From positions 1 to 64,000 of the forward strand of contig JAUVKF010000009.1 of NCBI GenBank assembly GCA_030596395.1: 64,000 bases of DNA. Reading direction: 5' to 3'. This DNA comes from Chlorobiota bacterium (GTDB lineage: Bacteria; Bacteroidota; Bacteroidia; Bacteroidales; F082). The notes below the pieces were generated by a model, which was not told the DNA's origin, did no database searches, and saw nothing but the letters and a program-made list of their open reading frames with translations. Shown piece by piece: positions 1-64,000 of the stretch (position 1 is its first letter; the number at the start of each line of letters is the position of its first letter). Made by a program: the position numbers and the translations under genes.

Positions 1-6
1 TATTCC

Positions 7-14
7 TATTTTTG
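7..14 (+). promoter_or_regulatory. Putative -7 promoter element of the ABC-F gene
   Basis: The octamer TATTTTTG fits the Bacteroidota sigma-ABfr -7 consensus TAnnTTTG. It lies 16 bases before the TTG start of the ABC-F gene, which would give a very short leader. The -33 element would lie outside the window, so only half the promoter can be judged. Confidence 0.45.
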
Positions 15-30
15 CAAAAACTTTGTTGAA

Positions 31-1992
31 TTGGTCTCGGTAAATAATATTAGGAAAGAGTTTAGCGGCGAAGCTTTGTTATCGAATGTTACTTTCAACA
101 TCAATACCAAAGACCGTATCGGGCTGGCCGGAAAAAACGGGGCAGGAAAAACTACGCTTTTACGCATAATTTGTGGAGATCACATACCCGATGCCGGCCA
201 GGTTGTAGTACCTGACGATTTGAAAATTGGCTATCTGCCTCAGGAAAAAGAAATTAACAGTAACAGCAGTATTCTGGAGGAAGTACTGCAGGTTTATAGT
301 CATATTGAGCGATTGAAAAAGCGTAATGAAGAAATTATTTCTAAACTCGATTCTCAAAAAATTGATTATCAAACAAAAACATTTCAGAAACTACTTGAAG
401 AGCAATCCGGAAACGAGGAACAAATACGATTAGCAGAGCCAGAAAAATTAAGGGGTCAGGCTGAAAGAATATTGATTGGGCTTGGATTTAAGCGCACAGA
501 TTTTATCAGGCCAATAAACGAGTTCAGTTATGGCTGGCAAATGCGCGTTGAAATAGCGAAATTGCTACTTCTCAATCCCTTCCTGTTGTTGTTGGATGAG
601 CCTACCAATCATCTTGACATTGAATCCATCCAATGGCTTGAAGATTATCTGATCAACTATAACGGAGCAGTTGTTATTGTTTCGCACGACAGAGCGTTGC
701 TTGATTCGCTGACAAACAGGACAATAGAGATAAATAATGGAAGAATCTACGACTATAAGGTTCCATATTCCGAGTTTGTTCAGTTGAGGGAAGATCGGTT
801 GACACATCAACAAGCGGCCTTTAACAATCAGCAAAAACAAATCAGGGAAGTAGAAAGATTTATAGAACGCTTCCGGTACAAATCAACCAAGGCACGTCAG
901 GTTCAATCAAGGGTTAAGCATCTTGAAAAAATGAACCGGGTAGAAATAGATGATTTGAATGAATCGGCCATTCATTTTGCATTTCCTCCTGCTCCGCATA
1001 GTGGTAAAATTACTGTTTCAGGTAAAAGTATCTTAAAGAGCTATGGTCAAAATCTGGTTCTTGATAAATTAGATTTTCAAATCCTTAAAGGAGAAAAAAT
1101 TGCATTTGTAGGGCGAAATGGTGAAGGAAAAAGTACGCTGGCGAAAATTATTGCTAACAAAATATCATATGCAGGAGAGTTACAACAAGGACACAATGTA
1201 ATTACCGCGTATTTTTCACAGGATCAGTGGGAAATGCTTGATCCCAACCTGTCTGTATTTGAAACACTTGATAATGTTGCTGTTGGCGATATCAGAAAAA
1301 AATTAAAGACAATTCTGGGTGCTTTCTTGTTTCAGGGCGCTGATGTAGATAAAAAAGTAAAAGTCTTGTCAGGTGGTGAGAAATCCAGGCTTGCCCTTGC
1401 AAAATTATTATTAATACCAAGTAATCTCCTCCTGCTCGATGAGCCAACCAATCACCTGGATATTTTATCAAAAGACATTTTAAAAAATGCACTATTGCAG
1501 TATAATGGAACGCTGATTATTATATCGCATGACCGGGATTTTTTGCAAGGGCTTACAGAAAGGCTTTACGAGTTTAAAAACCAACAAATAAAGGAATACA
1601 GGGGTGATATTTTTAATTACCTCGAAAAAAGAAAAATACGCCATTTAAAAGAGCTTGAACGAAATGGTGAAGCAAAGAATAAACAGGCAGAAACTGCATC
1701 AGAAAATAAATTAAACTGGGAAAAAAGAAAAGAGATTGAAAAACAAATCCGAAAGCTTGACACAGCAATCCTGAAAATTGAGAACTTGATTGAAGAAAAA
1801 GAATCGGAGATTAACGAGCTTGATACAAAACTTTCAGAACCAGATAAATATGCAAAAGAAATTCAATCGGGTGAATTGTATAGATTGCATGATAAACTTA
1901 CTTCTGACTTAAACAGTACTTTTTCGGAATGGGAAAACCTGGAAAAGGAAAAGGAAAATTTGTTATCGGTGCAAAAACGTATTAGTAGCTAA
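31..1992 (+). CDS. ABC-F family ATP-binding protein (Uup/EttA-like)
   Basis: This is a soluble twin-cassette ATPase of the ABC-F family, whose members act on the ribosome rather than as transporters; no membrane segment is seen. Cassette 1 has Walker A GKNGAGKTT (about residues 34-42) and Walker B LLLLDEPTNHLD (about 186-197). Cassette 2 has Walker A GRNGEGKST (about 361), signature LSGGEKSR (about 446) and a second LLLLDEPTNHLD (about 467). A charged linker (about 240-310) separates them, and a Glu/Lys-rich coiled coil fills about residues 540-650, as in Uup-like proteins. The first signature reads FSYGWQ rather than the usual SGGW/SGGQ form. The start is TTG at 31; no ATG lies nearby, and the frame is open to the window edge, so the start is not certain. 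It converges with the prenyl synthase, 7 bp apart. Confidence 0.9.
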   Translation: MVSVNNIRKEFSGEALLSNVTFNINTKDRIGLAGKNGAGKTTLLRIICGDHIPDAGQVVVPDDLKIGYLPQEKEINSNSSILEEVLQVYSHIERLKKRNEEIISKLDSQKIDYQTKTFQKLLEEQSGNEEQIRLAEPEKLRGQAERILIGLGFKRTDFIRPINEFSYGWQMRVEIAKLLLLNPFLLLLDEPTNHLDIESIQWLEDYLINYNGAVVIVSHDRALLDSLTNRTIEINNGRIYDYKVPYSEFVQLREDRLTHQQAAFNNQQKQIREVERFIERFRYKSTKARQVQSRVKHLEKMNRVEIDDLNESAIHFAFPPAPHSGKITVSGKSILKSYGQNLVLDKLDFQILKGEKIAFVGRNGEGKSTLAKIIANKISYAGELQQGHNVITAYFSQDQWEMLDPNLSVFETLDNVAVGDIRKKLKTILGAFLFQGADVDKKVKVLSGGEKSRLALAKLLLIPSNLLLLDEPTNHLDILSKDILKNALLQYNGTLIIISHDRDFLQGLTERLYEFKNQQIKEYRGDIFNYLEKRKIRHLKELERNGEAKNKQAETASENKLNWEKRKEIEKQIRKLDTAILKIENLIEEKESEINELDTKLSEPDKYAKEIQSGELYRLHDKLTSDLNSTFSEWENLEKEKENLLSVQKRISS

Positions 1993-1999
1993 TAATGGT

Positions 2000-2971
2000 T
2001 TATTTCTCCCTGTTTATCATTTTTCGAGCAACTTCACGGAGGTTCTCCTTGTTTTCCTCAGATGCATTTACCATATCAAGATAGTGAATGCCTTTTTTGA
2101 AGTATTTGTCGATTTCTGTAATTGCTGTTTCGTTGATATTCAGCCGGGTAAAGATGGCCTTAACTTTTTCAACTTTGTCTTCACTGTTATTGGCGGAAGA
2201 ATAGTGGAGTCTTAAATCAGTTTTTTCTTGTTCAGATGCTTTTTCAAGCGCTTTTAAATACAAAAAGGTTTTTTTATTGGAAATAATGTCGCCTCCTAAT
2301 ATTTTGCCAAAAAGGTTTTCATCTCCAAATGTATCCAGCAGGTCATCTTTTAATTGAAAACCTATCCCGATGTTTAGCCCAAACTCATAAAGATTTTTAG
2401 CGTCTTCTATTGATGCTCCACCGATCAGGGAGCCAATTTTTAAACTTGCTCCAAATAAAACTGCTGTTTTCAGCCTGATCATTTCGATGTATTGCTCAAC
2501 TGTTACATTGCTTTCTGCCTCATAATTCAGGTCATACTGCTGGCCTTCACATACTTCAATAGCAGTTTTATTGAAAACACTGAGTACTTCAGGCAAAGTG
2601 TCTTTATCAGCAAGTTGTACATATTGGTAAGCAAGTGCAAACAATGTGTCGCCGGAAAGAATAGCGATATTTGTATTCCATTTTTTATAAACAGTTTTTT
2701 TACCGCGCCTAATCGGTGCATTATCCATGATGTCGTCATGGATCAATGTAAAATTGTGAAACAATTCAATGGCAATAGCCTGGGGCAAAGCGCTTTCAAG
2801 GTTTCCATCGAACAATCCGCAGGCCATTAGTGTAAGCACCGGCCTTATTCTTTTTCCTGAAAGAGATATGGTATATTGTATGGGTTCATACAACTCATTG
2901 GGTTGATGATCAAATCTTTGCGTTTTTATATGCTGTTCAAAATAATTAGCGTATGCGTTGAAGTCTTTCAT
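2000..2971 (-). CDS. Polyprenyl (trans-isoprenyl) diphosphate synthase
   Basis: The enzyme condenses isopentenyl diphosphate units onto an allylic primer. It is all-helical and carries both Asp-rich metal sites of the family: DDIMD at residues 79-83 within LIHDDIMDNAPIRRG, and DDLLD at about 209-213 within FQLKDDLLDTFGD. GKRIRP near residue 39 is the conserved substrate-binding segment. Length (323 aa) is normal. I chose the ATG at 2971 (MKDFNAYANY); a TTG at 2989 would add six residues and overlap the upstream stop codon. It is the last gene of a minus-strand run after the RND exporter and rfbA. Chain length (geranylgeranyl versus a longer product for menaquinone) cannot be told from sequence alone, though the men genes in this window make a quinone side chain a plausible use. 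Confidence 0.92.
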   Translation of the reverse strand: MKDFNAYANYFEQHIKTQRFDHQPNELYEPIQYTISLSGKRIRPVLTLMACGLFDGNLESALPQAIAIELFHNFTLIHDDIMDNAPIRRGKKTVYKKWNTNIAILSGDTLFALAYQYVQLADKDTLPEVLSVFNKTAIEVCEGQQYDLNYEAESNVTVEQYIEMIRLKTAVLFGASLKIGSLIGGASIEDAKNLYEFGLNIGIGFQLKDDLLDTFGDENLFGKILGGDIISNKKTFLYLKALEKASEQEKTDLRLHYSSANNSEDKVEKVKAIFTRLNINETAITEIDKYFKKGIHYLDMVNASEENKENLREVARKMINREK

Positions 2972-2985
2972 AAATGATAAACGTA

Positions 2986-3849
2986 TCAATGATTGATAAT
3001 ATTCATCAAATATTCGCCATATCCGCTTTTAAGTAAAGGCTGTGCAAGTTTTTCCAATTGACTCTTGTTAATGAATCCCTTGATATAAGCGATTTCTTCG
3101 ATACACCCGATCTTTAAGCCCTGTCTGCTTTCAACCACTTCAACAAATTGAGATGCCTGGATGAGCGAGCGAAAAGTACCGGTATCCAGCCAGGCTGTGC
3201 CCCGGCTTAAAACTGCAACTTTGAGTTTTCCCTGCTCTAGATAATATTTGTTAACATCAGTAATTTCGTATTCGCCACGTGCACTTGGTTTGAGGTTTTT
3301 TGCTACTTCGATAACCGAATTATCATAAAAGTAAAGACCGGGTACTGCAAAATTAGATTTTGGCTTTTTTGGTTTTTCTTCAATTGAAATAGCATTAAAA
3401 TCATCATCAAACTCAACAACACCGTATCTTTTAGGGTCGTTTACATGATAGGCAAATACAACTCCTCCGTCCGGGTCGCTTGCAGTTTTTAATAGTGTAT
3501 TAATCCCCCTGACATAAAAAATATTATCACCCAGTATCAGTGAAACTTTATCATTTCCGATAAACTCTTCACCAATTACAAAAGCCTGGGCCAGGCCATT
3601 CGGTTCATACTGAACGGCATATTGAAAATTACATCCTAAGCTTTTACCATCACCCAGTAATCTTTCAAAGTTTGGCAGATCTTCGGGAGTAGAAATAATA
3701 AGGACATCTTTTATCCCTGCCATCATTAGTGTGGAAAGGGGATAGTAAATCATGGGTTTGTCATAAATCGGCATCAACTGTTTACTAACAGCAATGGTAA
3801 GTGGATGTAAGCGTGTGCCGGCACCACCGGCCAAAATAATTCCTTTCAT
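2986..3849 (-). CDS. rfbA: Glucose-1-phosphate thymidylyltransferase
   Basis: RfbA/RmlA makes dTDP-glucose from dTTP and glucose-1-phosphate, the first step towards dTDP-rhamnose and related sugars for surface polysaccharide. The N-terminus [18 protein letters not shown] is the nucleotide-binding signature, followed by [18 protein letters not shown], typical of Rml[10 protein letters not shown] contains the metal-binding Asp, and the sugar-binding segment [20 protein letters not shown] follows. At 287 aa it is full length. It sits 6 bp after the RND gene and about 14 bp before the prenyl synthase start, so the three are probably cotranscribed. No rfbB, rfbC or rfbD lies in this window. Confidence 0.96.
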
Positions 3850-3855
3850 TTATGT

Positions 3856-6282
3856 TTAAATTTTCGTGTATTTATCAGGTTTTGGTTCTTTTGGTATTAA
3901 TTCTTCAACAACAAGTTCGTCGAGTTCAATGTCTTCTTCTTCATCAAATACTTCCATGTGTGGTTCTTTAAATGATTTTGTTATGGCTCGTTTATCCAGG
4001 GTTAGTAGCAAGGAAGGAAGCACGAACAAATTTGAGAACAGGGCTACAACCAATGTAAATGAAACCAGATATCCCAGGGCTTCGGTTCCGCCAAACGATG
4101 ATAACGTAAAAATGAAGAATCCAAAGAATAGAACTATCGCAGAATAGATCATGCTATAAGCTGTTTCTTTTAGTGCAGCCAGAACAGACACTTTAATTTT
4201 CCAGTTGTTGTATTTTAACTGAAGCCTGTATCTGGATAAAAAATGGATCGTATTGTCAACACTTATTCCTAACGCAATGCTGAAGATAAGTATGGTTGAT
4301 GGCTTGATTGAAATGCCGAAATAACCCATCATTCCGGCAGTCATTATTTGTGGGATAATGTTTGGAACCAGGGAAATAATAATCATTCTGACCGATGAAA
4401 AGATCAATGCCATTAATAATGTTATGATAATAATCGCAAGCGTCAGGCTCATAAACAGGTTTTTAACCAGGTAGTCTGTTCCCTTTAAAAATACAACGCT
4501 GGTCCCTGTCATCAATACCTCAAACTTGCCGGGCGGAAAAATCGAATCAACTTTTGGCTTCAGGTCACTTAGTATCCTTTCAATATCATTGGTTCCAATA
4601 TTGGCCATTTGAATTGAAATACGGGTTTTGCTGAAAGTAGAATCAACAAAAGAGTCGAGAATGCTTTTCTTATTCTTATCACCCAATTGAGGAACATAGG
4701 ACAGGATAAAGTTCTTCTCCTGGCTATTCGGCATCTCATACATTTTTGGGTTGCCCCTGTAAAAAGCCTGTTTTGCTGATTTAACCACTTCGACAACCGA
4801 TACCGGTTTTGAAAATTCGGGATAAATAGCAAGCGTATCCTGCAGTTGATCCAGTTTACGCAATGTGGACAGCTTCATGATTCCATTCTTTTTTCTGGTG
4901 TCAACAGTAATTTCGAGCGGCATAACTCCTTTGAAATTCTGTTCAAGAAAAATCATGTCTTTGTATAGTTTTTCTTTTTTAGAAATATCATCTACAACAT
5001 TTCCCGTTGTGCGTAACAACGTAATACCAACAATGCCTCCTGACACAAATACTATCGTAATTATGTAAATTACCTTGCGCCTGGTAAGAACGATTTGAGT
5101 TACATGATCAATAATCCTGCTTATCAGGCCTTTTTCAAAGTGTTTCATGTGCTTTTGACTGGGCACAGGGAAGAAGCTGAACAGAATTGGAAGAACAAAC
5201 AATGAAAGAAGGTAGGTAATCAGAATATTTATGGAGGCAACTATTCCAAACTCGATGAGTAGCTCATTACTGGTAATAATAAAAGCTGCAAAGCCGGCAG
5301 CTGTAGTTGAATTCGTAAGTAAATTTGCATTGCCAATGCGGGATATCATCCTCGAAAGTGCCTTTATCTTATTGCCATGTTCCCTGTATTCGCTCAGGTA
5401 TTTGTTCAAAAGGAAAATGGAATTCTCAACACCAATCACGATGATTAGCGGTGGAATGATCCCGGTTAAAATCGTGATTTTATACCCAAGTAGAACAATA
5501 AAACCAAGTGCCCAGATTACGGCAACAATTACTACTATCATGGCAAACAATACTGCCCTGCCTGTTCTGAACAGAATAAATAGCAGGATAGAGGCGATTA
5601 CTAACGATAGAAAAACAAAAAACAGTAATTCGTTTTGGATTTTTTTTGAAGTAACCGTTCTGATATAAGGCAAGCCCGAATAATGAATTTCAACGTCATG
5701 TGTTTCACCAAAGACGTCTATTTTGTTTTTCACATCTTTTATCAGCGGGATTCTGGCTTTCGAATTAATGATCTCTTTTGAAAGTGTGATCATCATCAGG
5801 CTTACATTGGTTTCCTTATTAAATAGCCTGTCGTTGTACAATTCGAGACTGTAAATTACATTTTTAACAGAGTCGATGACCTGTTGGTTTTTTGGTTTTT
5901 CAGGAACAATGGCCAGGAAATCAAATTTCTTTAAACTGTCGTTTCTTGTGAGATTATATATCCTGGCAACTGATAAAACTTCCTCAACACCACTCAGTCC
6001 ATGAACCTCATTGCTTAAATCGTACCAGTCATTAAAATGTTCAAGCGTAAACAGGTCTGGGTCTTGAATAGCAACAAAAATTACGCTGCCATCCTGTCCG
6101 AATTGTTTCTTGAAATTATCATAATCAATGTTATATTGATTATCTTTCGGAAGCATTCGGGCCATTTCATACGACATCTTAACCTGCGATCCCTTGTAAG
6201 CCATAAAAATAGTGATCAGGCTGATGATGATCAGGATTAGCGGGCGGTTACGAAGAATCAATCTGACAAGAAATTGCCACAT
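3856..6282 (-). CDS. RND superfamily exporter (MMPL-type, two SSD-like halves)
   Basis: This 808-residue inner-membrane protein has the repeat layout of RND exporters. There is one N-terminal membrane helix (about 9-28), a periplasmic loop of about 180 residues, a five-helix block, then a second half with one helix (about 400-425), another large loop and a second five-helix block (about 625-770). The segment GITLLRTTGNVVDDIS and the acidic start LPKDNQYNIDYDNFKKQFG match hydrophobe/amphiphile exporters of the COG1033 kind. The C-terminal 45 residues are very acidic and presumably cytoplasmic. Substrates of this group are mostly unknown; lipids or other hydrophobic molecules are typical. No membrane-fusion protein or TolC-like gene is adjacent, unlike tripartite HAE1 pumps. 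It is the first gene of the run that includes rfbA and the prenyl synthase. Confidence 0.85.
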   Translation of the reverse strand: MWQFLVRLILRNRPLILIIISLITIFMAYKGSQVKMSYEMARMLPKDNQYNIDYDNFKKQFGQDGSVIFVAIQDPDLFTLEHFNDWYDLSNEVHGLSGVEEVLSVARIYNLTRNDSLKKFDFLAIVPEKPKNQQVIDSVKNVIYSLELYNDRLFNKETNVSLMMITLSKEIINSKARIPLIKDVKNKIDVFGETHDVEIHYSGLPYIRTVTSKKIQNELLFFVFLSLVIASILLFILFRTGRAVLFAMIVVIVAVIWALGFIVLLGYKITILTGIIPPLIIVIGVENSIFLLNKYLSEYREHGNKIKALSRMISRIGNANLLTNSTTAAGFAAFIITSNELLIEFGIVASINILITYLLSLFVLPILFSFFPVPSQKHMKHFEKGLISRIIDHVTQIVLTRRKVIYIITIVFVSGGIVGITLLRTTGNVVDDISKKEKLYKDMIFLEQNFKGVMPLEITVDTRKKNGIMKLSTLRKLDQLQDTLAIYPEFSKPVSVVEVVKSAKQAFYRGNPKMYEMPNSQEKNFILSYVPQLGDKNKKSILDSFVDSTFSKTRISIQMANIGTNDIERILSDLKPKVDSIFPPGKFEVLMTGTSVVFLKGTDYLVKNLFMSLTLAIIIITLLMALIFSSVRMIIISLVPNIIPQIMTAGMMGYFGISIKPSTILIFSIALGISVDNTIHFLSRYRLQLKYNNWKIKVSVLAALKETAYSMIYSAIVLFFGFFIFTLSSFGGTEALGYLVSFTLVVALFSNLFVLPSLLLTLDKRAITKSFKEPHMEVFDEEEDIELDELVVEELIPKEPKPDKYTKI

Positions 6283-6385
6283 ACCTCAGTTAATCAGTTG
6301 AAAATAATAATCTAAAATAACCTTTTTTCTTTTCCTGGGTTATTTTGAATAGTGTTGGCTTCAATTAAGATTGTAAATTTACATA

Positions 6386-7390
6386 TTGTATAAAAAACCT
6401 GTCACCATTTCGGATGGCAAATGTAAGTTTTGTTTTAAATTGAAAAAAGGAAAAATACTTTTTATTGACAATACTCACCCATTTCTGCCTGAAGGGTTGG
6501 AAAAAGAGGGATTTCAGTGCGAATATTTCCCCGATTATGGATATGCTGATTATAAAAAAATAATCAATGATTATGTTGGCATTATGATCAGAAGTAAAAT
6601 CAAACTCGATAAGGACATTCTGGAAGATGCAAGGAGTTTAAAGTTTGTAGCCAGGATTGGATCGGGAATGGAAAATATTGATTATTTATTTGCAGAATCG
6701 AAAGGTGTTGTTTGCTTAAATGCACCCGAAGGCAACCGTGATGCAGTTGGCGAACAGGCGGTCGGGATGCTCCTCTCGTTGTTTAATAATTTAAATACAG
6801 CTGACCTCGAAGTGCGAAAAGGAATATGGAAACGCGAGCAAAACAGGGGCATCGAACTAGGTGGAAAAACAGTCGGGATAATTGGCTATGGCAATACGGG
6901 TAATGCTTTTGCAAAAAAACTTAAAGGTTTTGATGTGCAGGTAATCGCCTATGACAAATACAAAACAAATTTTGCTGATGATTTTGTTGAAGAAGTACAG
7001 CTTACCGATATATTCGAAAGATCAGATGTGGTCAGTTTTCATGTTCCGTTAACAGTGGAAACAACTTATATGGCAGATAATCAATTTCTAACCCAATTTA
7101 GCAAGAATATTTACCTGATCAATACTTCACGTGGTAAAGTAGTGAATACTTCAGATCTTGTTCAGAACCTGGAATCGGGCAAAGTGCTGGGGGCCTGTCT
7201 TGATGTTTTAGAATATGAAGGATTTTCTTTCGAAGAATTAGGGTCGTCAAATATGCCGGATACGTTTTCCAGATTGATAAAAATGAAAAATGTGATCTTA
7301 TCACCTCACATTGCCGGATGGACACATGAGTCGAATTACAAAATGGCCCGGACAATTTTTGAGAAAATTCAGAACCTTAAATTACCATAG
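6386..7390 (+). CDS. D-2-hydroxyacid dehydrogenase, phosphoglycerate dehydrogenase-like
   Basis: An NAD-dependent dehydrogenase of the SerA/2-hydroxyacid family. The Rossmann motif GKTVGIIGYGNTGNAFAKKL is clear, with an acidic residue after the second strand (VIAYD) that favours NAD over NADP. INTSRGKVVN holds the catalytic Arg region, LDVLEYE the Glu and LSPHIAGWTHES the catalytic His. There is no ACT or ASB regulatory domain, so it resembles the short SerA form common in Bacteroidota. The start is doubtful. The longest frame begins at TTG 6386 and adds about 18 residues, including CKFC, before the normal family start (KILFIDNTHPFLPE). A TTG at 6440 would give that shorter, more typical protein. 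Serine biosynthesis is the likely role; no serC or serB is nearby. Confidence 0.82.
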   Translation: MYKKPVTISDGKCKFCFKLKKGKILFIDNTHPFLPEGLEKEGFQCEYFPDYGYADYKKIINDYVGIMIRSKIKLDKDILEDARSLKFVARIGSGMENIDYLFAESKGVVCLNAPEGNRDAVGEQAVGMLLSLFNNLNTADLEVRKGIWKREQNRGIELGGKTVGIIGYGNTGNAFAKKLKGFDVQVIAYDKYKTNFADDFVEEVQLTDIFERSDVVSFHVPLTVETTYMADNQFLTQFSKNIYLINTSRGKVVNTSDLVQNLESGKVLGACLDVLEYEGFSFEELGSSNMPDTFSRLIKMKNVILSPHIAGWTHESNYKMARTIFEKIQNLKLP

Positions 7391-7557
7391 TTCCTTTCCT
7401 CTGAGATTTACAGAATAAGTTTCTAAGGATTTGTATTAATAAGAAAAACAATTGAACGTTTTTTAGGTCCTCGCTGTGAATTTATAACCTATCACAATAC
7501 GGTCGGTTTGGACAGACAGCCGACTGCTGACTGCCAATTGTTAACTGCAGACTGACA

Positions 7558-8778
7558 TTACCAATTAAGTATCTGCCTCAAATCAAATTCTTCAGGGTTT
7601 TGAAGATATGCTTTGGCTTCTTCGTAATCACCTGGTTCAATAAACTGTAAGCCATGTTCAAAAACAAGCCTGGGCTTTGCCCCGTTCATATCAACAAGCC
7701 TGGGTTTAATTTTTCCATATTCATCTTCAACATCCTCAAGATATAAAGGAGATATTTCACCGGTACTGTCTGCCGTTACCATACAACCTGTCCTGCCTTC
7801 ATCATATAGTTTTTTCACACCATAACCCAACAGTCCGCAATATAGCTGATCGTAAGCTGTGGGAGGAATACAACGCAATTCGTATCCCAATTCAACGGGA
7901 CGACTTTTAACTTTAACGCCAAGTTCTTTCAGTTTTTGCTGAAGTAATATGTTGAAAATGTGCGCCTTGCTTACATTCCCCAATTCAGGATGCCCATGAT
8001 CGTCATAAGTAAAATTAATCCCTGAGTCTTCAATTTGCTTATCACTCATAAAATGGAAAACACCTTCACTAATAATTACCGCACCGTACTCAATACCATC
8101 AATCTTTCTTTTTACAATTGCGGAAATAATCAGGTTAATTATTCTGTCAAACGTAATTTCAACTTTATTAAACATTTCAGGGATGATGATCATCGGAAAA
8201 TGGGTGGCAGCGCCAATACCAAATGCCAGGTGGCCCGCTTCCCTTCCCATCGCTGATACAACAAACCAATTGCCGCTGGTACGTGCATCCTCATATACTG
8301 TTTGCGCAATGCGAACACCTTCCTGTTTAGCTGACTGGTAACCAAAAGTTGGTATTCCTTCGGGTAAGGGGAGGTCGTTATCAATAGTTTTCGGAACATG
8401 AATATTCTGGATATCAACATCATGTTCTTTTAAATATTTTGAGATTCGGTTTGCCGTTGAGGCTGTATCGTCTCCTCCTATTGTTACAAGTAACTGAACG
8501 TTATTGTCGGTAAAGAATTTAGTACTAAACTCACTGTTTTTTGGTTTGTGGCGGCTCATTTTTAAAGCTGACCCACCTCGCTTGTGGATATCATCGGCAA
8601 GTGTAAAATCGATTTCCTGAACATGTGGTTCTGCTTCAAATAAACCTTTATAGCCATCGTGTATTCCTAAAACGCGGTAGCCTGATTTTAAAAACACCAA
8701 TGCAACGGAACTGATCACCGAATTAATTCCCGGAGCCGGACCACCACCACACAATATAGCAACTGATTCTTTCATCAT
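7558..8778 (-). CDS. pfp: PPi-type 6-phosphofructokinase
   Basis: The enzyme phosphorylates fructose-6-phosphate in glycolysis. It has the PfkA fold: GGGPAPGINS (about residues 11-20), GGDD (101-104), PKTIDND (129-135) and MGREAGHLA (177-185). In ATP-dependent PfkA the second and third motifs read GGDG and PGTIDND. Asp and Lys at these positions are the established marks of pyrophosphate use, which makes the reaction reversible. At 406 aa it is longer than E. coli PfkA, in keeping with PPi-PFK of this group. The start may be either of two adjacent ATG codons (8778 or 8775). It diverges from the first protease gene; the 275-bp gap carries the protease promoter. Confidence 0.88.
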   Translation of the reverse strand: MMKESVAILCGGGPAPGINSVISSVALVFLKSGYRVLGIHDGYKGLFEAEPHVQEIDFTLADDIHKRGGSALKMSRHKPKNSEFSTKFFTDNNVQLLVTIGGDDTASTANRISKYLKEHDVDIQNIHVPKTIDNDLPLPEGIPTFGYQSAKQEGVRIAQTVYEDARTSGNWFVVSAMGREAGHLAFGIGAATHFPMIIIPEMFNKVEITFDRIINLIISAIVKRKIDGIEYGAVIISEGVFHFMSDKQIEDSGINFTYDDHGHPELGNVSKAHIFNILLQQKLKELGVKVKSRPVELGYELRCIPPTAYDQLYCGLLGYGVKKLYDEGRTGCMVTADSTGEISPLYLEDVEDEYGKIKPRLVDMNGAKPRLVFEHGLQFIEPGDYEEAKAYLQNPEEFDLRQILNW

Positions 8779-8931
8779 TAGTTCAATTTAAATAGTGGTG
8801 ACAAATATAGAAAATGCGCACGTAAAACGCTTTCATTAATTGACAATTATTAACTGTATTTTTGATCAGTCGGGTTATTAATATTTCCATTATTTTAGCA
8901 CCTCCGTTTTAGGGTATACTTTTAATAGTAG

Positions 8932-8939
8932 TATCTTTG
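8932..8939 (+). promoter_or_regulatory. -7 promoter element upstream of the first subtilase
   Basis: TATCTTTG is an exact match to the Bacteroidota -7 consensus TAnnTTTG. The leader to the ATG at 9054 would be about 105-110 nt. A clear -33 TTTG at the usual 19-21 bp spacing is not seen (GTTTTA is the nearest), so strength is uncertain. Confidence 0.5.
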
Positions 8940-9053
8940 CATTGAAAATATCGTAAAACAAGAATGATATTTTTCCAAAAGGAGTAGATCACGCTATTCA
9001 TAACACCAGACCGAACTTCTGGAATTTAGGTTAATTAATAAAAAGAAAACAGA

Positions 9054-11786
9054 ATGAAAAACAAAATTACAATTACCTTAATGATTGTTTTGGTGATGTC
9101 AGTTGTTCATATGTATGGGCAAACTGAAACTAATGTTGAGGCATTAAACCAATTGGCTGATGAATTTTCTGCACAGTGGGAAGCCAATGCTGAAAAGGTA
9201 AAACAATATGCCGAAGAAAATAATGTTCCTATTCGTTTTAAAATTAACGGGCAGACTTATGAAATGGTTGACGTTGAGGATGGCATGCCTCGTTATTACG
9301 TTACCTTCAATTTTGGCGCTGCTCATACAACAAAAGCTGCCGAACTGTGGGAAGGCGGAAGCACCGGCCTTGATTTAAATGGAGATGGCTATGATAAAGT
9401 TGCCGTTTGGGATGCTGGTTCTGTGTTAGTTACTCACCAGGAGTTTACTGATCAGGGACCTTCCCGTGTTACCAGAAAGGATGGCAACTGGCCAAGCCAT
9501 TTTCACGCTACGCACGTTGGAGGTACTGTCGCAGCAGCAGGTATAAATCCAAATGCAAAGGGAATGGCGTATCAGGTTTCTCTGGATAGCTACCAATGGA
9601 CTAACGACAACAGTGAAATGGCAGCAGCAGCAGCAGCCGGACTGGAATTATCCAATCACTCATATGGTTTTCTCAATGGATGGGAATTGAATGCTAGTCA
9701 TCAGTGGCAATGGCATGGAAATGCTAGTGTTGACCCAAACGAAGATTATAAATTTGGATTTTACGATTACGATTCCAGGGCAATGGATCAAATTGCATTT
9801 AACGCTCCCAATTACCTGATTGTCCACGCAGCCGGTAACGACAGGGGACAAGGTCCTGGTAATTCTTCTGGACCCGAAGATGATGGCGGTGATGATGGTT
9901 ACGATTGCATTGGGCCGGAAGAAATTGCTAAAAACGTTTTAGCTGTTGGTGCTGTTAGAGAATTACTGAATTATGAGGAACCCGGCGATGTTAAAATGGC
10001 TAGCTTCAGCAGCTGGGGACCTGCCGATGATGGCCGTGTTAAACCTGATATTGTTGGAAAAGGAATAGGTGTTTTTTCAACAATGGACGGAAGCAATACT
10101 GATTATGGTACCAGTCAGGGAACATCAATGTCAGCGCCTAATGTTACAGGTTCTCTGGTATTGCTGCAGCAACATTATCAAAATTTAAATGGAGGTACAC
10201 CTATGCGTGCCGCTACTTTAAAAGGACTTGCCCTGCACACCACAGAAGAAGCAGGACCTGACCCAGGGCCTGATTATATGTTTGGCTGGGGTTTAATGAA
10301 TACCAAACGCGCTGCTTTCCAGATTTCTGATAACCAGGGACAGGTTTCAATCGATGAAAGGGTTCTGGATAATGATGATACATATATCAGGGAAGTTACT
10401 GTACCGGACGGAACCCCAGAGTTCAGGGTCAGTATTTGCTGGACCGATCCTGCGGGATCACCCGTGTCTGCTCAGCTCAATCCACGTGACCCAATGCTGG
10501 TAAACGACCTTGACCTTAAAGTGGTAGATGCAGGTAGAGCCAGTAATTATCCTTACAAATTAGACCCTGAAGACCCATCTGCGGCAGCTACTACCGATGG
10601 GAAAAACTATGTTGATAACATTGAAATGATCGTAATTAACAACCCAACACCGGGTACATATACAATAATTGTTGACCATGATGGTTCATTAAGCGGTGGC
10701 GAGCAAGCCTATTCGTTAATTGTTACAGGCATTGATGATTATACGGTAGTGCCTGAATGTTCAGTAGGTATGGCCTCTCCATCTGACGGAGCCGAAGATA
10801 TCCTTGTAAATGAGTGGTTGGAATGGGAAGCGGCGTATTTTGCCACCAGTTATGATATTTATTTCGGAACCGATGGAGGCGGAACAACAACACCCACCAA
10901 TGTTTATAATGGCGAAAATATTCTCGAAAATGGATTTAGTTATTATATGACACCCAATACTACTTATTATTTGCAGGTTGTTCCTGTAAACAGCCAGGGT
11001 GCGGCTACAACTTGTGATGAAATATGGTCGTTTACAACAATGGAAGCAGTTACAGTATATCCGCATCTTGAAACCATGGCAGGTCTCGATGTTCCTGAAT
11101 TACCTTTTGGGTGGCAGGCTGTAAATAATGCTGAAACTGTATGGTGGAGTACTTACAATGGACATACCGACAGCCGGTCTATGGCATGCTTTTATCCTCT
11201 TGAAACTACTCAAATGGATTATGATAACTGGTTTATTTCACCCCCCTTTGCTGTTGAAAACGGGAATGAATATAATGTTAGTTATTTCTATAAAAGCTCT
11301 TTCCCAGGGTTTTCCGAATCAATGACGCTATATTGGGGAATTGGGCCATTTGTCGATGACCTTAGCAATGTACTTTATGAAGACAACGATTTTAGCGATG
11401 CCGACTGGCTTGAAGGAGAAGGCTTGATTATTCCCGAAGAAGATGGGTTTGTTTTCCTTGGATTCCATGTAACAAGTGTACAGGGTTATGGTGTGTTCCT
11501 CGATGATATTGAAGTAGAAGACTGGGGAACGGTTGGCATTAGCCCGGCCACCGATGATCGAAAAGCACTGATTTATAACCATGGTGGTAAAGTAGTTGTG
11601 GTAGCCGATGAATCGTGGATTGGTGCCGATGTTAAGATTTTAAACTTAATGGGCCAGACGATTTATCAGGGTAAATATCATGGAAAGATGGAAATTAATG
11701 TTCATGATTTAAGTGCTCGCGGACTATATATCGTTACTTTGGAAGATAATGACAGTACAGTTACAAAGAAGGTAATGATCAGATAA
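9054..11786 (+). CDS. Secreted subtilisin-like serine protease with T9SS sorting domain (copy 1)
   Basis: A secreted S8 peptidase of 910 residues. A signal peptide (MKNKITITLMIVLVMSVVHM, ending near GQT) is followed by a short pro-region. In the catalytic domain the triad reads Asp120 (VAVWDAGS), His151 (HATHVGG) and Ser358 (GTSMSAP). Next comes a beta-sandwich (RVSICWTDPAGSP, LVNDLDLKVV) as in KP-43-like subtilases. A fibronectin-III-like module (about 570-665) and a cleaved-adhesin-like jelly roll follow (YDNWFISPPFAVENGNEYNV). The C-terminal T9SS signal has LNLMGQTIYQGKYHG and ends KKVMIR. The protein should cross the outer membrane by T9SS. It is first of three tandem paralogues and is almost identical to copy 3 from about residue 425 onward. 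Substrate specificity is unknown. Confidence 0.93.
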   Translation: MKNKITITLMIVLVMSVVHMYGQTETNVEALNQLADEFSAQWEANAEKVKQYAEENNVPIRFKINGQTYEMVDVEDGMPRYYVTFNFGAAHTTKAAELWEGGSTGLDLNGDGYDKVAVWDAGSVLVTHQEFTDQGPSRVTRKDGNWPSHFHATHVGGTVAAAGINPNAKGMAYQVSLDSYQWTNDNSEMAAAAAAGLELSNHSYGFLNGWELNASHQWQWHGNASVDPNEDYKFGFYDYDSRAMDQIAFNAPNYLIVHAAGNDRGQGPGNSSGPEDDGGDDGYDCIGPEEIAKNVLAVGAVRELLNYEEPGDVKMASFSSWGPADDGRVKPDIVGKGIGVFSTMDGSNTDYGTSQGTSMSAPNVTGSLVLLQQHYQNLNGGTPMRAATLKGLALHTTEEAGPDPGPDYMFGWGLMNTKRAAFQISDNQGQVSIDERVLDNDDTYIREVTVPDGTPEFRVSICWTDPAGSPVSAQLNPRDPMLVNDLDLKVVDAGRASNYPYKLDPEDPSAAATTDGKNYVDNIEMIVINNPTPGTYTIIVDHDGSLSGGEQAYSLIVTGIDDYTVVPECSVGMASPSDGAEDILVNEWLEWEAAYFATSYDIYFGTDGGGTTTPTNVYNGENILENGFSYYMTPNTTYYLQVVPVNSQGAATTCDEIWSFTTMEAVTVYPHLETMAGLDVPELPFGWQAVNNAETVWWSTYNGHTDSRSMACFYPLETTQMDYDNWFISPPFAVENGNEYNVSYFYKSSFPGFSESMTLYWGIGPFVDDLSNVLYEDNDFSDADWLEGEGLIIPEEDGFVFLGFHVTSVQGYGVFLDDIEVEDWGTVGISPATDDRKALIYNHGGKVVVVADESWIGADVKILNLMGQTIYQGKYHGKMEINVHDLSARGLYIVTLEDNDSTVTKKVMIR

Positions 11787-11806
11787 AATTTAAAAAACCT
11801 CTCTAT

Positions 11807-11854
11807 AAAAAAACCGCAGGAAATCAATCAGTTATTGACTCTTGCGGTTTTTTT
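11807..11854 (+). terminator. Rho-independent terminator after subtilase copy 1
   Basis: A stem of AAAAAACCGCA pairing with TGCGGTTTTTTT encloses a loop of about 24 bases and ends in a run of seven T. It sits 21 bp after the stop codon, so copies 1 and 2 are probably separate transcription units. Confidence 0.8.
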
Positions 11855-11894
11855 ATAACTTTTTCATAATCAATAATTACTCGTTGATTTTATT

Positions 11895-11902
11895 TACTTT
11901 TG
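11895..11902 (+). promoter_or_regulatory. -7 promoter element upstream of subtilase copy 2
   Basis: TACTTTTG matches TAnnTTTG exactly and lies 28 bp before the ATG at 11931, directly after the terminator of copy 1. No good -33 match was found at the expected distance. Confidence 0.5.
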
Positions 11903-11930
11903 GACGAAATTTGAAATAAAAAATAATACC

Positions 11931-14657
11931 ATGAAGCGACTTTATCCTTTCTTATTCACTGTTCTTGCTGTACTATTCGCAACAGGAACCTTTGCACAGA
12001 CCATAACAAATGTTGAGTATTTAAATAAACTTTCAACTGAATTGTCAGAAGAATGGGACAATAATCAGATTAAAGTAAATGAATATTGTGATCAAAATAA
12101 TTTACCTGTCCGCCAGGAACTGGAAGATGGTAGGCTTATTCAAATGATCAATGTTGAAAACGGAATACCAGTCTATTACATTACAGATAATTTAGGTGCT
12201 GCCCAAACAACCCGTGCTGATGAGGTATGGCCTGGTGGAAATACCGGGTTTGATCTGACAGGGGCAGGTTACGACAAACTTGGAGAGTGGGATGGAGGCC
12301 ACGTAATGCTGACACATAACGAATTTACCGATCAGGGTGACTCGCGTGTTACAAATATGGATGGTCAAACACCAACACATTATCATTCAACACATGTGGC
12401 AGGTACTATGGTCGCGGCAGGTGTTGTTGGTAGTGCCAAAGGAATGTCATTTGAAGGCAATTTAAAAGCCTGGGATTGGAATAGTGATAATTCTGAGATG
12501 GCTGCTGCTGCTGCTGATGGGCTTGAAATTTCAAATTCATCCTATGGCATTTTGACCGGCTGGCACTGGACAGGTTCAGATTGGCAATGGCTTGGGAATC
12601 CAGGTGTTGATCCTTTGGAAGATTATAAATTTGGATTTTATGACAATGATGCAAGGATAATGGATCAAATAGCACATAATGCCCCTAATTACCTGATTTT
12701 CCGTTCTGCCGGAAACGACAGGGGAGAAGGCCCCAGCGATGCCGGACAAGGTGGTAACCCTGAAAAAGATGGTGGTACTGATGGCTATGATTGTATCAGC
12801 CACGATGAAATTGCGAAAAATGTTATGACTGTTGGTGCTGTTTACCAGGTATCAAATTATACGGGTCCAAGCGATGTCGTGATGAGCTTTTTCAGTTGCT
12901 GGGGGCCTACTGATGATGGCAGGATAAAACCTGATATTGTGGGTAAAGGTGTTGGTGTATATTCTACCTATAATACAAGTAACAATAGTTATATGACTAT
13001 GGATGGCACATCCATGTCAGCTCCTAATGTTGCGGGTTCAGCGGCTTTGCTTCAGTACCATTATCAAAATTTATATGAAAACCCGATGAGGTCAGCAACC
13101 TTAAAAGGATTGATCATCCATTCAGCCGATGAAGCCGGTTCAAACGATGGCCCTGATTATATCTTTGGCTGGGGGTTGATGAATACCGAACGCGCAGCCC
13201 GGATAATTTCACAGGATACGCTACAAAATGTAATTGAAGAGCGTGTGCTTACTGATGGGGATTCCTATTCACGCACAGTAAACACCCCGGGTGATACAGT
13301 GCTGCGTGTAACAATTTGCTGGACCGATGTTCCCGGATCACCGGTGGGAGCCCAATTAAACCCCAGGGACCCAATGTTGGTTAACGATCTGGATCTCAGA
13401 ATAGTTAAAAACGGTACAACATATTATCCCTATATGCTCGATCCGGAAAATCCTTCGACAGCACCTGCTACCGATGGAAAAAACAATGTTGATAATGTGG
13501 AAATGGTGTACATCGCCAATGCTCCGGCGGGCTCTTATAACATTTATGTTGATCACGCAGGCACACTCGATGGAGGAGAGCAGGCATTTACAATTATTGT
13601 CAGCGGAATTAACGATTTACCGATGCCTGAATGTTCGGAAACTTTGTTGTTGCCCGAAGAGGGAGCAGAAGACATTTTCCTGAACCAGAATATTACATGG
13701 GAACCTGCAAATTATGCAAGTAGTTATGATGTGTATTTAGGAACAGATGGTGGCGGAACAGAAACTCCTACCAATGTTTATAATGGAGAAAATTTTGAAG
13801 ACAATAGCTTTTATTATATACTTAATCCTGATACAACCTATTATCTGCAGGTAGTTCCAAGAAATGAACAGGGGCCAGCTGAAGGATGTGATCAAATATG
13901 GTCATTCAGTACAATGGAAGCAATATCTGCATTTCCGTTTGTTGATGATTATACCCAAGTGGAGCCTCCTGTGATACCCTTTGGATATCAGGTATTTGAT
14001 TACTCTGATGCGAGCTGGGAAAGCAATAGTTTTTTTGGTCATAACGATAAATATTCGATGGTATGCTTGCACCCTGAAGGTCTGGAAACCGATTTCGATA
14101 ACTGGCTCATTTCTCTCCCTTTTATCCTAACGGGCCAACATGAATATAATATTTCATTTTATTATATGAACATGGTTCCGGGAACTAATGAAAGCGTAAA
14201 ATTTTACCGGACAACCAATCCCGATCCGGAAGAAATAAACGATGTGCTTTTTCAGGATATTAATTTTGATGAAAATGGATGGCAACTGGCTACTGCTACT
14301 ATCGAGCCCGAGAATGATGAAGTTGCTTTTTTTGCATTTCGGATTACCAGCAATAATGGATATGGCATTGCAATAGATGATTTCACAGTGAATGGCTGGT
14401 CGGTTGGTGTTCCTCAATCAACAAGCATTGATGATGTAAAAATATATGCTTATGGTTCGAAAGTGTTTATTCAGTCAGATGAAAAATGGACTGGTGCCGA
14501 TATCAGAATTGTGAATTTAATGGGCCAGACAATTTACCAGGGAAAACATCAGGATGTTACTCAGATAAATATTTCTGCAACTTTGAAACCTGGATTGCAT
14601 GTGGTTTCACTCGTTAAAAATGATAAACAAATCAGTAAAAAACTATTGATTAAATAG
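11931..14657 (+). CDS. Secreted subtilisin-like serine protease with T9SS sorting domain (copy 2)
   Basis: The middle paralogue (908 aa) has the same architecture as its neighbours. A signal peptide (MKRLYPFLFTVLAVLFATGT, cleaved near FAQ) and pro-region precede the S8 domain with Asp121 (GEWDGG), His152 (HSTHVAG) and Ser361 (GTSMSAP). The beta-sandwich (RVTICWTDVPGSP), Fn3-like module, jelly roll (FDNWLISLPF) and a T9SS tail ending KKLLIK follow. Unlike copies 1 and 3, its C-terminal half is clearly diverged from both, for example in the jelly roll. Having its own promoter and a terminator upstream suggests independent expression. A different substrate range is possible, but I cannot deduce it. 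Confidence 0.93.
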   Translation: MKRLYPFLFTVLAVLFATGTFAQTITNVEYLNKLSTELSEEWDNNQIKVNEYCDQNNLPVRQELEDGRLIQMINVENGIPVYYITDNLGAAQTTRADEVWPGGNTGFDLTGAGYDKLGEWDGGHVMLTHNEFTDQGDSRVTNMDGQTPTHYHSTHVAGTMVAAGVVGSAKGMSFEGNLKAWDWNSDNSEMAAAAADGLEISNSSYGILTGWHWTGSDWQWLGNPGVDPLEDYKFGFYDNDARIMDQIAHNAPNYLIFRSAGNDRGEGPSDAGQGGNPEKDGGTDGYDCISHDEIAKNVMTVGAVYQVSNYTGPSDVVMSFFSCWGPTDDGRIKPDIVGKGVGVYSTYNTSNNSYMTMDGTSMSAPNVAGSAALLQYHYQNLYENPMRSATLKGLIIHSADEAGSNDGPDYIFGWGLMNTERAARIISQDTLQNVIEERVLTDGDSYSRTVNTPGDTVLRVTICWTDVPGSPVGAQLNPRDPMLVNDLDLRIVKNGTTYYPYMLDPENPSTAPATDGKNNVDNVEMVYIANAPAGSYNIYVDHAGTLDGGEQAFTIIVSGINDLPMPECSETLLLPEEGAEDIFLNQNITWEPANYASSYDVYLGTDGGGTETPTNVYNGENFEDNSFYYILNPDTTYYLQVVPRNEQGPAEGCDQIWSFSTMEAISAFPFVDDYTQVEPPVIPFGYQVFDYSDASWESNSFFGHNDKYSMVCLHPEGLETDFDNWLISLPFILTGQHEYNISFYYMNMVPGTNESVKFYRTTNPDPEEINDVLFQDINFDENGWQLATATIEPENDEVAFFAFRITSNNGYGIAIDDFTVNGWSVGVPQSTSIDDVKIYAYGSKVFIQSDEKWTGADIRIVNLMGQTIYQGKHQDVTQINISATLKPGLHVVSLVKNDKQISKKLLIK

Positions 14658-14728
14658 TTATTTTGTTAAAAATCATTTAAAGAATTTCTTAATCAGTCAT
14701 TCTGTTGGGCAATGCTATATGTAATTGC

Positions 14729-14736
14729 TATATTCG
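14729..14736 (+). promoter_or_regulatory. Possible promoter of subtilase copy 3
   Basis: TATATTCG matches the -7 consensus TAnnTTTG at five of six defined positions. A TTG at 14705-14707 lies 21 bp upstream, close to the expected -33 spacing. The ATG at 14764 is about 28 bp downstream. This also argues against translation from the TTG at 14727-14725 region, which would lie inside the promoter. Confidence 0.4.
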
Positions 14737-14763
14737 CCTTCTTTTATAAAAAAAATTCAACAC

Positions 14764-17502
14764 ATGTATAATTACCTATTAATCATTGTTATTTCACTTC
14801 TGGTTGCCCCAATGCAACTTTTATCGCAAACTTCAACTAATGTTGAAAAATTAAACCAATTATCTGCCGGGTTTACTGCAGAATGGGAGCAAAATCAGAT
14901 CAAAGTAAAACAGTTTGCTGAAGACCATAATATTCCTGTCTGGCAAGAACTTGAAGACGGAACCGTGATGGTAATAGTTGATGTAAAGGATGGCAAACCT
15001 GTTTTTTATAAAACTGAGAATGTAGGTGCCGCACAAACTACAAGGGCTTACGAACTTTGGGAAGGTGGAAACTCCGGCCTCGATATCACCGGCGAAGGAT
15101 ATGAACAGCTGGGCGAATGGGATGGTGGATCAGTAAGACGCACCCATCAGGAGTTTACCGATCAGGGAGCATCCCGTGTTACTCAAATGGATGGTAGCAG
15201 TGCTGTTAGTAACCATGCAACTCATGTGGCAGGGACCCTAATCGCAGCAGGGGTAAATCCCAATGCAAAAGGTATGACTTATGGAGGTAATTTAAAAGCC
15301 TGGACCATGACTAATGATCAATCTGAAATGGCAGCAGCCGCCGCCCAGGGGCTCGAAATATCGAATCATTCATATGGGGCAGGTGCTGGCTGGGAATACT
15401 ACAATAATAATTGGTATTGGCTTGGTACTTCATCAATATCACCAACCGAGGATTACAAATTCGGATTTTATGATAACGATTCCAGGGCCATGGACCAGAT
15501 TGCCTTTAATGCACCTAATTATTTGATTGTAAGATCTGCCGGAAATGAAAGAGGAGAAGGGCCGGGAGATGCCGGACAAAATGATAATCCTGAAATTGAC
15601 GGAGGTGATGATGGTTACGATTGTATTCAACCTGAAAAATTAGCCAAGAATGTAATGACAGTTGGCGCTGCTTATGAAGTGTCGGAATATACAGGCCCTG
15701 AAGATGTCGCAATTAGCAGCTTCAGCAGTTTCGGCCCGGCTGACGATGGCAGGGTTAAACCAGATATCGTCGCGAAAGGTGTTGATACATTCTCTTCAAC
15801 AGGCGCGTCTGATTCAGATTATTCAACTTACAGCGGCACATCAATGTCAGCTCCGAATGTTGCAGGGAGCATGGCCCTTTTGCAGACTTATTATCAAAGC
15901 ATTAGTAACAGTGTCCCGATGCGTTCGGCTACCCTTCGGGGATTGGTTTTACATACTGCTGATGAAGCAGGTTCTGATGATGGTCCCGATTATATCTTTG
16001 GCTGGGGCCTGATGAATACCGAAAGGGCTGCGCATTTTATTTCCGATAACCAGGGTCAGGTTTCAATCGATGAACGGGTTCTGAATAATGATGAAATATA
16101 TGTCAGGGAAGTTACTGTACCGGATGGAACCCCAGAGTTCAGGGTCAGTATTTGCTGGACCGATCCTGCGGGTTCACCCTTGTCTGCTCAGCTCAATCCA
16201 CGTGATCCCATGTTGGTAAACGACCTTGACCTTAAAGTGGTAGATGCAGGTAGGGCCAGTAATTACCCTTACAAATTAGACCCTGATAATCCATCTGCGG
16301 TGGCTACCACTGATGGGAAAAACTATGTTGATAACATTGAAATGATCGTAATTAACAACCCAACACCGGGTACATATACAATAATTGTTGACCATGATGG
16401 TTCATTAAGCGGTGGTGAGCAAGCCTATTCGTTAATTGTTACAGGCATTGATGAATATACAGTAGTGCCTGAATGTTCAGTAGGTATGGCCTCTCCAGCT
16501 GACGGAGCCGAAGATATCCTCGTGAATGAATGGTTGGAATGGGAGCCGGCCTATTTTGCCACCAGTTATGATGTTTATTTCGGAACCGATGGTGGCGGAA
16601 CAACAACACCGACCAATGTTTATAATGGCGAAAATATTCTCGAAAATAAGTTTAACTATTATATGACACCCAATACAACTTATTATTTGCAGATTGTTCC
16701 TGTAAACAGCCAGGGCGCGGCTACAACTTGTGATGAAATATGGTCGTTTACAACAATGGAAGCAGTTGAAGCGTATCCTTATCTTGAATCCATGGCAGGT
16801 ATAGAGATTCCTGAATTTCCTTTCGGATGGCAGGCTGTCGACAATGCTGATCCGGAATGGCAGAGTACCAACATGGCCGGGCATACCGATAGCCGGGCTA
16901 TGACATGCTTTAATCCCGCCGGTATTGATGAAACGGATTACGATAACTGGTTTATTTCACCACCCTTTGCTGTAGAGAATGGGAATGAATACAATGTTAG
17001 CTATTTCTATAAAAGCTTTTTCCCCGGATATTCCGAATCAATGACACTGTATTGGGGAATTGGGCCATTTGTCGATGACCTCACCAATGTAGTTTATGAA
17101 GACAACGATTTTAGTGATGCCGACTGGCTTGAAGGAGAAGGCTTGATTATTCCCGAAAAAGATGGGTTTGTTTACCTTGGATTCCAGGTAACAAGTGTAC
17201 AGGGTTATGGTGTATTCCTCGATGATATTGAAGTAGAAGACTGGGGAACGGTTGGCATTAGCCCCACAAGCGATGATCGAAAAGCACTGATTTATAACCA
17301 TGGAGGCAAAGTAGTTGTGGTAGCCGACGAATCGTGGATTGGTGCCGATGTTAAGGTTTTAAACTTAATGGGCCAGACGATTTATCAGGGTAAATATCAT
17401 GGAAAAACGCAATTAAATGTTCAGGATTTCACTTCGGGTTTGTATATCGTCACCCTGGAAAATGATGATGATGCCTTCTCAAAGAAAGTGATGATCAAAT
17501 AA
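14764..17502 (+). CDS. Secreted subtilisin-like serine protease with T9SS sorting domain (copy 3)
   Basis: Third tandem S8 protease, 912 aa from the ATG at 14764. That start gives a good signal peptide (MYNYLLIIVISLLVAPMQLL, then SQ); the frame is open 13 codons further upstream from a TTG, which would spoil the signal. The triad is Asp120 (GEWDGG), His151 (HATHVAG) and Ser360 (GTSMSAP). Downstream modules match copy 1: beta-sandwich, Fn3-like module, jelly roll and a T9SS tail ending KKVMIK. From about 16040 to the end the DNA is nearly identical to copy 1, including a 104-bp run without any difference, whereas the catalytic halves differ throughout. It converges with aspartate kinase, 4 bp apart. 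Confidence 0.93.
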   Translation: MYNYLLIIVISLLVAPMQLLSQTSTNVEKLNQLSAGFTAEWEQNQIKVKQFAEDHNIPVWQELEDGTVMVIVDVKDGKPVFYKTENVGAAQTTRAYELWEGGNSGLDITGEGYEQLGEWDGGSVRRTHQEFTDQGASRVTQMDGSSAVSNHATHVAGTLIAAGVNPNAKGMTYGGNLKAWTMTNDQSEMAAAAAQGLEISNHSYGAGAGWEYYNNNWYWLGTSSISPTEDYKFGFYDNDSRAMDQIAFNAPNYLIVRSAGNERGEGPGDAGQNDNPEIDGGDDGYDCIQPEKLAKNVMTVGAAYEVSEYTGPEDVAISSFSSFGPADDGRVKPDIVAKGVDTFSSTGASDSDYSTYSGTSMSAPNVAGSMALLQTYYQSISNSVPMRSATLRGLVLHTADEAGSDDGPDYIFGWGLMNTERAAHFISDNQGQVSIDERVLNNDEIYVREVTVPDGTPEFRVSICWTDPAGSPLSAQLNPRDPMLVNDLDLKVVDAGRASNYPYKLDPDNPSAVATTDGKNYVDNIEMIVINNPTPGTYTIIVDHDGSLSGGEQAYSLIVTGIDEYTVVPECSVGMASPADGAEDILVNEWLEWEPAYFATSYDVYFGTDGGGTTTPTNVYNGENILENKFNYYMTPNTTYYLQIVPVNSQGAATTCDEIWSFTTMEAVEAYPYLESMAGIEIPEFPFGWQAVDNADPEWQSTNMAGHTDSRAMTCFNPAGIDETDYDNWFISPPFAVENGNEYNVSYFYKSFFPGYSESMTLYWGIGPFVDDLTNVVYEDNDFSDADWLEGEGLIIPEKDGFVYLGFQVTSVQGYGVFLDDIEVEDWGTVGISPTSDDRKALIYNHGGKVVVVADESWIGADVKVLNLMGQTIYQGKYHGKTQLNVQDFTSGLYIVTLENDDDAFSKKVMIK

Positions 17503-17506
17503 CGGT

Positions 17507-18772
17507 TTATCTGACCAGAAGCTGTACAGTGGTTCTGCTTTTTTGTTCCAGGAATACCTTCTTCCCTTCAGTTAATTTATTGATGATTTCATCATCATAA
17601 AATCTGATTGTAATTAACTGTAAACCTGAGTTATATTTTAGCTGGAACTCTTCTCTTAATTCTTTAACAAGCGCCTGCAACTTTGCCCCGTCTTCATTAA
17701 AGCAAACAGAAAAACTAACTGCAGAATGTTGCATTAAGTTGACGTGGATTTTTTGTTTGCTGAAGGCTTCAAAAATCCTCGTCAGATTTTCTTCTGCAAT
17801 AAAGGCTAAGTCTCTGGAACCAATACTGAGCAAAACCTGGTCATCTTTTACAATTATTTTTTGGAATTGATCATCTTCCGATGTGTCATCTGAAATAACT
17901 GAAGGGGCACTCTCAGGATCATTAAATGAACGTACAAAAAGCGGAATATTTTTTTGTTGAACCGGCTGTATGGTTTTAGGATGGATTACTGAGGCGCCAT
18001 AAAAGGCCAGCTCAATGGCTTCATGATAAGAGATCTTGTTAAGTTTTATGGTGTCGTTAAACCTGTGGGGATCTGCATTCATCAAACCGGGAACATTCTT
18101 CCAGATAGTTACTTCATCGGCATCCAGAATGTTTGCGATAATTGCAGCAGAAAAGTCAGAGCCTTCGCGTCCCAATGTTGTATTGTTTCCAAATTGATCA
18201 GCCCCTGTAAACCCTTGGGTTAAAACTATTTCATTTTTTTCTAAGGCTGTGAGCAACTTTGTTTTGATTGCTTTATCAGTAGATTCCCAATCAACTTTGG
18301 CCGCTGTATAATTTTCGTTGGTTACGATTAATGATGCAGCATTCATCGTTCGAATAGGAAAACCATTTTCATTGAGATATGAATTCAGGATAAGGGAACT
18401 CAGTCTTTCTCCGAAACTGACTATCTGGTCATAGGCAAAAAAGCGGTCATTAAACTCTTTTTTCAATTCATTGTTCAGGTCAGTAAACATTGCATTCAGC
18501 TTGTCATAAATTTCATGACTTGCATTGCCAAAAACAGATTCTGCCAGTTCGAAGTGTGTACGCCTGATTTGAATGAAGGTTTTTTCAATATTGGCGTAAT
18601 CGTCCCCAAGTTTAAACCTGACAAGCTCTTCAAGCGCATTTGTGGTTTTACCAATTGCTGATACCACCACCACCAATTGATCATGTTGATATTGCTTAAT
18701 GATTGATGCCACTTTTTCAATACCTTCGGCATCCTTCATTAATGCACCGCCAAATTTGAAAACCCTGGTCAT
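17507..18772 (-). CDS. lysC: Aspartate kinase
   Basis: Aspartokinase phosphorylates aspartate at the head of the Lys/Thr/Met pathway. The N-terminus MTRVFKFGG carries the conserved KFGG motif; VVVVSAIGKTTNAL, LTQGFTGAD and TLGREGSDFSAAIIA complete the amino-acid kinase domain, and YGASVIHPKTIQP follows. About 130 C-terminal residues form the ACT-like regulatory part (IHVNLMQHSAVSFSVCFNED), so feedback control by an amino acid is expected. There is no fused homoserine dehydrogenase domain. I chose the ATG at 18772; a GTG at 18781 would add three residues. It has no visible operon partners. Confidence 0.92.
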   Translation of the reverse strand: MTRVFKFGGALMKDAEGIEKVASIIKQYQHDQLVVVVSAIGKTTNALEELVRFKLGDDYANIEKTFIQIRRTHFELAESVFGNASHEIYDKLNAMFTDLNNELKKEFNDRFFAYDQIVSFGERLSSLILNSYLNENGFPIRTMNAASLIVTNENYTAAKVDWESTDKAIKTKLLTALEKNEIVLTQGFTGADQFGNNTTLGREGSDFSAAIIANILDADEVTIWKNVPGLMNADPHRFNDTIKLNKISYHEAIELAFYGASVIHPKTIQPVQQKNIPLFVRSFNDPESAPSVISDDTSEDDQFQKIIVKDDQVLLSIGSRDLAFIAEENLTRIFEAFSKQKIHVNLMQHSAVSFSVCFNEDGAKLQALVKELREEFQLKYNSGLQLITIRFYDDEIINKLTEGKKVFLEQKSRTTVQLLVR

Positions 18773-19074
18773 ACTATTCACTTTAAGTTAAAAGTGTAAA
18801 AATAACGTTGTTTTTTGATTAAATCGTTTAATTGCCTGCCTTTGCCGAAACGGCTACGTGCAGGCAGGCGAGCGAAATGAAACGCGGCAATCCCCTTATA
18901 AGGTTCTTGTTTCAACTCAGGAGATTCTTTCGGTCGCAGGCTCCCTCTGAATTAAACGTGTGTTATTATTATTTCGTTTAATTGCGAAGGAGTACCAATT
19001 TTTATCGGAACGACTGCGGCAATCCCAAAGTTCAATTCGTATTTCATAATGTGGGTACTCTTACCGTATATTAA
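18773..19074. other. Intergenic region with a nested hairpin
   Basis: About 300 bp with no gene. It contains an outer stem GCCTGCC (18834-18840) with GGCAGGC (18863-18869) enclosing a second stem GCCG/CGGC with loop AAA (18844-18854). CGTTTAATTGC occurs twice (near 18825 and 18975). No T-run follows the hairpin, so it looks like a dispersed palindromic repeat rather than a terminator. Confidence 0.5.
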
Positions 19075-21057
19075 TCAAAACCGTTCCTTGATCAACCCCT
19101 TGCGGTAAGCGGCGAGTAACATTTTAAGGTCATCAATTTGCAACAGCATTTCGTTACCAATATCCGTATCCCTAACACGCTTTCGTTTGGCATTACTTTC
19201 AATAATAATCCTTTTAGAAATAATGTCTTTCTCCTCTTCAATGGCTTTTTGTGCTGATTCAAAATATTGATGCTCAACCAGGACAAGCCCGTATGAATTA
19301 TAGATCAGTGTGTAGCCTGATACACCGGTAACACTTTGATAAGGGATTGACATACCGCCATCAATCACGAAAAGTTTCCCGTTAGCCTTGATGGGGCTTT
19401 CCCCCTTTTTCACCTTAACAGGAACATGGCCGTTGACAATATGTGAGTGACCAGGGTCCAGACCGAACTCATGCATTATTTTATCTGCTAAATCCTCATT
19501 GTCATAAGCCAGTTTGTAATATCCGTTTCGATCTTCTTTGTGTGTTTCTTTTTCGGCAATAAACTGTCTTTCGAAAGTGGCCATTTTCTTTTTACCGAAC
19601 AGCGGAGAAACAGGCCCACACCACAGGTACCAGGTATAATCAAGGCTCGAGTCATCGCTTTTGTGGCTAAACCGGTTGTAATATCCTTTACGGGCTACCC
19701 TCTCCAGGTTATCACAAAGGGCTTTGCCTGAATATTTCTTTCCCTCAATTTCCAGCAACTCAAACCTTCCTTTGTCAGTCATAGGAATACAACCATGATA
19801 CAGGAGGTTTAAGTTATAGGTAAGGTACATGCTGCCATGCGAATAAAGGAAGTCAATATGTTCGTGCAATCGCTGGCTGTTTATAAAACTTCGTTTTAGC
19901 TTATTCATTACCTCCTGCTCTTCATCTGTTAATCGGAAAGGATCTTCAGGAATGATGGTTGGCCAGTTTTTGTCTAATAAATCGTATTCTTTTTTGCCAA
20001 TTTTAATGCACCCCTTTTTAAAATCAATTTTATCAAGCAACAAACGGTCATCCATCTTAAATTGCGGGTTGCGCTTCACTACCTGCGATTCAAGTTTGAG
20101 CTGAATAATCGTAATGGCCTTGTGCATCTTTTTTATCAGCTCCGTATTGTATCCCTCAACTTTTGCTTTGGAAGTAAAATTGTCACAAGGATCATTCTCG
20201 TAGGCATCCAGGGCAAAAGTAGCGAGCGGAAGCAGGCTTATTCCATATGCATCTTCCAGGGTGTCAATATTTGCATAACGCAACGAAATACGAATTACAT
20301 TGGCAATCAAAGCAAGACTTCCTGAGGCAGCTCCCATCCAAACTATATCATGGTTACCCCACTGGATATCAACAGAATGATAATTAACCAATCGATCCAT
20401 TACCTTTTCGGCATATGGGCCGCGATCATAGATATCACCAATGATATGTAAGCGGTCGATCAGCATTCGCTGAATAAACTCACAAATGGCAATAATGAAA
20501 TTCTCAGCCCGGTTGACGCTGATAATGGTATTGATGATGCCTTCGAAGTATTCTTCTTTGTTTTCACCGCTCTCATTAAGCAGTTCATCCATGATGTATT
20601 CAAAATCTTTTGGCATAGCTTTACGAACCTTTGAACGGGTATATTTTGAAGCTGATGCGCGCGCTACCATACTGAGCCTTTGCAAAGTAATCGAAAACCA
20701 CTCTTTCGGGTCATCTTCCTGTTTAAGAATGAGGCTGATTTTTTCTTTGGGATAATAGATCAGGGTAGCTAACAGGTCTTTATCCTTCTTGTGTAATGTC
20801 CGGCCAAATACATCATCTATTTTACGTTTTACAACACCCGATGCATTGGCCAGCGCATGGCTGAATGTTTCATATTCACCATGGATGTCGGTAAGAAAAT
20901 GTTCGGTACCCTTGGGAAGGTTCATAATCGCCTCAAGATTGATAATCTCGGTGCTGGCGTTTTGTACGTTGGTGAATTTATCTGATAACAGGCGGAGATA
21001 TTTTAAATGCTTTTGCAAATCTTTGCTTGAGTAGCCAAATTCGGTTGAATTGTTCAT
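19075..21057 (-). CDS. fbp: Fructose-1,6-bisphosphatase, class III
   Basis: Hydrolyses fructose-1,6-bisphosphate in gluconeogenesis. This is the large metallophosphatase type found in Firmicutes and Bacteroidota, unrelated to class I FBPase. Calcineurin-like metal motifs are visible: FLTDIHGEYETF near the N-terminus, GDIYDRGPYAEKVMDRL, WGNHDIVWMGAASG and, near the C-terminus, NGHVPVKVKKGESP with FVIDGGMS. Its length of 660 aa is typical. The ATG at 21057 opens MNNSTEFGYSSKDLQKHLKY, which fits the family. It diverges from mfd across a 291-bp gap that holds several hairpins. Confidence 0.95.
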   Translation of the reverse strand: MNNSTEFGYSSKDLQKHLKYLRLLSDKFTNVQNASTEIINLEAIMNLPKGTEHFLTDIHGEYETFSHALANASGVVKRKIDDVFGRTLHKKDKDLLATLIYYPKEKISLILKQEDDPKEWFSITLQRLSMVARASASKYTRSKVRKAMPKDFEYIMDELLNESGENKEEYFEGIINTIISVNRAENFIIAICEFIQRMLIDRLHIIGDIYDRGPYAEKVMDRLVNYHSVDIQWGNHDIVWMGAASGSLALIANVIRISLRYANIDTLEDAYGISLLPLATFALDAYENDPCDNFTSKAKVEGYNTELIKKMHKAITIIQLKLESQVVKRNPQFKMDDRLLLDKIDFKKGCIKIGKKEYDLLDKNWPTIIPEDPFRLTDEEQEVMNKLKRSFINSQRLHEHIDFLYSHGSMYLTYNLNLLYHGCIPMTDKGRFELLEIEGKKYSGKALCDNLERVARKGYYNRFSHKSDDSSLDYTWYLWCGPVSPLFGKKKMATFERQFIAEKETHKEDRNGYYKLAYDNEDLADKIMHEFGLDPGHSHIVNGHVPVKVKKGESPIKANGKLFVIDGGMSIPYQSVTGVSGYTLIYNSYGLVLVEHQYFESAQKAIEEEKDIISKRIIIESNAKRKRVRDTDIGNEMLLQIDDLKMLLAAYRKGLIKERF

Positions 21058-21148
21058 TTAGTTAATGATTACTGGTCAATTTTTGAAGTGGTAAAAATAC
21101 AAAACTGAATCATTAATTTGTTTCTTCTGAAATAAAACCATTTCCGAT

Positions 21149-21166
21149 GTCGGTGTCCTCACCGAC
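21149..21166. repeat. Small palindromic repeat, unit 1
   Basis: GTCGGTG and CACCGAC form a 7-bp stem around TCCT. The unit and its surroundings are about three-quarters identical to the next hairpin 26 bp downstream. Confidence 0.6.
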
Positions 21167-21174
21167 CATTACCA

Positions 21175-21196
21175 ATGTTGGTATCCTCACCAACAT
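21175..21196. repeat. Small palindromic repeat, unit 2
   Basis: ATGTTGGT and ACCAACAT form a perfect 8-bp stem around ATCCTC. A related hairpin with GTTGG and CCAAC arms is found at 43021-43038. Confidence 0.6.
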
Positions 21197-21243
21197 CATC
21201 CCTATCGACATCAATAATGACGTTTCTATTTAAATTCAATTCA

Positions 21244-21265
21244 TCGTTGGAGAAGACTCCAACGA
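21244..21265. repeat. Small palindromic repeat, unit 3
   Basis: TCGTTGGAG and CTCCAACGA form a perfect 9-bp stem around AAGA, in the fbp-mfd gap. There is no flanking T-run in either direction that would suit a terminator. Confidence 0.6.
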
Positions 21266-21348
21266 AGGAAGAAAAAACAAAAAGTCTTCTTTTTCTTGTT
21301 CGCTTACATTAGTTTGCGTTTATTTGTTTTTCATTTTTAAGAATTTGC

Positions 21349-24300
21349 ATGTCAATTAAACCACAGCGTCTTCTCGATCATTTCCAACGGCATCCCGCCG
21401 TGATCAGGCTTTCGGAAATGATTGCCATTGATGAAAGCCATATTCAGCTAAATGGAATGGCCGGCTCTTCAATTGCGCTGATTGCTGCAAGCTTGTTTGA
21501 GCAGGCTGGAAAACAGCAATTCCTCATCGTTATACCTGACAAAGAACAGGCAGCCTATTTTTATAATGACCTTGAAAATGTATTTGGTGAGGCAGAAACT
21601 GATTACAATAAAAAGAGAATTCTGTTTTATCCAACTTCATACAAAAGGCCATACGAACCCGAAAATCCTGATCGCGCTTATCAACTTTCCCGCACTGAAG
21701 TGTTGAAACGTTACGTAACCGGCGATAGAAAAACCATCGTGGTAACCTACCCCGAAGCCCTTGCAGAAAAAGTAGTTACCAAAAGATATCTGTCGAAAAA
21801 TACAATGAAGCTGAAAGTTGGCGAAGAAGTTTCACTCGATTTTGTGGGTGACCTGTTGGCAGAATTTGATTTTCAGAGTGTTGATTTTGTTGCCGAACCC
21901 GGCCAGTTTGCTATCCGCGGAGGAATTGTGGATGTGTTTTCATTTTCCAATGATCACCCATATCGGATTGAGTTTTTTGGCGATGAAGTGGAATCCATAC
22001 GCACCTTTGATCCTACTACTCAGCTATCGGTTCAAATGATGAACCGCATTTCATTGCTCCCTAATGTGCAGGACAGGATGATACAGGAGCAGCGCGTGAA
22101 TTTCCTTGATTATCTGCCAAATAAAACAATAATCTGGTTTCAGGATATTGACTTTGCGACAGATCAAATTAATAATGAATTTGAAAAGGCATCTTCAATT
22201 TTTAAGAAGTTAGAAGAAAAAACAAAGCAATTTAAACCGGAAGAACTATTCATAAAGGGAAATGAAATCCCTGACAAAATTTCGGAATTCAAAACCATCG
22301 AATTTGGAAGTCAGCAATATTTTAAAAATTCAGAAGCAGTAAAATTCGATCAGCAACCCCAGCCTGCTTTCAACAAAAATTTCGATTTGCTGATCAACGA
22401 CCTCATGAAATGGTCAGACAAAGGGTATTCAAATTTTATTCTTTCGGATAGTGCAAAGCAAACAGAGCGTTTGTATGCCATTTTTGAGGATATCCAACAC
22501 GAGCAGCCTGAAACCGGAAAAGCACATTTTACGCCACTGACAATGAGCCTCAGCGCGGGTTTCATCGACAATTCACTGAAACTTCTTTGTTATACTGACC
22601 ACCAGATATTTGACCGGTATCACCGATTCCATTTGCGAGAAGGGTTCGGGCGGAAAGAGTCCATTTCAATCCAGGAAATGTATGACCTGAGTCCGGGAGA
22701 TTATATAACACATATTGATCATGGGGTTGGAAAATTTGACGGATTGCAGATCATTGACAATGCAGGTAAAAAACAGGAAGCCATTCGCCTGATCTACAAA
22801 AACAACGACCTGCTTTATGTGAGCATTCATTCCCTTCATCGTATTTCTAAATATGTGGGGAAAGAAGGAACCCCACCGGTTCTGAATAAATTGGGATCAA
22901 ATAGCTGGCAAAAACTAAAAAGCAAAACAAAAAAGAAAGTAAAAGACATTGCCCGCGATTTGATCAAATTATATGCTGAACGAAGGGCGTCGGAAGGTTT
23001 TCGGTTTATGCCCGATACTTACCTTCAGAATGAATTGGAGGCCTCTTTTATTTATGAAGACACTCCTGACCAAAATAAAGCTACCCAGGATGTGAAAAAA
23101 GATATGGAAGCTACTTTTCCAATGGACAGGCTGGTTTGTGGTGATGTTGGATTTGGTAAAACAGAAGTAGCTATTCGGGCAGCATTTAAAACAGTAAACG
23201 ACAGCAAGCAGGTTGCCATTTTAGTGCCCACTACCATTCTGGCTTTGCAACATTTTAAAACTTTTTCTGACCGCTTGAAAGATTTTCCGGTTTCAGTGGA
23301 TTATATCAACCGTTTTAAAAGTGCCAAAAAACAAAAGGAAACGCTGAAAAGTTTAAAAGAGGGAAAACTGGATATTTTAATAGGAACACATCGTCTGTTA
23401 AGCAAAGACATTGAATTTAAGGATTTGGGTTTGTTCATTGTTGATGAAGAACAAAAATTCGGGGTTTCGGCAAAGGAAAAACTACGACAGATCAGAACCA
23501 ATGTGGATACGCTAACGCTCACTGCTACACCTATTCCAAGAACCCTCCAGTTTTCGCTAATGGGCGCCCGCGACTTATCCATCATCAACACACCGCCTCC
23601 AAACCGATACCCTATCCAAACCCAGTTGCGGTCGTTTGGTGAAGAGTTGATCAAAAATGCAATTACCTACGAAGTCTCGCGCGGAGGCCAGGTTTTCTTT
23701 GTCCATAACAGGATTCAAAACATAATTGATGTGCACGACATGATTCACCGTTTTGTGCCCGGTGTGCGCATTGCAGTGGGGCACGGCCAGATGGAAGGGG
23801 CGAAACTTGAAAAAGTTATGCTCGATTTTATTGACGGGGAATATGATGTTTTACTGGCGACCACCATCATTGAATCGGGACTGGATATTCCAAATGCCAA
23901 TACCATCATCATCAACGATGCACAGAATTATGGTCTGAGCGATTTGCACCAGTTACGCGGTAGGGTAGGACGATCAAATAAGAAGGCATTTTGTTATTTG
24001 CTTTCACCCCCGTTATCAATGCTGACCGCTGAGGCCAGGAAGCGTCTGAAGGCAATTTCAGAATTTGCCGAATTGGGCAGTGGATTCAATATCGCCATGC
24101 GTGATTTGGATATTCGGGGAGCAGGAAATATACTGGGAGCCCAACAGAGCGGATTTATTTCTGAGATTGGCTTTGAGATGTACCAGAAAATTTTGGATGA
24201 AGCCCTGACTGAATTGAAAGAAAGTGAGTTCGCTAATATGTTTACTGCCGAGCATCTTGAAAAGGTATTTGTTAAAGATTGCCAGATAGAAACCGACCTC

Positions 24301-24729
24301 GAACTGCTGATTCCTGATCACTATGTAACCAGCATTAACGAGCGCCTGAATTTATATAAGGAACTGGACAGTTCTGAAACCGGGGATGAACTCGTTGCAT
24401 TCGGACAGAAACTGAAAGACCGTTTCGGGCCCTTACCGGAGGAAACCCGTGATTTAATCGAAACCGTTCGCCTGCGATGGCTTGCAAAAGAAATCGGTTT
24501 TGAAAAACTAACACTTAAGTTTGGGCGGATGTTAGGTACTTTTTCCGGCAAACAGAAGTCGGCTTATTTTCAATCTGAGGCATTTGGAAAAGTGTTGGAA
24601 TTCATAAAGAATAATCCAACTGAATCGGAAATGAAAGAGAAAAACGGGAAGTTAACGATGCGGTTTGATGGAGTGAGGTCGGTAAAAAGTGGAATTGATT
24701 ATCTTTCAGGGGTTTTAGCACAGTTATAA
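21349..24729 (+). CDS. mfd: Transcription-repair coupling factor Mfd
   Basis: Mfd displaces RNA polymerase stalled at DNA lesions and recruits UvrA. The 1126-residue protein shows all domains in order. A UvrB-like N-terminal part (YPTSYKRPYE; GQFAIRGGIVDVFSF) is followed by the RNA-polymerase-interacting CarD-like domain from about residue 446 (LSPGDYITHIDHGVGKFDGL). The SF2 translocase has Walker A GDVGFGKTE (about 595), DEEQ (about 697), LTATPIPRTLQ and QLRGRVGRSNKKAFCYLL. The TRCF C-terminal domain comes last. ATG at 21349 gives MSIKPQRLLDHF. It stands alone; the next gene starts 149 bp downstream from its own promoter. Confidence 0.97.
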   Translation: MSIKPQRLLDHFQRHPAVIRLSEMIAIDESHIQLNGMAGSSIALIAASLFEQAGKQQFLIVIPDKEQAAYFYNDLENVFGEAETDYNKKRILFYPTSYKRPYEPENPDRAYQLSRTEVLKRYVTGDRKTIVVTYPEALAEKVVTKRYLSKNTMKLKVGEEVSLDFVGDLLAEFDFQSVDFVAEPGQFAIRGGIVDVFSFSNDHPYRIEFFGDEVESIRTFDPTTQLSVQMMNRISLLPNVQDRMIQEQRVNFLDYLPNKTIIWFQDIDFATDQINNEFEKASSIFKKLEEKTKQFKPEELFIKGNEIPDKISEFKTIEFGSQQYFKNSEAVKFDQQPQPAFNKNFDLLINDLMKWSDKGYSNFILSDSAKQTERLYAIFEDIQHEQPETGKAHFTPLTMSLSAGFIDNSLKLLCYTDHQIFDRYHRFHLREGFGRKESISIQEMYDLSPGDYITHIDHGVGKFDGLQIIDNAGKKQEAIRLIYKNNDLLYVSIHSLHRISKYVGKEGTPPVLNKLGSNSWQKLKSKTKKKVKDIARDLIKLYAERRASEGFRFMPDTYLQNELEASFIYEDTPDQNKATQDVKKDMEATFPMDRLVCGDVGFGKTEVAIRAAFKTVNDSKQVAILVPTTILALQHFKTFSDRLKDFPVSVDYINRFKSAKKQKETLKSLKEGKLDILIGTHRLLSKDIEFKDLGLFIVDEEQKFGVSAKEKLRQIRTNVDTLTLTATPIPRTLQFSLMGARDLSIINTPPPNRYPIQTQLRSFGEELIKNAITYEVSRGGQVFFVHNRIQNIIDVHDMIHRFVPGVRIAVGHGQMEGAKLEKVMLDFIDGEYDVLLATTIIESGLDIPNANTIIINDAQNYGLSDLHQLRGRVGRSNKKAFCYLLSPPLSMLTAEARKRLKAISEFAELGSGFNIAMRDLDIRGAGNILGAQQSGFISEIGFEMYQKILDEALTELKESEFANMFTAEHLEKVFVKDCQIETDLELLIPDHYVTSINERLNLYKELDSSETGDELVAFGQKLKDRFGPLPEETRDLIETVRLRWLAKEIGFEKLTLKFGRMLGTFSGKQKSAYFQSEAFGKVLEFIKNNPTESEMKEKNGKLTMRFDGVRSVKSGIDYLSGVLAQL

Positions 24730-24834
24730 AAGTTTTATAGTGTGCATAAATCTTTCTTTAATCTCTCTTCTGAACTGAAGATTCTACTTAAAAAGTATAT
24801 CATATAAAAGTGAAGAAACCTTGCGATTTATCAC

Positions 24835-24842
24835 TAAATTTG
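24835..24842 (+). promoter_or_regulatory. -7 promoter element of the lamin-tail/TonB/PLD locus
   Basis: TAAATTTG is an exact match to TAnnTTTG, 36 bp before the ATG at 24879. No convincing -33 element is seen at the usual spacing. Confidence 0.5.
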
Positions 24843-24878
24843 CAGATAGAATAAATTTAATTAATTAAAATATTACGT

Positions 24879-25955
24879 ATGAAAAAACTACTACTTATTA
24901 TGTTTTTGGCATTCTTTACAGGTTCCATGTTTGCACAAGATTTGTTTTTCTCGGAATATGCCGAAGGTAGCGGCAACAACAAATGCGTCGAAATTTATAA
25001 CCCAACCAGTCAGACTATTGATCTGAATGATTATTACGTACTTCGGTTTAGCAATGGGAGTTCTGTATTTACCGAAGGGGGCTCAACGCATTTATCTGGT
25101 ACAATAGCACCATATAAAACTTTTGTATTGGTAAACGGGCAAACCATCAGTACAGGTACTTCCCCAGCCTGTAGCCCGGTTTTACAAGCAATGGCTGACC
25201 AACTCGACCACGATTATCCTGCACCTATGTACATGAATGGAAACGATGCCATTGCGCTGATAAAAACACCGGATGGTGAACCTCCGAACTCTGATATGTC
25301 AAATGTAACATCTGTTGATTTGATTGGACAAATTGGATTGGGAAACATGATTAAAGACGAAACAGGCTGGTCTTATGTTAAAGATTCTACGCTTACCTAT
25401 AACGACCCTGACGGCAATCCTGTTACAGGCAAAGTAATCAATTACATTGTACAAGACAAAGCTACAGACGGTAATACATATGGACCATTCTGGATGTCGT
25501 GGACGTCAAATCATTCACTTATCAGAAAGCCTACTATTGTTAATGGTGTGGTGTCTAATCCTAGCCCATTTATTGTAACTGTGGAATGGGACACTGTTCC
25601 TGGCCAACTTGATAGCCTTGGGCATATTGTGTATAAAGATATTTGGGATAACCTTGGGTCACATGGCTGTGTAGCTGATCCGGATTACACATCGGTGGGT
25701 GAATTGTCAGCAATGGGAACTTTGAAAATATATCCTAATCCCGTTGTTTCCGACCATTTTGCTTTCGAATCCAATGCGCCTGTAAAATCAGTTCACGTGT
25801 TCGATGTCGTAGGTAATGAAATCCTTAATGAAATATTTGTTTCTCCTGTAAAAGCAACAGACGTTTTTATTGGATCAAGGAATAAGGGCGTTTACCTAAT
25901 CAAGGTTGTCTTTGTAGATAGCAGCTCAACCACCCAAAAAATTCTGATCAAATAA
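24879..25955 (+). CDS. Secreted lamin-tail-domain protein with T9SS sorting domain
   Basis: A 358-residue secreted protein. The signal peptide (MKKLLLIMFLAFFTGSMFAQ) is followed directly by a lamin tail domain starting LFFSEYAEGSGNNKCVEIYN and running to about residue 230 (FWMSWTSNHSLIRKP). This Ig-like fold is common in bacterial extracellular proteins, often beside secreted nucleases, and is thought to bind rather than cut. The last 80 residues are a T9SS signal: LKIYPNPVVSDHF, VHVFDVVGNEILN, ending KILIK. It starts a same-strand group with a TonB-dependent receptor and a PLD-family protein. Ligand unknown; nucleic acid or membrane association is a guess from context. Confidence 0.85.
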   Translation: MKKLLLIMFLAFFTGSMFAQDLFFSEYAEGSGNNKCVEIYNPTSQTIDLNDYYVLRFSNGSSVFTEGGSTHLSGTIAPYKTFVLVNGQTISTGTSPACSPVLQAMADQLDHDYPAPMYMNGNDAIALIKTPDGEPPNSDMSNVTSVDLIGQIGLGNMIKDETGWSYVKDSTLTYNDPDGNPVTGKVINYIVQDKATDGNTYGPFWMSWTSNHSLIRKPTIVNGVVSNPSPFIVTVEWDTVPGQLDSLGHIVYKDIWDNLGSHGCVADPDYTSVGELSAMGTLKIYPNPVVSDHFAFESNAPVKSVHVFDVVGNEILNEIFVSPVKATDVFIGSRNKGVYLIKVVFVDSSSTTQKILIK

Positions 25956-25982
25956 ACCCATAAGCATATTTATTCGTGGCAA

Positions 25983-26022
25983 AAGGTGTCTGAACTGAAA
26001 GCCATTTCATTGCAGACACCTT
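25983..26022 (+). other. Hairpin between the lamin-tail gene and the TonB receptor gene
   Basis: AAGGTGTCTG (25983-25992) pairs with CAGACACCTT (26013-26022), and an inner stem TGAAA/TTTCA lies in the loop. Only two T follow before mixed sequence, so it is a weak terminator at best; it could be an attenuator or mRNA-processing hairpin that sets the expression ratio of the two genes. Confidence 0.55.
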
Positions 26023-26053
26023 ATAAGTTCAGAGTCTTAAAACGATTCAGTTT

Positions 26054-28840
26054 ATGAAACAAAGGATTTTGATTTTCTTTCTTCTTTTGGCCGGTACTGC
26101 TTCTGTTGTAGCACAAAAACAAACAGTTAGCGGCGTGGTTAAAGATTCCTTTCTGGGAGAAACTGTTGTAGGAGCCAATGTTCTTATCAAAGGCACCTTA
26201 ATTGGCGAAGTAACTGATATAGAAGGTAAGTTTTCCCTTCAGATGGATAAAGGTAAATATACCCTGGAAGTGACTTATGTTGGGTATAATCCGGCTTCAA
26301 TAGATATTGAGGTTGCTGATAAGCCTGTTAGTCTCACTTTCAAGATGAAAACGATCGTTTTGGATGAAATATCTATTGTGGGCGATGTGGCTCGTTCGAG
26401 GGAAACTCCGGTGGCTTTTACCACTTTGCTTCCTGATCAAATTGAAGAGCGTTTGGCTGGGCAGGATATTCCGATGCTGCTGAATAAAACGCCGGGAGTT
26501 TATGCCACTGAACAAGGAGGAGGTGATGGCGATGCCCGTATTACCATCCGCGGTTTTAGTCAGCGAAATGTTGCTGTCATGCTGGATGGTATTCCGGTAA
26601 ACGATATGGAAAATGGTTGGGTTTATTGGTCAAACTGGTTCGGACTTAACGCTGTTACACGTAGCATACAGGTACAAAGAGGACTTGGAGCTTCAAAACT
26701 AGCACTCCCTTCGGTGGGTGGCACAATAAATATTCTTACCAAGGGCATCGAAAACAATCGATCATTCAGCATTGAACAAGGGATTGATAACAATGGAAAA
26801 CTAACTACCAACCTGGGTTTCACCTCAGGTCAGTTGAAGCAGGGATGGAGTTTTACACTGGCCGGTGCTTATAAAAGCGGAAAAGGATGGGTTGATCAAA
26901 CCAATGTAAAAGCGTGGTTTTTCTTTGCCAGGATTGATAAACGCTGGGGTAAACATATAACAAGCCTTACCGGATTCGGTGCACCCCAAACACATACGCA
27001 ACGTAGCTATAAACGTTCTATAGCCGCTTACGATACCACCTATGCCAAAGAGCATGGCGTTTCTTCTGAAGATTTTCCTGTCATCCTTGACGAAGGAACT
27101 GGTTATAACCAACATTGGGGATTTTTAAAGCGCGATGCTGAGCAATGGAATAGCGACTATTCAGCCCGCATACTCAATCCTGATGCCAAAAGAGAGGCAC
27201 TCAACGAAAAGGTAAACACCTACTTCAAGCCGCAGTTCAGTATCCGTGATTTCTGGAATGTGAACAGCAGATTTGTGTTGTCCAATACAATTTATCTCTC
27301 ATTGGGGAACGGTGGTGGCCAGGGGACCAGGAGAAGTCTTAAAAATACAAACCTTATAACTGCCGAAGATGTAGAGAATAATCCTGATATATTTAGCCAG
27401 GACGAAGTTGGCCAGATTAACTGGCAAAGTATCTACGATCAAAATTCAAAGCCTACAAATACAGGATTCGGTGTGACATATCCGATTGATTCCACATACA
27501 GCGATAAGCTGTACTATTCAAGCAATTATCTTGTACAGAGCAAAAATAACCATAGATGGTATGGCCTGCTTTCTACTTTCAACTATCGGGTAAATAACCA
27601 GATTAATTGGTCTGGTGGCATTGATTTGCGTTCATATAAGGCTGAACATTACATGGAGGTTACAGATTTGATGGGAGGCGACTATGCCATTGATAAATAT
27701 GATATACGCAATGATTATGATGCAAATCCTCAATTGGCTGTAAAACATGTTGGCGACAAGGTGTATTATTACGATGACGGCCTGGTAAACTGGGGGGGGC
27801 TTTTTACACAGGTGGAATATAAAACGGGAAATATCAGCATATTTGGTAATGTTACCGCCTCGGTGAGTGGCTTTAAAAAGATAGATTATTTTGGTGATAA
27901 CGAATCAAACTGGAAGTATAAGCCTGGTTTTACTATTAAAACAGGTGCCAATTACAATCTTAGCGAACGCAGTAATGTATTTATCAATTTAGGTTATCTA
28001 TCCAAAACCAGAGATTTTAGATATTACTTTCAGGGTTATACCGCCAACTTCCTCCCTGATTCAATAACCAAAAATGAAAGGGTTAAAGCAATGGAGCTGG
28101 GTTATTCGTTTATTAGTAATTCATTTTCGGCTAATGTGAACGCCTACTATACGAAATGGGAAAACAAGCCTACCAGGCAGGTTAGGGGTGAATACGAAGA
28201 TCCGGAGACAGGTGCCTCAGGTTACACATATGGCGATATTCCGGGAATGGATGCCTTGCATATTGGCATCGAGCTTGATTTTATTTACAAGATATTACGA
28301 AATCTCGACTTTCAAGGTTTAATTTCTTTGGGCAACTGGAAATGGGATAAGAAAATTGAAAACCTTCAAATGTATTATACTGATAATAACCAGCCCGCTA
28401 ATACCCTTAGTTTTGATGCAACCGGAATTCATGTGGGTGATGCAGCTCAAACCCAATTAGGAGCCAGTTTGAGGTATGAACCCATTAGAGGTCTGTATAT
28501 CGAAGGTGGAGGAACCTATTTTAACAGATATTATTCTGATTTCAATCCTGAAGAATGTACTGATGAACTTGGTAACCCGGTTGAATCATGGAGAATCCCA
28601 GCTTATGTGCTGGTTGACTTTCATGCAGGTTACCGGTTTAAATTCAACAAACTGGATAGATTCGCTTTTACCATCAAGTTTAATATGTTGAACGTACTGA
28701 ATTCAGTTTATATTTCCGATGCTAAAAACAACGATACATATATTCAACGTAGTTTCAGTAGCTTCGATGCCCGCTCGGCTTCTGTGTTCATGGGGGCTGG
28801 CCGCCGATTCGTAGTTTCACTTAAAATTGTATTTTTTTAG
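26054..28840 (+). CDS. TonB-dependent outer-membrane receptor with carboxypeptidase-like N-terminal domain
   Basis: A 928-residue outer-membrane active transporter. The signal peptide (MKQRILIFFLLLAGTASVVA) precedes a CarbopepD_reg-like domain (about 22-105: TVSGVVKDSFLGETVVGANV). The plug follows (about 130-235: LLNKTPGVYATEQGG, ITIRGFSQRNVAVMLDGIPV), then a 22-strand barrel ending in the aromatic VVSLKIVFF. It is not a SusC in the strict sense: no SusD homologue is adjacent. Its partners are a secreted lamin-tail protein upstream and a secreted PLD-family hydrolase 19 bp downstream, so it most likely imports a product released by that enzyme. Substrate unknown. Confidence 0.93.
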   Translation: MKQRILIFFLLLAGTASVVAQKQTVSGVVKDSFLGETVVGANVLIKGTLIGEVTDIEGKFSLQMDKGKYTLEVTYVGYNPASIDIEVADKPVSLTFKMKTIVLDEISIVGDVARSRETPVAFTTLLPDQIEERLAGQDIPMLLNKTPGVYATEQGGGDGDARITIRGFSQRNVAVMLDGIPVNDMENGWVYWSNWFGLNAVTRSIQVQRGLGASKLALPSVGGTINILTKGIENNRSFSIEQGIDNNGKLTTNLGFTSGQLKQGWSFTLAGAYKSGKGWVDQTNVKAWFFFARIDKRWGKHITSLTGFGAPQTHTQRSYKRSIAAYDTTYAKEHGVSSEDFPVILDEGTGYNQHWGFLKRDAEQWNSDYSARILNPDAKREALNEKVNTYFKPQFSIRDFWNVNSRFVLSNTIYLSLGNGGGQGTRRSLKNTNLITAEDVENNPDIFSQDEVGQINWQSIYDQNSKPTNTGFGVTYPIDSTYSDKLYYSSNYLVQSKNNHRWYGLLSTFNYRVNNQINWSGGIDLRSYKAEHYMEVTDLMGGDYAIDKYDIRNDYDANPQLAVKHVGDKVYYYDDGLVNWGGLFTQVEYKTGNISIFGNVTASVSGFKKIDYFGDNESNWKYKPGFTIKTGANYNLSERSNVFINLGYLSKTRDFRYYFQGYTANFLPDSITKNERVKAMELGYSFISNSFSANVNAYYTKWENKPTRQVRGEYEDPETGASGYTYGDIPGMDALHIGIELDFIYKILRNLDFQGLISLGNWKWDKKIENLQMYYTDNNQPANTLSFDATGIHVGDAAQTQLGASLRYEPIRGLYIEGGGTYFNRYYSDFNPEECTDELGNPVESWRIPAYVLVDFHAGYRFKFNKLDRFAFTIKFNMLNVLNSVYISDAKNNDTYIQRSFSSFDARSASVFMGAGRRFVVSLKIVFF

Positions 28841-28859
28841 ACACAATAAATATTTTAAA

Positions 28860-31388
28860 ATGAAAAAAATTATTATCATTACCTTAATAATCACAGGCAT
28901 TTTCTCCATTAGCAATGCCCAAAACAATATTCTTGAAGCTCGTGGGATGCCTGTTGGTACGGTAGTTACAGTAAAAGGGATTGCAACTAACGGATCGGAA
29001 TTAGGAATAATCAGATATCTTCAGGATGCTACTGCAGGAATTGCTGCCTATGGTTCAGCAATGGGAGTTGTTAATCGAGGTGACTCCATTACGGTTACAG
29101 GAACGCTTAAATTATATAATCAACTTCTGGAAATTGACCCAATAACAAACGTTACTGTATTGTCTACCGGTAATACATTGCCGGATCCGATTGTGTTGAC
29201 ACCAATCCAGCTTTCTGAACCTTATGAAGGCCAGTTGGTTAAAATTAATGAAGTTGTTTTTAATGATGGCGGTCAAACTTTTACGGGAAATAAAAAATAT
29301 ACATTTACCTCCAATGGTGAAACAGGATATATCTATGTAAAAAATGGCCAGGATTTTGTAGGTACTATTATACCCAGTGCGCCGGTTGAACTAACAGCCA
29401 TTTGCTCTCAATTTGATTTTAGCAATCCCAACGAAGGCTATCAGGCTTTGCCCCGCGATTTGAATGACATATTCATTCCAAGTTCCATCTACTTCATAGA
29501 TGCTTTATCCAATACTGATTTTACACAAAACACATTCGATTTTACCTGGAATACCAACATCGAAGGAACAACTGAAATGTTTTACGGACCAACCGCAGAG
29601 ACCGTAACATCAAATTATACATACGCCGAAGGGATATCTGAAAATCATAGCATTGACCTGACTGGTTTAAACCCTGGCGAAATAACATGGGTGCAGGCTT
29701 TCTCGGTGAGTGGTTCTGATACGGCTAAATCGGCAATAGTTCCGTTTGCCACCATTTCAAATTCATCAGGCGATATGATAGCATATTTCAATAGTCTTGT
29801 TGATGTTTCTTATTCCACCGGAGTAGATGCAATATATCTTCCGGAAACCATGGACGACACTTTGATAAGTTATATTGATCGGGCAAAGTACACCATCGAT
29901 TTCACCATTTACAATTTTAACAATACTGGCATCAGCAACATTAGCGATGCATTAAAAGCCGCTGCTAATCGTGGTGTTCGGGTTAGAGTGATTGGTTGTG
30001 GTACGACTGCGAATTTAGGGATTGATGAGTTGGTTGGTTCTGCTGTTCATGTACTTATTGGTCCGGATGATTCTCAACGAACCGGTATAATGCACAACAA
30101 ATTCATTGTTTTTGATGCGCAATCCGATGATCCAAACGAACCACTTGTATGGACCGGCTCAACCAACTTTACTGATGGCCAGATTAATCTTGATGCAAAT
30201 AATGTGATTATTGTGCAAGACCAGAGTTTGGCACGTGCTTACCAAATTGAATTTGAGGAAATGTGGGGCTCTTATGGCAATGAACCTGATGCGGCAAAGG
30301 CTCGCTTTGGATCGACCAAAAGGAATAATACACCACACGAATTTGTTATAAATGGTAAACGTGTCGAATGTTACTTCAGTCCAACTGATGGCGTAAATAG
30401 TAAAATTGTTGAAGTAATCCATACCTCAGATAACGACCTGAGCATTGCAACTATGCTTATCACACGAATTACAATGGCAGATGCCATAGTCGAACGCAAG
30501 TCTGCTGGTGTTGCTGTAAATGTGATCACCAACGCTGAAGGAAATAATAACTCAACTGTAAATGATATGTTGGAAGCCTCTTTAACCGTCCACGTTACTT
30601 TTGATAATGTATCATCCGGTATGCTTCACCATAAGTATATGATCGTAGATCAGGGTGCTCCTGCTTTGGATCCAATGATCTTTACCGGCTCTCACAATTG
30701 GAGCGCAGCTGCTGATAATAGCAATGATGAAAATACCCTGATTATACATGATGCAACGATGGCAAATATATATTATCAGCAATTTGTAAAACGTTTTGTT
30801 GATAATCAAGGTGTTCTGACCGAGCTGACAGATCCTCCAACAGCTGTTGACGATAATGCAGAGACCACGATTGACCAGCTGGTTACAGTTCAGGTGTTGA
30901 ATAATGATATGATACTGGCTCCTGTTTCATTAAGTATTGAAACACAGTCCACACAGGGAAATTCATACATCCCTTTTGCTAATCCGAACGTAATCAGTTA
31001 TCAGCCAGATGAAGGTTTCCATGGTACGGATTCTATTGTTTACAAAATTGCATATCAAGCAAAACCAACGCTTTTTGCTACTGCAAGAGTATATTTCACG
31101 GTGATTGATAATAGTGGTGTTGACGAATTATTTACAGATGGTATTGTAAGTGTTTTCCCAAATCCTGCAAATGACAAAATCAATATTAATTTCAGTTTAA
31201 AAGAAAATTCTCTAATTGAAATTGTATTAAATGATATGTCCGGAAAACAGATGATCTCAGAATCACATCATGCCAACAAAGGTAAAAACCAACTTAGTAT
31301 TGATGTGAGTAAATTTTCGAGAGGAATTCATGTGTTAAACATAAAAACTGAAAAAGGAAATCTTTACTACAAAGTTGTAATAAAATGA
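28860..31388 (+). CDS. Secreted phospholipase D/nuclease-superfamily protein with N-terminal OB-like fold and T9SS signal
   Basis: An 842-residue secreted enzyme from the ATG at 28860 (MKKIIIITLIITGIFSISNA is a good signal peptide; the frame opens 11 codons earlier, inside the receptor gene). Residues about 20-190 resemble the OB-fold/DUF5689 modules of secreted Bacteroidota nucleases (VGTVVTVKGIATNGSELG). A short beta module follows, then two complete HKD motifs: MHNKFIVFDAQ with WTGSTNF, and LHHKYMIVDQG with FTGSHNWSAAADNSNDEN. Two HKDs allow activity as a monomer. A Big/cadherin-like module (VQVLNNDMI) and a T9SS tail (VSVFPNPANDKINI, ending YKVVIK) complete it. It may be a DNase or a phospholipase; the OB-like domain favours nucleic acid. 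Confidence 0.85.
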   Translation: MKKIIIITLIITGIFSISNAQNNILEARGMPVGTVVTVKGIATNGSELGIIRYLQDATAGIAAYGSAMGVVNRGDSITVTGTLKLYNQLLEIDPITNVTVLSTGNTLPDPIVLTPIQLSEPYEGQLVKINEVVFNDGGQTFTGNKKYTFTSNGETGYIYVKNGQDFVGTIIPSAPVELTAICSQFDFSNPNEGYQALPRDLNDIFIPSSIYFIDALSNTDFTQNTFDFTWNTNIEGTTEMFYGPTAETVTSNYTYAEGISENHSIDLTGLNPGEITWVQAFSVSGSDTAKSAIVPFATISNSSGDMIAYFNSLVDVSYSTGVDAIYLPETMDDTLISYIDRAKYTIDFTIYNFNNTGISNISDALKAAANRGVRVRVIGCGTTANLGIDELVGSAVHVLIGPDDSQRTGIMHNKFIVFDAQSDDPNEPLVWTGSTNFTDGQINLDANNVIIVQDQSLARAYQIEFEEMWGSYGNEPDAAKARFGSTKRNNTPHEFVINGKRVECYFSPTDGVNSKIVEVIHTSDNDLSIATMLITRITMADAIVERKSAGVAVNVITNAEGNNNSTVNDMLEASLTVHVTFDNVSSGMLHHKYMIVDQGAPALDPMIFTGSHNWSAAADNSNDENTLIIHDATMANIYYQQFVKRFVDNQGVLTELTDPPTAVDDNAETTIDQLVTVQVLNNDMILAPVSLSIETQSTQGNSYIPFANPNVISYQPDEGFHGTDSIVYKIAYQAKPTLFATARVYFTVIDNSGVDELFTDGIVSVFPNPANDKININFSLKENSLIEIVLNDMSGKQMISESHHANKGKNQLSIDVSKFSRGIHVLNIKTEKGNLYYKVVIK

Positions 31389-31467
31389 TTGAATTTATTG
31401 CGATGAAGTAATCAACTTAATTGCAAAAAATATTTTTTCGGAAGCCTGGCAGAGTAAAGGTTTTCTT

Positions 31468-31602
31468 GTGTGTCTTTTTAGTCATCTCATCGTTACCCCG
31501 AGGCCTCGGGATGCCTTGATCTGACAAAAATACATCATAATAAATACTCAAGGCTAGCGCTCGTTTTCAACGAGTGCTTATCCCAACATATAAAAGACAC
31601 AC
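31468..31602. mobile_element. MITE-like element, ~135 bp, with short terminal inverted repeats
   Basis: The left end GTGTGTCTTTTTA (31468-31480) is the inverted copy, with one base extra, of the right end TAAAAGACACAC (31591-31602). It carries the palindrome CCCGAGGCCTCGGG. The left-end sequence up to TCATCGTTA recurs at 49797-49833 and 50651-50683, without an evident right end. No coding capacity. Confidence 0.55.
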
Positions 31603-31648
31603 TCAAATTCAAAGTCTAATTTAAACCGGTTTCCATTCAAATAATCCT

Positions 31649-31656
31649 TACTTTTG
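31649..31656 (+). promoter_or_regulatory. -7 promoter element of the mrp-nfu operon
   Basis: TACTTTTG fits TAnnTTTG exactly, 51 bp before the mrp ATG. A -33 element is not obvious. Confidence 0.45.
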
Positions 31657-31707
31657 CGGCTGTATTTTAAGTAATTACAATTCAGTCTAAATAAAAATAG
31701 TCGTTAA

Positions 31708-32772
31708 ATGACAATAACAGATAAACAGGTGACGGATGCACTGAAACAAGTTGTTTTTTTTAAAAAACAGAATAACATTGTTGACCTGAACATGGTGCAT
31801 CAGGTTGAGATTAATGAAAAAGGAATTAAAGTTTCGGTGGTTTTCCCCGAACTGGCTGACCCTTCGGTAGGTATTGTAAGCAATTCAATTATGAAAACCC
31901 TAAAAACCGAATTCGGGGAGGATTATACCATTGATGTAAAACCGATAGCAGAAAAAGATCTGGGCAAAGGCCCATTGTCAGGGGTTAAAAATATTATTGC
32001 TGTAATTTCAGGTAAAGGAGGAGTAGGAAAATCAACAGTTGCAGCCAATCTGGCAATTACTTTATCCCAACTGGGCAAAAAAGTCGGTATTCTCGATGCA
32101 GATATCATGGGGCCTTCCGTCCCGATCATGTTTGGTGTAGAAGGCGAACAGCCCGGTGTAATTGATCGGGAAGGTAAACCTTATATGATCCCGATTGAAA
32201 ATTATGGAATCAAAATCCTTTCGTTGGGATTTTTTGTTCAACCCGATCAGGCGCTAATGTGGCGCGGATCAATGATCAACAATGCATTTAACCAGCTAAT
32301 GACAGATGCCGAATGGGGCGATCTTGATTACCTGGTTATTGATATGCCTCCGGGAACCGGTGATATACAGCTTACGCTAGCCCAATCATATAATATCAGA
32401 GGAACCGTACTGGTAACAACCCCGCAAAAAATTGCAACAGCAGATGTAAGAAGAGCGGCCATGATGTACAGGCAGGATAAACTGCTCATTCCATTGTTGG
32501 GAATTGTCGAAAACATGGCTTATTTCATTCCTGAAGATATGCCTGATAAGAAATATTTTATTTTCGGAAAAGGTACTACAGATGAGCTTGCCGGCCAGCT
32601 TGATATTCCTGTACTGGGAAGAATCCCAATTGTTGAGAAAATTGTTGAATCCGGAGACGGAGGAAAACCCATCACAATTGATCAGGATTCACCGGTTACA
32701 AAATCTTTTATCGACATTGCTACCAATGTGATAAAGCAATCGGAGATTTTGCAAACTGTTAACATGAACTAA
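31708..32772 (+). CDS. mrp: Mrp/NBP35-type Fe-S cluster carrier ATPase
   Basis: A cytoplasmic P-loop ATPase that carries Fe-S clusters to target proteins. Residues 1 to about 90 form a DUF59/MIP18-like domain (ITDKQVTDALKQV; LADPSVGIVSNSI). The deviant Walker A motif SGKGGVGKST lies near residue 104, followed by DADIMGPSVPIMFG and the switch segment DYLVIDMPPGTGD. The C-terminal Cys pair (CxxC) of ApbC is not visible in the usual place (AYFIPEDMPDKKYFIFGKG), as in many Bacteroidota members, so cluster binding may use other ligands. It is followed 12 bp later by a NifU-like domain protein, a fitting partner. Confidence 0.93.
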   Translation: MTITDKQVTDALKQVVFFKKQNNIVDLNMVHQVEINEKGIKVSVVFPELADPSVGIVSNSIMKTLKTEFGEDYTIDVKPIAEKDLGKGPLSGVKNIIAVISGKGGVGKSTVAANLAITLSQLGKKVGILDADIMGPSVPIMFGVEGEQPGVIDREGKPYMIPIENYGIKILSLGFFVQPDQALMWRGSMINNAFNQLMTDAEWGDLDYLVIDMPPGTGDIQLTLAQSYNIRGTVLVTTPQKIATADVRRAAMMYRQDKLLIPLLGIVENMAYFIPEDMPDKKYFIFGKGTTDELAGQLDIPVLGRIPIVEKIVESGDGGKPITIDQDSPVTKSFIDIATNVIKQSEILQTVNMN

Positions 32773-32784
32773 ACAATACAAAAT

Positions 32785-33033
32785 ATGGCAAACAATAAAG
32801 AAGAATTAATTCAGAAAGTGCAAAATATTCTTGAGCAGGTAAGACCTTACCTCCAGCAGGATGGTGGCGATATCAATTTTGTTGAACTTACAGAAGATAA
32901 TGTGGTAAATGTTGAACTGACCGGCGCTTGTGGTACATGCCCTTTCAGTACAATGACACTAAAAAATGGTGTTGAAGCTACATTGAAGAAAGCTTTGCCT
33001 GAGATAAAAGAAGTTGTTGCGATCAACTTATAG
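32785..33033 (+). CDS. NifU C-terminal-domain (Nfu-type) Fe-S scaffold protein
   Basis: An 82-residue protein that consists only of the Nfu domain. LQQDGGDINFVEL is followed by the cluster-binding pair in GACGTCPFSTMTLKNGVE (CxxC). It probably forms a dimer that holds one 4Fe-4S cluster and passes it on, possibly through the Mrp protein encoded just upstream. The 12-bp spacing and shared strand indicate an operon. It converges with nadE 27 bp away. Confidence 0.94.
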   Translation: MANNKEELIQKVQNILEQVRPYLQQDGGDINFVELTEDNVVNVELTGACGTCPFSTMTLKNGVEATLKKALPEIKEVVAINL

Positions 33034-33060
33034 GCAGTTTCATGGCTATTGGTAAGATAA

Positions 33061-34701
33061 TTAGCTAAGATATTTTGCCACTATCGGCATTCTACGCCCC
33101 ATTCCAAAAGCTTTCGAAGAAATCCGTAATATAGGCGGTGTTTGATAGCGTTTGTATTCGCTGGTATTTACCAGTTTCAATATCCTTTTAACAAGTCCTT
33201 CATTAAACCCGGACTTGATGATCTCATTCGGCCCTTTTCTTAGTTCAATATACTGATATAAAATCTCATCAAGACTTTCGTAGTCGGGTAATGAATCGGT
33301 ATCTTTCTGATCGTGGCGTAATTCAGCCGAAGGGGGTTTGGTAATGATGTTTTCGGGAATTATCTCCTTATCACGATTAATATGCCTGGCCAGTTCAAAA
33401 ACCTGTGTTTTGTAAACATCCCCCAAAACGGAAAGGCCACCGTTCATATCGCCATATAATGTACTGTAACCAACCGCTGCTTCGCTTTTATTGCTCGTGT
33501 TCAGAAGAATATATCCAAATTTATTTGACAGAGCCATCAATATGACTCCCCTCGTTCTGGCTTGCAAATTTTCTTCTGTGATTCCGAAAGATTTGTCTGC
33601 AAAATAGGGTTTTAATGTTTCTTCGAAAGCGCCAAAAGAATTTTCGATGGAAATCTTATCAAAAGGCATTTTTAAGTTTTCTGCCAGTTGGATGGCATCA
33701 TTAACAGAATGATCGGATGAAAAACGCGAAGGCATCAATACATTATAAACATTCTCATTTCCAAGTGCATATGCCGCCAGTACCGCAGTTACAGCAGAAT
33801 CAATCCCGCCCGAAAGGCCAAGTATCGCTTTTTGAAAGCCCAGCTTCTGAAAATAATTTTTTATACCCATCACCAGTGCATCATGAATCATTGCAATTTC
33901 CTGCCTGGTATTGGTTTTTCCGTGAAGCTTTTCGCCAGCCGATACGCTTTCAAGCTCATAAATACGGAAATCCTCTTCAAAATATTTTAATTCATCGAGT
34001 ATAATTCCCTGTCGATCCATTACCAGTGAGCCGCCATCGAAAAGTAATTCGGTTTGCGCGCCAACATGATTTACATAAAACAAAGGCAGCTTGTACCGTA
34101 TTGCATTTCGTTTCAGCACTTCTGTGCGAATGTTGATTTGATGATAGTTGAAAGGTGAAGCAGCGATATTGATGATAAAGTCAGGATGCTGGCCCATCAG
34201 TTTATCCATGGGGTTTATTGTGTACAAGGGATTATCCTGAATATTCCAGAGGTCTTCGCATATGGTTAGCGCAATGCGTTTTCCTTTGTATTGGATGACA
34301 TCGAAAACATTGTTTGGCTCAAAATAGCGATACTCATCAAATATATCATAGTTTGGAAGTAATGTTTTGTTAACGAATTGTTGAATCTTGCCATCTGATA
34401 AAAAAGCTGCTGCATTGTACAGAGGTTTTCCTTTATCATTGCTATTAAAAACAGGCGTTCCAATAATGGCAGCTGTTTTGGTGCAGTAGGTTGCAATTTC
34501 CCGGATCGCTGCATTGCATTTGTTTACAAAATCTTCAAATTCAAGAAAATCACGCGGAGGATAGCCCGAAATAGCCAGCTCTGAGAAAACAACAAGGTCA
34601 GCACCGGCCTGTTCTGATCGTTTAATATGATCGATGATTTTGTGTTTGTTGCTGGCAAAGTTGCCAATGTGGTAATTAATTTGTGCTAGCGCGATCTTCA
34701 C
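33061..34701 (-). CDS. nadE: Glutamine-dependent NAD+ synthetase
   Basis: Makes NAD from deamido-NAD, ATP and glutamine. The N-terminal amidase (nitrilase-type, about 1-260) has its Glu-Lys-Cys triad in VVFSELAISGYPPRD, FVNKTLLPNYDIFDE and ALTICEDLWN. The C-terminal synthetase (about 270-546) has the pyrophosphatase loop LGLSGGIDSAVTAVLAAYALG and later LLNTSNKSEAAVGYSTLYGD. At 546 aa it is the shorter bacterial form. The ATG at 34701 gives MKIALAQINYHIGNF, a standard start. An outer-membrane protein gene lies 10 bp upstream on the same strand, so the two may be cotranscribed. Confidence 0.97.
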   Translation of the reverse strand: MKIALAQINYHIGNFASNKHKIIDHIKRSEQAGADLVVFSELAISGYPPRDFLEFEDFVNKCNAAIREIATYCTKTAAIIGTPVFNSNDKGKPLYNAAAFLSDGKIQQFVNKTLLPNYDIFDEYRYFEPNNVFDVIQYKGKRIALTICEDLWNIQDNPLYTINPMDKLMGQHPDFIINIAASPFNYHQINIRTEVLKRNAIRYKLPLFYVNHVGAQTELLFDGGSLVMDRQGIILDELKYFEEDFRIYELESVSAGEKLHGKTNTRQEIAMIHDALVMGIKNYFQKLGFQKAILGLSGGIDSAVTAVLAAYALGNENVYNVLMPSRFSSDHSVNDAIQLAENLKMPFDKISIENSFGAFEETLKPYFADKSFGITEENLQARTRGVILMALSNKFGYILLNTSNKSEAAVGYSTLYGDMNGGLSVLGDVYKTQVFELARHINRDKEIIPENIITKPPSAELRHDQKDTDSLPDYESLDEILYQYIELRKGPNEIIKSGFNEGLVKRILKLVNTSEYKRYQTPPILRISSKAFGMGRRMPIVAKYLS

Positions 34702-34711
34702 TGTATTGTTT

Positions 34712-35395
34712 TTAAAAAATTACTGCAGCGCTAAATTCGATAAAATTGTTACGTGCATTAATTTGATCTCCCTTAAACATATTTACAAAACAATTGTCAA
34801 ATTTGAAACCTGTCCGTATGTAGGTTGATTCATGTATGGGTATTTCAACACCGGCGCCGAGTATTAATGATGACCTGGTAAAAGAAAGTTCATCAGATAT
34901 GTTGTTGTTTTCACTAATTGTTTCACCTTTATCCGGCGTAAAAACATCTTCTGCCTTTGCCCTGAGTAAAAAACCCAGGCCATAGCCAATTTGTCCGTAT
35001 ATTTTAAATTTCTCTTTTATTTCATTCGTCTTCATTGTAAATGAAATGGGCACCTGCAGGTATCGTGTTTTATATTTGCGATCCAGTACTCCATACACTG
35101 TTTGATCCTCTATCGTACGTGATGTAGGATATTTTGATCTGCCATTCAAATACAAAACCTCGAAACCAGTGGTAAACGAATAGTTTTCCATCATAAAAAA
35201 ATCTGCAATAAATCCCCATGAGCCGCCGACTCTTACCCCGTCATTCTTATATACTTCTGTGTCGGTTGCGAACCAGCCGATATTCACTGCCCCCTTAAAG
35301 CCAAACTGAAAAGGCTTGTGTTGGGCTTGTAATCCAATGGTTGAGATGAGGGCAACAGCAAATATTATTTTTTTGATTTTTTTTGGTGATCTCAT
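34712..35395 (-). CDS. Outer-membrane beta-barrel protein (PorT/OMP_b-brl type)
   Basis: A 227-residue secreted protein. After an N-terminal signal (KKIKKIIFAVALISTIGLQA, cleaved before QHKPF) come alternating strands with the pattern of an eight-stranded small barrel (FGFKGAVNIGWFA; GGSWGFIADFFM; YIRTGFKFDNCFV). It ends with the expected aromatic residue (FSAAVIF). Function is unknown; many such proteins surround other loci in Bacteroidota. It lies just upstream of nadE, without an obvious functional link, and diverges from another barrel gene of the same type. Confidence 0.75.
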   Translation of the reverse strand: MRSPKKIKKIIFAVALISTIGLQAQHKPFQFGFKGAVNIGWFATDTEVYKNDGVRVGGSWGFIADFFMMENYSFTTGFEVLYLNGRSKYPTSRTIEDQTVYGVLDRKYKTRYLQVPISFTMKTNEIKEKFKIYGQIGYGLGFLLRAKAEDVFTPDKGETISENNNISDELSFTRSSLILGAGVEIPIHESTYIRTGFKFDNCFVNMFKGDQINARNNFIEFSAAVIF

Positions 35396-35509
35396 ATGTT
35401 ACAAACTTAAAAACACATGACCGTATTGTAACCGCAAACAAAAGTATTTATTCACATCATTTATTTGATTTCATTTATTTAATCTAGAGCCTTTTGAAAA
35501 TAAATATCC

Positions 35510-35517
35510 TATTTTTG
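35510..35517 (+). promoter_or_regulatory. -7 promoter element of the barrel protein gene at 35547
   Basis: TATTTTTG matches TAnnTTTG exactly and lies 29 bp before the ATG. Confidence 0.5.
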
Positions 35518-35546
35518 AGTTTTGAAATAAACCAAACACTAAAAAC

Positions 35547-36170
35547 ATGAAGAAATTAGTTTTATTTATTGCTGTGTTACTCATATCAGGGATGTCGTAC
35601 GGGCAATTTCATATTGGCCCGCAAATAGGATATACAGCTTCAACCCTGTCTTTAGACACCGATTCAATTACTAATAACCTGAAAAGTAACTTATTAGTGG
35701 GTGTATTTGCCCGTTTTGGAAAAAAGTTTTACGTGCAACCCGAAATTAACTGGCTGACACAGGGTAGTGTATTCACATACCCGGAAATTGGTAATATTTC
35801 ACCAATTGAACAAAATATTAAGTTAAGCACAATTCAGGTTCCGGTAAATGTAGGTTGGAGGATGATCAACCTTGAAATTGTTAATATCAGGATATTTGCA
35901 GGTCTGGCTGCAAACTTTATTGTCAACAAGAACATAAAGACCACAGGCGATGATGAAAACTATCCTGAAGCACTACCTACGGAGGACGATTTTAAGAATA
36001 TGCAATGGCAATGGGATGCAGGTGTTGGTGTAGATATCCTAATGTTTGCTGTTGACGTTAAATACATGGGAGGCCTCAATAATATATTTGATGATATTCA
36101 ATTCGGCGGAGAAACTTTAACATCTAAATCCAACCTTTTTGTTGTCACATTAGGCTGGAAAATATTGTAA
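35547..36170 (+). CDS. Outer-membrane beta-barrel protein (PorT/OMP_b-brl type)
   Basis: A 207-residue protein with a clean signal peptide (MKKLVLFIAVLLISGMSYGQ) and strands typical of the OMP_b-brl_2 family: FHIGPQIGYTASTLSL, LLVGVFARFGKKFYVQPEIN, INVGWRM-like and a last strand LFVVTLGWKIL. It has its own promoter and is followed by a hairpin terminator. No enzymatic motif is visible; specific function unknown. Confidence 0.78.
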   Translation: MKKLVLFIAVLLISGMSYGQFHIGPQIGYTASTLSLDTDSITNNLKSNLLVGVFARFGKKFYVQPEINWLTQGSVFTYPEIGNISPIEQNIKLSTIQVPVNVGWRMINLEIVNIRIFAGLAANFIVNKNIKTTGDDENYPEALPTEDDFKNMQWQWDAGVGVDILMFAVDVKYMGGLNNIFDDIQFGGETLTSKSNLFVVTLGWKIL

Positions 36171-36191
36171 ACCGGTTTAGACAAAATATAT

Positions 36192-36227
36192 GAATGTCAG
36201 TACATTTGTGCTGGCATTCTTTTTTTA
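36192..36227 (+). terminator. Rho-independent terminator after the barrel gene
   Basis: GAATGTCAG (36192-36200) pairs with CTGGCATTC (36211-36219) with one G-T mismatch and is followed by a run of T. The ten-base loop contains TACATTTG, which is itself a perfect -7 promoter octamer. Confidence 0.75.
36201..36208 (+). promoter_or_regulatory. Possible -7 element of gldB within the terminator loop
   Basis: TACATTTG fits TAnnTTTG exactly and is 25 bp before the gldB ATG. It lies in the loop of the terminator described at 36192-36227. Confidence 0.4.
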
Positions 36228-36232
36228 ATGTT

Positions 36233-37222
36233 ATGAGAAACTACCTCCTTTTAATACTTTTGATGCTGTTTGTAAGCTCCTGTAACAATGGTGTTTATAA
36301 ATTTCCGCAGGCGGATATACAGTATTCGGTTACTGAGTTAAATATCCACCGATACGGGAAAACCTTGTTTGAACTGGATACCAATGATTTTCAGAATGAA
36401 TTGAAAAATATCCAGGATGAATTCAGGTTGTTTTTGGATGCCGACCTCAATGATTCGGTTAATGTTATGCAGCTTTCAGGCTATGTAACTGATACGCAAC
36501 TTATATCTATTTATCGGGAGTCAGTTGAAGTATATCCTGATCTTATCAAAGTTGAAACTTTACTGTCGGATGCTTTCAGCCGCTATCACCATTTTTTCCC
36601 TGATACGCCATTACCGGAAATTTTTACCTATATCTCTGACCTTTATTATGAAATGCCTGTCTGGAAAAATGATTCTGTGATGGTTATCGCATTAGACATT
36701 TATCTTGGTAAAGATTTTCCCCTGTATAATAAATTGGGTTTGCCTTATTACAAAGTACGTTGTATGACGCCTGAAAACCTTCCGATAGATGTCATGAAAA
36801 CAATTTATTTTGAAGACGTTGCAACAAATTACAAAAAGCGGACCCTGCTGGATCATATGATTGAAAGCGGTAAAATATTGACTTTTCTGGATGCGATTTT
36901 ACCAGGTGTGCCTGACAGTGTTAAAATCTGTTATTCGTCAAAAAAACTGGAATGGGCGATTAAAAATGAAAAAAATATCTGGGGTTTCCTTATCGGGAAC
37001 GATTTGCTCTATTCTACAGATTATCAGTCGCAAACCCGGTTGATTCAGGATGGGCCGTTTACCAATGGTTTTTCAAATAATTCCCCATCACGATTGGGAG
37101 TTTTTATTGGGTGGCAAATCGTTAATCAATACATGAATCGTAATCCGGAGATCACGCTGGATCAGATGCTAAAGATGACTGATTCGCAAATGATATTGCA
37201 AAAATCAGCTTATAAACCTTAA
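36233..37222 (+). CDS. gldB: GldB-type gliding motility lipoprotein
   Basis: A 329-residue lipoprotein from the ATG at 36233. The signal MRNYLLLILLMLFVSS ends in a lipobox with Cys17 (LFVSSC). The start and body match the GldB family: VTELNIHRYGKTLFELD, a helical part, then LPEIFTYISDLYY, VMVIALDIYLGKDFPLYN and PYYKVRCMTPENLP. GldB is essential for gliding in Flavobacterium, yet homologues occur widely in non-gliding Bacteroidota, so motility cannot be concluded. The frame is open 13 codons upstream of the chosen start, but that extension precedes the lipoprotein signal and runs through the terminator. Confidence 0.85.
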   Translation: MRNYLLLILLMLFVSSCNNGVYKFPQADIQYSVTELNIHRYGKTLFELDTNDFQNELKNIQDEFRLFLDADLNDSVNVMQLSGYVTDTQLISIYRESVEVYPDLIKVETLLSDAFSRYHHFFPDTPLPEIFTYISDLYYEMPVWKNDSVMVIALDIYLGKDFPLYNKLGLPYYKVRCMTPENLPIDVMKTIYFEDVATNYKKRTLLDHMIESGKILTFLDAILPGVPDSVKICYSSKKLEWAIKNEKNIWGFLIGNDLLYSTDYQSQTRLIQDGPFTNGFSNNSPSRLGVFIGWQIVNQYMNRNPEITLDQMLKMTDSQMILQKSAYKP

Positions 37223-37310
37223 TGGTTCAGCTTATTTCAACCATTTTAAAATAAAGCTGAATTATACCGGTTTGTATTGAGCTGAATCCCAAAAGATCAC
37301 AATAAATAGT

Positions 37311-37318
37311 TATTTTTG
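37311..37318 (+). promoter_or_regulatory. -7 promoter element of the YifB/ComM gene
   Basis: TATTTTTG matches TAnnTTTG exactly, 22 bp before the ATG at 37341. Confidence 0.5.
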
Positions 37319-37340
37319 TCTATCTAACCAGGCTATTGAT

Positions 37341-38879
37341 ATGCTCGTAAAAACCTATGGCAGCGCAATTCAGGGAATCGATGCAATATTGATCACTATC
37401 GAAGTGAATGTTAGTCAGGGCAAAAAGTTTTACCTGGTTGGCCTGCCCGATAATGCTATAAAAGAAAGCCATCATCGTTTGGTGGCAGTGTTGAATAATA
37501 TAGGCCATAAATTCCCCCGAAGGCGTATCGTGATCAATATGGCGCCTGCCGATATAAAAAAGGAGGGCTCTGCCTATGACTTACCCATTGCAATTGGGTT
37601 GCTGGCAGCTTCTGATCAGATATTAAGCGAAAAACTGGCTGATTTTATGATGATGGGAGAGCTGAGCCTGGATGGAGGCCTCAACCCGGTGAGAGGTGCT
37701 TTGCCTATGGCCTTAATAGCAAAGGAGGAAGGTTTTAAAGGACTGATCGTACCAAAAATAAATGCTCCCGAAGCGGCAATAGTTGAAGGTATTGATGTAT
37801 ATGGATTTGACCATATTAACGAAGTGATTGAAATGCTTGAAAGTGATAACCGTCAAGGTATTGTCAAGCTAAGCGCTGCTGAAGTGCTGAACCGAAACCT
37901 TGATAACTACCCTTTTGATTTTGAAGATGTAAAAGGGCAGGAAAATATAAAACGAGCGCTTGAGATTGCTGCCTCCGGCGGACATAACGTCATTATGATC
38001 GGCCCGCCAGGATCGGGTAAAACCATGCTTGCAAAGCGATTGCCTTCGGTATTACCACCATTATCACTTAATGAAGCCCTCGAAACAACTAAGATCCATT
38101 CGGTTGCAGGTTTGATGAATGCCGAGGATGCGCTGGTGACGGCAAGGCCATTTCGTTCGCCACACCACACCATCAGCGATGCAGGACTAGTTGGTGGTGG
38201 AACTTATCCGCAACCGGGCGAAATTTCGCTGGCACAAAATGGTGTTTTGTTTCTGGATGAATTGCCTGAATTCAAACGCTCGGTGCTTGAAGTTATGCGC
38301 CAGCCGATGGAAGACCGTATTGTGACCATTTCAAGAGCAAGGGTTACTGTTGACTATCCGGCAAGTTTTATGCTGGTTGCCGCCATGAACCCTTGTCCAT
38401 GTGGTTATTATAATCATCCTGAAAAGGAATGTGTTTGCTCGCCTGGTGTAGTCAAAAGTTACCTGAACCGTATTTCGGGACCATTGATGGACCGGATAGA
38501 TTTACATGTAGAGGTTACACCTGTTCCTTTCGCCGATCTGGCAGAAGCCCCAAAGGGTGAAAATAGTTCACATGCCCGAAAGCGGGTTGTAAAAGCCAGA
38601 AGAATTCAGGTAGCCAGATTTGAGAATCATGATCAGGTGTATGCCAATTCGCAAATGTCATCGAAGGATATTGAAAAGTATTGCGCTTTGGATGAGCAGG
38701 GCAGGACATTATTAAAAAACGCCATGGAGAAATTAAGCTTGTCGGCAAGGGCTTACGACCGTATTATTAAGGTATCCCGTACTATTGCCGATCTTGAAGG
38801 TTCGGAACAAATAAAAACCGAACACCTTGCAGAAGCTATACAGTACAGGAGTTTGGATAGGGAGAGTTGGGGATTTTGA
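37341..38879 (+). CDS. comM: YifB/ComM family Mg-chelatase-like AAA+ ATPase
   Basis: A 512-residue cytoplasmic AAA+ ATPase. ComM is a branch-migration helicase that aids integration of DNA during natural transformation; family members occur in many bacteria without known competence. The N-terminal ChlI-like domain (about 1-170; MAPADIKKEGSAYDLPIAIG) precedes the AAA+ core with Walker A GPPGSGKTMLAKRL (about residue 219) and Walker B GVLFLDELPEF. The segment AMNPCPCGYYNHPEKECVCS holds a Cys cluster typical of the family. The C-terminal Mg_chelatase_C helix bundle ends the protein. It has its own promoter and no linked competence gene. Confidence 0.93.
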   Translation: MLVKTYGSAIQGIDAILITIEVNVSQGKKFYLVGLPDNAIKESHHRLVAVLNNIGHKFPRRRIVINMAPADIKKEGSAYDLPIAIGLLAASDQILSEKLADFMMMGELSLDGGLNPVRGALPMALIAKEEGFKGLIVPKINAPEAAIVEGIDVYGFDHINEVIEMLESDNRQGIVKLSAAEVLNRNLDNYPFDFEDVKGQENIKRALEIAASGGHNVIMIGPPGSGKTMLAKRLPSVLPPLSLNEALETTKIHSVAGLMNAEDALVTARPFRSPHHTISDAGLVGGGTYPQPGEISLAQNGVLFLDELPEFKRSVLEVMRQPMEDRIVTISRARVTVDYPASFMLVAAMNPCPCGYYNHPEKECVCSPGVVKSYLNRISGPLMDRIDLHVEVTPVPFADLAEAPKGENSSHARKRVVKARRIQVARFENHDQVYANSQMSSKDIEKYCALDEQGRTLLKNAMEKLSLSARAYDRIIKVSRTIADLEGSEQIKTEHLAEAIQYRSLDRESWGF

Positions 38880-38908
38880 AAATAATTAATAATATAATAT
38901 AATGATGT

Positions 38909-39049
38909 GGCTGTATCAAAAAACCAAAATTGTCATTCTGAATGAAGTCCCGATGGCTATCGGGACGGAATGAAGAATCTTTAGTAGGTATTCATAAAGA
39001 TCCTTCGCTATGCTCAGGATGACAAGTTTCTCTATATTTTGATACAGCC
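38909..39049. mobile_element. MITE-like element 1, 141 bp, with 13-bp terminal inverted repeats
   Basis: Perfect ends GGCTGTATCAAAA (38909-38921) and TTTTGATACAGCC (39037-39049) resemble IS termini. Inside are TGTCATTCTGAATGAA, a palindrome GTCCCGAT-GGCT-ATCGGGAC (38947-38966), and AAGATCCTTCGCTATGCTC. The internal core is shared with the elements at 47127-47278 and 55449-55579. No coding sequence. Confidence 0.7.
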
Positions 39050-39075
39050 CCTAACTGAAAGGCAAAGGGGGTAAT

Positions 39076-39495
39076 ATGTTACACTTAAACATACCAATAG
39101 AAGAACTCAATAAAATAAACCAGGGCACCTTAATGGAACAGCTTCATATTGAATATCTGGAAGTTGGAGATGGATATGTGAAAGGCAGGATGCCAGTGAA
39201 TGAACGCACAAAGCAGCCCATGGGCATTTTACACGGAGGCGCCAATCTTGCGCTTGCTGAAACCATCGGAGGCCTGGGTTCCGCACTAATCGTTGATTTA
39301 GATAAATTTGATGTGCGTGGTTCTCAAATAAGCGCCAACCATGTAGGGACAGCACATGCAGGCTGGGTATTCGCTGAAGCCCATATTTTGCACAAAGGAA
39401 AGAACACCCATGTGTGGAATATTGACATCAGGGATGAAGATGGAAAATTGGTTTCAACCTGCCGGTTGACAAATTTTGTGATCAGGAAGAAATAA
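39076..39495 (+). CDS. Hotdog-fold thioesterase (PaaI/YbdB/MenI-like)
   Basis: A 139-residue acyl-CoA thioesterase. The family core is clear: VKGRMPVNERTKQPMGILHG followed by GANLALAETIGGLGSALIV, which holds the HGG turn and the catalytic Glu of the EntH/YbdB-MenI group. ISANHVGTAHAGWVFAEA forms the second conserved block. Such proteins hydrolyse 1,4-dihydroxy-2-naphthoyl-CoA in menaquinone synthesis or rescue mischarged carriers. Since the men cluster in this window has no other thioesterase, the DHNA-CoA role is attractive but only inferred from family and absence. It stands alone between two repeat-rich gaps. Confidence 0.88.
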   Translation: MLHLNIPIEELNKINQGTLMEQLHIEYLEVGDGYVKGRMPVNERTKQPMGILHGGANLALAETIGGLGSALIVDLDKFDVRGSQISANHVGTAHAGWVFAEAHILHKGKNTHVWNIDIRDEDGKLVSTCRLTNFVIRKK

Positions 39496-39590
39496 TCTGT
39501 TTGTTATAGAACAAAAATATTCGTCAGCTATCGGCATAATGGAAATAGAAACAATCCTGCCTGTCGGCAGACAGGTGTCTTTATTCGGAC

Positions 39591-39600
39591 GTTGGCATTA
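39591..39600 (+). repeat. Left inverted repeat of the TOPRIM-gene cassette
   Basis: GTTGGCATTA is the exact reverse complement of TAATGCCAAC at 40787-40796, on the other side of the gene. With one mismatch the match extends to 14 bp. It lies 11 bp before the ATG. Confidence 0.6.
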
Positions 39601-39611
39601 ATTAAAATCAT

Positions 39612-40808
39612 ATGGAGCTAAAGTTTCCTTTTAAGAACCTCACAGTAAATCATCTTTGGGAATTCCGTGAAAATAAGTTTCTCAATGATTTCTTCATTAA
39701 ATACAAACATCAGCAAGATAATTTCTACAAAGAACAGATAGAAAAGCAAGTTGATTTTTTCCTTGACTTTCTTCCTGATTTTGAAAATGAAATCTTACAA
39801 ATTATTCAAACCTCGAATCAAAAAACAATAGATACATATTTTAATGAACTTATTGAAAATTGTTCTTGGGTTTGTAACATTGATTCAGATGGTATAAAGC
39901 ATGACTTGAATGAAATAAATGAAGAAAGATATAATAAGTTTATTAAAGATGTAAACGAAAAATCCGAAGAATACTTTAAGAAAGAGGAACGAACAAAATA
40001 TAAACATTTAGAAAAATATGAATCATATCAATTTAGTTTAATTGGCTTTGGTTTATATGGGAACCCACGTGAAGGAAAAAAAGTTAAAAAAACGAATTAC
40101 AACTACTATTGCATTGAGCAGACACCAAACCTTTTTGATCTCTCTTTTTTTGACGACTATATCAACTTCTTATCGAATTTAACTTCGAAATTTCAAGGTG
40201 TTTGTCAACGGTATATTGAAAAATTTGAAAATGGAGAGATTATTGCTTCTGAAGAGGATTTCTATGATAAAGTCATAGTATATGTTGAGGGGCAACATGA
40301 TATAGATCTGATTTTTCGGGCAGCTGAACTTTTAAAAGAAACTGAGATATTGAATAAAATTGAGCTTAGACAAAGAGGTGGATTTCGTAATCTTGACAAA
40401 ATCTGGAAATTTTATAACGAAAACTCTGTTGAAATTACTGGCCAAATCAAAATCTTATTGTATGACTGTGATACAAATAAGTCTGATGAAGATTTCGGGT
40501 ACATTTACAAAAGAACAATTCCAACAGTTGAAGGACATATAATCTCAAAAGGAATTGAAAACTTATTTAATAATATTACGACGCAAAAAGCAATTAAAGC
40601 AAAGAAAGAATTTATTGACTTTAATATTAAAAAAGGAACAAAGAGAGGAATCGAATATCATGAAGAGATTAATGAAGTTAACAAAGATGAAAAAGCGAAT
40701 TTTTGTACATGGATGAGTAACAATGGAACAAAGGAGGACTTCAATAACTTCAAGATAATATTTGATCTAATAAGAGAAATAATAACTAATGCCAACACGC
40801 GGTCATAG
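39612..40808 (+). CDS. TOPRIM-domain protein, OLD-nuclease-like, accessory gene
   Basis: A 398-residue soluble protein, noticeably more AT-rich than its neighbours. The first 200 residues are charged and mostly helical without a recognised motif. From about residue 222 there is a TOPRIM-like block: VIVYVEGQHDIDLIFRAAEL supplies the Glu, and LLYDCDTNKSDED (about 282) the DxD pair. A later segment, EGHIISKGIENLFN, recalls the C-terminal part of OLD/DUF4435-type TOPRIM proteins linked to phage defence. There is no ATPase domain. The gene lies between inverted repeats and its stop codon is inside the downstream repeat, so it looks like an acquired cassette. Nuclease activity and a defence role are inferences. 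Confidence 0.7.
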   Translation: MELKFPFKNLTVNHLWEFRENKFLNDFFIKYKHQQDNFYKEQIEKQVDFFLDFLPDFENEILQIIQTSNQKTIDTYFNELIENCSWVCNIDSDGIKHDLNEINEERYNKFIKDVNEKSEEYFKKEERTKYKHLEKYESYQFSLIGFGLYGNPREGKKVKKTNYNYYCIEQTPNLFDLSFFDDYINFLSNLTSKFQGVCQRYIEKFENGEIIASEEDFYDKVIVYVEGQHDIDLIFRAAELLKETEILNKIELRQRGGFRNLDKIWKFYNENSVEITGQIKILLYDCDTNKSDEDFGYIYKRTIPTVEGHIISKGIENLFNNITTQKAIKAKKEFIDFNIKKGTKRGIEYHEEINEVNKDEKANFCTWMSNNGTKEDFNNFKIIFDLIREIITNANTRS

Positions 40809-40921
40809 CCAATTGGCGATGAAGTCGTATTAAAAAAGTGAATTGTAAATTTAAATAAATTAGAAATTAAGAAACATACTGCGATAAAAACGCCAACTGG
40901 CCATTCCGCCATCCGTAGGCA
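40787..40921 (+). repeat. attC-like imperfect palindrome between the two accessory genes
   Basis: A 130-bp structured site. It begins with TAATGCCAAC (inverse of the sequence before the TOPRIM gene) and ends with GTAGGCA (40915-40921), close to the GTTGGCA found at 39591-39597. Inside, GCCAATTGGCG (40808-40818) pairs with CGCCAACTGGC (40891-40901), within a longer imperfect stem (14 of 22 positions). This layout of outer core sites and inner paired boxes recalls integron attC sites, although the outer boxes do not strictly fit RYYYAAC and GTTRRRY. Confidence 0.5.
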
Positions 40922-40930
40922 ATTAACACA

Positions 40931-41530
40931 ATGAAGCAAATAATTTACATAATTTTTTTTCTATTGCATTTATCACCTTCAATCTACGCTAGCTCAGATT
41001 CTACCGCATTAAAGGTACTAAACAAGTCAAAAGAAGCATTTAAATATTGCAAGGATAATGGCCTTAACATTGATTATTGTTTATTAATTGATATGAGTGT
41101 TCATTCGGGTAAATACAGACTATTCGTCTACGATTTCAAAACCGATTCTATTATAAGTTCAGGTCTTTGTTCGCATGGTTGTTGCAATTCAGATTGGGGT
41201 TCTGATTGGACTAAAAATCGACCAAATTTCAGCGATGTTCCTGAAAGTCACTGCTCTTCTCTTGGAAAATATAAAATAGGATTTTGTGGTTATAGCAATT
41301 GGGGAATAAATATTAATTATCAGCTTCATGGACTCGATGCAACTAATGCTAATGCCTTTTCGAGACTTATTGTTTTACATTCTTGGGAAATGGTGCCTGA
41401 TACTGAATTATATCCAGATGGAACACCTGAAGGATGGGGTTGTCCCGCTGTTTCGAATAACCAAATGAAATTCATTGATGAGTTAATTAGAAAAAGTGAC
41501 ACACCATTACTTCTTTGGATTTATAAATGA
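40931..41530 (+). CDS. Secreted murein L,D-transpeptidase catalytic-domain protein (YkuD_2 type)
   Basis: A 199-residue exported protein with a signal peptide (MKQIIYIIFFLLHLSPSIYA). The body matches the L,D-transpeptidase-like family PF13645: LLIDMSVHSGKYRLFVYDF, SHCSSLGKYKIG, LHGLDATNANAFSRLIVLHS with the conserved His, and the Cys nucleophile in GWGCPAVSNNQM. Such enzymes act on peptidoglycan cross-links in the periplasm; the exact reaction of this subgroup is not established. Compared with family members the protein is nearly all catalytic domain. It is AT-rich, follows the attC-like site by 9 bp and is followed by a related signature (41531-41562), which suggests cassette-borne acquisition. 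Confidence 0.82.
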   Translation: MKQIIYIIFFLLHLSPSIYASSDSTALKVLNKSKEAFKYCKDNGLNIDYCLLIDMSVHSGKYRLFVYDFKTDSIISSGLCSHGCCNSDWGSDWTKNRPNFSDVPESHCSSLGKYKIGFCGYSNWGININYQLHGLDATNANAFSRLIVLHSWEMVPDTELYPDGTPEGWGCPAVSNNQMKFIDELIRKSDTPLLLWIYK

Positions 41531-41562
41531 AATGCCTATAACATCGGCTTATAGCGCATGCC
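41531..41562 (+). repeat. Cassette-end-like sequence after the L,D-transpeptidase gene
   Basis: AATGCC, then AACATCGGCTTATAGC, aligns with AATGCC, AACACGCGGTCATAGC at 40788-40807 after the TOPRIM gene, allowing small gaps. No matching distal half was found, so the site may be truncated. Confidence 0.4.
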
Positions 41563-41693
41563 AGAAATGTTTTAAAACAAAATGAAAAGTGAAATTTAAA
41601 GCAGGAAATAGAACAATAAGTTTGATTTTTGTGGTGGCCGGATTTTTAGAATCTACACGTTTGACAAATATTGTAATTAATCCGTCATAAACA

Positions 41694-42032
41694 CTATTTG
41701 TCTTTAATTTCTACCAGTTCTTTATCCTCTTCGATATCTTCAAAATCCATAGGTTTCTCTTCCAGGTCCAGATTGATATCTTCCCTTAAATATCCTTCAT
41801 TATAATCTTCCTCTTCCTCGATTATAGTTGCAGCTTCCTGTTTTGTCATTCGAACCAGATAATAGATATCATCGGTTTCCAAAGGAATTGCGCTTACACT
41901 GGCGCCTTCTTTATCGGTAAATGAAATCAAATGATGAATGAATCCTTCCGGATACCTGAGTTTGATCTGATCACGGATTTCTTCCGTTAATTTTTCATAA
42001 TCCTTTACCAACCTGGGTTTGCTGTTGCTCAT
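41694..42032 (-). CDS. Small acidic protein of unknown function
   Basis: A 112-residue cytoplasmic protein that I do not recognise. The first half is mixed alpha/beta (LTEEIRDQIKLRYPEGFIHH; SAIPLETDDIYYLVRMTKQE), and the last 45 residues are strongly acidic (IEEEEDYNEGY; FEDIEEDKELVEI). Codon use looks like that of neighbouring core genes, and the compact N-terminal part looks like a real fold. It lies downstream of the GNAT gene on the same strand but 155 bp away, so cotranscription is uncertain. Confidence 0.65.
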   Translation of the reverse strand: MSNSKPRLVKDYEKLTEEIRDQIKLRYPEGFIHHLISFTDKEGASVSAIPLETDDIYYLVRMTKQEAATIIEEEEDYNEGYLREDINLDLEEKPMDFEDIEEDKELVEIKDK

Positions 42033-42187
42033 CGCTTTTTAGAATAATGTTGAACAAAATCCGTAATTTCATGTACGGAAAGCTGTAAAAAAGGTTCTTG
42101 GTGGAAACAATTTTAAATATATCTTTTATATAAATCCTGAAAGCAAGGGCTATTATTTTTGTTTTAAAGGAAGACGCTTGAAACTAG

Positions 42188-42937
42188 CTATAAAAATTCC
42201 TTTTCAACTATCGTTTCAAATCTCCGTTTACTGATGTAATGATCTTCAAGCAATATACCATCTCTAATTAAAGCAAATACACCAAATCCCGATGGCATTT
42301 GTTTGGCTTCGTTTGAGGTTTCGATTTTCTTAATTTGCAGATCAATCCCGTTTTCTGAAGCTGTTTTAATCAAGGCTTTCACCCCTTTATCATGCCACGG
42401 GCACTGATCAGCATAAAGGAGGTGCCAGCCTTTATAATTTGTAAGTTTCTTTTCCCAGTTGATGAAAAAAGGGTCATGGCCGTCTTTCAATTTCAACGCC
42501 ATTAATTCAAACCTCCCTTTTTTGTCCACCTTTGAAAAACCTTGCTTTTGAAACAGTTTTTTTGTTGCCATCCAAGTACCCTGGCTGGTCATAGTACAAA
42601 CACCTGTTTTATCCATGGCTCTCGCATCAGCGATGGCTTCATTTACTAATGCTGAGGCAGCCCCCAAACTTCTGTACTTGTTGGGATATACCATAATGCA
42701 ATGGATGAAAAGATATTCGTCAGCTTCAATTGGCCGCCAGGCAAACTCTGCCGGAACATATTCAATAAATCCAACCTGTTTGCCGTCATCTGCATACATT
42801 ACTTTTAGTTTTAGTCCTTCGGAAAAACGCTTTGTAAACCAATCCAGTTTGGCTTTAAAGCCGGGTTCCTTTATGTTTTTTATGCAGAAAAAACTGTGTT
42901 TTGCTGCATTTTCAGGTGTTATATTAATAATTTTCAT
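42188..42937 (-). CDS. GNAT acetyltransferase fused to a YoaP-like domain
   Basis: A 249-residue cytoplasmic protein. The N-terminal two-thirds are a GNAT fold with the acetyl-CoA-binding stretch IMVYPNKYRSLGAASALVNE. The C-terminal part (about 175-245: WHLLYADQCPWHDKGVKAL, FGVFALIRDGILLEDHYISK) matches the YoaP-like thioredoxin-related module, including a CPWH motif where a thioredoxin would have CxxC. The two-domain form is known as the YoaP arrangement; the substrate is unknown. It begins at ATG 42937, and the gap upstream to 43171 holds hairpin repeats only. Confidence 0.82.
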   Translation of the reverse strand: MKIINITPENAAKHSFFCIKNIKEPGFKAKLDWFTKRFSEGLKLKVMYADDGKQVGFIEYVPAEFAWRPIEADEYLFIHCIMVYPNKYRSLGAASALVNEAIADARAMDKTGVCTMTSQGTWMATKKLFQKQGFSKVDKKGRFELMALKLKDGHDPFFINWEKKLTNYKGWHLLYADQCPWHDKGVKALIKTASENGIDLQIKKIETSNEAKQMPSGFGVFALIRDGILLEDHYISKRRFETIVEKEFL

Positions 42938-43020
42938 ATAGCGTTTAAGTGGTTTCGTTATGGTTTAAGTTGAAAACTAAAACCAGTAATGTAGGGACAC
43001 AATCCATTTATTACGTGAAT

Positions 43021-43038
43021 GTTGGCACGGACACCAAC
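43021..43038. repeat. Small palindromic repeat related to those at 21149-21196
   Basis: GTTGG and CCAAC arms (43021-43025, 43034-43038) flank CACGGACA. With its surroundings (ATGTTGG..ACACCAACA) it aligns with the hairpin at 21175-21196, which makes it a dispersed family member. Confidence 0.5.
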
Positions 43039-43171
43039 AACGGTCAGGTGGTTATCCTTCCACCATTCCACCATTCCAATTTTTTGTTTGATAATAAAAG
43101 CGCCTTTTGGGGCGATTCAAACCCACCTTCTTAGAGGGTGGATATTTACTCTTTCATTGATCAAAAAACGA

Positions 43172-43960
43172 TCAGTATTGATCACATATTTCATAAAGCT
43201 TTTCTGCCTTTTCATTGTTTCTCCCAAAGCTACATGATGATTCCCGCATATGCTCAAAATACTTTCCGGTTACTCCTCCCAATTCGTCTGCGGTAGCCAG
43301 CCATACCGGAGTAGCTGCACCCTGGTCGGGCGTTTCGTGGCCGCCATAACCTAAATTACTGGCCAATGTTGATCGTACATCTCCCGGATGGCAAACATTT
43401 ACTGTGACTTTTTTGTTTTTCAAGCTGTTTGCAAAAGCCACAGTCAACATTCTGTCGGCTTGTTTACTTTGCCGGTAAGCCGTGTCGTTGTTGTAATGGC
43501 GATGATTGAATTCCATGTCGTTCATGTCCAGGCCACCGGCCCAGTATGATGCAATGTTAACAATTCGGGCAGGCGCTGAATTTTCAAGGATGGGTGTAAA
43601 ATATTTCATCATCCAGAAATATCCCAACACATTGGTAGCCCATTGTAATTCGATGCCTTCCGCTGTTTCTTCCCGCCTTCGGGGTGTTACCCCTGCATCA
43701 TTGATTAAAACATGTAGAGGACCGTTCCAGTTATTTGCTGTATTTATTATTTCCTGTTTTATGGAGAGATCACACATAACATAGGAAATAAAATTATTCC
43801 CCGAGCTTTCCTTCAATTCTTCAATGGTTTGTTGTGCTTTGTATTCATCCCTGGCAAGGATTGTAATTGCATAACCATCGCGTTCAGCAATTAACCGGGC
43901 AATGCTTTTGCCGATGGCACCAGTAGCACCTGTAATTAAAACTGACTTTAAATTATCCAT
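43172..43960 (-). CDS. Short-chain dehydrogenase/reductase (retinol dehydrogenase-like)
   Basis: A 262-residue NAD(P)-dependent oxidoreductase. The cofactor motif TGATGAIGKSIARLIAERDG (TGxxxGxG) is at the N-terminus, with NDAGVTPRR for NNAG. The catalytic residues are Ser in VNIASYWAGG and Tyr-Lys within YRQSKQADRMLTVAFA; the canonical YxxxK is kept as Y-R-Q-S-K. I chose the ATG at 43960 (MDNLKSVLITG). The frame stays open to 44083 but that would overlap the divergent HDAC-family gene and add a non-homologous 41-residue tail. The substrate cannot be told. Confidence 0.88.
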   Translation of the reverse strand: MDNLKSVLITGATGAIGKSIARLIAERDGYAITILARDEYKAQQTIEELKESSGNNFISYVMCDLSIKQEIINTANNWNGPLHVLINDAGVTPRRREETAEGIELQWATNVLGYFWMMKYFTPILENSAPARIVNIASYWAGGLDMNDMEFNHRHYNNDTAYRQSKQADRMLTVAFANSLKNKKVTVNVCHPGDVRSTLASNLGYGGHETPDQGAATPVWLATADELGGVTGKYFEHMRESSCSFGRNNEKAEKLYEICDQY

Positions 43961-44019
43961 TTTGATACTCTTAACAAAAATCAAGTGACTTTTGTAAACA
44001 ATTGCTGCTTCTAAATTAC

Positions 44020-44027
44020 TAATTTTG
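44020..44027 (+). promoter_or_regulatory. -7 promoter element of the HDAC-family gene
   Basis: TAATTTTG fits TAnnTTTG exactly, 20 bp before the ATG at 44048. TTTG at 43991-43994 lies upstream, at a rather long 25-bp spacing. Confidence 0.45.
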
Positions 44028-44047
44028 AAAGATTCAATTTTTCCGGC

Positions 44048-44938
44048 ATGAAAATTCTTTTCAATAAAAAATTTCTTGAGCACAATGTAGAAAGCGAAGT
44101 AGAAGGCGCCTATCGCATTAATAAATTTACTGATATTGCAGACACATCAGTTGATGGAGAAAAATGGATTACCCTTGTCCATTCTGAGGATTACAAAAAT
44201 TATATTGAAGAAGCTTGTCATAACAATGATGTTGTAGCCGAAGTGCAATTAACACCTGAAAGTTATGAAGCAGCTTGTTTGTCGGTGGGTTTAACCGTAC
44301 AGGCTTCAGAAACCGGGGAATTTGCAGTGGTCAGGCCGCCAGGGCATCATGCGCGTAGAGAAAAGCCTGCCGGATTTTGTCTGTTTAATAACATTGCCAT
44401 TGCTACTCAAAAGTTGGTAAACGAAGGAAAAAAAGTTTTTATCCTTGATATTGACGGCCATCATGGTGATGGAACCCAGGATATTTTTTATGATAAGGAA
44501 CGGGTTTTGTTTTGCTCTATCCACCAGGAATACGCATATCCATTTACCGGTTCTGCAATTGAAACAGGAGTTAATAAAGGTGTTGGCTTCACATTTAACT
44601 TCCCTTTGATCTCCGGCAGGGGCGACAAAGAATTTTTAGACCGGGTGGATAAGTGCATTAATCTTGCATGTAAGTTTGAACCCGATGTAATTGGTGTTTC
44701 CGTCGGATTTGACGGATATGAAAAAGACAAAATATTACAGTTAAATTATTCGCAACATGCTTATTACGAATGTGCTTATCGCCTGAAAAAGTCGTTTCGA
44801 AAAAAACCTGTTTTTGCGGTTTTGGAAGGAGGATACCACTCCGACATCAGGCAACTGGCTGATACTTTTATTGAAGGCATTAATAATGGCGGAAAACCAC
44901 CAAAAGTGAAGTATAACGAAGATATGGCACTTGGTTGA
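44048..44938 (+). CDS. Histone-deacetylase-family deacetylase (AcuC/acetylpolyamine-type)
   Basis: A 296-residue zinc deacetylase of the arginase/HDAC fold. Conserved elements are RPPGHHA (catalytic His pair), FCLFNNIAIATQKL, the zinc site DIDGHHGDGTQDIFY and the distal Asp region VGVSVGFDGYEKDK, ending with VLEGGYHSDI. Bacterial members remove acetyl or other acyl groups from small amines or proteins; which applies here is unknown. The stop codon overlaps the start of the DUF4625 lipoprotein gene (TGATG), so the two are translationally coupled. It diverges from the SDR gene, sharing an 87-bp control region. Confidence 0.9.
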   Translation: MKILFNKKFLEHNVESEVEGAYRINKFTDIADTSVDGEKWITLVHSEDYKNYIEEACHNNDVVAEVQLTPESYEAACLSVGLTVQASETGEFAVVRPPGHHARREKPAGFCLFNNIAIATQKLVNEGKKVFILDIDGHHGDGTQDIFYDKERVLFCSIHQEYAYPFTGSAIETGVNKGVGFTFNFPLISGRGDKEFLDRVDKCINLACKFEPDVIGVSVGFDGYEKDKILQLNYSQHAYYECAYRLKKSFRKKPVFAVLEGGYHSDIRQLADTFIEGINNGGKPPKVKYNEDMALG

Positions 44939-45414
44939 TGGAGAATATGATCTGGAGATATTTAAGCGTAGTGATTTTCGTATCAGGCATTATCTTACTT
45001 GATGGGTGTAAGAAAGAACAAGATGAACAATTACCTGTTGTTACTTTACTTGCGCCCTCTAATTGTGACTCGATCTTACAGGGAAATTTCATCAAACTGA
45101 AAACAACATTTACCGATAATGAAGAGCTGGCCCGGTATGCCGTTGATATCCACCACAATTTCAGTCATGACAGTTATGCACCCAGTGACCAGGGGTGTGC
45201 ATTTGGGCCTGATAAATCTCCTTTCAATCCTTTCAAATATGGAGTGGTTAAAGAAATCCCTGCAGGTTTAAAATCCTATACGGCTGAATTAAATATCATG
45301 GTGCCCGAAAGTACTGACAAAGGTGACTATTTCCTTGTAGTTTACGCGCAGGATAAGCGAGGATTACAAAGCTGGCACAGCATCAGCCTGAAATTTTTTA
45401 ACAACGATCCGTAA
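44938..45414 (+). CDS. DUF4625-type lipoprotein
   Basis: A 158-residue lipoprotein from the ATG at 44938. The signal (MENMIWRYLSVVIFVSGIIL) ends in lipobox LLDGC with Cys24. The mature part is one beta-rich module: PVVTLLAPSNCDSILQGNFI, AVDIHHNFSHDSY and VYAQDKRGLQSWHS, matching the DUF4625 family found in Bacteroidota outer-membrane lipoproteins. Its start overlaps the upstream stop codon, so it is made together with the HDAC-family enzyme, although that protein has no signal peptide. Function unknown. Confidence 0.82.
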   Translation: MENMIWRYLSVVIFVSGIILLDGCKKEQDEQLPVVTLLAPSNCDSILQGNFIKLKTTFTDNEELARYAVDIHHNFSHDSYAPSDQGCAFGPDKSPFNPFKYGVVKEIPAGLKSYTAELNIMVPESTDKGDYFLVVYAQDKRGLQSWHSISLKFFNNDP

Positions 45415-45422
45415 AAATTGAT

Positions 45423-47108
45423 TTAGTATCCCGCTGCCTGGCCATCTTTTCTGGATTCAGAGGCGCCGTAGTAAATACCATCTTTCTTCATAATCGCCTG
45501 ATAGCCACCATAAGGCCCCAATGCGAATTTAATATTATGCCGTTTGTACATTAATTCCCTGATGGTTTCATACGAAATACCCGATTCAACCTGAATGTAT
45601 CCACCATCAATCATGCTTTCGCCGGTTGGTTGTGATGAACCTGTATGATTAATTCGTGGTGCATCCCCGGCTTCCTGCAGGTTCATTTCAAAATCTATCA
45701 GGTTTACTACAATCTGCACATGACCCTGGGGTTGCATGGCGCCACCCATCAATCCAAAACTGATAAACGGTTCCCCATCTTTTGTAATAAAAGCAGGAAT
45801 AATTGTGTGGAATGGCCTCTTATTTGGCGCATATGAATTAAAATGGCCTTCCTCCAAAGTGAATAGTTCGCCCCGGTCCTGTAAAATAAATCCGAGCCCG
45901 TCCGGTGTCATTCCCGATCCCATGCCCCGGTAATTACTCTGAATAAGCGAAACCATATTTCCTTCTTCATCGGCAACAGTCAGGTAAATTGTTTCACCAT
46001 TCGATAGTTCTCCGGGATCATAACTTCTGGCAGCTTTGTCAGGATTTATCAGTTTTCTTCGCTTTTCTGCATATTCTTTTGAAATTAATTCCTCCACGGG
46101 AATATCATTAAAATCAGGATCTGCATAAAATTTTGCCCTGTCCTCAAAAGCCAGTTTTTTTGCTTCAACCAATAGATGAAGATATTCCGCACTTCCAAAC
46201 CCCATTTCTTTGATATCGTATGCCTCTATGATATTCAACATCTGTAATGCTGCTATTCCCTGTCCATTCGGCGGTAATTCCCAAACATCATATCCCCTGT
46301 AATTTGTCGAGACCGGCTTAACCCATTCAGAGGTATGATTTTTCAGGTCTTCATAAGAAAGAAATCCACCGTTTTCTTTTATGTAATTGGCTATTGTTAC
46401 AGCAATTTCACCTTCGTAGAAAACATCTCTTCCCTCGCGGGCAATTTTTTGCAAGGTATTGGCCAGGTCAGGATTTCTGAAGATTTCTCCTTTTGCAGGC
46501 GTTCTTCCACCAGGCATGTATGTTTCTTTAAAACCCGGATATTTTGATAAGCCAGGGGCTGATAAGTTCATGTAATAGGCTACCAGTTCTGTCACAGGAA
46601 ATCCTTCGTTTGCGTAATCGATGGCAGGTTGCAAAACAGTTTCCATATCCAGTTTCCCAAACTTCCTGTGTAATTCAAACCATCCGTCAACACAACCAGG
46701 AACACTAACTGGCAAAGGGCCATAAGCCGGGATTTTAGAATATCCGTTCTCTTTAAAATAATCAATAGTTAATGATTTAGGCGACCTGCCGCTTGCATTA
46801 AGTCCGTATAACTTTTTTGTTTTAGCATCCCACACTATTGCAAACAAATCACCCCCGATACCGTTTCCCGTTGGTTCCATCAAACCCAATACTGCGTTGG
46901 CAGCGATGGCCGCATCAACTGCACTGCCTCCGTTTTTTAAAATATCCAGCGCAACCTGCGTTGCCAGCGGATGGCTTGTTGCAGCCATTCCATGTTTTGC
47001 AATCACTTCCGACCGGCTTGAGAATAATTCGCCGGTGATCCGGTCCTGTCCAATCGTTGACAAGGCATTTAAGACAAAAAAAGATAGTATTAAATTAATG
47101 ATTTTCAT
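45423..47108 (-). CDS. ggt: Gamma-glutamyltransferase family protein, periplasmic
   Basis: A 561-residue Ntn-hydrolase that cleaves or transfers gamma-glutamyl groups, for example from glutathione. The ATG at 47108 gives a signal peptide (MKIINLILSFFVLNALSTIG, then Q). The family opening ATSHPLATQVALDILKNGGS and AAIAANAVLGLMEPTGNGIG is present. The nucleophile Thr begins the small subunit at TIYLTVADEEGNMVS (near residue 375), where autocleavage is expected. YRGMGSGMTPDGLGFILQDR and GGAMQPQGHVQI follow. Full length. A seven-codon 5' extension (to 47129) would precede the signal and lie in the neighbouring repeat. The substrate could also be an acyl amide, as in cephalosporin acylase relatives. 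Confidence 0.9.
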   Translation of the reverse strand: MKIINLILSFFVLNALSTIGQDRITGELFSSRSEVIAKHGMAATSHPLATQVALDILKNGGSAVDAAIAANAVLGLMEPTGNGIGGDLFAIVWDAKTKKLYGLNASGRSPKSLTIDYFKENGYSKIPAYGPLPVSVPGCVDGWFELHRKFGKLDMETVLQPAIDYANEGFPVTELVAYYMNLSAPGLSKYPGFKETYMPGGRTPAKGEIFRNPDLANTLQKIAREGRDVFYEGEIAVTIANYIKENGGFLSYEDLKNHTSEWVKPVSTNYRGYDVWELPPNGQGIAALQMLNIIEAYDIKEMGFGSAEYLHLLVEAKKLAFEDRAKFYADPDFNDIPVEELISKEYAEKRRKLINPDKAARSYDPGELSNGETIYLTVADEEGNMVSLIQSNYRGMGSGMTPDGLGFILQDRGELFTLEEGHFNSYAPNKRPFHTIIPAFITKDGEPFISFGLMGGAMQPQGHVQIVVNLIDFEMNLQEAGDAPRINHTGSSQPTGESMIDGGYIQVESGISYETIRELMYKRHNIKFALGPYGGYQAIMKKDGIYYGASESRKDGQAAGY

Positions 47109-47119
47109 GGTTTTGTAAC

Positions 47120-47278
47120 TTATACCCATTTTGTCATCCTGAACAAAGTGCCTTGCTTCGCTGTAGCTTCGCGAAGGCAGAGAAGGATCTTTATATGCTT
47201 GATATGCAGAGTGTAAAGTTTCTTCTCTATTAACTGACGGATCGGAATGACAGTTTTTTAATGTTTTGCAAAGGTCTC
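47120..47278. mobile_element. MITE-like element 2, degraded, in inverse orientation
   Basis: The right end GTTTTGCAAAGGTCTC (47263-47278) is identical to the right end of the element at 55449-55579. ACCCATTTTGTCATCCTGA near the left end (47125-47143) is the reverse complement of sequence found near the right end of that element. The left terminal repeat itself is not recognisable and the element abuts the ggt start. Confidence 0.55.
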
Positions 47279-47349
47279 AATAATTAAAATCTAACCAGAT
47301 AACTTTAAATTCACGTATTCAGCATATTAGTTTGATTTATGGATCGCTA

Positions 47350-47583
47350 TCATCTCAAAATGTTTCCGGTCATCCATATTATTTCTTTTGCTGATTCAAA
47401 CGGATGAAGCCACTGCGCGTATTCCACCTTTCCAATATTATCAACCTGGAAAGTTTTTATTTCGAAGCCATATTCTTTAAAGCTTTTTTCGGCCTGTTTC
47501 GTTCTAATTTTCGTTTGATGTATTGAATCATATCTTAAATATTTTTTCGCACCGCAATTGTTATCCTTTTTACCTCTTTCCAT
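47350..47583 (-). CDS. Small protein of unknown function downstream of the 4Fe-4S gene
   Basis: A 77-residue basic protein with no signal or membrane segment (QTKIRTKQAEKSFKEYGFEI; FQVDNIGKVEYAQWLHPFES). I do not recognise it. It starts 5 bp after the stop of the membrane 4Fe-4S gene, so it is likely translated from the same mRNA. It could be a small partner protein or the residue of a larger gene. The window gives no way to decide. Confidence 0.5.
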   Translation of the reverse strand: MERGKKDNNCGAKKYLRYDSIHQTKIRTKQAEKSFKEYGFEIKTFQVDNIGKVEYAQWLHPFESAKEIIWMTGNILR

Positions 47584-47588
47584 TTTTC

Positions 47589-48956
47589 TTAAAACAATCG
47601 CCAGGAGCTTAGCATAATTAAAAATATACCTGAATAGAACAGAACAGCAAAAATCGAAATTATTTTTGATCTTTTATTGTTATACTGTTGTTTTCGAATT
47701 ATTAACAGAGACAGTGCTAAACTGCCGACAGTTAATAATATGGCTACTATACCAACGTACGGCGATATTACCGATAAAAAATCGCTATTTAATAATTCGG
47801 GATTGATAGTTAGCATTCGGGCAGTTTTCACTCCCTTTGGGTCGGAAAATGCAAAATCCCAATATGGTATTCGTGATGTGGTTTTAAAAAATGCTTTAAG
47901 CAAATGCATACCTGCAGTTACAGGCAGAATAGCAATTGCAAGTTGTGTTAACGATTTTTTCCAACTTTCTTTGGCGATTGCTTTATTAATTATTGCCAAT
48001 ATCATGTAGAAAACAAGAGGTAGAAGAACAAACAAAATAATTGCTTTTATTGTTCCTGTCAGATTACCTGAAATATTAAGTGAATGATTAGCCCAATCAG
48101 GAATTGCCATTATAATTTTTTTACTGACTTTCCATTCCACAAAAATTTCATAAACGACAAAACCACTAAGCATAATAAAAAATGCTATTTCCGCCCAGGA
48201 GAGTTTTATATCGGTAAAAAGCTCAGATGCAAATCTTTGTTTTTGAATTGCAATATTGTCTTTGGTACAGGATTTATGACATTGTCCGCATAAGATACAG
48301 CTTCGGTTATCTTTAATTTTTGCGGGATAAAGTTCTGATGTGCATGAACGATCGGTAAATCGGTAATGATTGGATTTGCTTATACAATCTTTAGTTTTGC
48401 AATTCAAACAAACATCGGCATCTTTAACTCGTAATTTCCTGAAAGAGAGTAAAGAATACAATCCGAGCAAATGGCCAATCGGACAAATGTAAGTGCAAAA
48501 AGTTCGCTTTTCCCAGATAAATCCTACAATAAGTGAAACGGCAAACAGAATGAGCATATAGATTGCCATATATTGCGGAATACGGTGAATTGCGAAAGTA
48601 TGTATCCCAAGAATCAATATTATGGCGTAAAACATTGTAATTACCCAACCCGATTTCAACAATCCGCCAGGTTTTTGTTTTAACCCAAATTTCCCGGCAA
48701 GCGATGTTACCAGTTCCATAGGACAAATGCTGCACCAAAATCGACCGAATAGTATTGCGGTGACGATAATTAACGGCCACCAATACGACCAGACAACCAG
48801 GTTTGAGAAATTAGTATTCCGCAAGATCATTGCAAAATCTGAGTCCTGGGTAGTAATTCCTATTGCGCCATAAATAAGCAAAATAAATGCAGTAAGTGAA
48901 AAAAACTGCATCGCAGGTAAAAAATATCTGTTTTTAAAAAGATGGTTAATATTCAT
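47589..48956 (-). CDS. Membrane-bound 4Fe-4S polyferredoxin-type protein (NapH/CcoG/NosR-like)
   Basis: A 455-residue inner-membrane protein with about ten hydrophobic segments. The N-terminal half has FGRFWCSICPMELVTSL and KRTFCTYICPIGHLLGLY, the paired CxxxCP motifs of NapH/RnfC-like quinol-oxidising proteins. A soluble insert follows with two further Cys clusters, DVCLNCKTKDC and SCILCGQCHKSC, able to hold 4Fe-4S centres. The C-terminal half is four or five more helices. It probably moves electrons between quinol and a periplasmic or cytoplasmic acceptor. No terminal reductase lies nearby, so the partner is unknown. A 77-residue protein follows 5 bp later. Confidence 0.82.
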   Translation of the reverse strand: MNINHLFKNRYFLPAMQFFSLTAFILLIYGAIGITTQDSDFAMILRNTNFSNLVVWSYWWPLIIVTAILFGRFWCSICPMELVTSLAGKFGLKQKPGGLLKSGWVITMFYAIILILGIHTFAIHRIPQYMAIYMLILFAVSLIVGFIWEKRTFCTYICPIGHLLGLYSLLSFRKLRVKDADVCLNCKTKDCISKSNHYRFTDRSCTSELYPAKIKDNRSCILCGQCHKSCTKDNIAIQKQRFASELFTDIKLSWAEIAFFIMLSGFVVYEIFVEWKVSKKIIMAIPDWANHSLNISGNLTGTIKAIILFVLLPLVFYMILAIINKAIAKESWKKSLTQLAIAILPVTAGMHLLKAFFKTTSRIPYWDFAFSDPKGVKTARMLTINPELLNSDFLSVISPYVGIVAILLTVGSLALSLLIIRKQQYNNKRSKIISIFAVLFYSGIFLIMLSSWRLF

Positions 48957-48998
48957 CCCTTTTTTTCATGCAATGTAACGGTAGTTCATTTTTTTCAA

Positions 48999-49328
48999 TC
49001 AGTCTATAAAGGTTTCTTTCATTACTGATTTAACTTCCTTAATTTCAGGTTGGGATAAGCTTCCTATAACTTTAACAATCCGCTGTTTATCAATAGTCCT
49101 AATTTGATCAATTACAATCCAACCAATTTTTCTCTCGTGTTTTACTTCAATTCTGGTTGGATATTTTTTTGACTTAGTTGTCATAGGAGATACAACTATT
49201 GTCCGAAGATATTTATTCATTTCATCAGGAGAAATAATAACGCAAGGTCTGGTTTTCTTTATTTTTATTTCACTTCCAATTGTTGGGTCTAGATTGACAA
49301 GAACTATTTGATATTGGTTTAAATCCAT
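48999..49328 (-). CDS. mazF: MazF-family endoribonuclease toxin
   Basis: A 109-residue toxin of the MazF/PemK fold. It opens with QIVLVNLDPTIGSEIKIKKT, then RPCVIISPDEMN, PMTTKSKKYPTRIE and WIVIDQIRTIDKQRIV, the full set of conserved blocks. MazF toxins cut mRNA at short sequence motifs. The start overlaps the end of the antitoxin gene by 10 bp, the usual antitoxin-first order. The module is AT-rich and lies beside a repeat-bracketed accessory region. Confidence 0.93.
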   Translation of the reverse strand: MDLNQYQIVLVNLDPTIGSEIKIKKTRPCVIISPDEMNKYLRTIVVSPMTTKSKKYPTRIEVKHERKIGWIVIDQIRTIDKQRIVKVIGSLSQPEIKEVKSVMKETFID

Positions 49329-49564
49329 TCCTCTAAGTTTTCATTTTCAAAAACGTCATCGAATAAAAGTTGGTCGTCCTTGTTTTCATTCATATCTTTA
49401 AATGCAGCGTCCCAACCTTTTCTTGGCTCAGCTATAGGTTTTAAAATAATATGCCCTTTCTTAAGGATAATTTCAACCTTGTCTTTAATATTATATTTTT
49501 CAATTAAAGTTTTGCTAAGTCTAAACCCTTTAGAGTTTCCGATTTGTATTATTGATAATTCCAT
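49319..49564 (-). CDS. mazE: MazE-type (AbrB/SpoVT-fold) antitoxin
   Basis: An 81-residue antitoxin. Residues 1-45 form the swapped-hairpin DNA-binding domain (IIQIGNSKGFRLSKTLIEKY; KVEIILKKGHIILKP), and the acidic C-terminal tail (LLFDDVFENENLEEW) would neutralise MazF. It overlaps mazF by 10 bp. As in other such pairs it should repress its own promoter, which would lie just upstream in 49565-49641. Confidence 0.9.
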   Translation of the reverse strand: MELSIIQIGNSKGFRLSKTLIEKYNIKDKVEIILKKGHIILKPIAEPRKGWDAAFKDMNENKDDQLLFDDVFENENLEEWI

Positions 49565-49641
49565 ATTCTTACTTATAAAATGTAATTACAAAGTTAATAC
49601 AATTATTTTGAATGTCATAATGTTTTTTAAAAACGATGGGT

Positions 49642-49740
49642 AACTTGTTAGATGAGTAATAGCCAATTTAAGCGAAAAACAGCTTTGATATCACACAATT
49701 AATAGTTTATCTGATTATAAATAATTGTTAGAGACTATTT
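49642..49740. repeat. Accessory-module direct repeat, copy A
   Basis: About 95 bp, sharing the block CAATTTAAGCGAAAAACAGC, then TTTGATATCAC and TTATCTGATT, with copies B and C. It lies between mazEF and the ParE-type pair. Confidence 0.75.
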
Positions 49741-49754
49741 GGAAATTATCCCTG

Positions 49755-49790
49755 CCCGCCTGATCCCGATAGCTATCGGGATCAGACGGG
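49755..49790. repeat. 36-bp near-perfect palindrome
   Basis: CTGATCCCGATAG and CTATCGGGATCAG (49760-49785) are exact inverse copies with no loop, extended by CCCG/CGGG across one mismatch. The core CCCGAT-GCTATCGGG with one variable base recurs inside the MITE-like element at 38947-38966. Confidence 0.75.
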
Positions 49791-49930
49791 TTTCAGTTTT
49801 CTTATGTGTCTTTTTAGCCGTCACATTGTTATCCACCAGCTGGCGGGTTCTATCCTTATTTCAGGAAGGGCAAAGTGCTGTTGGTGAAAAGAGCAATAGC
49901 ATTCATGAGGTGACGAACCGCCGTCTACGA

Positions 49931-50254
49931 TTATACACTGGGCGTTAATATTTCATTCATTTTTTCAGGATTCTGTCTGCAATCAAATACGCTTGCTATT
50001 ATAATGTAGTTGTCCTGCTTCCAATAAATGATTTTATAATTACCTTCTACCAAATATCTGAATTCGAATTTTCTCCTGAAAAGTAATGGCTCTTTGGGTC
50101 CACTATTAGGATTTTTTTCAAGTTGAATTGTCCTGTCGATAATTTTTTTGACAAGTTTTCGGGCGATTTTTATACTTGCTTTATTTTTATAATAATCAAA
50201 GATTTCTTCTAATTGAGATCTCGCTGTATCAGTCCAGAAAACTCTTAATTCCAT
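49931..50254 (-). CDS. ParE/RelE-superfamily toxin
   Basis: A 107-residue toxin of the ParE/RelE fold: RVFWTDTARSQLEEIFDYYK, QLEKNPNSGPKEPLLFRRKF, and the C-terminal strand EFRYLVEGNYKIIYWKQDNY. The conserved Arg-rich strand and the YKIIY core fit ParE more than RelE, which would mean gyrase as target, but this cannot be settled by eye. The start overlaps the antitoxin gene end by 10 bp. Repeat A lies downstream and repeat B upstream of the pair. Confidence 0.9.
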   Translation of the reverse strand: MELRVFWTDTARSQLEEIFDYYKNKASIKIARKLVKKIIDRTIQLEKNPNSGPKEPLLFRRKFEFRYLVEGNYKIIYWKQDNYIIIASVFDCRQNPEKMNEILTPSV

Positions 50255-50487
50255 GAATCAATTTCATTTTTAAGTTCTCTTGCCGATGTAAGTCTTCCAT
50301 TTTTCGAATCTGACTCTGAATTGTCAATTAAATCATTAAATTCGTTTTGACTAAAAGGTTTTAATTCTCTCTCTACTTTTTTCTTTCTCTCTGATTTTAA
50401 TAGTTTATTTAGTTTGTTAATTAGGTTCTCGTCCTTAAGTCGTAAGAATTCCTGAATGAAATGTAACTTTTTAGTTTGGATGTCCAT
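50245..50487 (-). CDS. Antitoxin of the ParE/RelE-type toxin
   Basis: An 80-residue helical, charged protein (FIQEFLRLKDENLINKLNKL; a Lys-rich centre; acidic NDLIDNSESDSKNG). It has the size, position and 10-bp overlap expected of the antitoxin for the downstream toxin. Its fold is not one of the classic PHD or RHH types by eye, but similar short antitoxins are common with ParE in Bacteroidota. Confidence 0.82.
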   Translation of the reverse strand: MDIQTKKLHFIQEFLRLKDENLINKLNKLLKSERKKKVERELKPFSQNEFNDLIDNSESDSKNGRLTSARELKNEIDSWN

Positions 50488-50549
50488 TTTTTATCTTTCT
50501 ACAAAGTTATAAAATTTAACTATTTTTCTTTTTTTACGCTTTGCATATT

Positions 50550-50648
50550 ACTAGTTACATAAGTAATAACCAAATTTAAGCGAAAAACAGCTTCGATATC
50601 ACACAATTAATAACTTATCTGATTTTAAATGATTGCAAGAGACTGTTT
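50550..50648. repeat. Accessory-module direct repeat, copy B
   Basis: Second copy of the ~95-bp repeat, between the ParE-type pair and the DUF1801 gene. It keeps AAGTAATAACCAAATTTAAG and the block up to GAGACTGTTT. It is followed by a partial copy (50651-50683) of the 31468-type element end. Confidence 0.75.
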
Positions 50649-50707
50649 AGTATAATGTGTCTTTTTAGCCATCTCATCGTTATTTTTTCCACTTCAATTC
50701 TGGTGTA

Positions 50708-51061
50708 TTATACAGCCTGTTTTATAAAGAAATCCACATCTTTGTTCCTAACATCTTCTTTGGATTTAATTTTTAAATGTCTTCGAAATTTTCCACTTCC
50801 TTCAAGTAATTTATTAGGGTCTTTCATTAAAAATCCTTTGATAAATTCGAAAGAAATATGGTTTTTTCTTACAAATAAACCACCAAAATCTTCAGTATCG
50901 AGCGAAAACATAATGCCGCCATACATTATTCTCTCATCAGTTTTTGGATAGGTTTTAAATACAATTTCACGCATTGCATTCAGAGTGTTATATTTCTCAC
51001 TGTCAATCATTATGATTTCATCGAGAAATTTTTGAACTTTTTCATCTTTAGATTTCTTCAT
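50708..51061 (-). CDS. DUF1801 family protein
   Basis: A 117-residue cytoplasmic protein from the ATG at 51061 (MKKSKDEKVQKFLDEIIMI). It matches the DUF1801/YdhG-like fold: AMREIVFKTYPKTDERIMYG, then GIMFSLDTEDFGGLFVRKNH and EGSGKFRRHLKIKSKEDVRN. The family's biochemical function is not established. The frame is open ten codons further upstream, but the chosen start is the usual one. It sits alone between repeat copies B and C, the same arrangement as the neighbouring toxin-antitoxin pair. Confidence 0.85.
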   Translation of the reverse strand: MKKSKDEKVQKFLDEIIMIDSEKYNTLNAMREIVFKTYPKTDERIMYGGIMFSLDTEDFGGLFVRKNHISFEFIKGFLMKDPNKLLEGSGKFRRHLKIKSKEDVRNKDVDFFIKQAV

Positions 51062-51118
51062 AATTATTCCTTTTTGCTCATCATTTTTCACTTGAATATC
51101 AGTTTTTTAATGAATGCC

Positions 51119-51210
51119 AACTTGTTATATAAGTAATAACCAAATTTAAGCGAAAAACAGCTTTGATATCACCACTCGTTAACTTATCTGATTTTAAACA
51201 GTCTCTAAAC
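51119..51210. repeat. Accessory-module direct repeat, copy C
   Basis: Third copy, upstream of the DUF1801 gene. The first two-thirds are nearly identical to B; the end differs (TAAACAGTCTCT, which is the inverse of the AGAGACTGTTTA end of B). Confidence 0.75.
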
Positions 51211-51260
51211 AACAATAAATAAATATAGGACAATCACTTTCTTTTTTGACCTGAACATTG

Positions 51261-51268
51261 TATCTTCG
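51261..51268 (+). promoter_or_regulatory. Probable -7 element of the menaquinone cluster
   Basis: TATCTTCG matches TAnnTTTG at five of six defined positions, 27 bp before the menF ATG. Repeat copy C ends 50 bp upstream. Confidence 0.4.
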
Positions 51269-51295
51269 CTTAATACACTGAAACCTTAAAAAGCC

Positions 51296-52375
51296 ATGCC
51301 CCGGACAAATCTCATTAACCAATTACTTGGTGCCAATCTGCCTTTTGCCGCTTTTAGATTGCCCGGTAAAAAACAAGAGATTCAGGTTGTTGCGCAAAAC
51401 GACCATCATGTTGATTTAATTGATATCGAAGAAATTGACAAGCAGAAGGGTTTTATTATAGCCCCCTTCGACAGTACGGTCACCGGAAAAGCCTGGTGCA
51501 TTCGTCCTGATATTTATGTACATAATGATGGATCGGCAAAACAGCCAAACATAAAAAGCCAGGAAGGTACCGGTGACATAAAAATGTCAAACCTTGAAAC
51601 CTCGAAGGAAGAATACCTGAGTCGTGTTGAATATCTTGTTGAACATTTGAGCAGTTCAACCCTTAAAAAAGTTGTATTCTCACGAATGATCAACATTCCG
51701 CCTTTGCCTGGTTTTGATCCGGTTGAATTTTTCACAGCCCTTGAAAATAAATATACCGATGCTTTTATTTTCCTTTTTAAACTGCCCGATAGCGGGATAT
51801 GGGTAGGTGCTACACCCGAAACACTGTTCCATTCCACTGAAGACACGGTGACAACAGTTGCATTGGCCGGAACCCGTCCGACAGATGACATCACCTGGAC
51901 TGACAAAGAGATCAATGAACAACAGATCGTGAGGGATTTTATCCGTAATATTCTCGGCGACAATAACATTGACAGTTTTATAGAAAGGGGACCTGTGACT
52001 ATCATTGCAGGAACGGTTGTGCATCTGAAAACAATCTTCCAGATGCCCGCTGAGCAAGTTAAAGGAAAAGCAGGTAAACTTTTAAGGGAATTGCATCCAA
52101 CACCTGCAATATGTGGCTTGCCAAAAATTCAGGCTTACGACCTGATAAAAAAACTGGAAAAACATGAACGCCGCTTTTATGCAGGATTTTCAGGGCCATG
52201 GAACCTTGGAGACAAATCGCATCTGTTTGTTAATTTACGCTGCGCTGAAATGGGTGATTCGGGAATAAACGTGTATGTGGGAGGTGGTATTACAGTTGAT
52301 TCGAACCCCGAGGCTGAATGGGAAGAAACTGTCCGTAAATCACAAACCCTTTTGCATGTAGTTGAAAAATTGTGA
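51296..52375 (+). CDS. menF: Isochorismate synthase
   Basis: Converts chorismate to isochorismate, the committed step of menaquinone synthesis. The 359-residue protein has a variable N-terminal part and the chorismate-binding core: KKVVFSRMINIPPLPGFDP, GIWVGATPETLFHSTED, VALAGTRPTDD, ELHPTPAICGLPK and YVGGGITVDSNPEAEWEETV near the end. The Lys and Glu of MenF/EntC are in the expected segments. It is shorter than E. coli MenF, as is normal for Bacteroidota. menD starts 10 bp after the stop, and the rest of the pathway follows on the same strand. Confidence 0.94.
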   Translation: MPRTNLINQLLGANLPFAAFRLPGKKQEIQVVAQNDHHVDLIDIEEIDKQKGFIIAPFDSTVTGKAWCIRPDIYVHNDGSAKQPNIKSQEGTGDIKMSNLETSKEEYLSRVEYLVEHLSSSTLKKVVFSRMINIPPLPGFDPVEFFTALENKYTDAFIFLFKLPDSGIWVGATPETLFHSTEDTVTTVALAGTRPTDDITWTDKEINEQQIVRDFIRNILGDNNIDSFIERGPVTIIAGTVVHLKTIFQMPAEQVKGKAGKLLRELHPTPAICGLPKIQAYDLIKKLEKHERRFYAGFSGPWNLGDKSHLFVNLRCAEMGDSGINVYVGGGITVDSNPEAEWEETVRKSQTLLHVVEKL

Positions 52376-52385
52376 AATTTGCTGC

Positions 52386-54068
52386 ATGACATCCGACAAA
52401 AAAAACGTCAGCCTGCTGGCCGATATTTTCGTTAAGAAAGGACTTTCAGACATCATCATATCACCGGGTTCGCGTAATGCACCCATTGTTAATGCTTTTG
52501 TAGGAAAAACTGAGATCAATGCTTTGAGTGTAATTGATGAACGAAGCGCTGGATTTTTTGCGCTCGGCATGGCGCAGCAGTCCGGAAAAGCTGTGGCTGT
52601 TGCATGCACATCGGGCAGTGCAGTTTTGAATTATGCACCCGCCATCGCGGAAGCCTATTATCAGAAAATACCTTTGCTGGTTTTAACAGCGGATCGTCCG
52701 CCTGAATTGATTGATCAGGGTGATGGGCAAACCATCCGGCAAAAAAATGTGTTTGCGAACTATATCAAATCCAGCTTCGAATTACCAGTGGTTGTCAACG
52801 ATCCGGCCACCTTCCAGATTGCAGAGCAGGTAATCAATCGTGCTATCGACCTTACGATGTTCCCTGAACCCGGCCCGGTACATATTAATATTCCATTGCG
52901 GGAACCGCTTTACGGAACTACTGATAAAGAAGTTAAAGGTCAGGTTATAGCTACAATTAGTAAACCTGAAAAAACAGATGAAAAACTGATCGAAGGTTTT
53001 GCAAACCGATGGAAATCTTCAGAAAGAATCCTGCTGATTGCCGGACAAATGAACCCGGATTCAGTGCTGAATAGCAGGCTTTCGGCACTGGCTAAACTGG
53101 ATAATGTTGTGGTTTTAACTGAAACTACATCAAACCTGTATGATCGCAATTTTGTGGATTGTATTGACAATGTGGTGTCAACAATAGGCGATGATGAAGT
53201 AAAGGATTTCCAACCTGATCTTGTAATTAGCTTTGGTGGACAGGTTGTGTCGAAAATGGTTAAAAAGTTTTTGCGGTTAAATCCTCCCAACAACCACTGG
53301 CACATTTCAGCTTCAGGTGAGGAAATGGATACTTATTTCAGCCTGACAAGAGTTGCACTTTTAAAACCCGCCGAATTTTTTAAATTAATGGCGAAGAGAA
53401 TTTCAAATGTTGAGAGCAACTATGCGAAAACCTGGAAAAAGCAACTCGACAAAGTAAGAGAAGCAAGAGCAGTTTACCTAAAAAAGATACCTTTTTCAGA
53501 TTTACATGTTTTTAATATTTTGCAATCAAATATTCATGAGAATTCAATATTGCATCTGGGCAACAGCACACCGGTACGCTATTCACAATTGTTCGGCAGC
53601 CGGCTAATATTTGAATATCGTTCAAACCGGGGAGTGAGTGGAATTGACGGACAGGTTTCAACTGCAGCAGGTTCTGCTTTTGTTAACACCAGGGTCAACA
53701 CCATCATAACGGGCGACCTTGGATTTTTATACGATTCCAATGCTTTGATGAATCAAAATCTCACACCCAACCTGAAGATAATTGTGATCAATAATGGTGG
53801 TGGAGGTATATTTAGATTTATCGCCGGACCGGATAAAAGCCCACATCTGGAGAAATTTTTTGAAACCAAACATACCTGGCGCACTGATAAAATAGCTGAG
53901 GCCTTTGATGTTATTTACTTTAAAGCCGATGATGAAAAGGGTTTAATTCGTGTATTGCCAGATTTTTATGATACCAATTTAAAGCGCCCTGCAATCCTCG
54001 AGGTTTTCACACCCGCTAAAACCAACGCACAGGTGCTGAAAGATTATTTCAAATTCCTGAAATCATAA
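52386..54068 (+). CDS. menD: SEPHCHC synthase (menaquinone biosynthesis, ThDP-dependent)
   Basis: MenD joins isochorismate and 2-oxoglutarate-derived succinic semialdehyde. The 560-residue protein has the ThDP enzyme layout: DIIISPGSRNAPIVNAF near the N-terminus, ACTSGSAVLNYAPAIAEAYY, LTADRPPELIDQGDGQTIRQ, a central domain, and the cofactor-binding GDLGFLYDSNAL with VINNGGGGIFRF. The ATG at 52386 (MTSDKKNVSLLADIFVKKG) is preferred; a TTG at 52362 would overlap menF. It should be cotranscribed with menF. Confidence 0.95.
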   Translation: MTSDKKNVSLLADIFVKKGLSDIIISPGSRNAPIVNAFVGKTEINALSVIDERSAGFFALGMAQQSGKAVAVACTSGSAVLNYAPAIAEAYYQKIPLLVLTADRPPELIDQGDGQTIRQKNVFANYIKSSFELPVVVNDPATFQIAEQVINRAIDLTMFPEPGPVHINIPLREPLYGTTDKEVKGQVIATISKPEKTDEKLIEGFANRWKSSERILLIAGQMNPDSVLNSRLSALAKLDNVVVLTETTSNLYDRNFVDCIDNVVSTIGDDEVKDFQPDLVISFGGQVVSKMVKKFLRLNPPNNHWHISASGEEMDTYFSLTRVALLKPAEFFKLMAKRISNVESNYAKTWKKQLDKVREARAVYLKKIPFSDLHVFNILQSNIHENSILHLGNSTPVRYSQLFGSRLIFEYRSNRGVSGIDGQVSTAAGSAFVNTRVNTIITGDLGFLYDSNALMNQNLTPNLKIIVINNGGGGIFRFIAGPDKSPHLEKFFETKHTWRTDKIAEAFDVIYFKADDEKGLIRVLPDFYDTNLKRPAILEVFTPAKTNAQVLKDYFKFLKS

Positions 54069-54124
54069 CTGTTTTAAGTGTCTACTTTAAAAATACTTCT
54101 GACGTTCGCTGATCTTAATTAACT

Positions 54125-54203
54125 CCCCCTCTCTGTGCACAGAGAGGGGGAATGAGGGGGAGAGTCAAAACAAAAAATTGTCCCACTTTCATAAGATGGT
54201 TTT
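54125..54203 (+). repeat. Direct repeat unit 1 with 26-bp perfect palindrome
   Basis: The palindrome CCCCCTCTCTGTG/CACAGAGAGGGGG (54125-54150) is followed by AATGAGGGGGAGAGTCAAAA and, further on, CATAAGATGGTTTT. The same order recurs at 54393-54469. Confidence 0.8.
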
Positions 54204-54392
54204 CATTTTTTCTTTCCCGCTAGCTGGTAAAGCATCGCTTAAAAATCGAAATTGATAACTATACCTCTTCTGTTTTATGTGTCCACGCTTAATAATCTTT
54301 CACCCTGATATCGACAGGTAACACATCCCCAATACCAATCAGACGTCCGTTGATTTTAATTGACTCACCCCCTGTCTTGCTACGCTCGACAT

Positions 54393-54469
54393 CCCCCTCT
54401 CTGTACAGAGAGGGGGAATGAGGGGGAGAGTCAAAACATAATACCGCCCCATTTTCATAAGATGGTTTT
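54393..54469 (+). repeat. Direct repeat unit 2 with 24-bp perfect palindrome
   Basis: CCCCCTCTCTGT/ACAGAGAGGGGG (54393-54416), then AATGAGGGGGAGAGTCAAAA and CATAAGATGGTTTT, as in unit 1. Its end abuts the start region of the GHMP kinase gene. Confidence 0.8.
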
Positions 54470-54488
54470 AAATATCTTTACGGCCTTT

Positions 54489-55433
54489 ATGAAACAGGAA
54501 TCTGAACAGTTATTTTATTCGAAAATTCTGCTTTTTGGCGAGTACAGCCTAATGCTTGATTCCATGGCGTTGAGCATTCCTTTTCAAAAATTTAACGGAA
54601 GACTTTCTTTTGATCCAAACTGGCAAATCACTGACGGAGGAAAAAGTTCCAATTTTCAGTTAGAAAAATTTGCAGGCTATCTTGAAAGTATTCTCGATAA
54701 ACCTGAACAACAGTTCATTTTTGATATTAAAAAGTTTAAAAAAGACATTTCTTCAGGACTTGTTTTTCAAAGTAATATCCCACAGGGATATGGCCTTGGA
54801 AGTTCAGGGGCCCTTGTGGCTGCTGTTTATGTAGCTTATGGTAATCAACTATTGCAGGATTTTACTGAGTCGAAGATCATAAACCTGAAAAATTTCCTTG
54901 CCGGGATGGAATCGTTTTTTCATGGAAAAAGCTCAGGACTTGATCCACTGATTGGTTATCTGAAAAAGCCGCTTTTAATTGAAAGCAATGGCAAAATAGA
55001 AATGCCAATCATGCCAAAATGGTCGGATACAAATCAAGGGGCAGTGTTTTTGGTTGACAGTGGAGCCTCCGGCGAAACCCAACCGCTTGTAAAACAGTTT
55101 ATTGATTGGAGTAATAATGAAAGCTATCTCGAAAAGATCAAATCAGAATATATTCCTGTGGTTAATTCATGTATCGGTGCTTATCGCGATGCTGATATTG
55201 AAAAATTATTTGAAAATTTGAAGTTGCTATCAGATTTCCAGTATAAAAATTTTGAACCGATGATCCCATCAACAATGAAACCGATCTGGAAAAATGGTTT
55301 GAAAACAGGAAAATATTTACTGAAGTTATGCGGTTCAGGTGGCGGGGGTATGGTGCTTGGTTTTACCAGGGATTTTGAAATGGCAAAACACGAATTAAAA
55401 GATTATCCGATAACAAAAGTCCACCCGATATAA
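54489..55433 (+). CDS. GHMP kinase, probably mevalonate kinase-like
   Basis: A 314-residue kinase from the ATG at 54489 (MKQESEQLFYSKILLFGEYS). FYSKILLFGEY is the opening of the mevalonate kinase group in Bacteroidota; the ATP loop is in NIPQGYGLGSSGALVAAVYV, FFHGKSSGLDPLIGY carries the substrate-binding segment, and LCGSGGGGMVLGF is the GHMP C-terminal motif. If correct, the organism makes isopentenyl diphosphate by the mevalonate route. No other mevalonate gene is in the window. An ATG at 54462 would add nine residues and lies in the upstream repeat; longer starts read through the palindrome and are rejected. Another small-molecule GHMP kinase remains possible. Confidence 0.78.
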   Translation: MKQESEQLFYSKILLFGEYSLMLDSMALSIPFQKFNGRLSFDPNWQITDGGKSSNFQLEKFAGYLESILDKPEQQFIFDIKKFKKDISSGLVFQSNIPQGYGLGSSGALVAAVYVAYGNQLLQDFTESKIINLKNFLAGMESFFHGKSSGLDPLIGYLKKPLLIESNGKIEMPIMPKWSDTNQGAVFLVDSGASGETQPLVKQFIDWSNNESYLEKIKSEYIPVVNSCIGAYRDADIEKLFENLKLLSDFQYKNFEPMIPSTMKPIWKNGLKTGKYLLKLCGSGGGGMVLGFTRDFEMAKHELKDYPITKVHPI

Positions 55434-55448
55434 GTAGAATGAAAAAGG

Positions 55449-55579
55449 GAGACCTTTGCAAAACTTCAGAAGATTGTCATTCTGAATGAAATGAAGAATC
55501 CTTACGCTCTGTATATAAAGTACTTAAAGATCCTTCGCTATGCTCGAGGATGACAAAATGGGTGTTTTGCAAAGGTCTC
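55449..55579. mobile_element. MITE-like element 3, 131 bp, with 16-bp perfect terminal inverted repeats
   Basis: GAGACCTTTGCAAAAC (55449-55464) and GTTTTGCAAAGGTCTC (55564-55579) are exact inverses. Inside are TGTCATTCTGAATGAA and AAGATCCTTCGCTATGCTC, shared with element 1 (38909-39049). No target-site duplication is obvious. Non-coding. Confidence 0.75.
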
Positions 55580-55656
55580 AAAAGAAGAATTACAGCTTAC
55601 TTCTCAATAAATTATTTCTTGCCTTTGCGCCTCTGCGCCTCCGCGTGAAAAAATTA

Positions 55657-56349
55657 TCATATTTCAAAAGGCAATTCCCTTAATAGTTCAATTTTCTCAG
55701 GGCTGACTTTCGCCTGCATTGGGATAATCTCAACCCCTTTCTGATATGCTTCTTTTAATTTATTTGAATAGGCAGGATCAATTTCTTTCGCAGGTGCGAA
55801 AACCTCAACATCCATGCGTTGAATGATATATAGCATAACAGCACGCATCCCCTGCTTTTTAACTTCGATCAATGTATTCAGATGTTTTAATCCCCGCGAA
55901 GTCACCGCATCAGGAAAGCGTGCATATTTGCCTTCTTTCAATGTAACATTTTTAACTTCAACAAAACATTTTTCTGATTCGTTTTCAGCAAATATATCAA
56001 ACCGGCTGTCTCCAAATTTTACTTCTCGTTTTACTCTATCATAACCGGCTAACTTCTTAATACGGCTATCCCGGATCGCCTCGAATGCCAGTATATTAGG
56101 TACAGAAGTGTTGATTCCGATCCAGTCTCCGTTAAGATAGATCATCTCCCAGGTATATTGGGTTTTTCGTTTTGGATCATTATGGCGGGTTAACATCACA
56201 GGTGCTCCTTCTTCAATACACGATTTCATTGATCCTGAGTTGGTGCAATGTGCAGTAATAACAGAACCGTCTTCGAGTTTAACATCCGCAAGAAATCTTT
56301 TGTAGCGTTTAATTAGTTTTCCGGGAACAAGAGGTTTTTCAAATATCAT
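55657..56349 (-). CDS. sfsA: SfsA family DNA/RNA nuclease-like protein
   Basis: A 230-residue protein matching SfsA along its length: [51 protein letters not shown]-like [17 protein letters not shown], and the nuclease-like core [20 protein letters not shown] with the conserved EVK. It ends with the family's [20 protein letters not shown]. SfsA was named for sugar-fermentation stimulation; the fold has an OB part and a PD-(D/E)xK nuclease part. It is on the opposite strand and splits the men genes into two groups. Confidence 0.95.
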
Positions 56350-56466
56350 AGTAGATTCTTTTCAGCCCAAATTTATGCTTTCTCTCCGAAATTTGCCTGT
56401 ATAATAATAGAGGTATATAACCGGTCAGAAATTCATAAATTAGCACGCAATAAAAAATCAGCCGTT

Positions 56467-57288
56467 ATGAGCAAAAGAGATTGGAAAACCATCAGGAAAT
56501 TTGAGGACCTGAAACTTGAAAAATGGAACCACATTGCAAAAATTACCATAAACCGGCCACGTTATTACAATGCTTTTACACCTACAACCACTACCGAGAT
56601 GGCTGTGGCATTGGATATTAGCCGTGAAGACCAGGACATATATACAATAATCCTGACCGGTGAAGGTGATAAAGCCTTTTGCAGTGGTGGCGACCAGAAT
56701 GTAAAAGGAAAAGGAGGTTATATTGGAAAAGATGGCATACCCAGGTTAAATGTTCTTGATGTTCAGCGAAAGATCAGATCCATGCCAAAACCGGTGATTG
56801 CGATGGTTAACGGTTATGCGATTGGTGGCGGCCATGTTTTGCATGTCGTCTGTGATTTAAGTATTGCCTCCGAAAACGCCATTTTCGGACAAACCGGTCC
56901 CAAGGTTGGAAGCTTTGATGCCGGATTGGGATCATCATACCTGGCTGCCGTTGTCGGGCAAAAGAAAGCGCGCGAAATCTGGTTTATGAACTTGCAATAC
57001 ACTGCAAAGGAAGCGCTTGATATGGGGTTGGTTAACAAAGTTGTTCCTTTTGATCAACTTGAAGATGAAACCGTTGAATGGTGCCTCACAATGCACAAAC
57101 GCAGTCCTATGGCACTCAGAATGATCAAACTGGGAATGAACGCCGAACTGGACGGGCAGATCGGTATACAGGAGTTTGCAGGAAATGCAACACTGCTTTA
57201 TTATATGACGGATGAAGCACAGGAAGGAAAACATGCTTTTCTTGAAAAACGCGATCCCGATTTTCATAAATATCCAAAGTTTCCATAG
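56467..57288 (+). CDS. menB: 1,4-dihydroxy-2-naphthoyl-CoA synthase
   Basis: MenB cyclises o-succinylbenzoyl-CoA. The 273-residue crotonase-fold protein has the MenB start [34 protein letters not shown], the oxyanion-hole segment [18 protein letters not shown], then [20 protein letters not shown] and the MenB-specific [18 protein letters not shown]. The loop [19 protein letters not shown]-like region and the [13 protein letters not shown] tail are also typical. It is separated from menA by 180 bp of repeats. Confidence 0.96.
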
Positions 57289-57352
57289 TAGAATCAAGAC
57301 CTGAGACAGAAGACCTAAGACCTTGGAAAAATTATCAAATAGCACAACAAAC

Positions 57353-57458
57353 TTCTCCCCTTTTCAAGGGGAGATGCCGCAGGCAGAGGGGTTTATTTTC
57401 TCCCCCTTCCTCTTGCAAAAGCAAAGTAGTGGACAAGTTGGGAGAAACCAAGAGGGGG
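57353..57458. repeat. Hairpin-rich repeat between menB and menA
   Basis: CTCCCC and GGGGAG flank TTTTCAA (57355-57373), followed by ATGCCGCAGGCAGAGGGG, then a second C-rich/G-rich pair (CTCCCCCTT near 57399 and AGAGGGGG near 57450). It is related in composition to the repeats at 54125 and 54393 but not the same sequence. Confidence 0.5.
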
Positions 57459-57467
57459 TATTAGCCA

Positions 57468-58367
57468 ATGGCTAAAACATCATCATGGATAAAAGCTTTT
57501 AGACTACGTACATTACCTTTGGCAATGGCGAGCATTATTATGGGCAGTTTTCTCGCTGTTTATGATGGGGTTTACAGCTGGACAGTGATAATTCTTACCA
57601 TGGTAACCACACTCTTTTTACAAATATTATCGAACCTGGCCAATGATTATGGCGACAGCGAGAAAGGAACAGATAACAAACTTAGAATTGGCCCTGAGCG
57701 AACAGTGCAAAGTGGCGAGATCGCACCCGGGCAAATGAAAACAGCAGTGATCGTATTCGCAGTTTTATCGCTGATATCAGGAATTTCTTTGCTGTATTTC
57801 GCTTTCGGTGACGATATATGGAAAGCATTGATTTTCTTGCTGATCGGTATAGGGGCAATCTTAGCAGCAATTAAGTATACGGTTGGTAATAAAGCATATG
57901 GTTATTCAGGCTTTGGTGATTTATTTGTGTTTATTTTTTTCGGGCTTGTAGGTGTTGTAGGCACTTACTATTTAAATACCCATTTTTTTCGATGGGATAT
58001 TTTACTTCCTGCAATTTCGGTTGGGTTTTTCAGCGTGGGTGTTTTAAACCTGAATAATATGCGTGATATAACTAATGATATTAATTCGGGTAAACGAACT
58101 GTGGCATCGAGGTTTGGATTAACAAGGGCTAAACTTTATCATGAGTTTCTCATCCATGGTGGCGGCACAGCCTCTACTATTTTTATTGTACTGAATTACA
58201 GTTCCCCCTGGAATTTACTGTACATGCTTCTTATGCCCATCTTTTTACTCGATTTAATCAAAATTCAAAAAATCAAAGAAAAGGCTATGTTTGATCCATT
58301 CTTGAAAAGACTGGCCATTTCTACTTTGCTGTTTTCAATTCTGTTTGGAATCGGATTATTGCTTTGA
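57468..58367 (+). CDS. menA: 1,4-dihydroxy-2-naphthoate polyprenyltransferase
   Basis: A 299-residue membrane prenyltransferase of the UbiA family with about eight to nine helices. The first Asp-rich motif is in LANDYGDSEKGTDN and the second region in NNMRDITNDINSGKRTVASR; both bind the Mg-prenyl diphosphate. RLRTLPLAMASIIMGSFLA at the N-terminus is typical of MenA. It attaches the isoprenoid tail to the naphthoquinone ring, using the product of a polyprenyl synthase such as that at 2000-2971. Confidence 0.95.
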   Translation: MAKTSSWIKAFRLRTLPLAMASIIMGSFLAVYDGVYSWTVIILTMVTTLFLQILSNLANDYGDSEKGTDNKLRIGPERTVQSGEIAPGQMKTAVIVFAVLSLISGISLLYFAFGDDIWKALIFLLIGIGAILAAIKYTVGNKAYGYSGFGDLFVFIFFGLVGVVGTYYLNTHFFRWDILLPAISVGFFSVGVLNLNNMRDITNDINSGKRTVASRFGLTRAKLYHEFLIHGGGTASTIFIVLNYSSPWNLLYMLLMPIFLLDLIKIQKIKEKAMFDPFLKRLAISTLLFSILFGIGLLL

Positions 58368-58732
58368 AACAACAGCATTTGTTTTTGATGAATTTCTATT
58401 GCATTATTCTTAATTTGTGTTTCTTGTGGACATGCTTTCAGTACTAAATGAACTCTGAAACTTTCTTATCACAATTATTATTGAATTCCAGAATAAGTGG
58501 AAATATGGGGAATAGGGTTATAAAGGGAATAGGATCATTTAAAACCATTATACCTTTATACCCATATTTCCTTTATCGTATCTACAAAATCTATTTTTAT
58601 AACCTGCTGATTAAGAATTGGTTTGCGCTCTTATTTTTTACAGGCTGTGATATTAACATTTTTGCAGTGAAAAAGTAGGAGATTACAATTATCATCTCGG
58701 TATGAAATAATTAATTTTACAAAAAATCGGGT
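58368..58732. other. 365-bp gap between menA and menC
   Basis: AT-rich. I find no repeat, terminator or clear promoter. A 76-codon open frame at 58448-58678 shows no protein-like features and is not called. TTTACAGGCTGTG near 58638 and TTAACATTTTTGC near 58652 may be promoter-like. Confidence 0.4.
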
Positions 58733-59791
58733 ATGCTTCAGGCAAGTTTTATTAATCACACATTGCAGTTCAAGCAACCGGGTGGAACATCGAGAGGTGT
58801 TTTATCCGAGAAAAAATCCTGGTTTCTTTTTGTCTGGGATTCAGATAATCCACAAAAAATTGGAATAGGGGAGTGTGGTATTATTCCGAAATTGAGTATT
58901 GATGACAGGCCTGATTTTGAGGACAAACTTGATACAGTAATTGATAAAATAGAAAATTACAAGTATTGGTTGGAAGAAGGTCTTAACGAGTTTCCTGCCA
59001 TGCGCTTTGGACTCGAAACTGCAATTATCGATCTGCAAACAAAAACTGACCGAATATTATTTCCTTCAAAATTTACGTCAGGCATTGAGAGTATTCCCAT
59101 TAATGGACTGATATGGATGGGTACCTATGCTTTTATGCGTAAGCAAATCATTGAAAAAATAGAATCGGGTTTCAGATGTATTAAACTGAAAATAGGAGCC
59201 ATAGATTTTGATGATGAATTACGGCTGCTAAAAATGATCAGGAAAGATTTTAATTCCGAAGAACTGGAATTACGAGTTGATGCAAATGGCGCTTTTTTGC
59301 CGGATGAAGCTCTCGGGAAATTGAAGCAACTATCGGATTATGAGATACATTCGATTGAACAACCCATAAAAGCAAAGCAATGGGAAGAAATGGCGAAACT
59401 TTGTCAGTCATCACCTTTATCAATTGCATTGGATGAAGAATTAATAGGTGAAACCGATAAGCAGGAAATCCGTACAATGCTATATGCAATTCGTCCTGAT
59501 TTTGTAATTTTAAAGCCAGGATTATTGGGAGGGTTTAAGCAATGTGAATTATTTATCAAAGAAGCTGAAGAATCAGGAACTGGCTGGTGGGTAACTTCAG
59601 CATTGGAAAGCAACATAGGGTTAAATGCTATCGCACAATGGACTTTTACACTAAAAAACAGTTTGCCTCAGGGACTTGGAACGGGGCAACTTTTTATAAA
59701 CAACATACCATCGCCATTGGAAATAAAACAAGCACGGTTGTATTATAACCCAGGTATTAATTGGAATTTGAATTTTATAACTAATGACTGA
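58733..59791 (+). CDS. menC: o-Succinylbenzoate synthase
   Basis: A 352-residue enolase-superfamily enzyme that dehydrates SHCHC to o-succinylbenzoate. The catalytic Lys pair is in CIKLKIGAIDFDDELRLL, metal ligands in LELRVDANGAF, SIEQPIKAKQW and ALDEELIGE, and the second Lys in FVILKPGLLGGFKQC. The N-terminal capping domain (about 1-120) is complete. Its stop codon is overlapped by the start of menE by 8 bp, so the two are coupled. Confidence 0.94.
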   Translation: MLQASFINHTLQFKQPGGTSRGVLSEKKSWFLFVWDSDNPQKIGIGECGIIPKLSIDDRPDFEDKLDTVIDKIENYKYWLEEGLNEFPAMRFGLETAIIDLQTKTDRILFPSKFTSGIESIPINGLIWMGTYAFMRKQIIEKIESGFRCIKLKIGAIDFDDELRLLKMIRKDFNSEELELRVDANGAFLPDEALGKLKQLSDYEIHSIEQPIKAKQWEEMAKLCQSSPLSIALDEELIGETDKQEIRTMLYAIRPDFVILKPGLLGGFKQCELFIKEAEESGTGWWVTSALESNIGLNAIAQWTFTLKNSLPQGLGTGQLFINNIPSPLEIKQARLYYNPGINWNLNFITND

Positions 59792-60914
59792 ACAAAAACA
59801 AATCTATCGCATTTCAGGTAAAACTTATACCAAAGAAGACCTGAAAACATATGCAAATGGAAAAGTAAAAAATGCATCAACTCCTGCCTGGGAGAAAGAT
59901 ATCCATCGTTTTATTCTGGACTGGATATCACCAATAGAATATTTGCAGGTTCACACCTCAGGTTCAACCGGATTGCCAAAGCCTATTGAAATTGAAAAAA
60001 AATATTTTGAGGCCAGTGCCATGGCCTCTATTTCGTTCCTTGATTTAAAAAAGAGAGGGATATCATTTCTCTGCTTGCCAACTGATTTTATTGCAGGCAA
60101 AATGATGATTGTCAGATCGTTGGTTGGCGGGCTCGACCTGCATTATACCGAACCGTCATCTACACCTGATATGACAGGCCTTGACGATATTGAGTTTGCA
60201 GGGATGATCCCAATGCAAGTGACAAAATTACTGGAGACTGATGATGGAAAGAATAACTTAAATAAAATACAAAAGCTGATCATTGGTGGTTCATTTGTGC
60301 CTGTAAGCCTCGAAGATAAAGTGAAACAACTCCCAAATAAAATTTGGTCGACTTTTGGCATGACCGAAACATTAACTCATATTGCACTGCGGAGGTTAAA
60401 TGGGCCTGAAGCCAGTGATATGTACACCCCACTTCCAACGGTAAAAATAAGCCTGGATGAGCGGGGTTGTGCAGTTATTAATGCGGAATATATCGGAGTT
60501 AATGACCAGGTAACAAACGACCTTGCCCAAATATCGAGTGACGGACGTTTTCGGATTCTAGGTCGAATTGATAATATTGTAATGAGTGGCGGCCTCTTAT
60601 TACATCCCGAAATAATTGAAAAGAAACTGCATGGTTTTATTGATCAGGAGTTTTTTCTTGCCGGTTTAAGAGATCATGAATTGGGTGAACGGCTGGTAAT
60701 ATTCATAGAAGATCCGGGTGAAGAACTGAGTAAAAAAGAAAATAATCTCATGGAGGCAATTCATCAAAGAGTGACAGGTTACGAAATTCCTAAATCAATA
60801 ATTTTTATGGAAGAGTTTGCAAGGACCGGCAACAGTAAAATCCTGAGACCGGTTACTGTTGAGAATTATGTAGCTCAATTTGACGAGACTATTGAGGATG
60901 AACAGGAATCGTAG
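59784..60914 (+). CDS. menE: o-Succinylbenzoyl-CoA ligase (short form)
   Basis: An AMP-forming acyl-CoA ligase that activates o-succinylbenzoate. P-loop: HTSGSTGLPKPIEIEKKYF; then STFGMTETLTHIALRRL, and FRILGRIDNIVMSGGLLLHP with the adenylate-binding Asp. The catalytic Lys is in RTGNSKILRPVT near the C-terminus. At 376 aa it lacks roughly 80-100 residues of the N-terminal region of B. subtilis MenE, a form common in Bacteroidota. It overlaps menC by 8 bp and closes the cluster. No menH is seen in the window. Confidence 0.92.
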   Translation: MTEQKQIYRISGKTYTKEDLKTYANGKVKNASTPAWEKDIHRFILDWISPIEYLQVHTSGSTGLPKPIEIEKKYFEASAMASISFLDLKKRGISFLCLPTDFIAGKMMIVRSLVGGLDLHYTEPSSTPDMTGLDDIEFAGMIPMQVTKLLETDDGKNNLNKIQKLIIGGSFVPVSLEDKVKQLPNKIWSTFGMTETLTHIALRRLNGPEASDMYTPLPTVKISLDERGCAVINAEYIGVNDQVTNDLAQISSDGRFRILGRIDNIVMSGGLLLHPEIIEKKLHGFIDQEFFLAGLRDHELGERLVIFIEDPGEELSKKENNLMEAIHQRVTGYEIPKSIIFMEEFARTGNSKILRPVTVENYVAQFDETIEDEQES

Positions 60915-60954
60915 CCTTTCCCTTATTAACAATTAGTATATTACATTTCTACTT

Positions 60955-61470
60955 CTAAACCTTTCTTAATTTCCATTTGCCTTTCCTGAAAAGATAAAGG
61001 CTAAAGATTGTCAACACACTTTCGGAAATAATGATTGCATAACAGGCGCCGCTTAGCCCAAAACCAGCAGTAATGGCAAGCAAATAAGCCAGAGGTATTT
61101 CCAATAGCCAGAAGCTGACAAGGTTGATGTATGTTGGCGTCAGAGTATCCCCGCTCCCATTAAAACCCTGTATCAACACCATCCCGAATCCGTATAAAAT
61201 AAACCCATAACTAATTATTTGCAGGCTTGTAACTCCACTACTGATCACATCAGGGTCATCAATAAAAATTCTGATCCAAAACTCAGGAAATAGCAAAAGA
61301 ATGATACCGAGACAACCCATAAAAATCATATTGACATAACCGGTTATCCAAACTGAACGCTCTGCCCTATCAGGTTTTTCCAAAGACCTTAGCAGGGGAA
61401 ATAAACCGGAACAATGGTTGGAATCAGTGTAGTCATGATCGTAGTCTTTACGGGTGTTATTATGCAACAA
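60955..61470 (-). pseudogene. MATE-family transporter, C-terminal remnant
   Basis: Only 171 codons match the MATE multidrug exporter family, which normally has about 450. The preserved part starts at KPDRAERSVWITGYVNMIFM (middle of a normal protein) and runs through the last four or five helices, ending LFRKGKWKLRKV. The 25 codons before it have no homology to the family, and no other frame upstream restores the missing first half. I infer a large 5' deletion, so the gene is non-functional. It is convergent with menE. Confidence 0.75.
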
Positions 61471-61588
61471 AGATATCTGAATTATTTAATTGCAATGAAT
61501 AATCATGGCTAAATCATATTTTTTAACTTTTTATTAAATAATAAACAGGGAATTTCGTTTTATTTGCGATAAATTTAAAATTGTGAAA

Positions 61589-62221
61589 ATGAGAAAAGTA
61601 AAATTATTAATTATTGTTGCATTATTTCCTTTGGTATCTATAGCGCAGGGAGGAATTGAAATTGTTCCGTTTGCCGGTTATATGTTTGGTGGAAGCGTTA
61701 ATTTTTATGAAGGCAAATTGAAAATAACTGATGGTTTAGATTATGGGGTTTCCTTAATCGTGCCTATCCGCGAAATCGTTGATCTTGAAATCAATTATAC
61801 AGGTATGCAGGGTGAAGCAAAATTTACAGCTTACAGAGATTATCCTGGTTTTAATGATGAAACAACAGGAATGAGCACAAATTATTTTCAAATAGGTGTG
61901 CTAAAGGCACTCAGTTTGAATAATCCGAAAATAAGGCCTTTTGGTTCATTCTCACTTGGAGCTACATTATTTAGCCTACACGATTATGCCGATACCTGGC
62001 GATTTTCAATAACAGCCGGTTTGGGTGTGAAGTTCATGTTCTCCGATCATGTCGGTATCATGCTTCGCGGGCGTTTTATGATGCCCATGTATTTTGGTGG
62101 AGTTGGTGGTTATTGTGGTATAGGAACCGGAGGTTCGAGCTGTGGCCTCAGCGTAAATGGTTATGCACAACCACTACAGGGTGATTTTAGCGGAGGTTTG
62201 ATTATTAAACTTGGTAATTAG
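61589..62221 (+). CDS. Outer-membrane beta-barrel protein
   Basis: A 210-residue secreted protein from the ATG at 61589; the signal peptide is MRKVKLLIIVALFPLVSIAQ. The remainder has alternating strands as in small barrels (GIEIVPFAGYMFGGSVNFYE; YGVSLIVPIREIVDLEINYT; RPFGSFSLGATLFSL). A Cys/Gly-rich loop (GYCGIGTGGSSCGLS) near the C-terminus is unusual and may be disulphide-bonded. A GTG at 61583 would add two residues. A strong terminator follows. Function unknown. Confidence 0.75.
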   Translation: MRKVKLLIIVALFPLVSIAQGGIEIVPFAGYMFGGSVNFYEGKLKITDGLDYGVSLIVPIREIVDLEINYTGMQGEAKFTAYRDYPGFNDETTGMSTNYFQIGVLKALSLNNPKIRPFGSFSLGATLFSLHDYADTWRFSITAGLGVKFMFSDHVGIMLRGRFMMPMYFGGVGGYCGIGTGGSSCGLSVNGYAQPLQGDFSGGLIIKLGN

Positions 62222-62242
62222 CCTGTCGAATACAGTATATTG

Positions 62243-62266
62243 AGCCTGCTTTTGCAGGCTTTTTTT
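62243..62266 (+). terminator. Rho-independent terminator after the barrel gene
   Basis: AGCCTGC (62243-62249) pairs with GCAGGCT (62254-62260) around TTTT, followed by six T. A textbook hairpin. Confidence 0.9.
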
Positions 62267-62282
62267 ATATCTATCTGGCTTA

Positions 62283-62312
62283 AAAAACAAAGCACGCAAA
62301 GTAATGCGTGCT
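62283..62312 (-). terminator. Rho-independent terminator for the YIDDIPF-repeat gene
   Basis: On the minus strand AGCACGCA (62312-62305) pairs with TGCGTGCT (62298-62291) around a six-base loop and is followed by TTGTTTTTT. It lies 56 bp after the stop codon. Confidence 0.8.
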
Positions 62313-62367
62313 CCTGGAGGTTATATTGAAACAAAACGAACAGCATATCGCTACACTGTTTGCGAAT

Positions 62368-62877
62368 TTACATTCCTGATGCGTACAACATTGTAGCATC
62401 TGCTTTGTAATGGCAATTGGCTATTGTAAAGGTGTCAAATGGGATGTCGTCTATGTAGGACTCATCATTCAATTCAAAATCAAACGATAAGGTGTTATTG
62501 TATATATACCGTTCTGCTACTTTTTCTGAATTAAAAGGCATATCGTTAATGTAAGTTTCCTCTTCCAGTTCAAACACTGCCGCAACAGCTTTTTTGTAAT
62601 TGCAATTGGTAGTTATACAAGCTGTATTAAAAGGAATGTCATCAATGTAGGCTTCATCTTCAAAATCAAATTCAGGGTTCATCATTTCATTGACTACCAT
62701 TTCGGTATCGAAAGGGATGTCATCGACATATTGTTCTTCTTCGAATTGAATTGTATTTGAAAATGCGTTTGTAAATGAAAAAAGAACAAGCAACAGAGTT
62801 ATTGCGCTAACCCAAATTACAGTTTCAACAGTTCTGTTTGCGTTGTAGGTGCTTGCGGTATGTAGTTTTGTTTTCAT
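62368..62877 (-). CDS. Exported or membrane-anchored protein with four YIDDIPF repeats
   Basis: A 169-residue protein I do not recognise functionally. An N-terminal hydrophobic segment (about 19-39, IWVSAITLLLVLFSF) is a signal or anchor. The rest consists of four imperfect copies of an acidic motif: EEEQYVDDIPFDTEMV, EDEAYIDDIPFNTACI, EEETYINDMPFNSEKV and NDESYIDDIPFDTFTI. Their Tyr residues are at 50, 77, 109 and 141. Spacers carry Cys residues (ITTNCNYKK; IANCHYKAD). No enzyme motif is present. The start is the ATG at 62877; an ATG at 62904 would add nine residues ahead of the signal. It is monocistronic with its own terminator. Confidence 0.75.
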   Translation of the reverse strand: MKTKLHTASTYNANRTVETVIWVSAITLLLVLFSFTNAFSNTIQFEEEQYVDDIPFDTEMVVNEMMNPEFDFEDEAYIDDIPFNTACITTNCNYKKAVAAVFELEEETYINDMPFNSEKVAERYIYNNTLSFDFELNDESYIDDIPFDTFTIANCHYKADATMLYASGM

Positions 62878-63026
62878 GATATTGTATTTTTTTGTTTGTT
62901 TCATGAAGCAAAACTATAGTGATTAAGTACGGTGACAAAGACAAATTCGGCGAGTGGAGTAGCTTAGTCGGTGAGTGGGGGAGAAATGGGTTTGCAATGA
63001 AAATGCTATTAATTGGCAATTTCGCA

Positions 63027-63067
63027 TAAACGTTTACCAAACGTTTAAACCCCACTCTAAACGTTTA
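63027..63067. promoter_or_regulatory. Three phased palindromic operators upstream of the restriction-modification gene
   Basis: TAAACGTTTA (63027-63036), CAAACGTTTA (63038-63047) and TAAACGTTTA (63058-63067) have centres 11 and 20 bp apart, that is about one and two helical turns. They lie 73-114 bp before the ATG at 63141. The CG-centred AAACGTTT core resembles LacI-family half-site pairs; the regulator is unknown. Confidence 0.6.
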
Positions 63068-63140
63068 ATTAAAAACATCCAACCTAAATGGTACTTCCCC
63101 CTTTTTACTTAATTTAGTGGCTGGTTAACCTGATGTAAAA

Positions 63141-64000
63141 ATGCCTCTATTCCAAAAATCAGTTCTGAATAAATACCTGAAAGAGCAAGATAAAACTGCG
63201 GTTCAGGTTGCATTCGATAAATATCGGGCTTACTTTCACAATCCACAGATACAGCAAAACATAAGGAATAGCAAAGAGGAGCAGTTCCAGGAAGGGTTTT
63301 TAAGGGAGTTATTTGTTAAAGTATTTGGTTATACCATTAACCCTGATCCTGATTATAACCTTACAACAGAATTCAAAAACCAGACCGGTGCGCAGAAAGC
63401 TGACGGTGCAATTTTAAAAGATGGGAAGGCAATTGGAGTAATCGAATTGAAATCAACCAAAACCAAAGACCTTGAAAAAGTCCGCAAACAGGCATTCGAT
63501 TACAAGGCCAACCAACCAGACTGTTCCTATGTTATAACATCCAATTTTCAGAAGCTGCGGTTTTACATCAACGATGCAGTTGATTATGAAGAGTTCGACC
63601 TGTTCATTTTATCAAAAGAACGGTTTGAAGTTTTATACCTCTGCCTGAACCATGAAAACGTACTGGCAGACTTGCCCTTGAAAATCAAAAATGCCAGCCT
63701 GCTTGAAGAAGAACAAATCACCAAAAAGTTTTATGCCGATTACTCCCAATTCAAAAAGGAATTGTTTGAAGACATCGCTAAACGAAACACTGAACTGGAA
63801 GGTGTGACCAAATTAATGCTCTACAAAAAAACCCAGAAACTACTCGACCGCTTCCTGTTTATCTTTTTTGCTGAAGACCGGGGCCTGCTTCCTCCCAACT
63901 CCATTTCACGGATGATCAAGCGGTGGAATGTGCTGAACGATGAAGATGCCTACAAACCGCTTTATGAAATCTATAAACAGTATTTTGGATATTTGAACAA
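63141..64000 (+). CDS. Type IIG-like restriction-modification protein, N-terminal part (runs off the window)
   Basis: An open frame of 286 codons continues to the window edge. The first 150 residues contain a PD-(D/E)xK-like nuclease core: QKADGAILKDGKAIGVIELK, where Asp and the E-x-K of IELKS are the likely metal and catalytic residues. The next part (about 200-280: FKKELFEDIAKRN, LLDRFLFIFFAEDRGLLPPN) matches the helical linker ahead of an Eco57I-type methyltransferase domain. The methyltransferase and target-recognition parts would lie beyond 64000. Start MPLFQKSVLNKYLKEQDKTA at ATG 63141. The three operators upstream suggest regulated expression. It could also belong to a larger defence locus that continues outside the window. 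Confidence 0.8.
   Translation, partial: MPLFQKSVLNKYLKEQDKTAVQVAFDKYRAYFHNPQIQQNIRNSKEEQFQEGFLRELFVKVFGYTINPDPDYNLTTEFKNQTGAQKADGAILKDGKAIGVIELKSTKTKDLEKVRKQAFDYKANQPDCSYVITSNFQKLRFYINDAVDYEEFDLFILSKERFEVLYLCLNHENVLADLPLKIKNASLLEEEQITKKFYADYSQFKKELFEDIAKRNTELEGVTKLMLYKKTQKLLDRFLFIFFAEDRGLLPPNSISRMIKRWNVLNDEDAYKPLYEIYKQYFGYLN

Follow-up and report, generated by a model that had tools for sequence, protein, structure and literature searches.

Integron cassettes have complementary 5' and 3' ends, the cassette junction carries an R' box with the consensus GTTRRRY, the R'' box is RYYYAAC, and the attC site folds into an imperfect palindrome whose R and L boxes pair. An excerpt of one source (PMC7923331) prints the R'' box as RYYYACC. 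Integrons with toxin-antitoxin (TA) cassettes and integrase-less arrays (CALIN) are both known (excerpts of PMC9024848, PMC9892861, PMC8618304 and PMC7923331), and according to the excerpted review (PMC8618304) chromosomal integrons tend toward sequence-conserved attC sites and count TA systems among their commonest cassette functions. For Bacteroidota, the excerpted report of IntegronFinder 2.0 names a single species with a complete integron, Salinibacter ruber, its predecessor having found only lone integrases (PMC9024848). Judged by title among the matches listed, the literature on integrons, attC sites or CALIN in Bacteroidetes/Bacteroidota held no array like the one described below; we make no claim that the locus or its repeat is unreported.

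Here we analysed a window (the whole stretch of DNA under study, 64,000 nt) from a 3.4 Mb genome in 113 contigs (94% complete). Tentatively, we read its locus 48999-51205 as a decayed integron-like cassette array that was invaded and partly deleted by MITEs.

Three modules and a threefold repeat

The locus holds three modules with intact frames, mazEF, parDE and a DUF1801 gene, all on the minus strand, and three copies in register (49642-51199) of a ~85-bp repeat, hereafter R (~81-90 bp proper). The features are as follows.

48999-49564, minus strand: mazEF module (PF02452, E 4.6e-28; DNA homologs)
48999-49328, minus strand: MazF/PemK toxin (PF02452)
49319-49564, minus strand: mazEF antitoxin, 81 aa, open frame overlapping the toxin frame
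49638-49644, minus strand: GTTACCC, 5' edge of the putative mazEF cassette and inner edge of R1 (homolog flanks against shuffles)
49642-49730: repeat R1
49731 to ~49850, plus strand: left half of a MITE, hairpin variant, with end GAGACTATTTGG; right half missing, right limit set by eye
49931-50487, minus strand: parDE module (PF05016, E 2.4e-11; DNA homolog L089)
49931-50254, minus strand: ParE toxin (PF05016)
50245-50487, minus strand: parDE antitoxin, 80 aa, open frame overlapping the toxin frame
50549-50638: repeat R2
50639-50692, plus strand: left portion of a MITE, internally deleted and of another variant (from aligned copies)
50708-51058, minus strand: DUF1801 gene, 116 aa (PF08818, E 2.4e-16)
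51119-51199: repeat R3
51196-51205, minus strand: MITE end AAACAGTCTC, in opposite orientation to the ends at R1 and R2

The Pfam matches confirm the gene identities (MazF/PemK, ParE, DUF1801) proposed in an earlier note on this DNA; neither antitoxin matches a Pfam family at E 0.001. The repeat copies are also present where that note had placed them, and a 99-bp repeat query finds only these 3 places in the own genome at E <=0.001 (4.4e-46 for itself, 8.3e-24 and 4.4e-18, well past chance). Its ~95-bp repeat is real but composite: R accounts for ~81-90 bp, and the last ~10 bp of the first two copies as then drawn (49731-49740 and 50639-50648) are a MITE end. The arrangement needs correction, as each of the last two modules had been said to be followed by a copy; instead, on the gene strand, every one of the three modules has one copy of R upstream. 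Gapped identity is 77/90 columns (85.6%; longest exact run 21 bp) between R1 and R2, 69/82 columns (84.1%; 30 bp) between R1 and R3, and 72/82 columns (87.8%; 35 bp) between R2 and R3.

Among 295 genomes sampled from the order (own genome included), matches to MazF, ParE and DUF1801 were found in 94, 100 and 10 genomes, respectively, and the best DNA relatives of all three modules belong to other families. DNA homologs of mazEF at 29 fetched loci are 69-87% identical (the longest covering ~48989-49641), the parDE homolog L089 is 75% identical over 50064-50519, and a DUF1801 homolog from another family's genome (L100) is 91.6% identical over 50682-51075. Homology stops ~30 bp short of R2 for parDE (L089) and 43 bp short of R3 for DUF1801; one mazEF homolog (L114) runs ~8 bp into R1, and the remaining ones stop at or before R1. 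R is absent from every module homolog fetched. As the homology of each module ends at or within 43 bp of R, mazEF, parDE and the DUF1801 gene are separate acquisitions with horizontal relatives of their own, and this agrees with the modular layout noticed earlier, in which unrelated small modules are split by one repeat. All three modules are shared with other genomes as discrete units, with defined ends only for mazEF. The two TA pairs, with their intact frames, probably persist as ordinary TA loci. A close DUF1801 relative in genome G194 (L109) has no repeat array around it.

No gain or loss of a module could be seen in relatives: R has no credible copy there, and in the same-genus genomes that could be read (G001, G002 and G004) conservation does not extend upstream of the chorismate-enzyme gene (51296). 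Out of 12 genes compared, their upstream regions contain only the chorismate-enzyme gene and menD, plus mvk in G004 (menF, menD and mvk are names that we presume for the neighbouring genes). ORF lists were used for two of the regions; the contig of G005 ends at this place, and G003 has no full-length match.

Distribution of the repeat

Out of 197 other genomes searched with R, 7 gave matches of 25-43 bp only, and none held a credible copy. With a query of R2 plus the adjoining MITE, 7 of 172 other genomes matched, 5 via the MITE part and 2 via short pieces of R. With three places in the own genome and no credible copy in relatives, R as a dispersed element was rejected; the earlier view of R as tied to these modules stands in that respect, and it is the attached MITE end that is dispersed. 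The exact core of R had one match in GTDB contigs (a search that may miss entries close to the own genome). It falls within a long reading frame in a Deltaproteobacteria MAG, by eye resembling a histidine kinase; only 23 bp are common with R, and we take the match as chance.

A phage or plasmid origin was rejected as well: the exact core is absent from the viral contigs searched, the whole locus has no match in plasmids, and the stretch 3' of parE has none in plasmids or phages, different queries having been run against different collections. Known RNA families gave no match at E 1 over 46-56 kb of the window.

MITE pieces beside the repeat

On their right, R1 and R2 border on a MITE, i.e. a short, non-coding element in many copies, with inverted ends and target duplication. 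The own genome has it at 26 places, a count that takes in partial copies and the two next to R1 and R2 (from 42 match rows, the rest being a different repeat, second strands and second pieces), and the bordering DNA also matches an element in 5 genomes of the family (G003, G004, G005, G038 and G041). The ends are GAGRCTGTTTGG and its complement, full length is 138-182 bp, and the internal hairpins are exchangeable. Both ends could be paired in 23 elements of 34 loci, and 11 of these 23 have identical 3-bp flanks, all TNA. The MITE part at 50639-50692 joins the DUF1801 module through ~8 bp of microhomology (by eye), and R3 follows R to about 51199, running into the opposite MITE end.

IS5-type ends have been published for the Porphyromonas gingivalis elements MITE464 and BrickBuilt (excerpt of PMC4596501), and similarity of the ends suggests that the MITE beside R may be IS5-like. 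As far as the excerpt describes them, those elements share with it ends starting GAGAC and a short non-coding body; the MITE here differs in its ends (GAGRCTGTTTGG), its body of 138-182 bp, its exchangeable hairpins and the TNA duplication of its identical-flank copies.

Other repeats were seen in passing. A further partial copy of the GAGRCTGTTTGG family lies at 31460-31551 of the window, and a second MITE type, with ends GAGACCTTTGCAAAA, flanks the region (complete at 55449-55579; apparently partial and inverted at 47179-47278). A 77-bp direct repeat (54127-54203 and 54393-54469; 88% identical), with a CCCTCTCTGT...ACAGAGAGGG palindrome, sits near the end of the presumed menD and the start of the next gene. 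Identical pieces of 135-140 bp occur at 1723-1864 of locus L041 and on the own genome's contigs C6, C22, C15, C75 and C73, in two cases at the end of a contig; they are probably the first part of an insertion sequence at which the assembly breaks off.

Cassette edges and the joining point on R

Of the 29 mazEF homologs, 7 have GTTACC within 130 bp upstream, against a mean of 0.56 and a maximum of 4 in 300 shuffled runs, and 5 have GTTACCCAT (shuffles: mean 0.013, maximum 1), beyond which the sequences diverge. Within 60 bp after the mazF stop codon, GGTAA[CT] is found in 7 of the 29 (mean 0.85, maximum 4 in 300 runs). Four homologs carry both edges, and those outside these sets have no GTTACC or GGTAA[CT] edge. 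By eye and with no control, complementary ends were also seen in 4 of 29 parDE homologs: GTTACAC/GTGTAAC in L070, GTTGGCAA/TTGCCAAC in L092 and L094, and GTTAACAAC/GTTGTTAAT in L090.

The copies of R agree to AAGTT (R1 and R3) or TAGT (R2) and then diverge into the modules, all three modules being joined to R within 1-2 bases of one point. On the gene strand the junctions read AACAAG|TTACCC for mazEF, AACAAG|TTGGCA for DUF1801 and, damaged, AACTAG|TAATAT for parDE. The inner edge of R1 coincides with the mazEF edge (GTTACCC) found independently from the homologs. GTT is thus present in R1 (GTTACCC) and R3 (GTTGGCA), neither of which fits the strict GTTRRRY consensus, and absent from R2 (GTAATAT); an R''-type box amounts at most to CTAAC in R1, where the MITE adjoins, and none was seen in R2 or R3. 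The remark in the earlier note that the repeat was not recognised as attC is partly right: no attC-like palindrome was detected in R, but the inner edge of R lies at an integron-type junction motif for mazEF, and R may still derive from attC. Further arrays of this type can be sought with the mazEF edge (GTTACCC ... GGGTAAC) as a tag.

Palindrome and folding tests

R1-R3 fold no better than shuffles, i.e. a folding signal is absent. In an anchored-arm test neither R1 (p 0.61) nor R2 (p 0.84) is significant, nor are the hybrids R1 x R3 (p 0.27; R3 was tested only in this form) and R1 x R2 (p 0.50). Out of seven reference sites chosen by eye, five pass this test (L110, L094, L119, L121 and L123), and L092 and a site on contig C62 of the own genome (see below) fail, so the test can miss attC sites and is not blind to them. 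A local palindrome test gave p 0.09, 0.41 and 0.38 for R1, R2 and R3, and p 0.57, 0.51 and 0.76 for wider regions around them. It was passed at 0.05 by 10 of 57 3' flanks of TA homologs (5 mazF and 5 parE, L118 being dropped for Ns) where ~3 are expected, and several of the 10 are unlike attC. The window's own two TA 3' flanks fail it, as do the C62 site (p 0.13) and all 7 control genes of the window.

A motif after parE, a candidate for a Bacteroidetes attC family, has no other match in the 295 genomes or in viral contigs. Two weak matches to the parE 3' flank (L147 and L148) have no attC-like context. This candidate was dropped, motif and similarity searches having given nothing useful.

Integron machinery and related arrays in the order

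The integron-integrase model TIGR02249 has no match on the window's contig; elsewhere in the own genome it gives one fragment on contig C62 and weak matches on C100. At E 0.001 every one of the 14 control genomes also yields matches, to generic tyrosine recombinases, and a match alone therefore means little. The C62 fragment (6976-7197) is a C-terminal piece of IntI covering 74 of 315 model positions, with 114 bits, below the cut-off. Its identity is 81-84% to the over-cut-off IntIs of G358, G255 and G372 (all from the order), 68% and 86%, in two pieces, to that of G125, and 55% to that of G440. The fragment adjoins a transglutaminase-like gene (PF01841) and the site GCTAAC...GTTAGG, which we take to be attC-like; C62 6976-8125 (L145) thus looks like integron remains, with IntI fragment, transglutaminase-like gene and attC-looking site.

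Across the order, IntI exceeds the TIGR02249 cut-off in 5 of 295 genomes, and matches of any kind at E 1e-25 occur in 109 of 295 (own genome included) as compared to 1 of 14 controls. In many genomes there are recombinases listed as matching the ends of the model (~5-179 and 239-315) and not its middle; the C62 fragment is 44-54% identical to 15 such recombinases. Among the 5 integrase regions fetched, two of which reach just 119 and 212 bp past the gene, attC-like sites were seen by eye only in G440.

Locus L110 (contig C16 of G327, 115-2853) contains four copies of a ~170-bp attC-like, palindromic repeat, with parDE (relative L070) between the first two. It resembles the window in that a homologous parDE (ParE 67% identical) lies between direct repeats spaced ~780-900 bp; unlike R, its repeats are ~170 bp long and palindromic (one copy tested), and the two copies read at their ends begin with TAAC and end with GTTA. 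Genome-specific direct repeats of ~77-160 bp lie near other TA homologs as well (L071, L076, L086, L114, L119 and L140), and some of these may be attC sites.

Weighing the explanations

If the locus is a decayed cassette array, mazEF, parDE and the DUF1801 gene would have been captured as separate cassettes in one orientation, and R1-R3 would be the array's own boundary repeats in attC position, ending at the crossover position. MITEs would then have inserted beside R, and deletions would have brought MITE interiors up against parDE and DUF1801 at the modules' 3' ends. The repeats, the MITE pieces, the horizontal relatives of the modules, the mazEF edge and the integrase fragment elsewhere in the genome are observed, whereas descent of R from attC, an integron integrase as the builder and this order of events are inferred. 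Nothing suggests that such an array would still be mobile. Speaking against it are the lack of a significant palindrome in R, the imperfect fit of R1-R3 to the attC boxes, the lack of an integrase match on the contig, the DUF1801 relative in G194 with no array around it and the microhomology between DUF1801 and the MITE. The last of these, together with the abundance of MITEs (26 places) and the lack of a significant palindrome, fits as well with a segmental duplication, a close rival: an intergenic R plus MITE would have been copied by ordinary recombination, R being no recombination site, and homologous or illegitimate recombination would have brought the modules in next to the copies or into them. 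R1 and R2 do share both R and the adjoining left end of the MITE, at the same position, but they carry different MITE variants, so that one simple duplication is insufficient. Duplication also leaves unexplained why the inner edge of R falls at the mazEF cassette edge and why three modules join within 1-2 bases of one point on R. That common joining point, and the independent cassette edge at R1, favour the cassette array over duplication of R and MITE. Both may apply in part, with cassette capture behind one boundary and duplication behind another.

The remaining readings are all improbable. The MITEs themselves might bound a mobile cassette (49731-51205) that carries parDE and DUF1801 and is moved in trans by an IS5-type transposase, a slim prospect: the inverted ends GAGACTATTTGG and TTAAACAGTCTC pair at 9/12 positions, and 11 of 23 full-length family elements have identical TNA flanks, but the flanks here (TTA and TAA) differ, R is left unexplained, and, with R confined to its three places in the assembly, there is no second copy of the whole there. 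R could instead be a regulatory or promoter region kept by selection, since it lies upstream of all three modules, R2 and R3 have TAAATTTG on the gene strand (presumably like a Bacteroidota -7 box), and variation within R is lowest in the middle (one change in 30 columns, p 0.048). We give this slightly less credence still: a run of 21 without any change does not reach significance (p 0.085), which leaves strong purifying selection on the middle as a marginal case; the TAAATTTG box is altered in R1; and in mazEF and parDE a separate TAACTTTG box precedes the start codon, on the module side of R. Homologs of mazEF, which lack R, widely conserve this box. The least probable is the active array of the earlier note, in which recombination between copies of R would cleanly excise single modules. 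Direct repeats in one orientation around separate modules would suit it, but the claim is not supported: the copies are 84-88% identical and their longest exact runs measure 21-35 bp, the junctions carry remnants of truncated MITEs, the window's contig has no integrase match, and the R searches of 197 and 172 other genomes showed no variant arrangement. No evidence of excision or module exchange was found (one strain).

Comparison with known systems

If the reading as a decayed cassette array is right, the locus would document TA modules behaving as gene cassettes in Bacteroidota, and would show how an array can become hard to recognise through MITE insertion and deletion, with nothing but a direct repeat left. 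A further idea, to which we attach little weight, is that R belongs to an undescribed cassette-capture system of the order, with lineage-specific, weakly palindromic repeats that end at GTT and are perhaps served by IntI-like recombinases. Small TA modules would then circulate through it, each genome having its own repeat, and the IntI-like recombinases would be those that match the integrase model at its two ends and not in between.

The locus is unlike a complete integron in that an integrase gene is absent beside the array (TIGR02249, window's contig), and unlike a sedentary chromosomal integron or CALIN in that its repeat is not detectably palindromic and the second attC box seems to be missing or damaged. 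It is like a sedentary chromosomal integron or CALIN in its small, unrelated modules in one orientation, its TA pairs, its array-specific repeat at each boundary, the mazEF edge at a GTT motif and the integrase remnant elsewhere in the genome.
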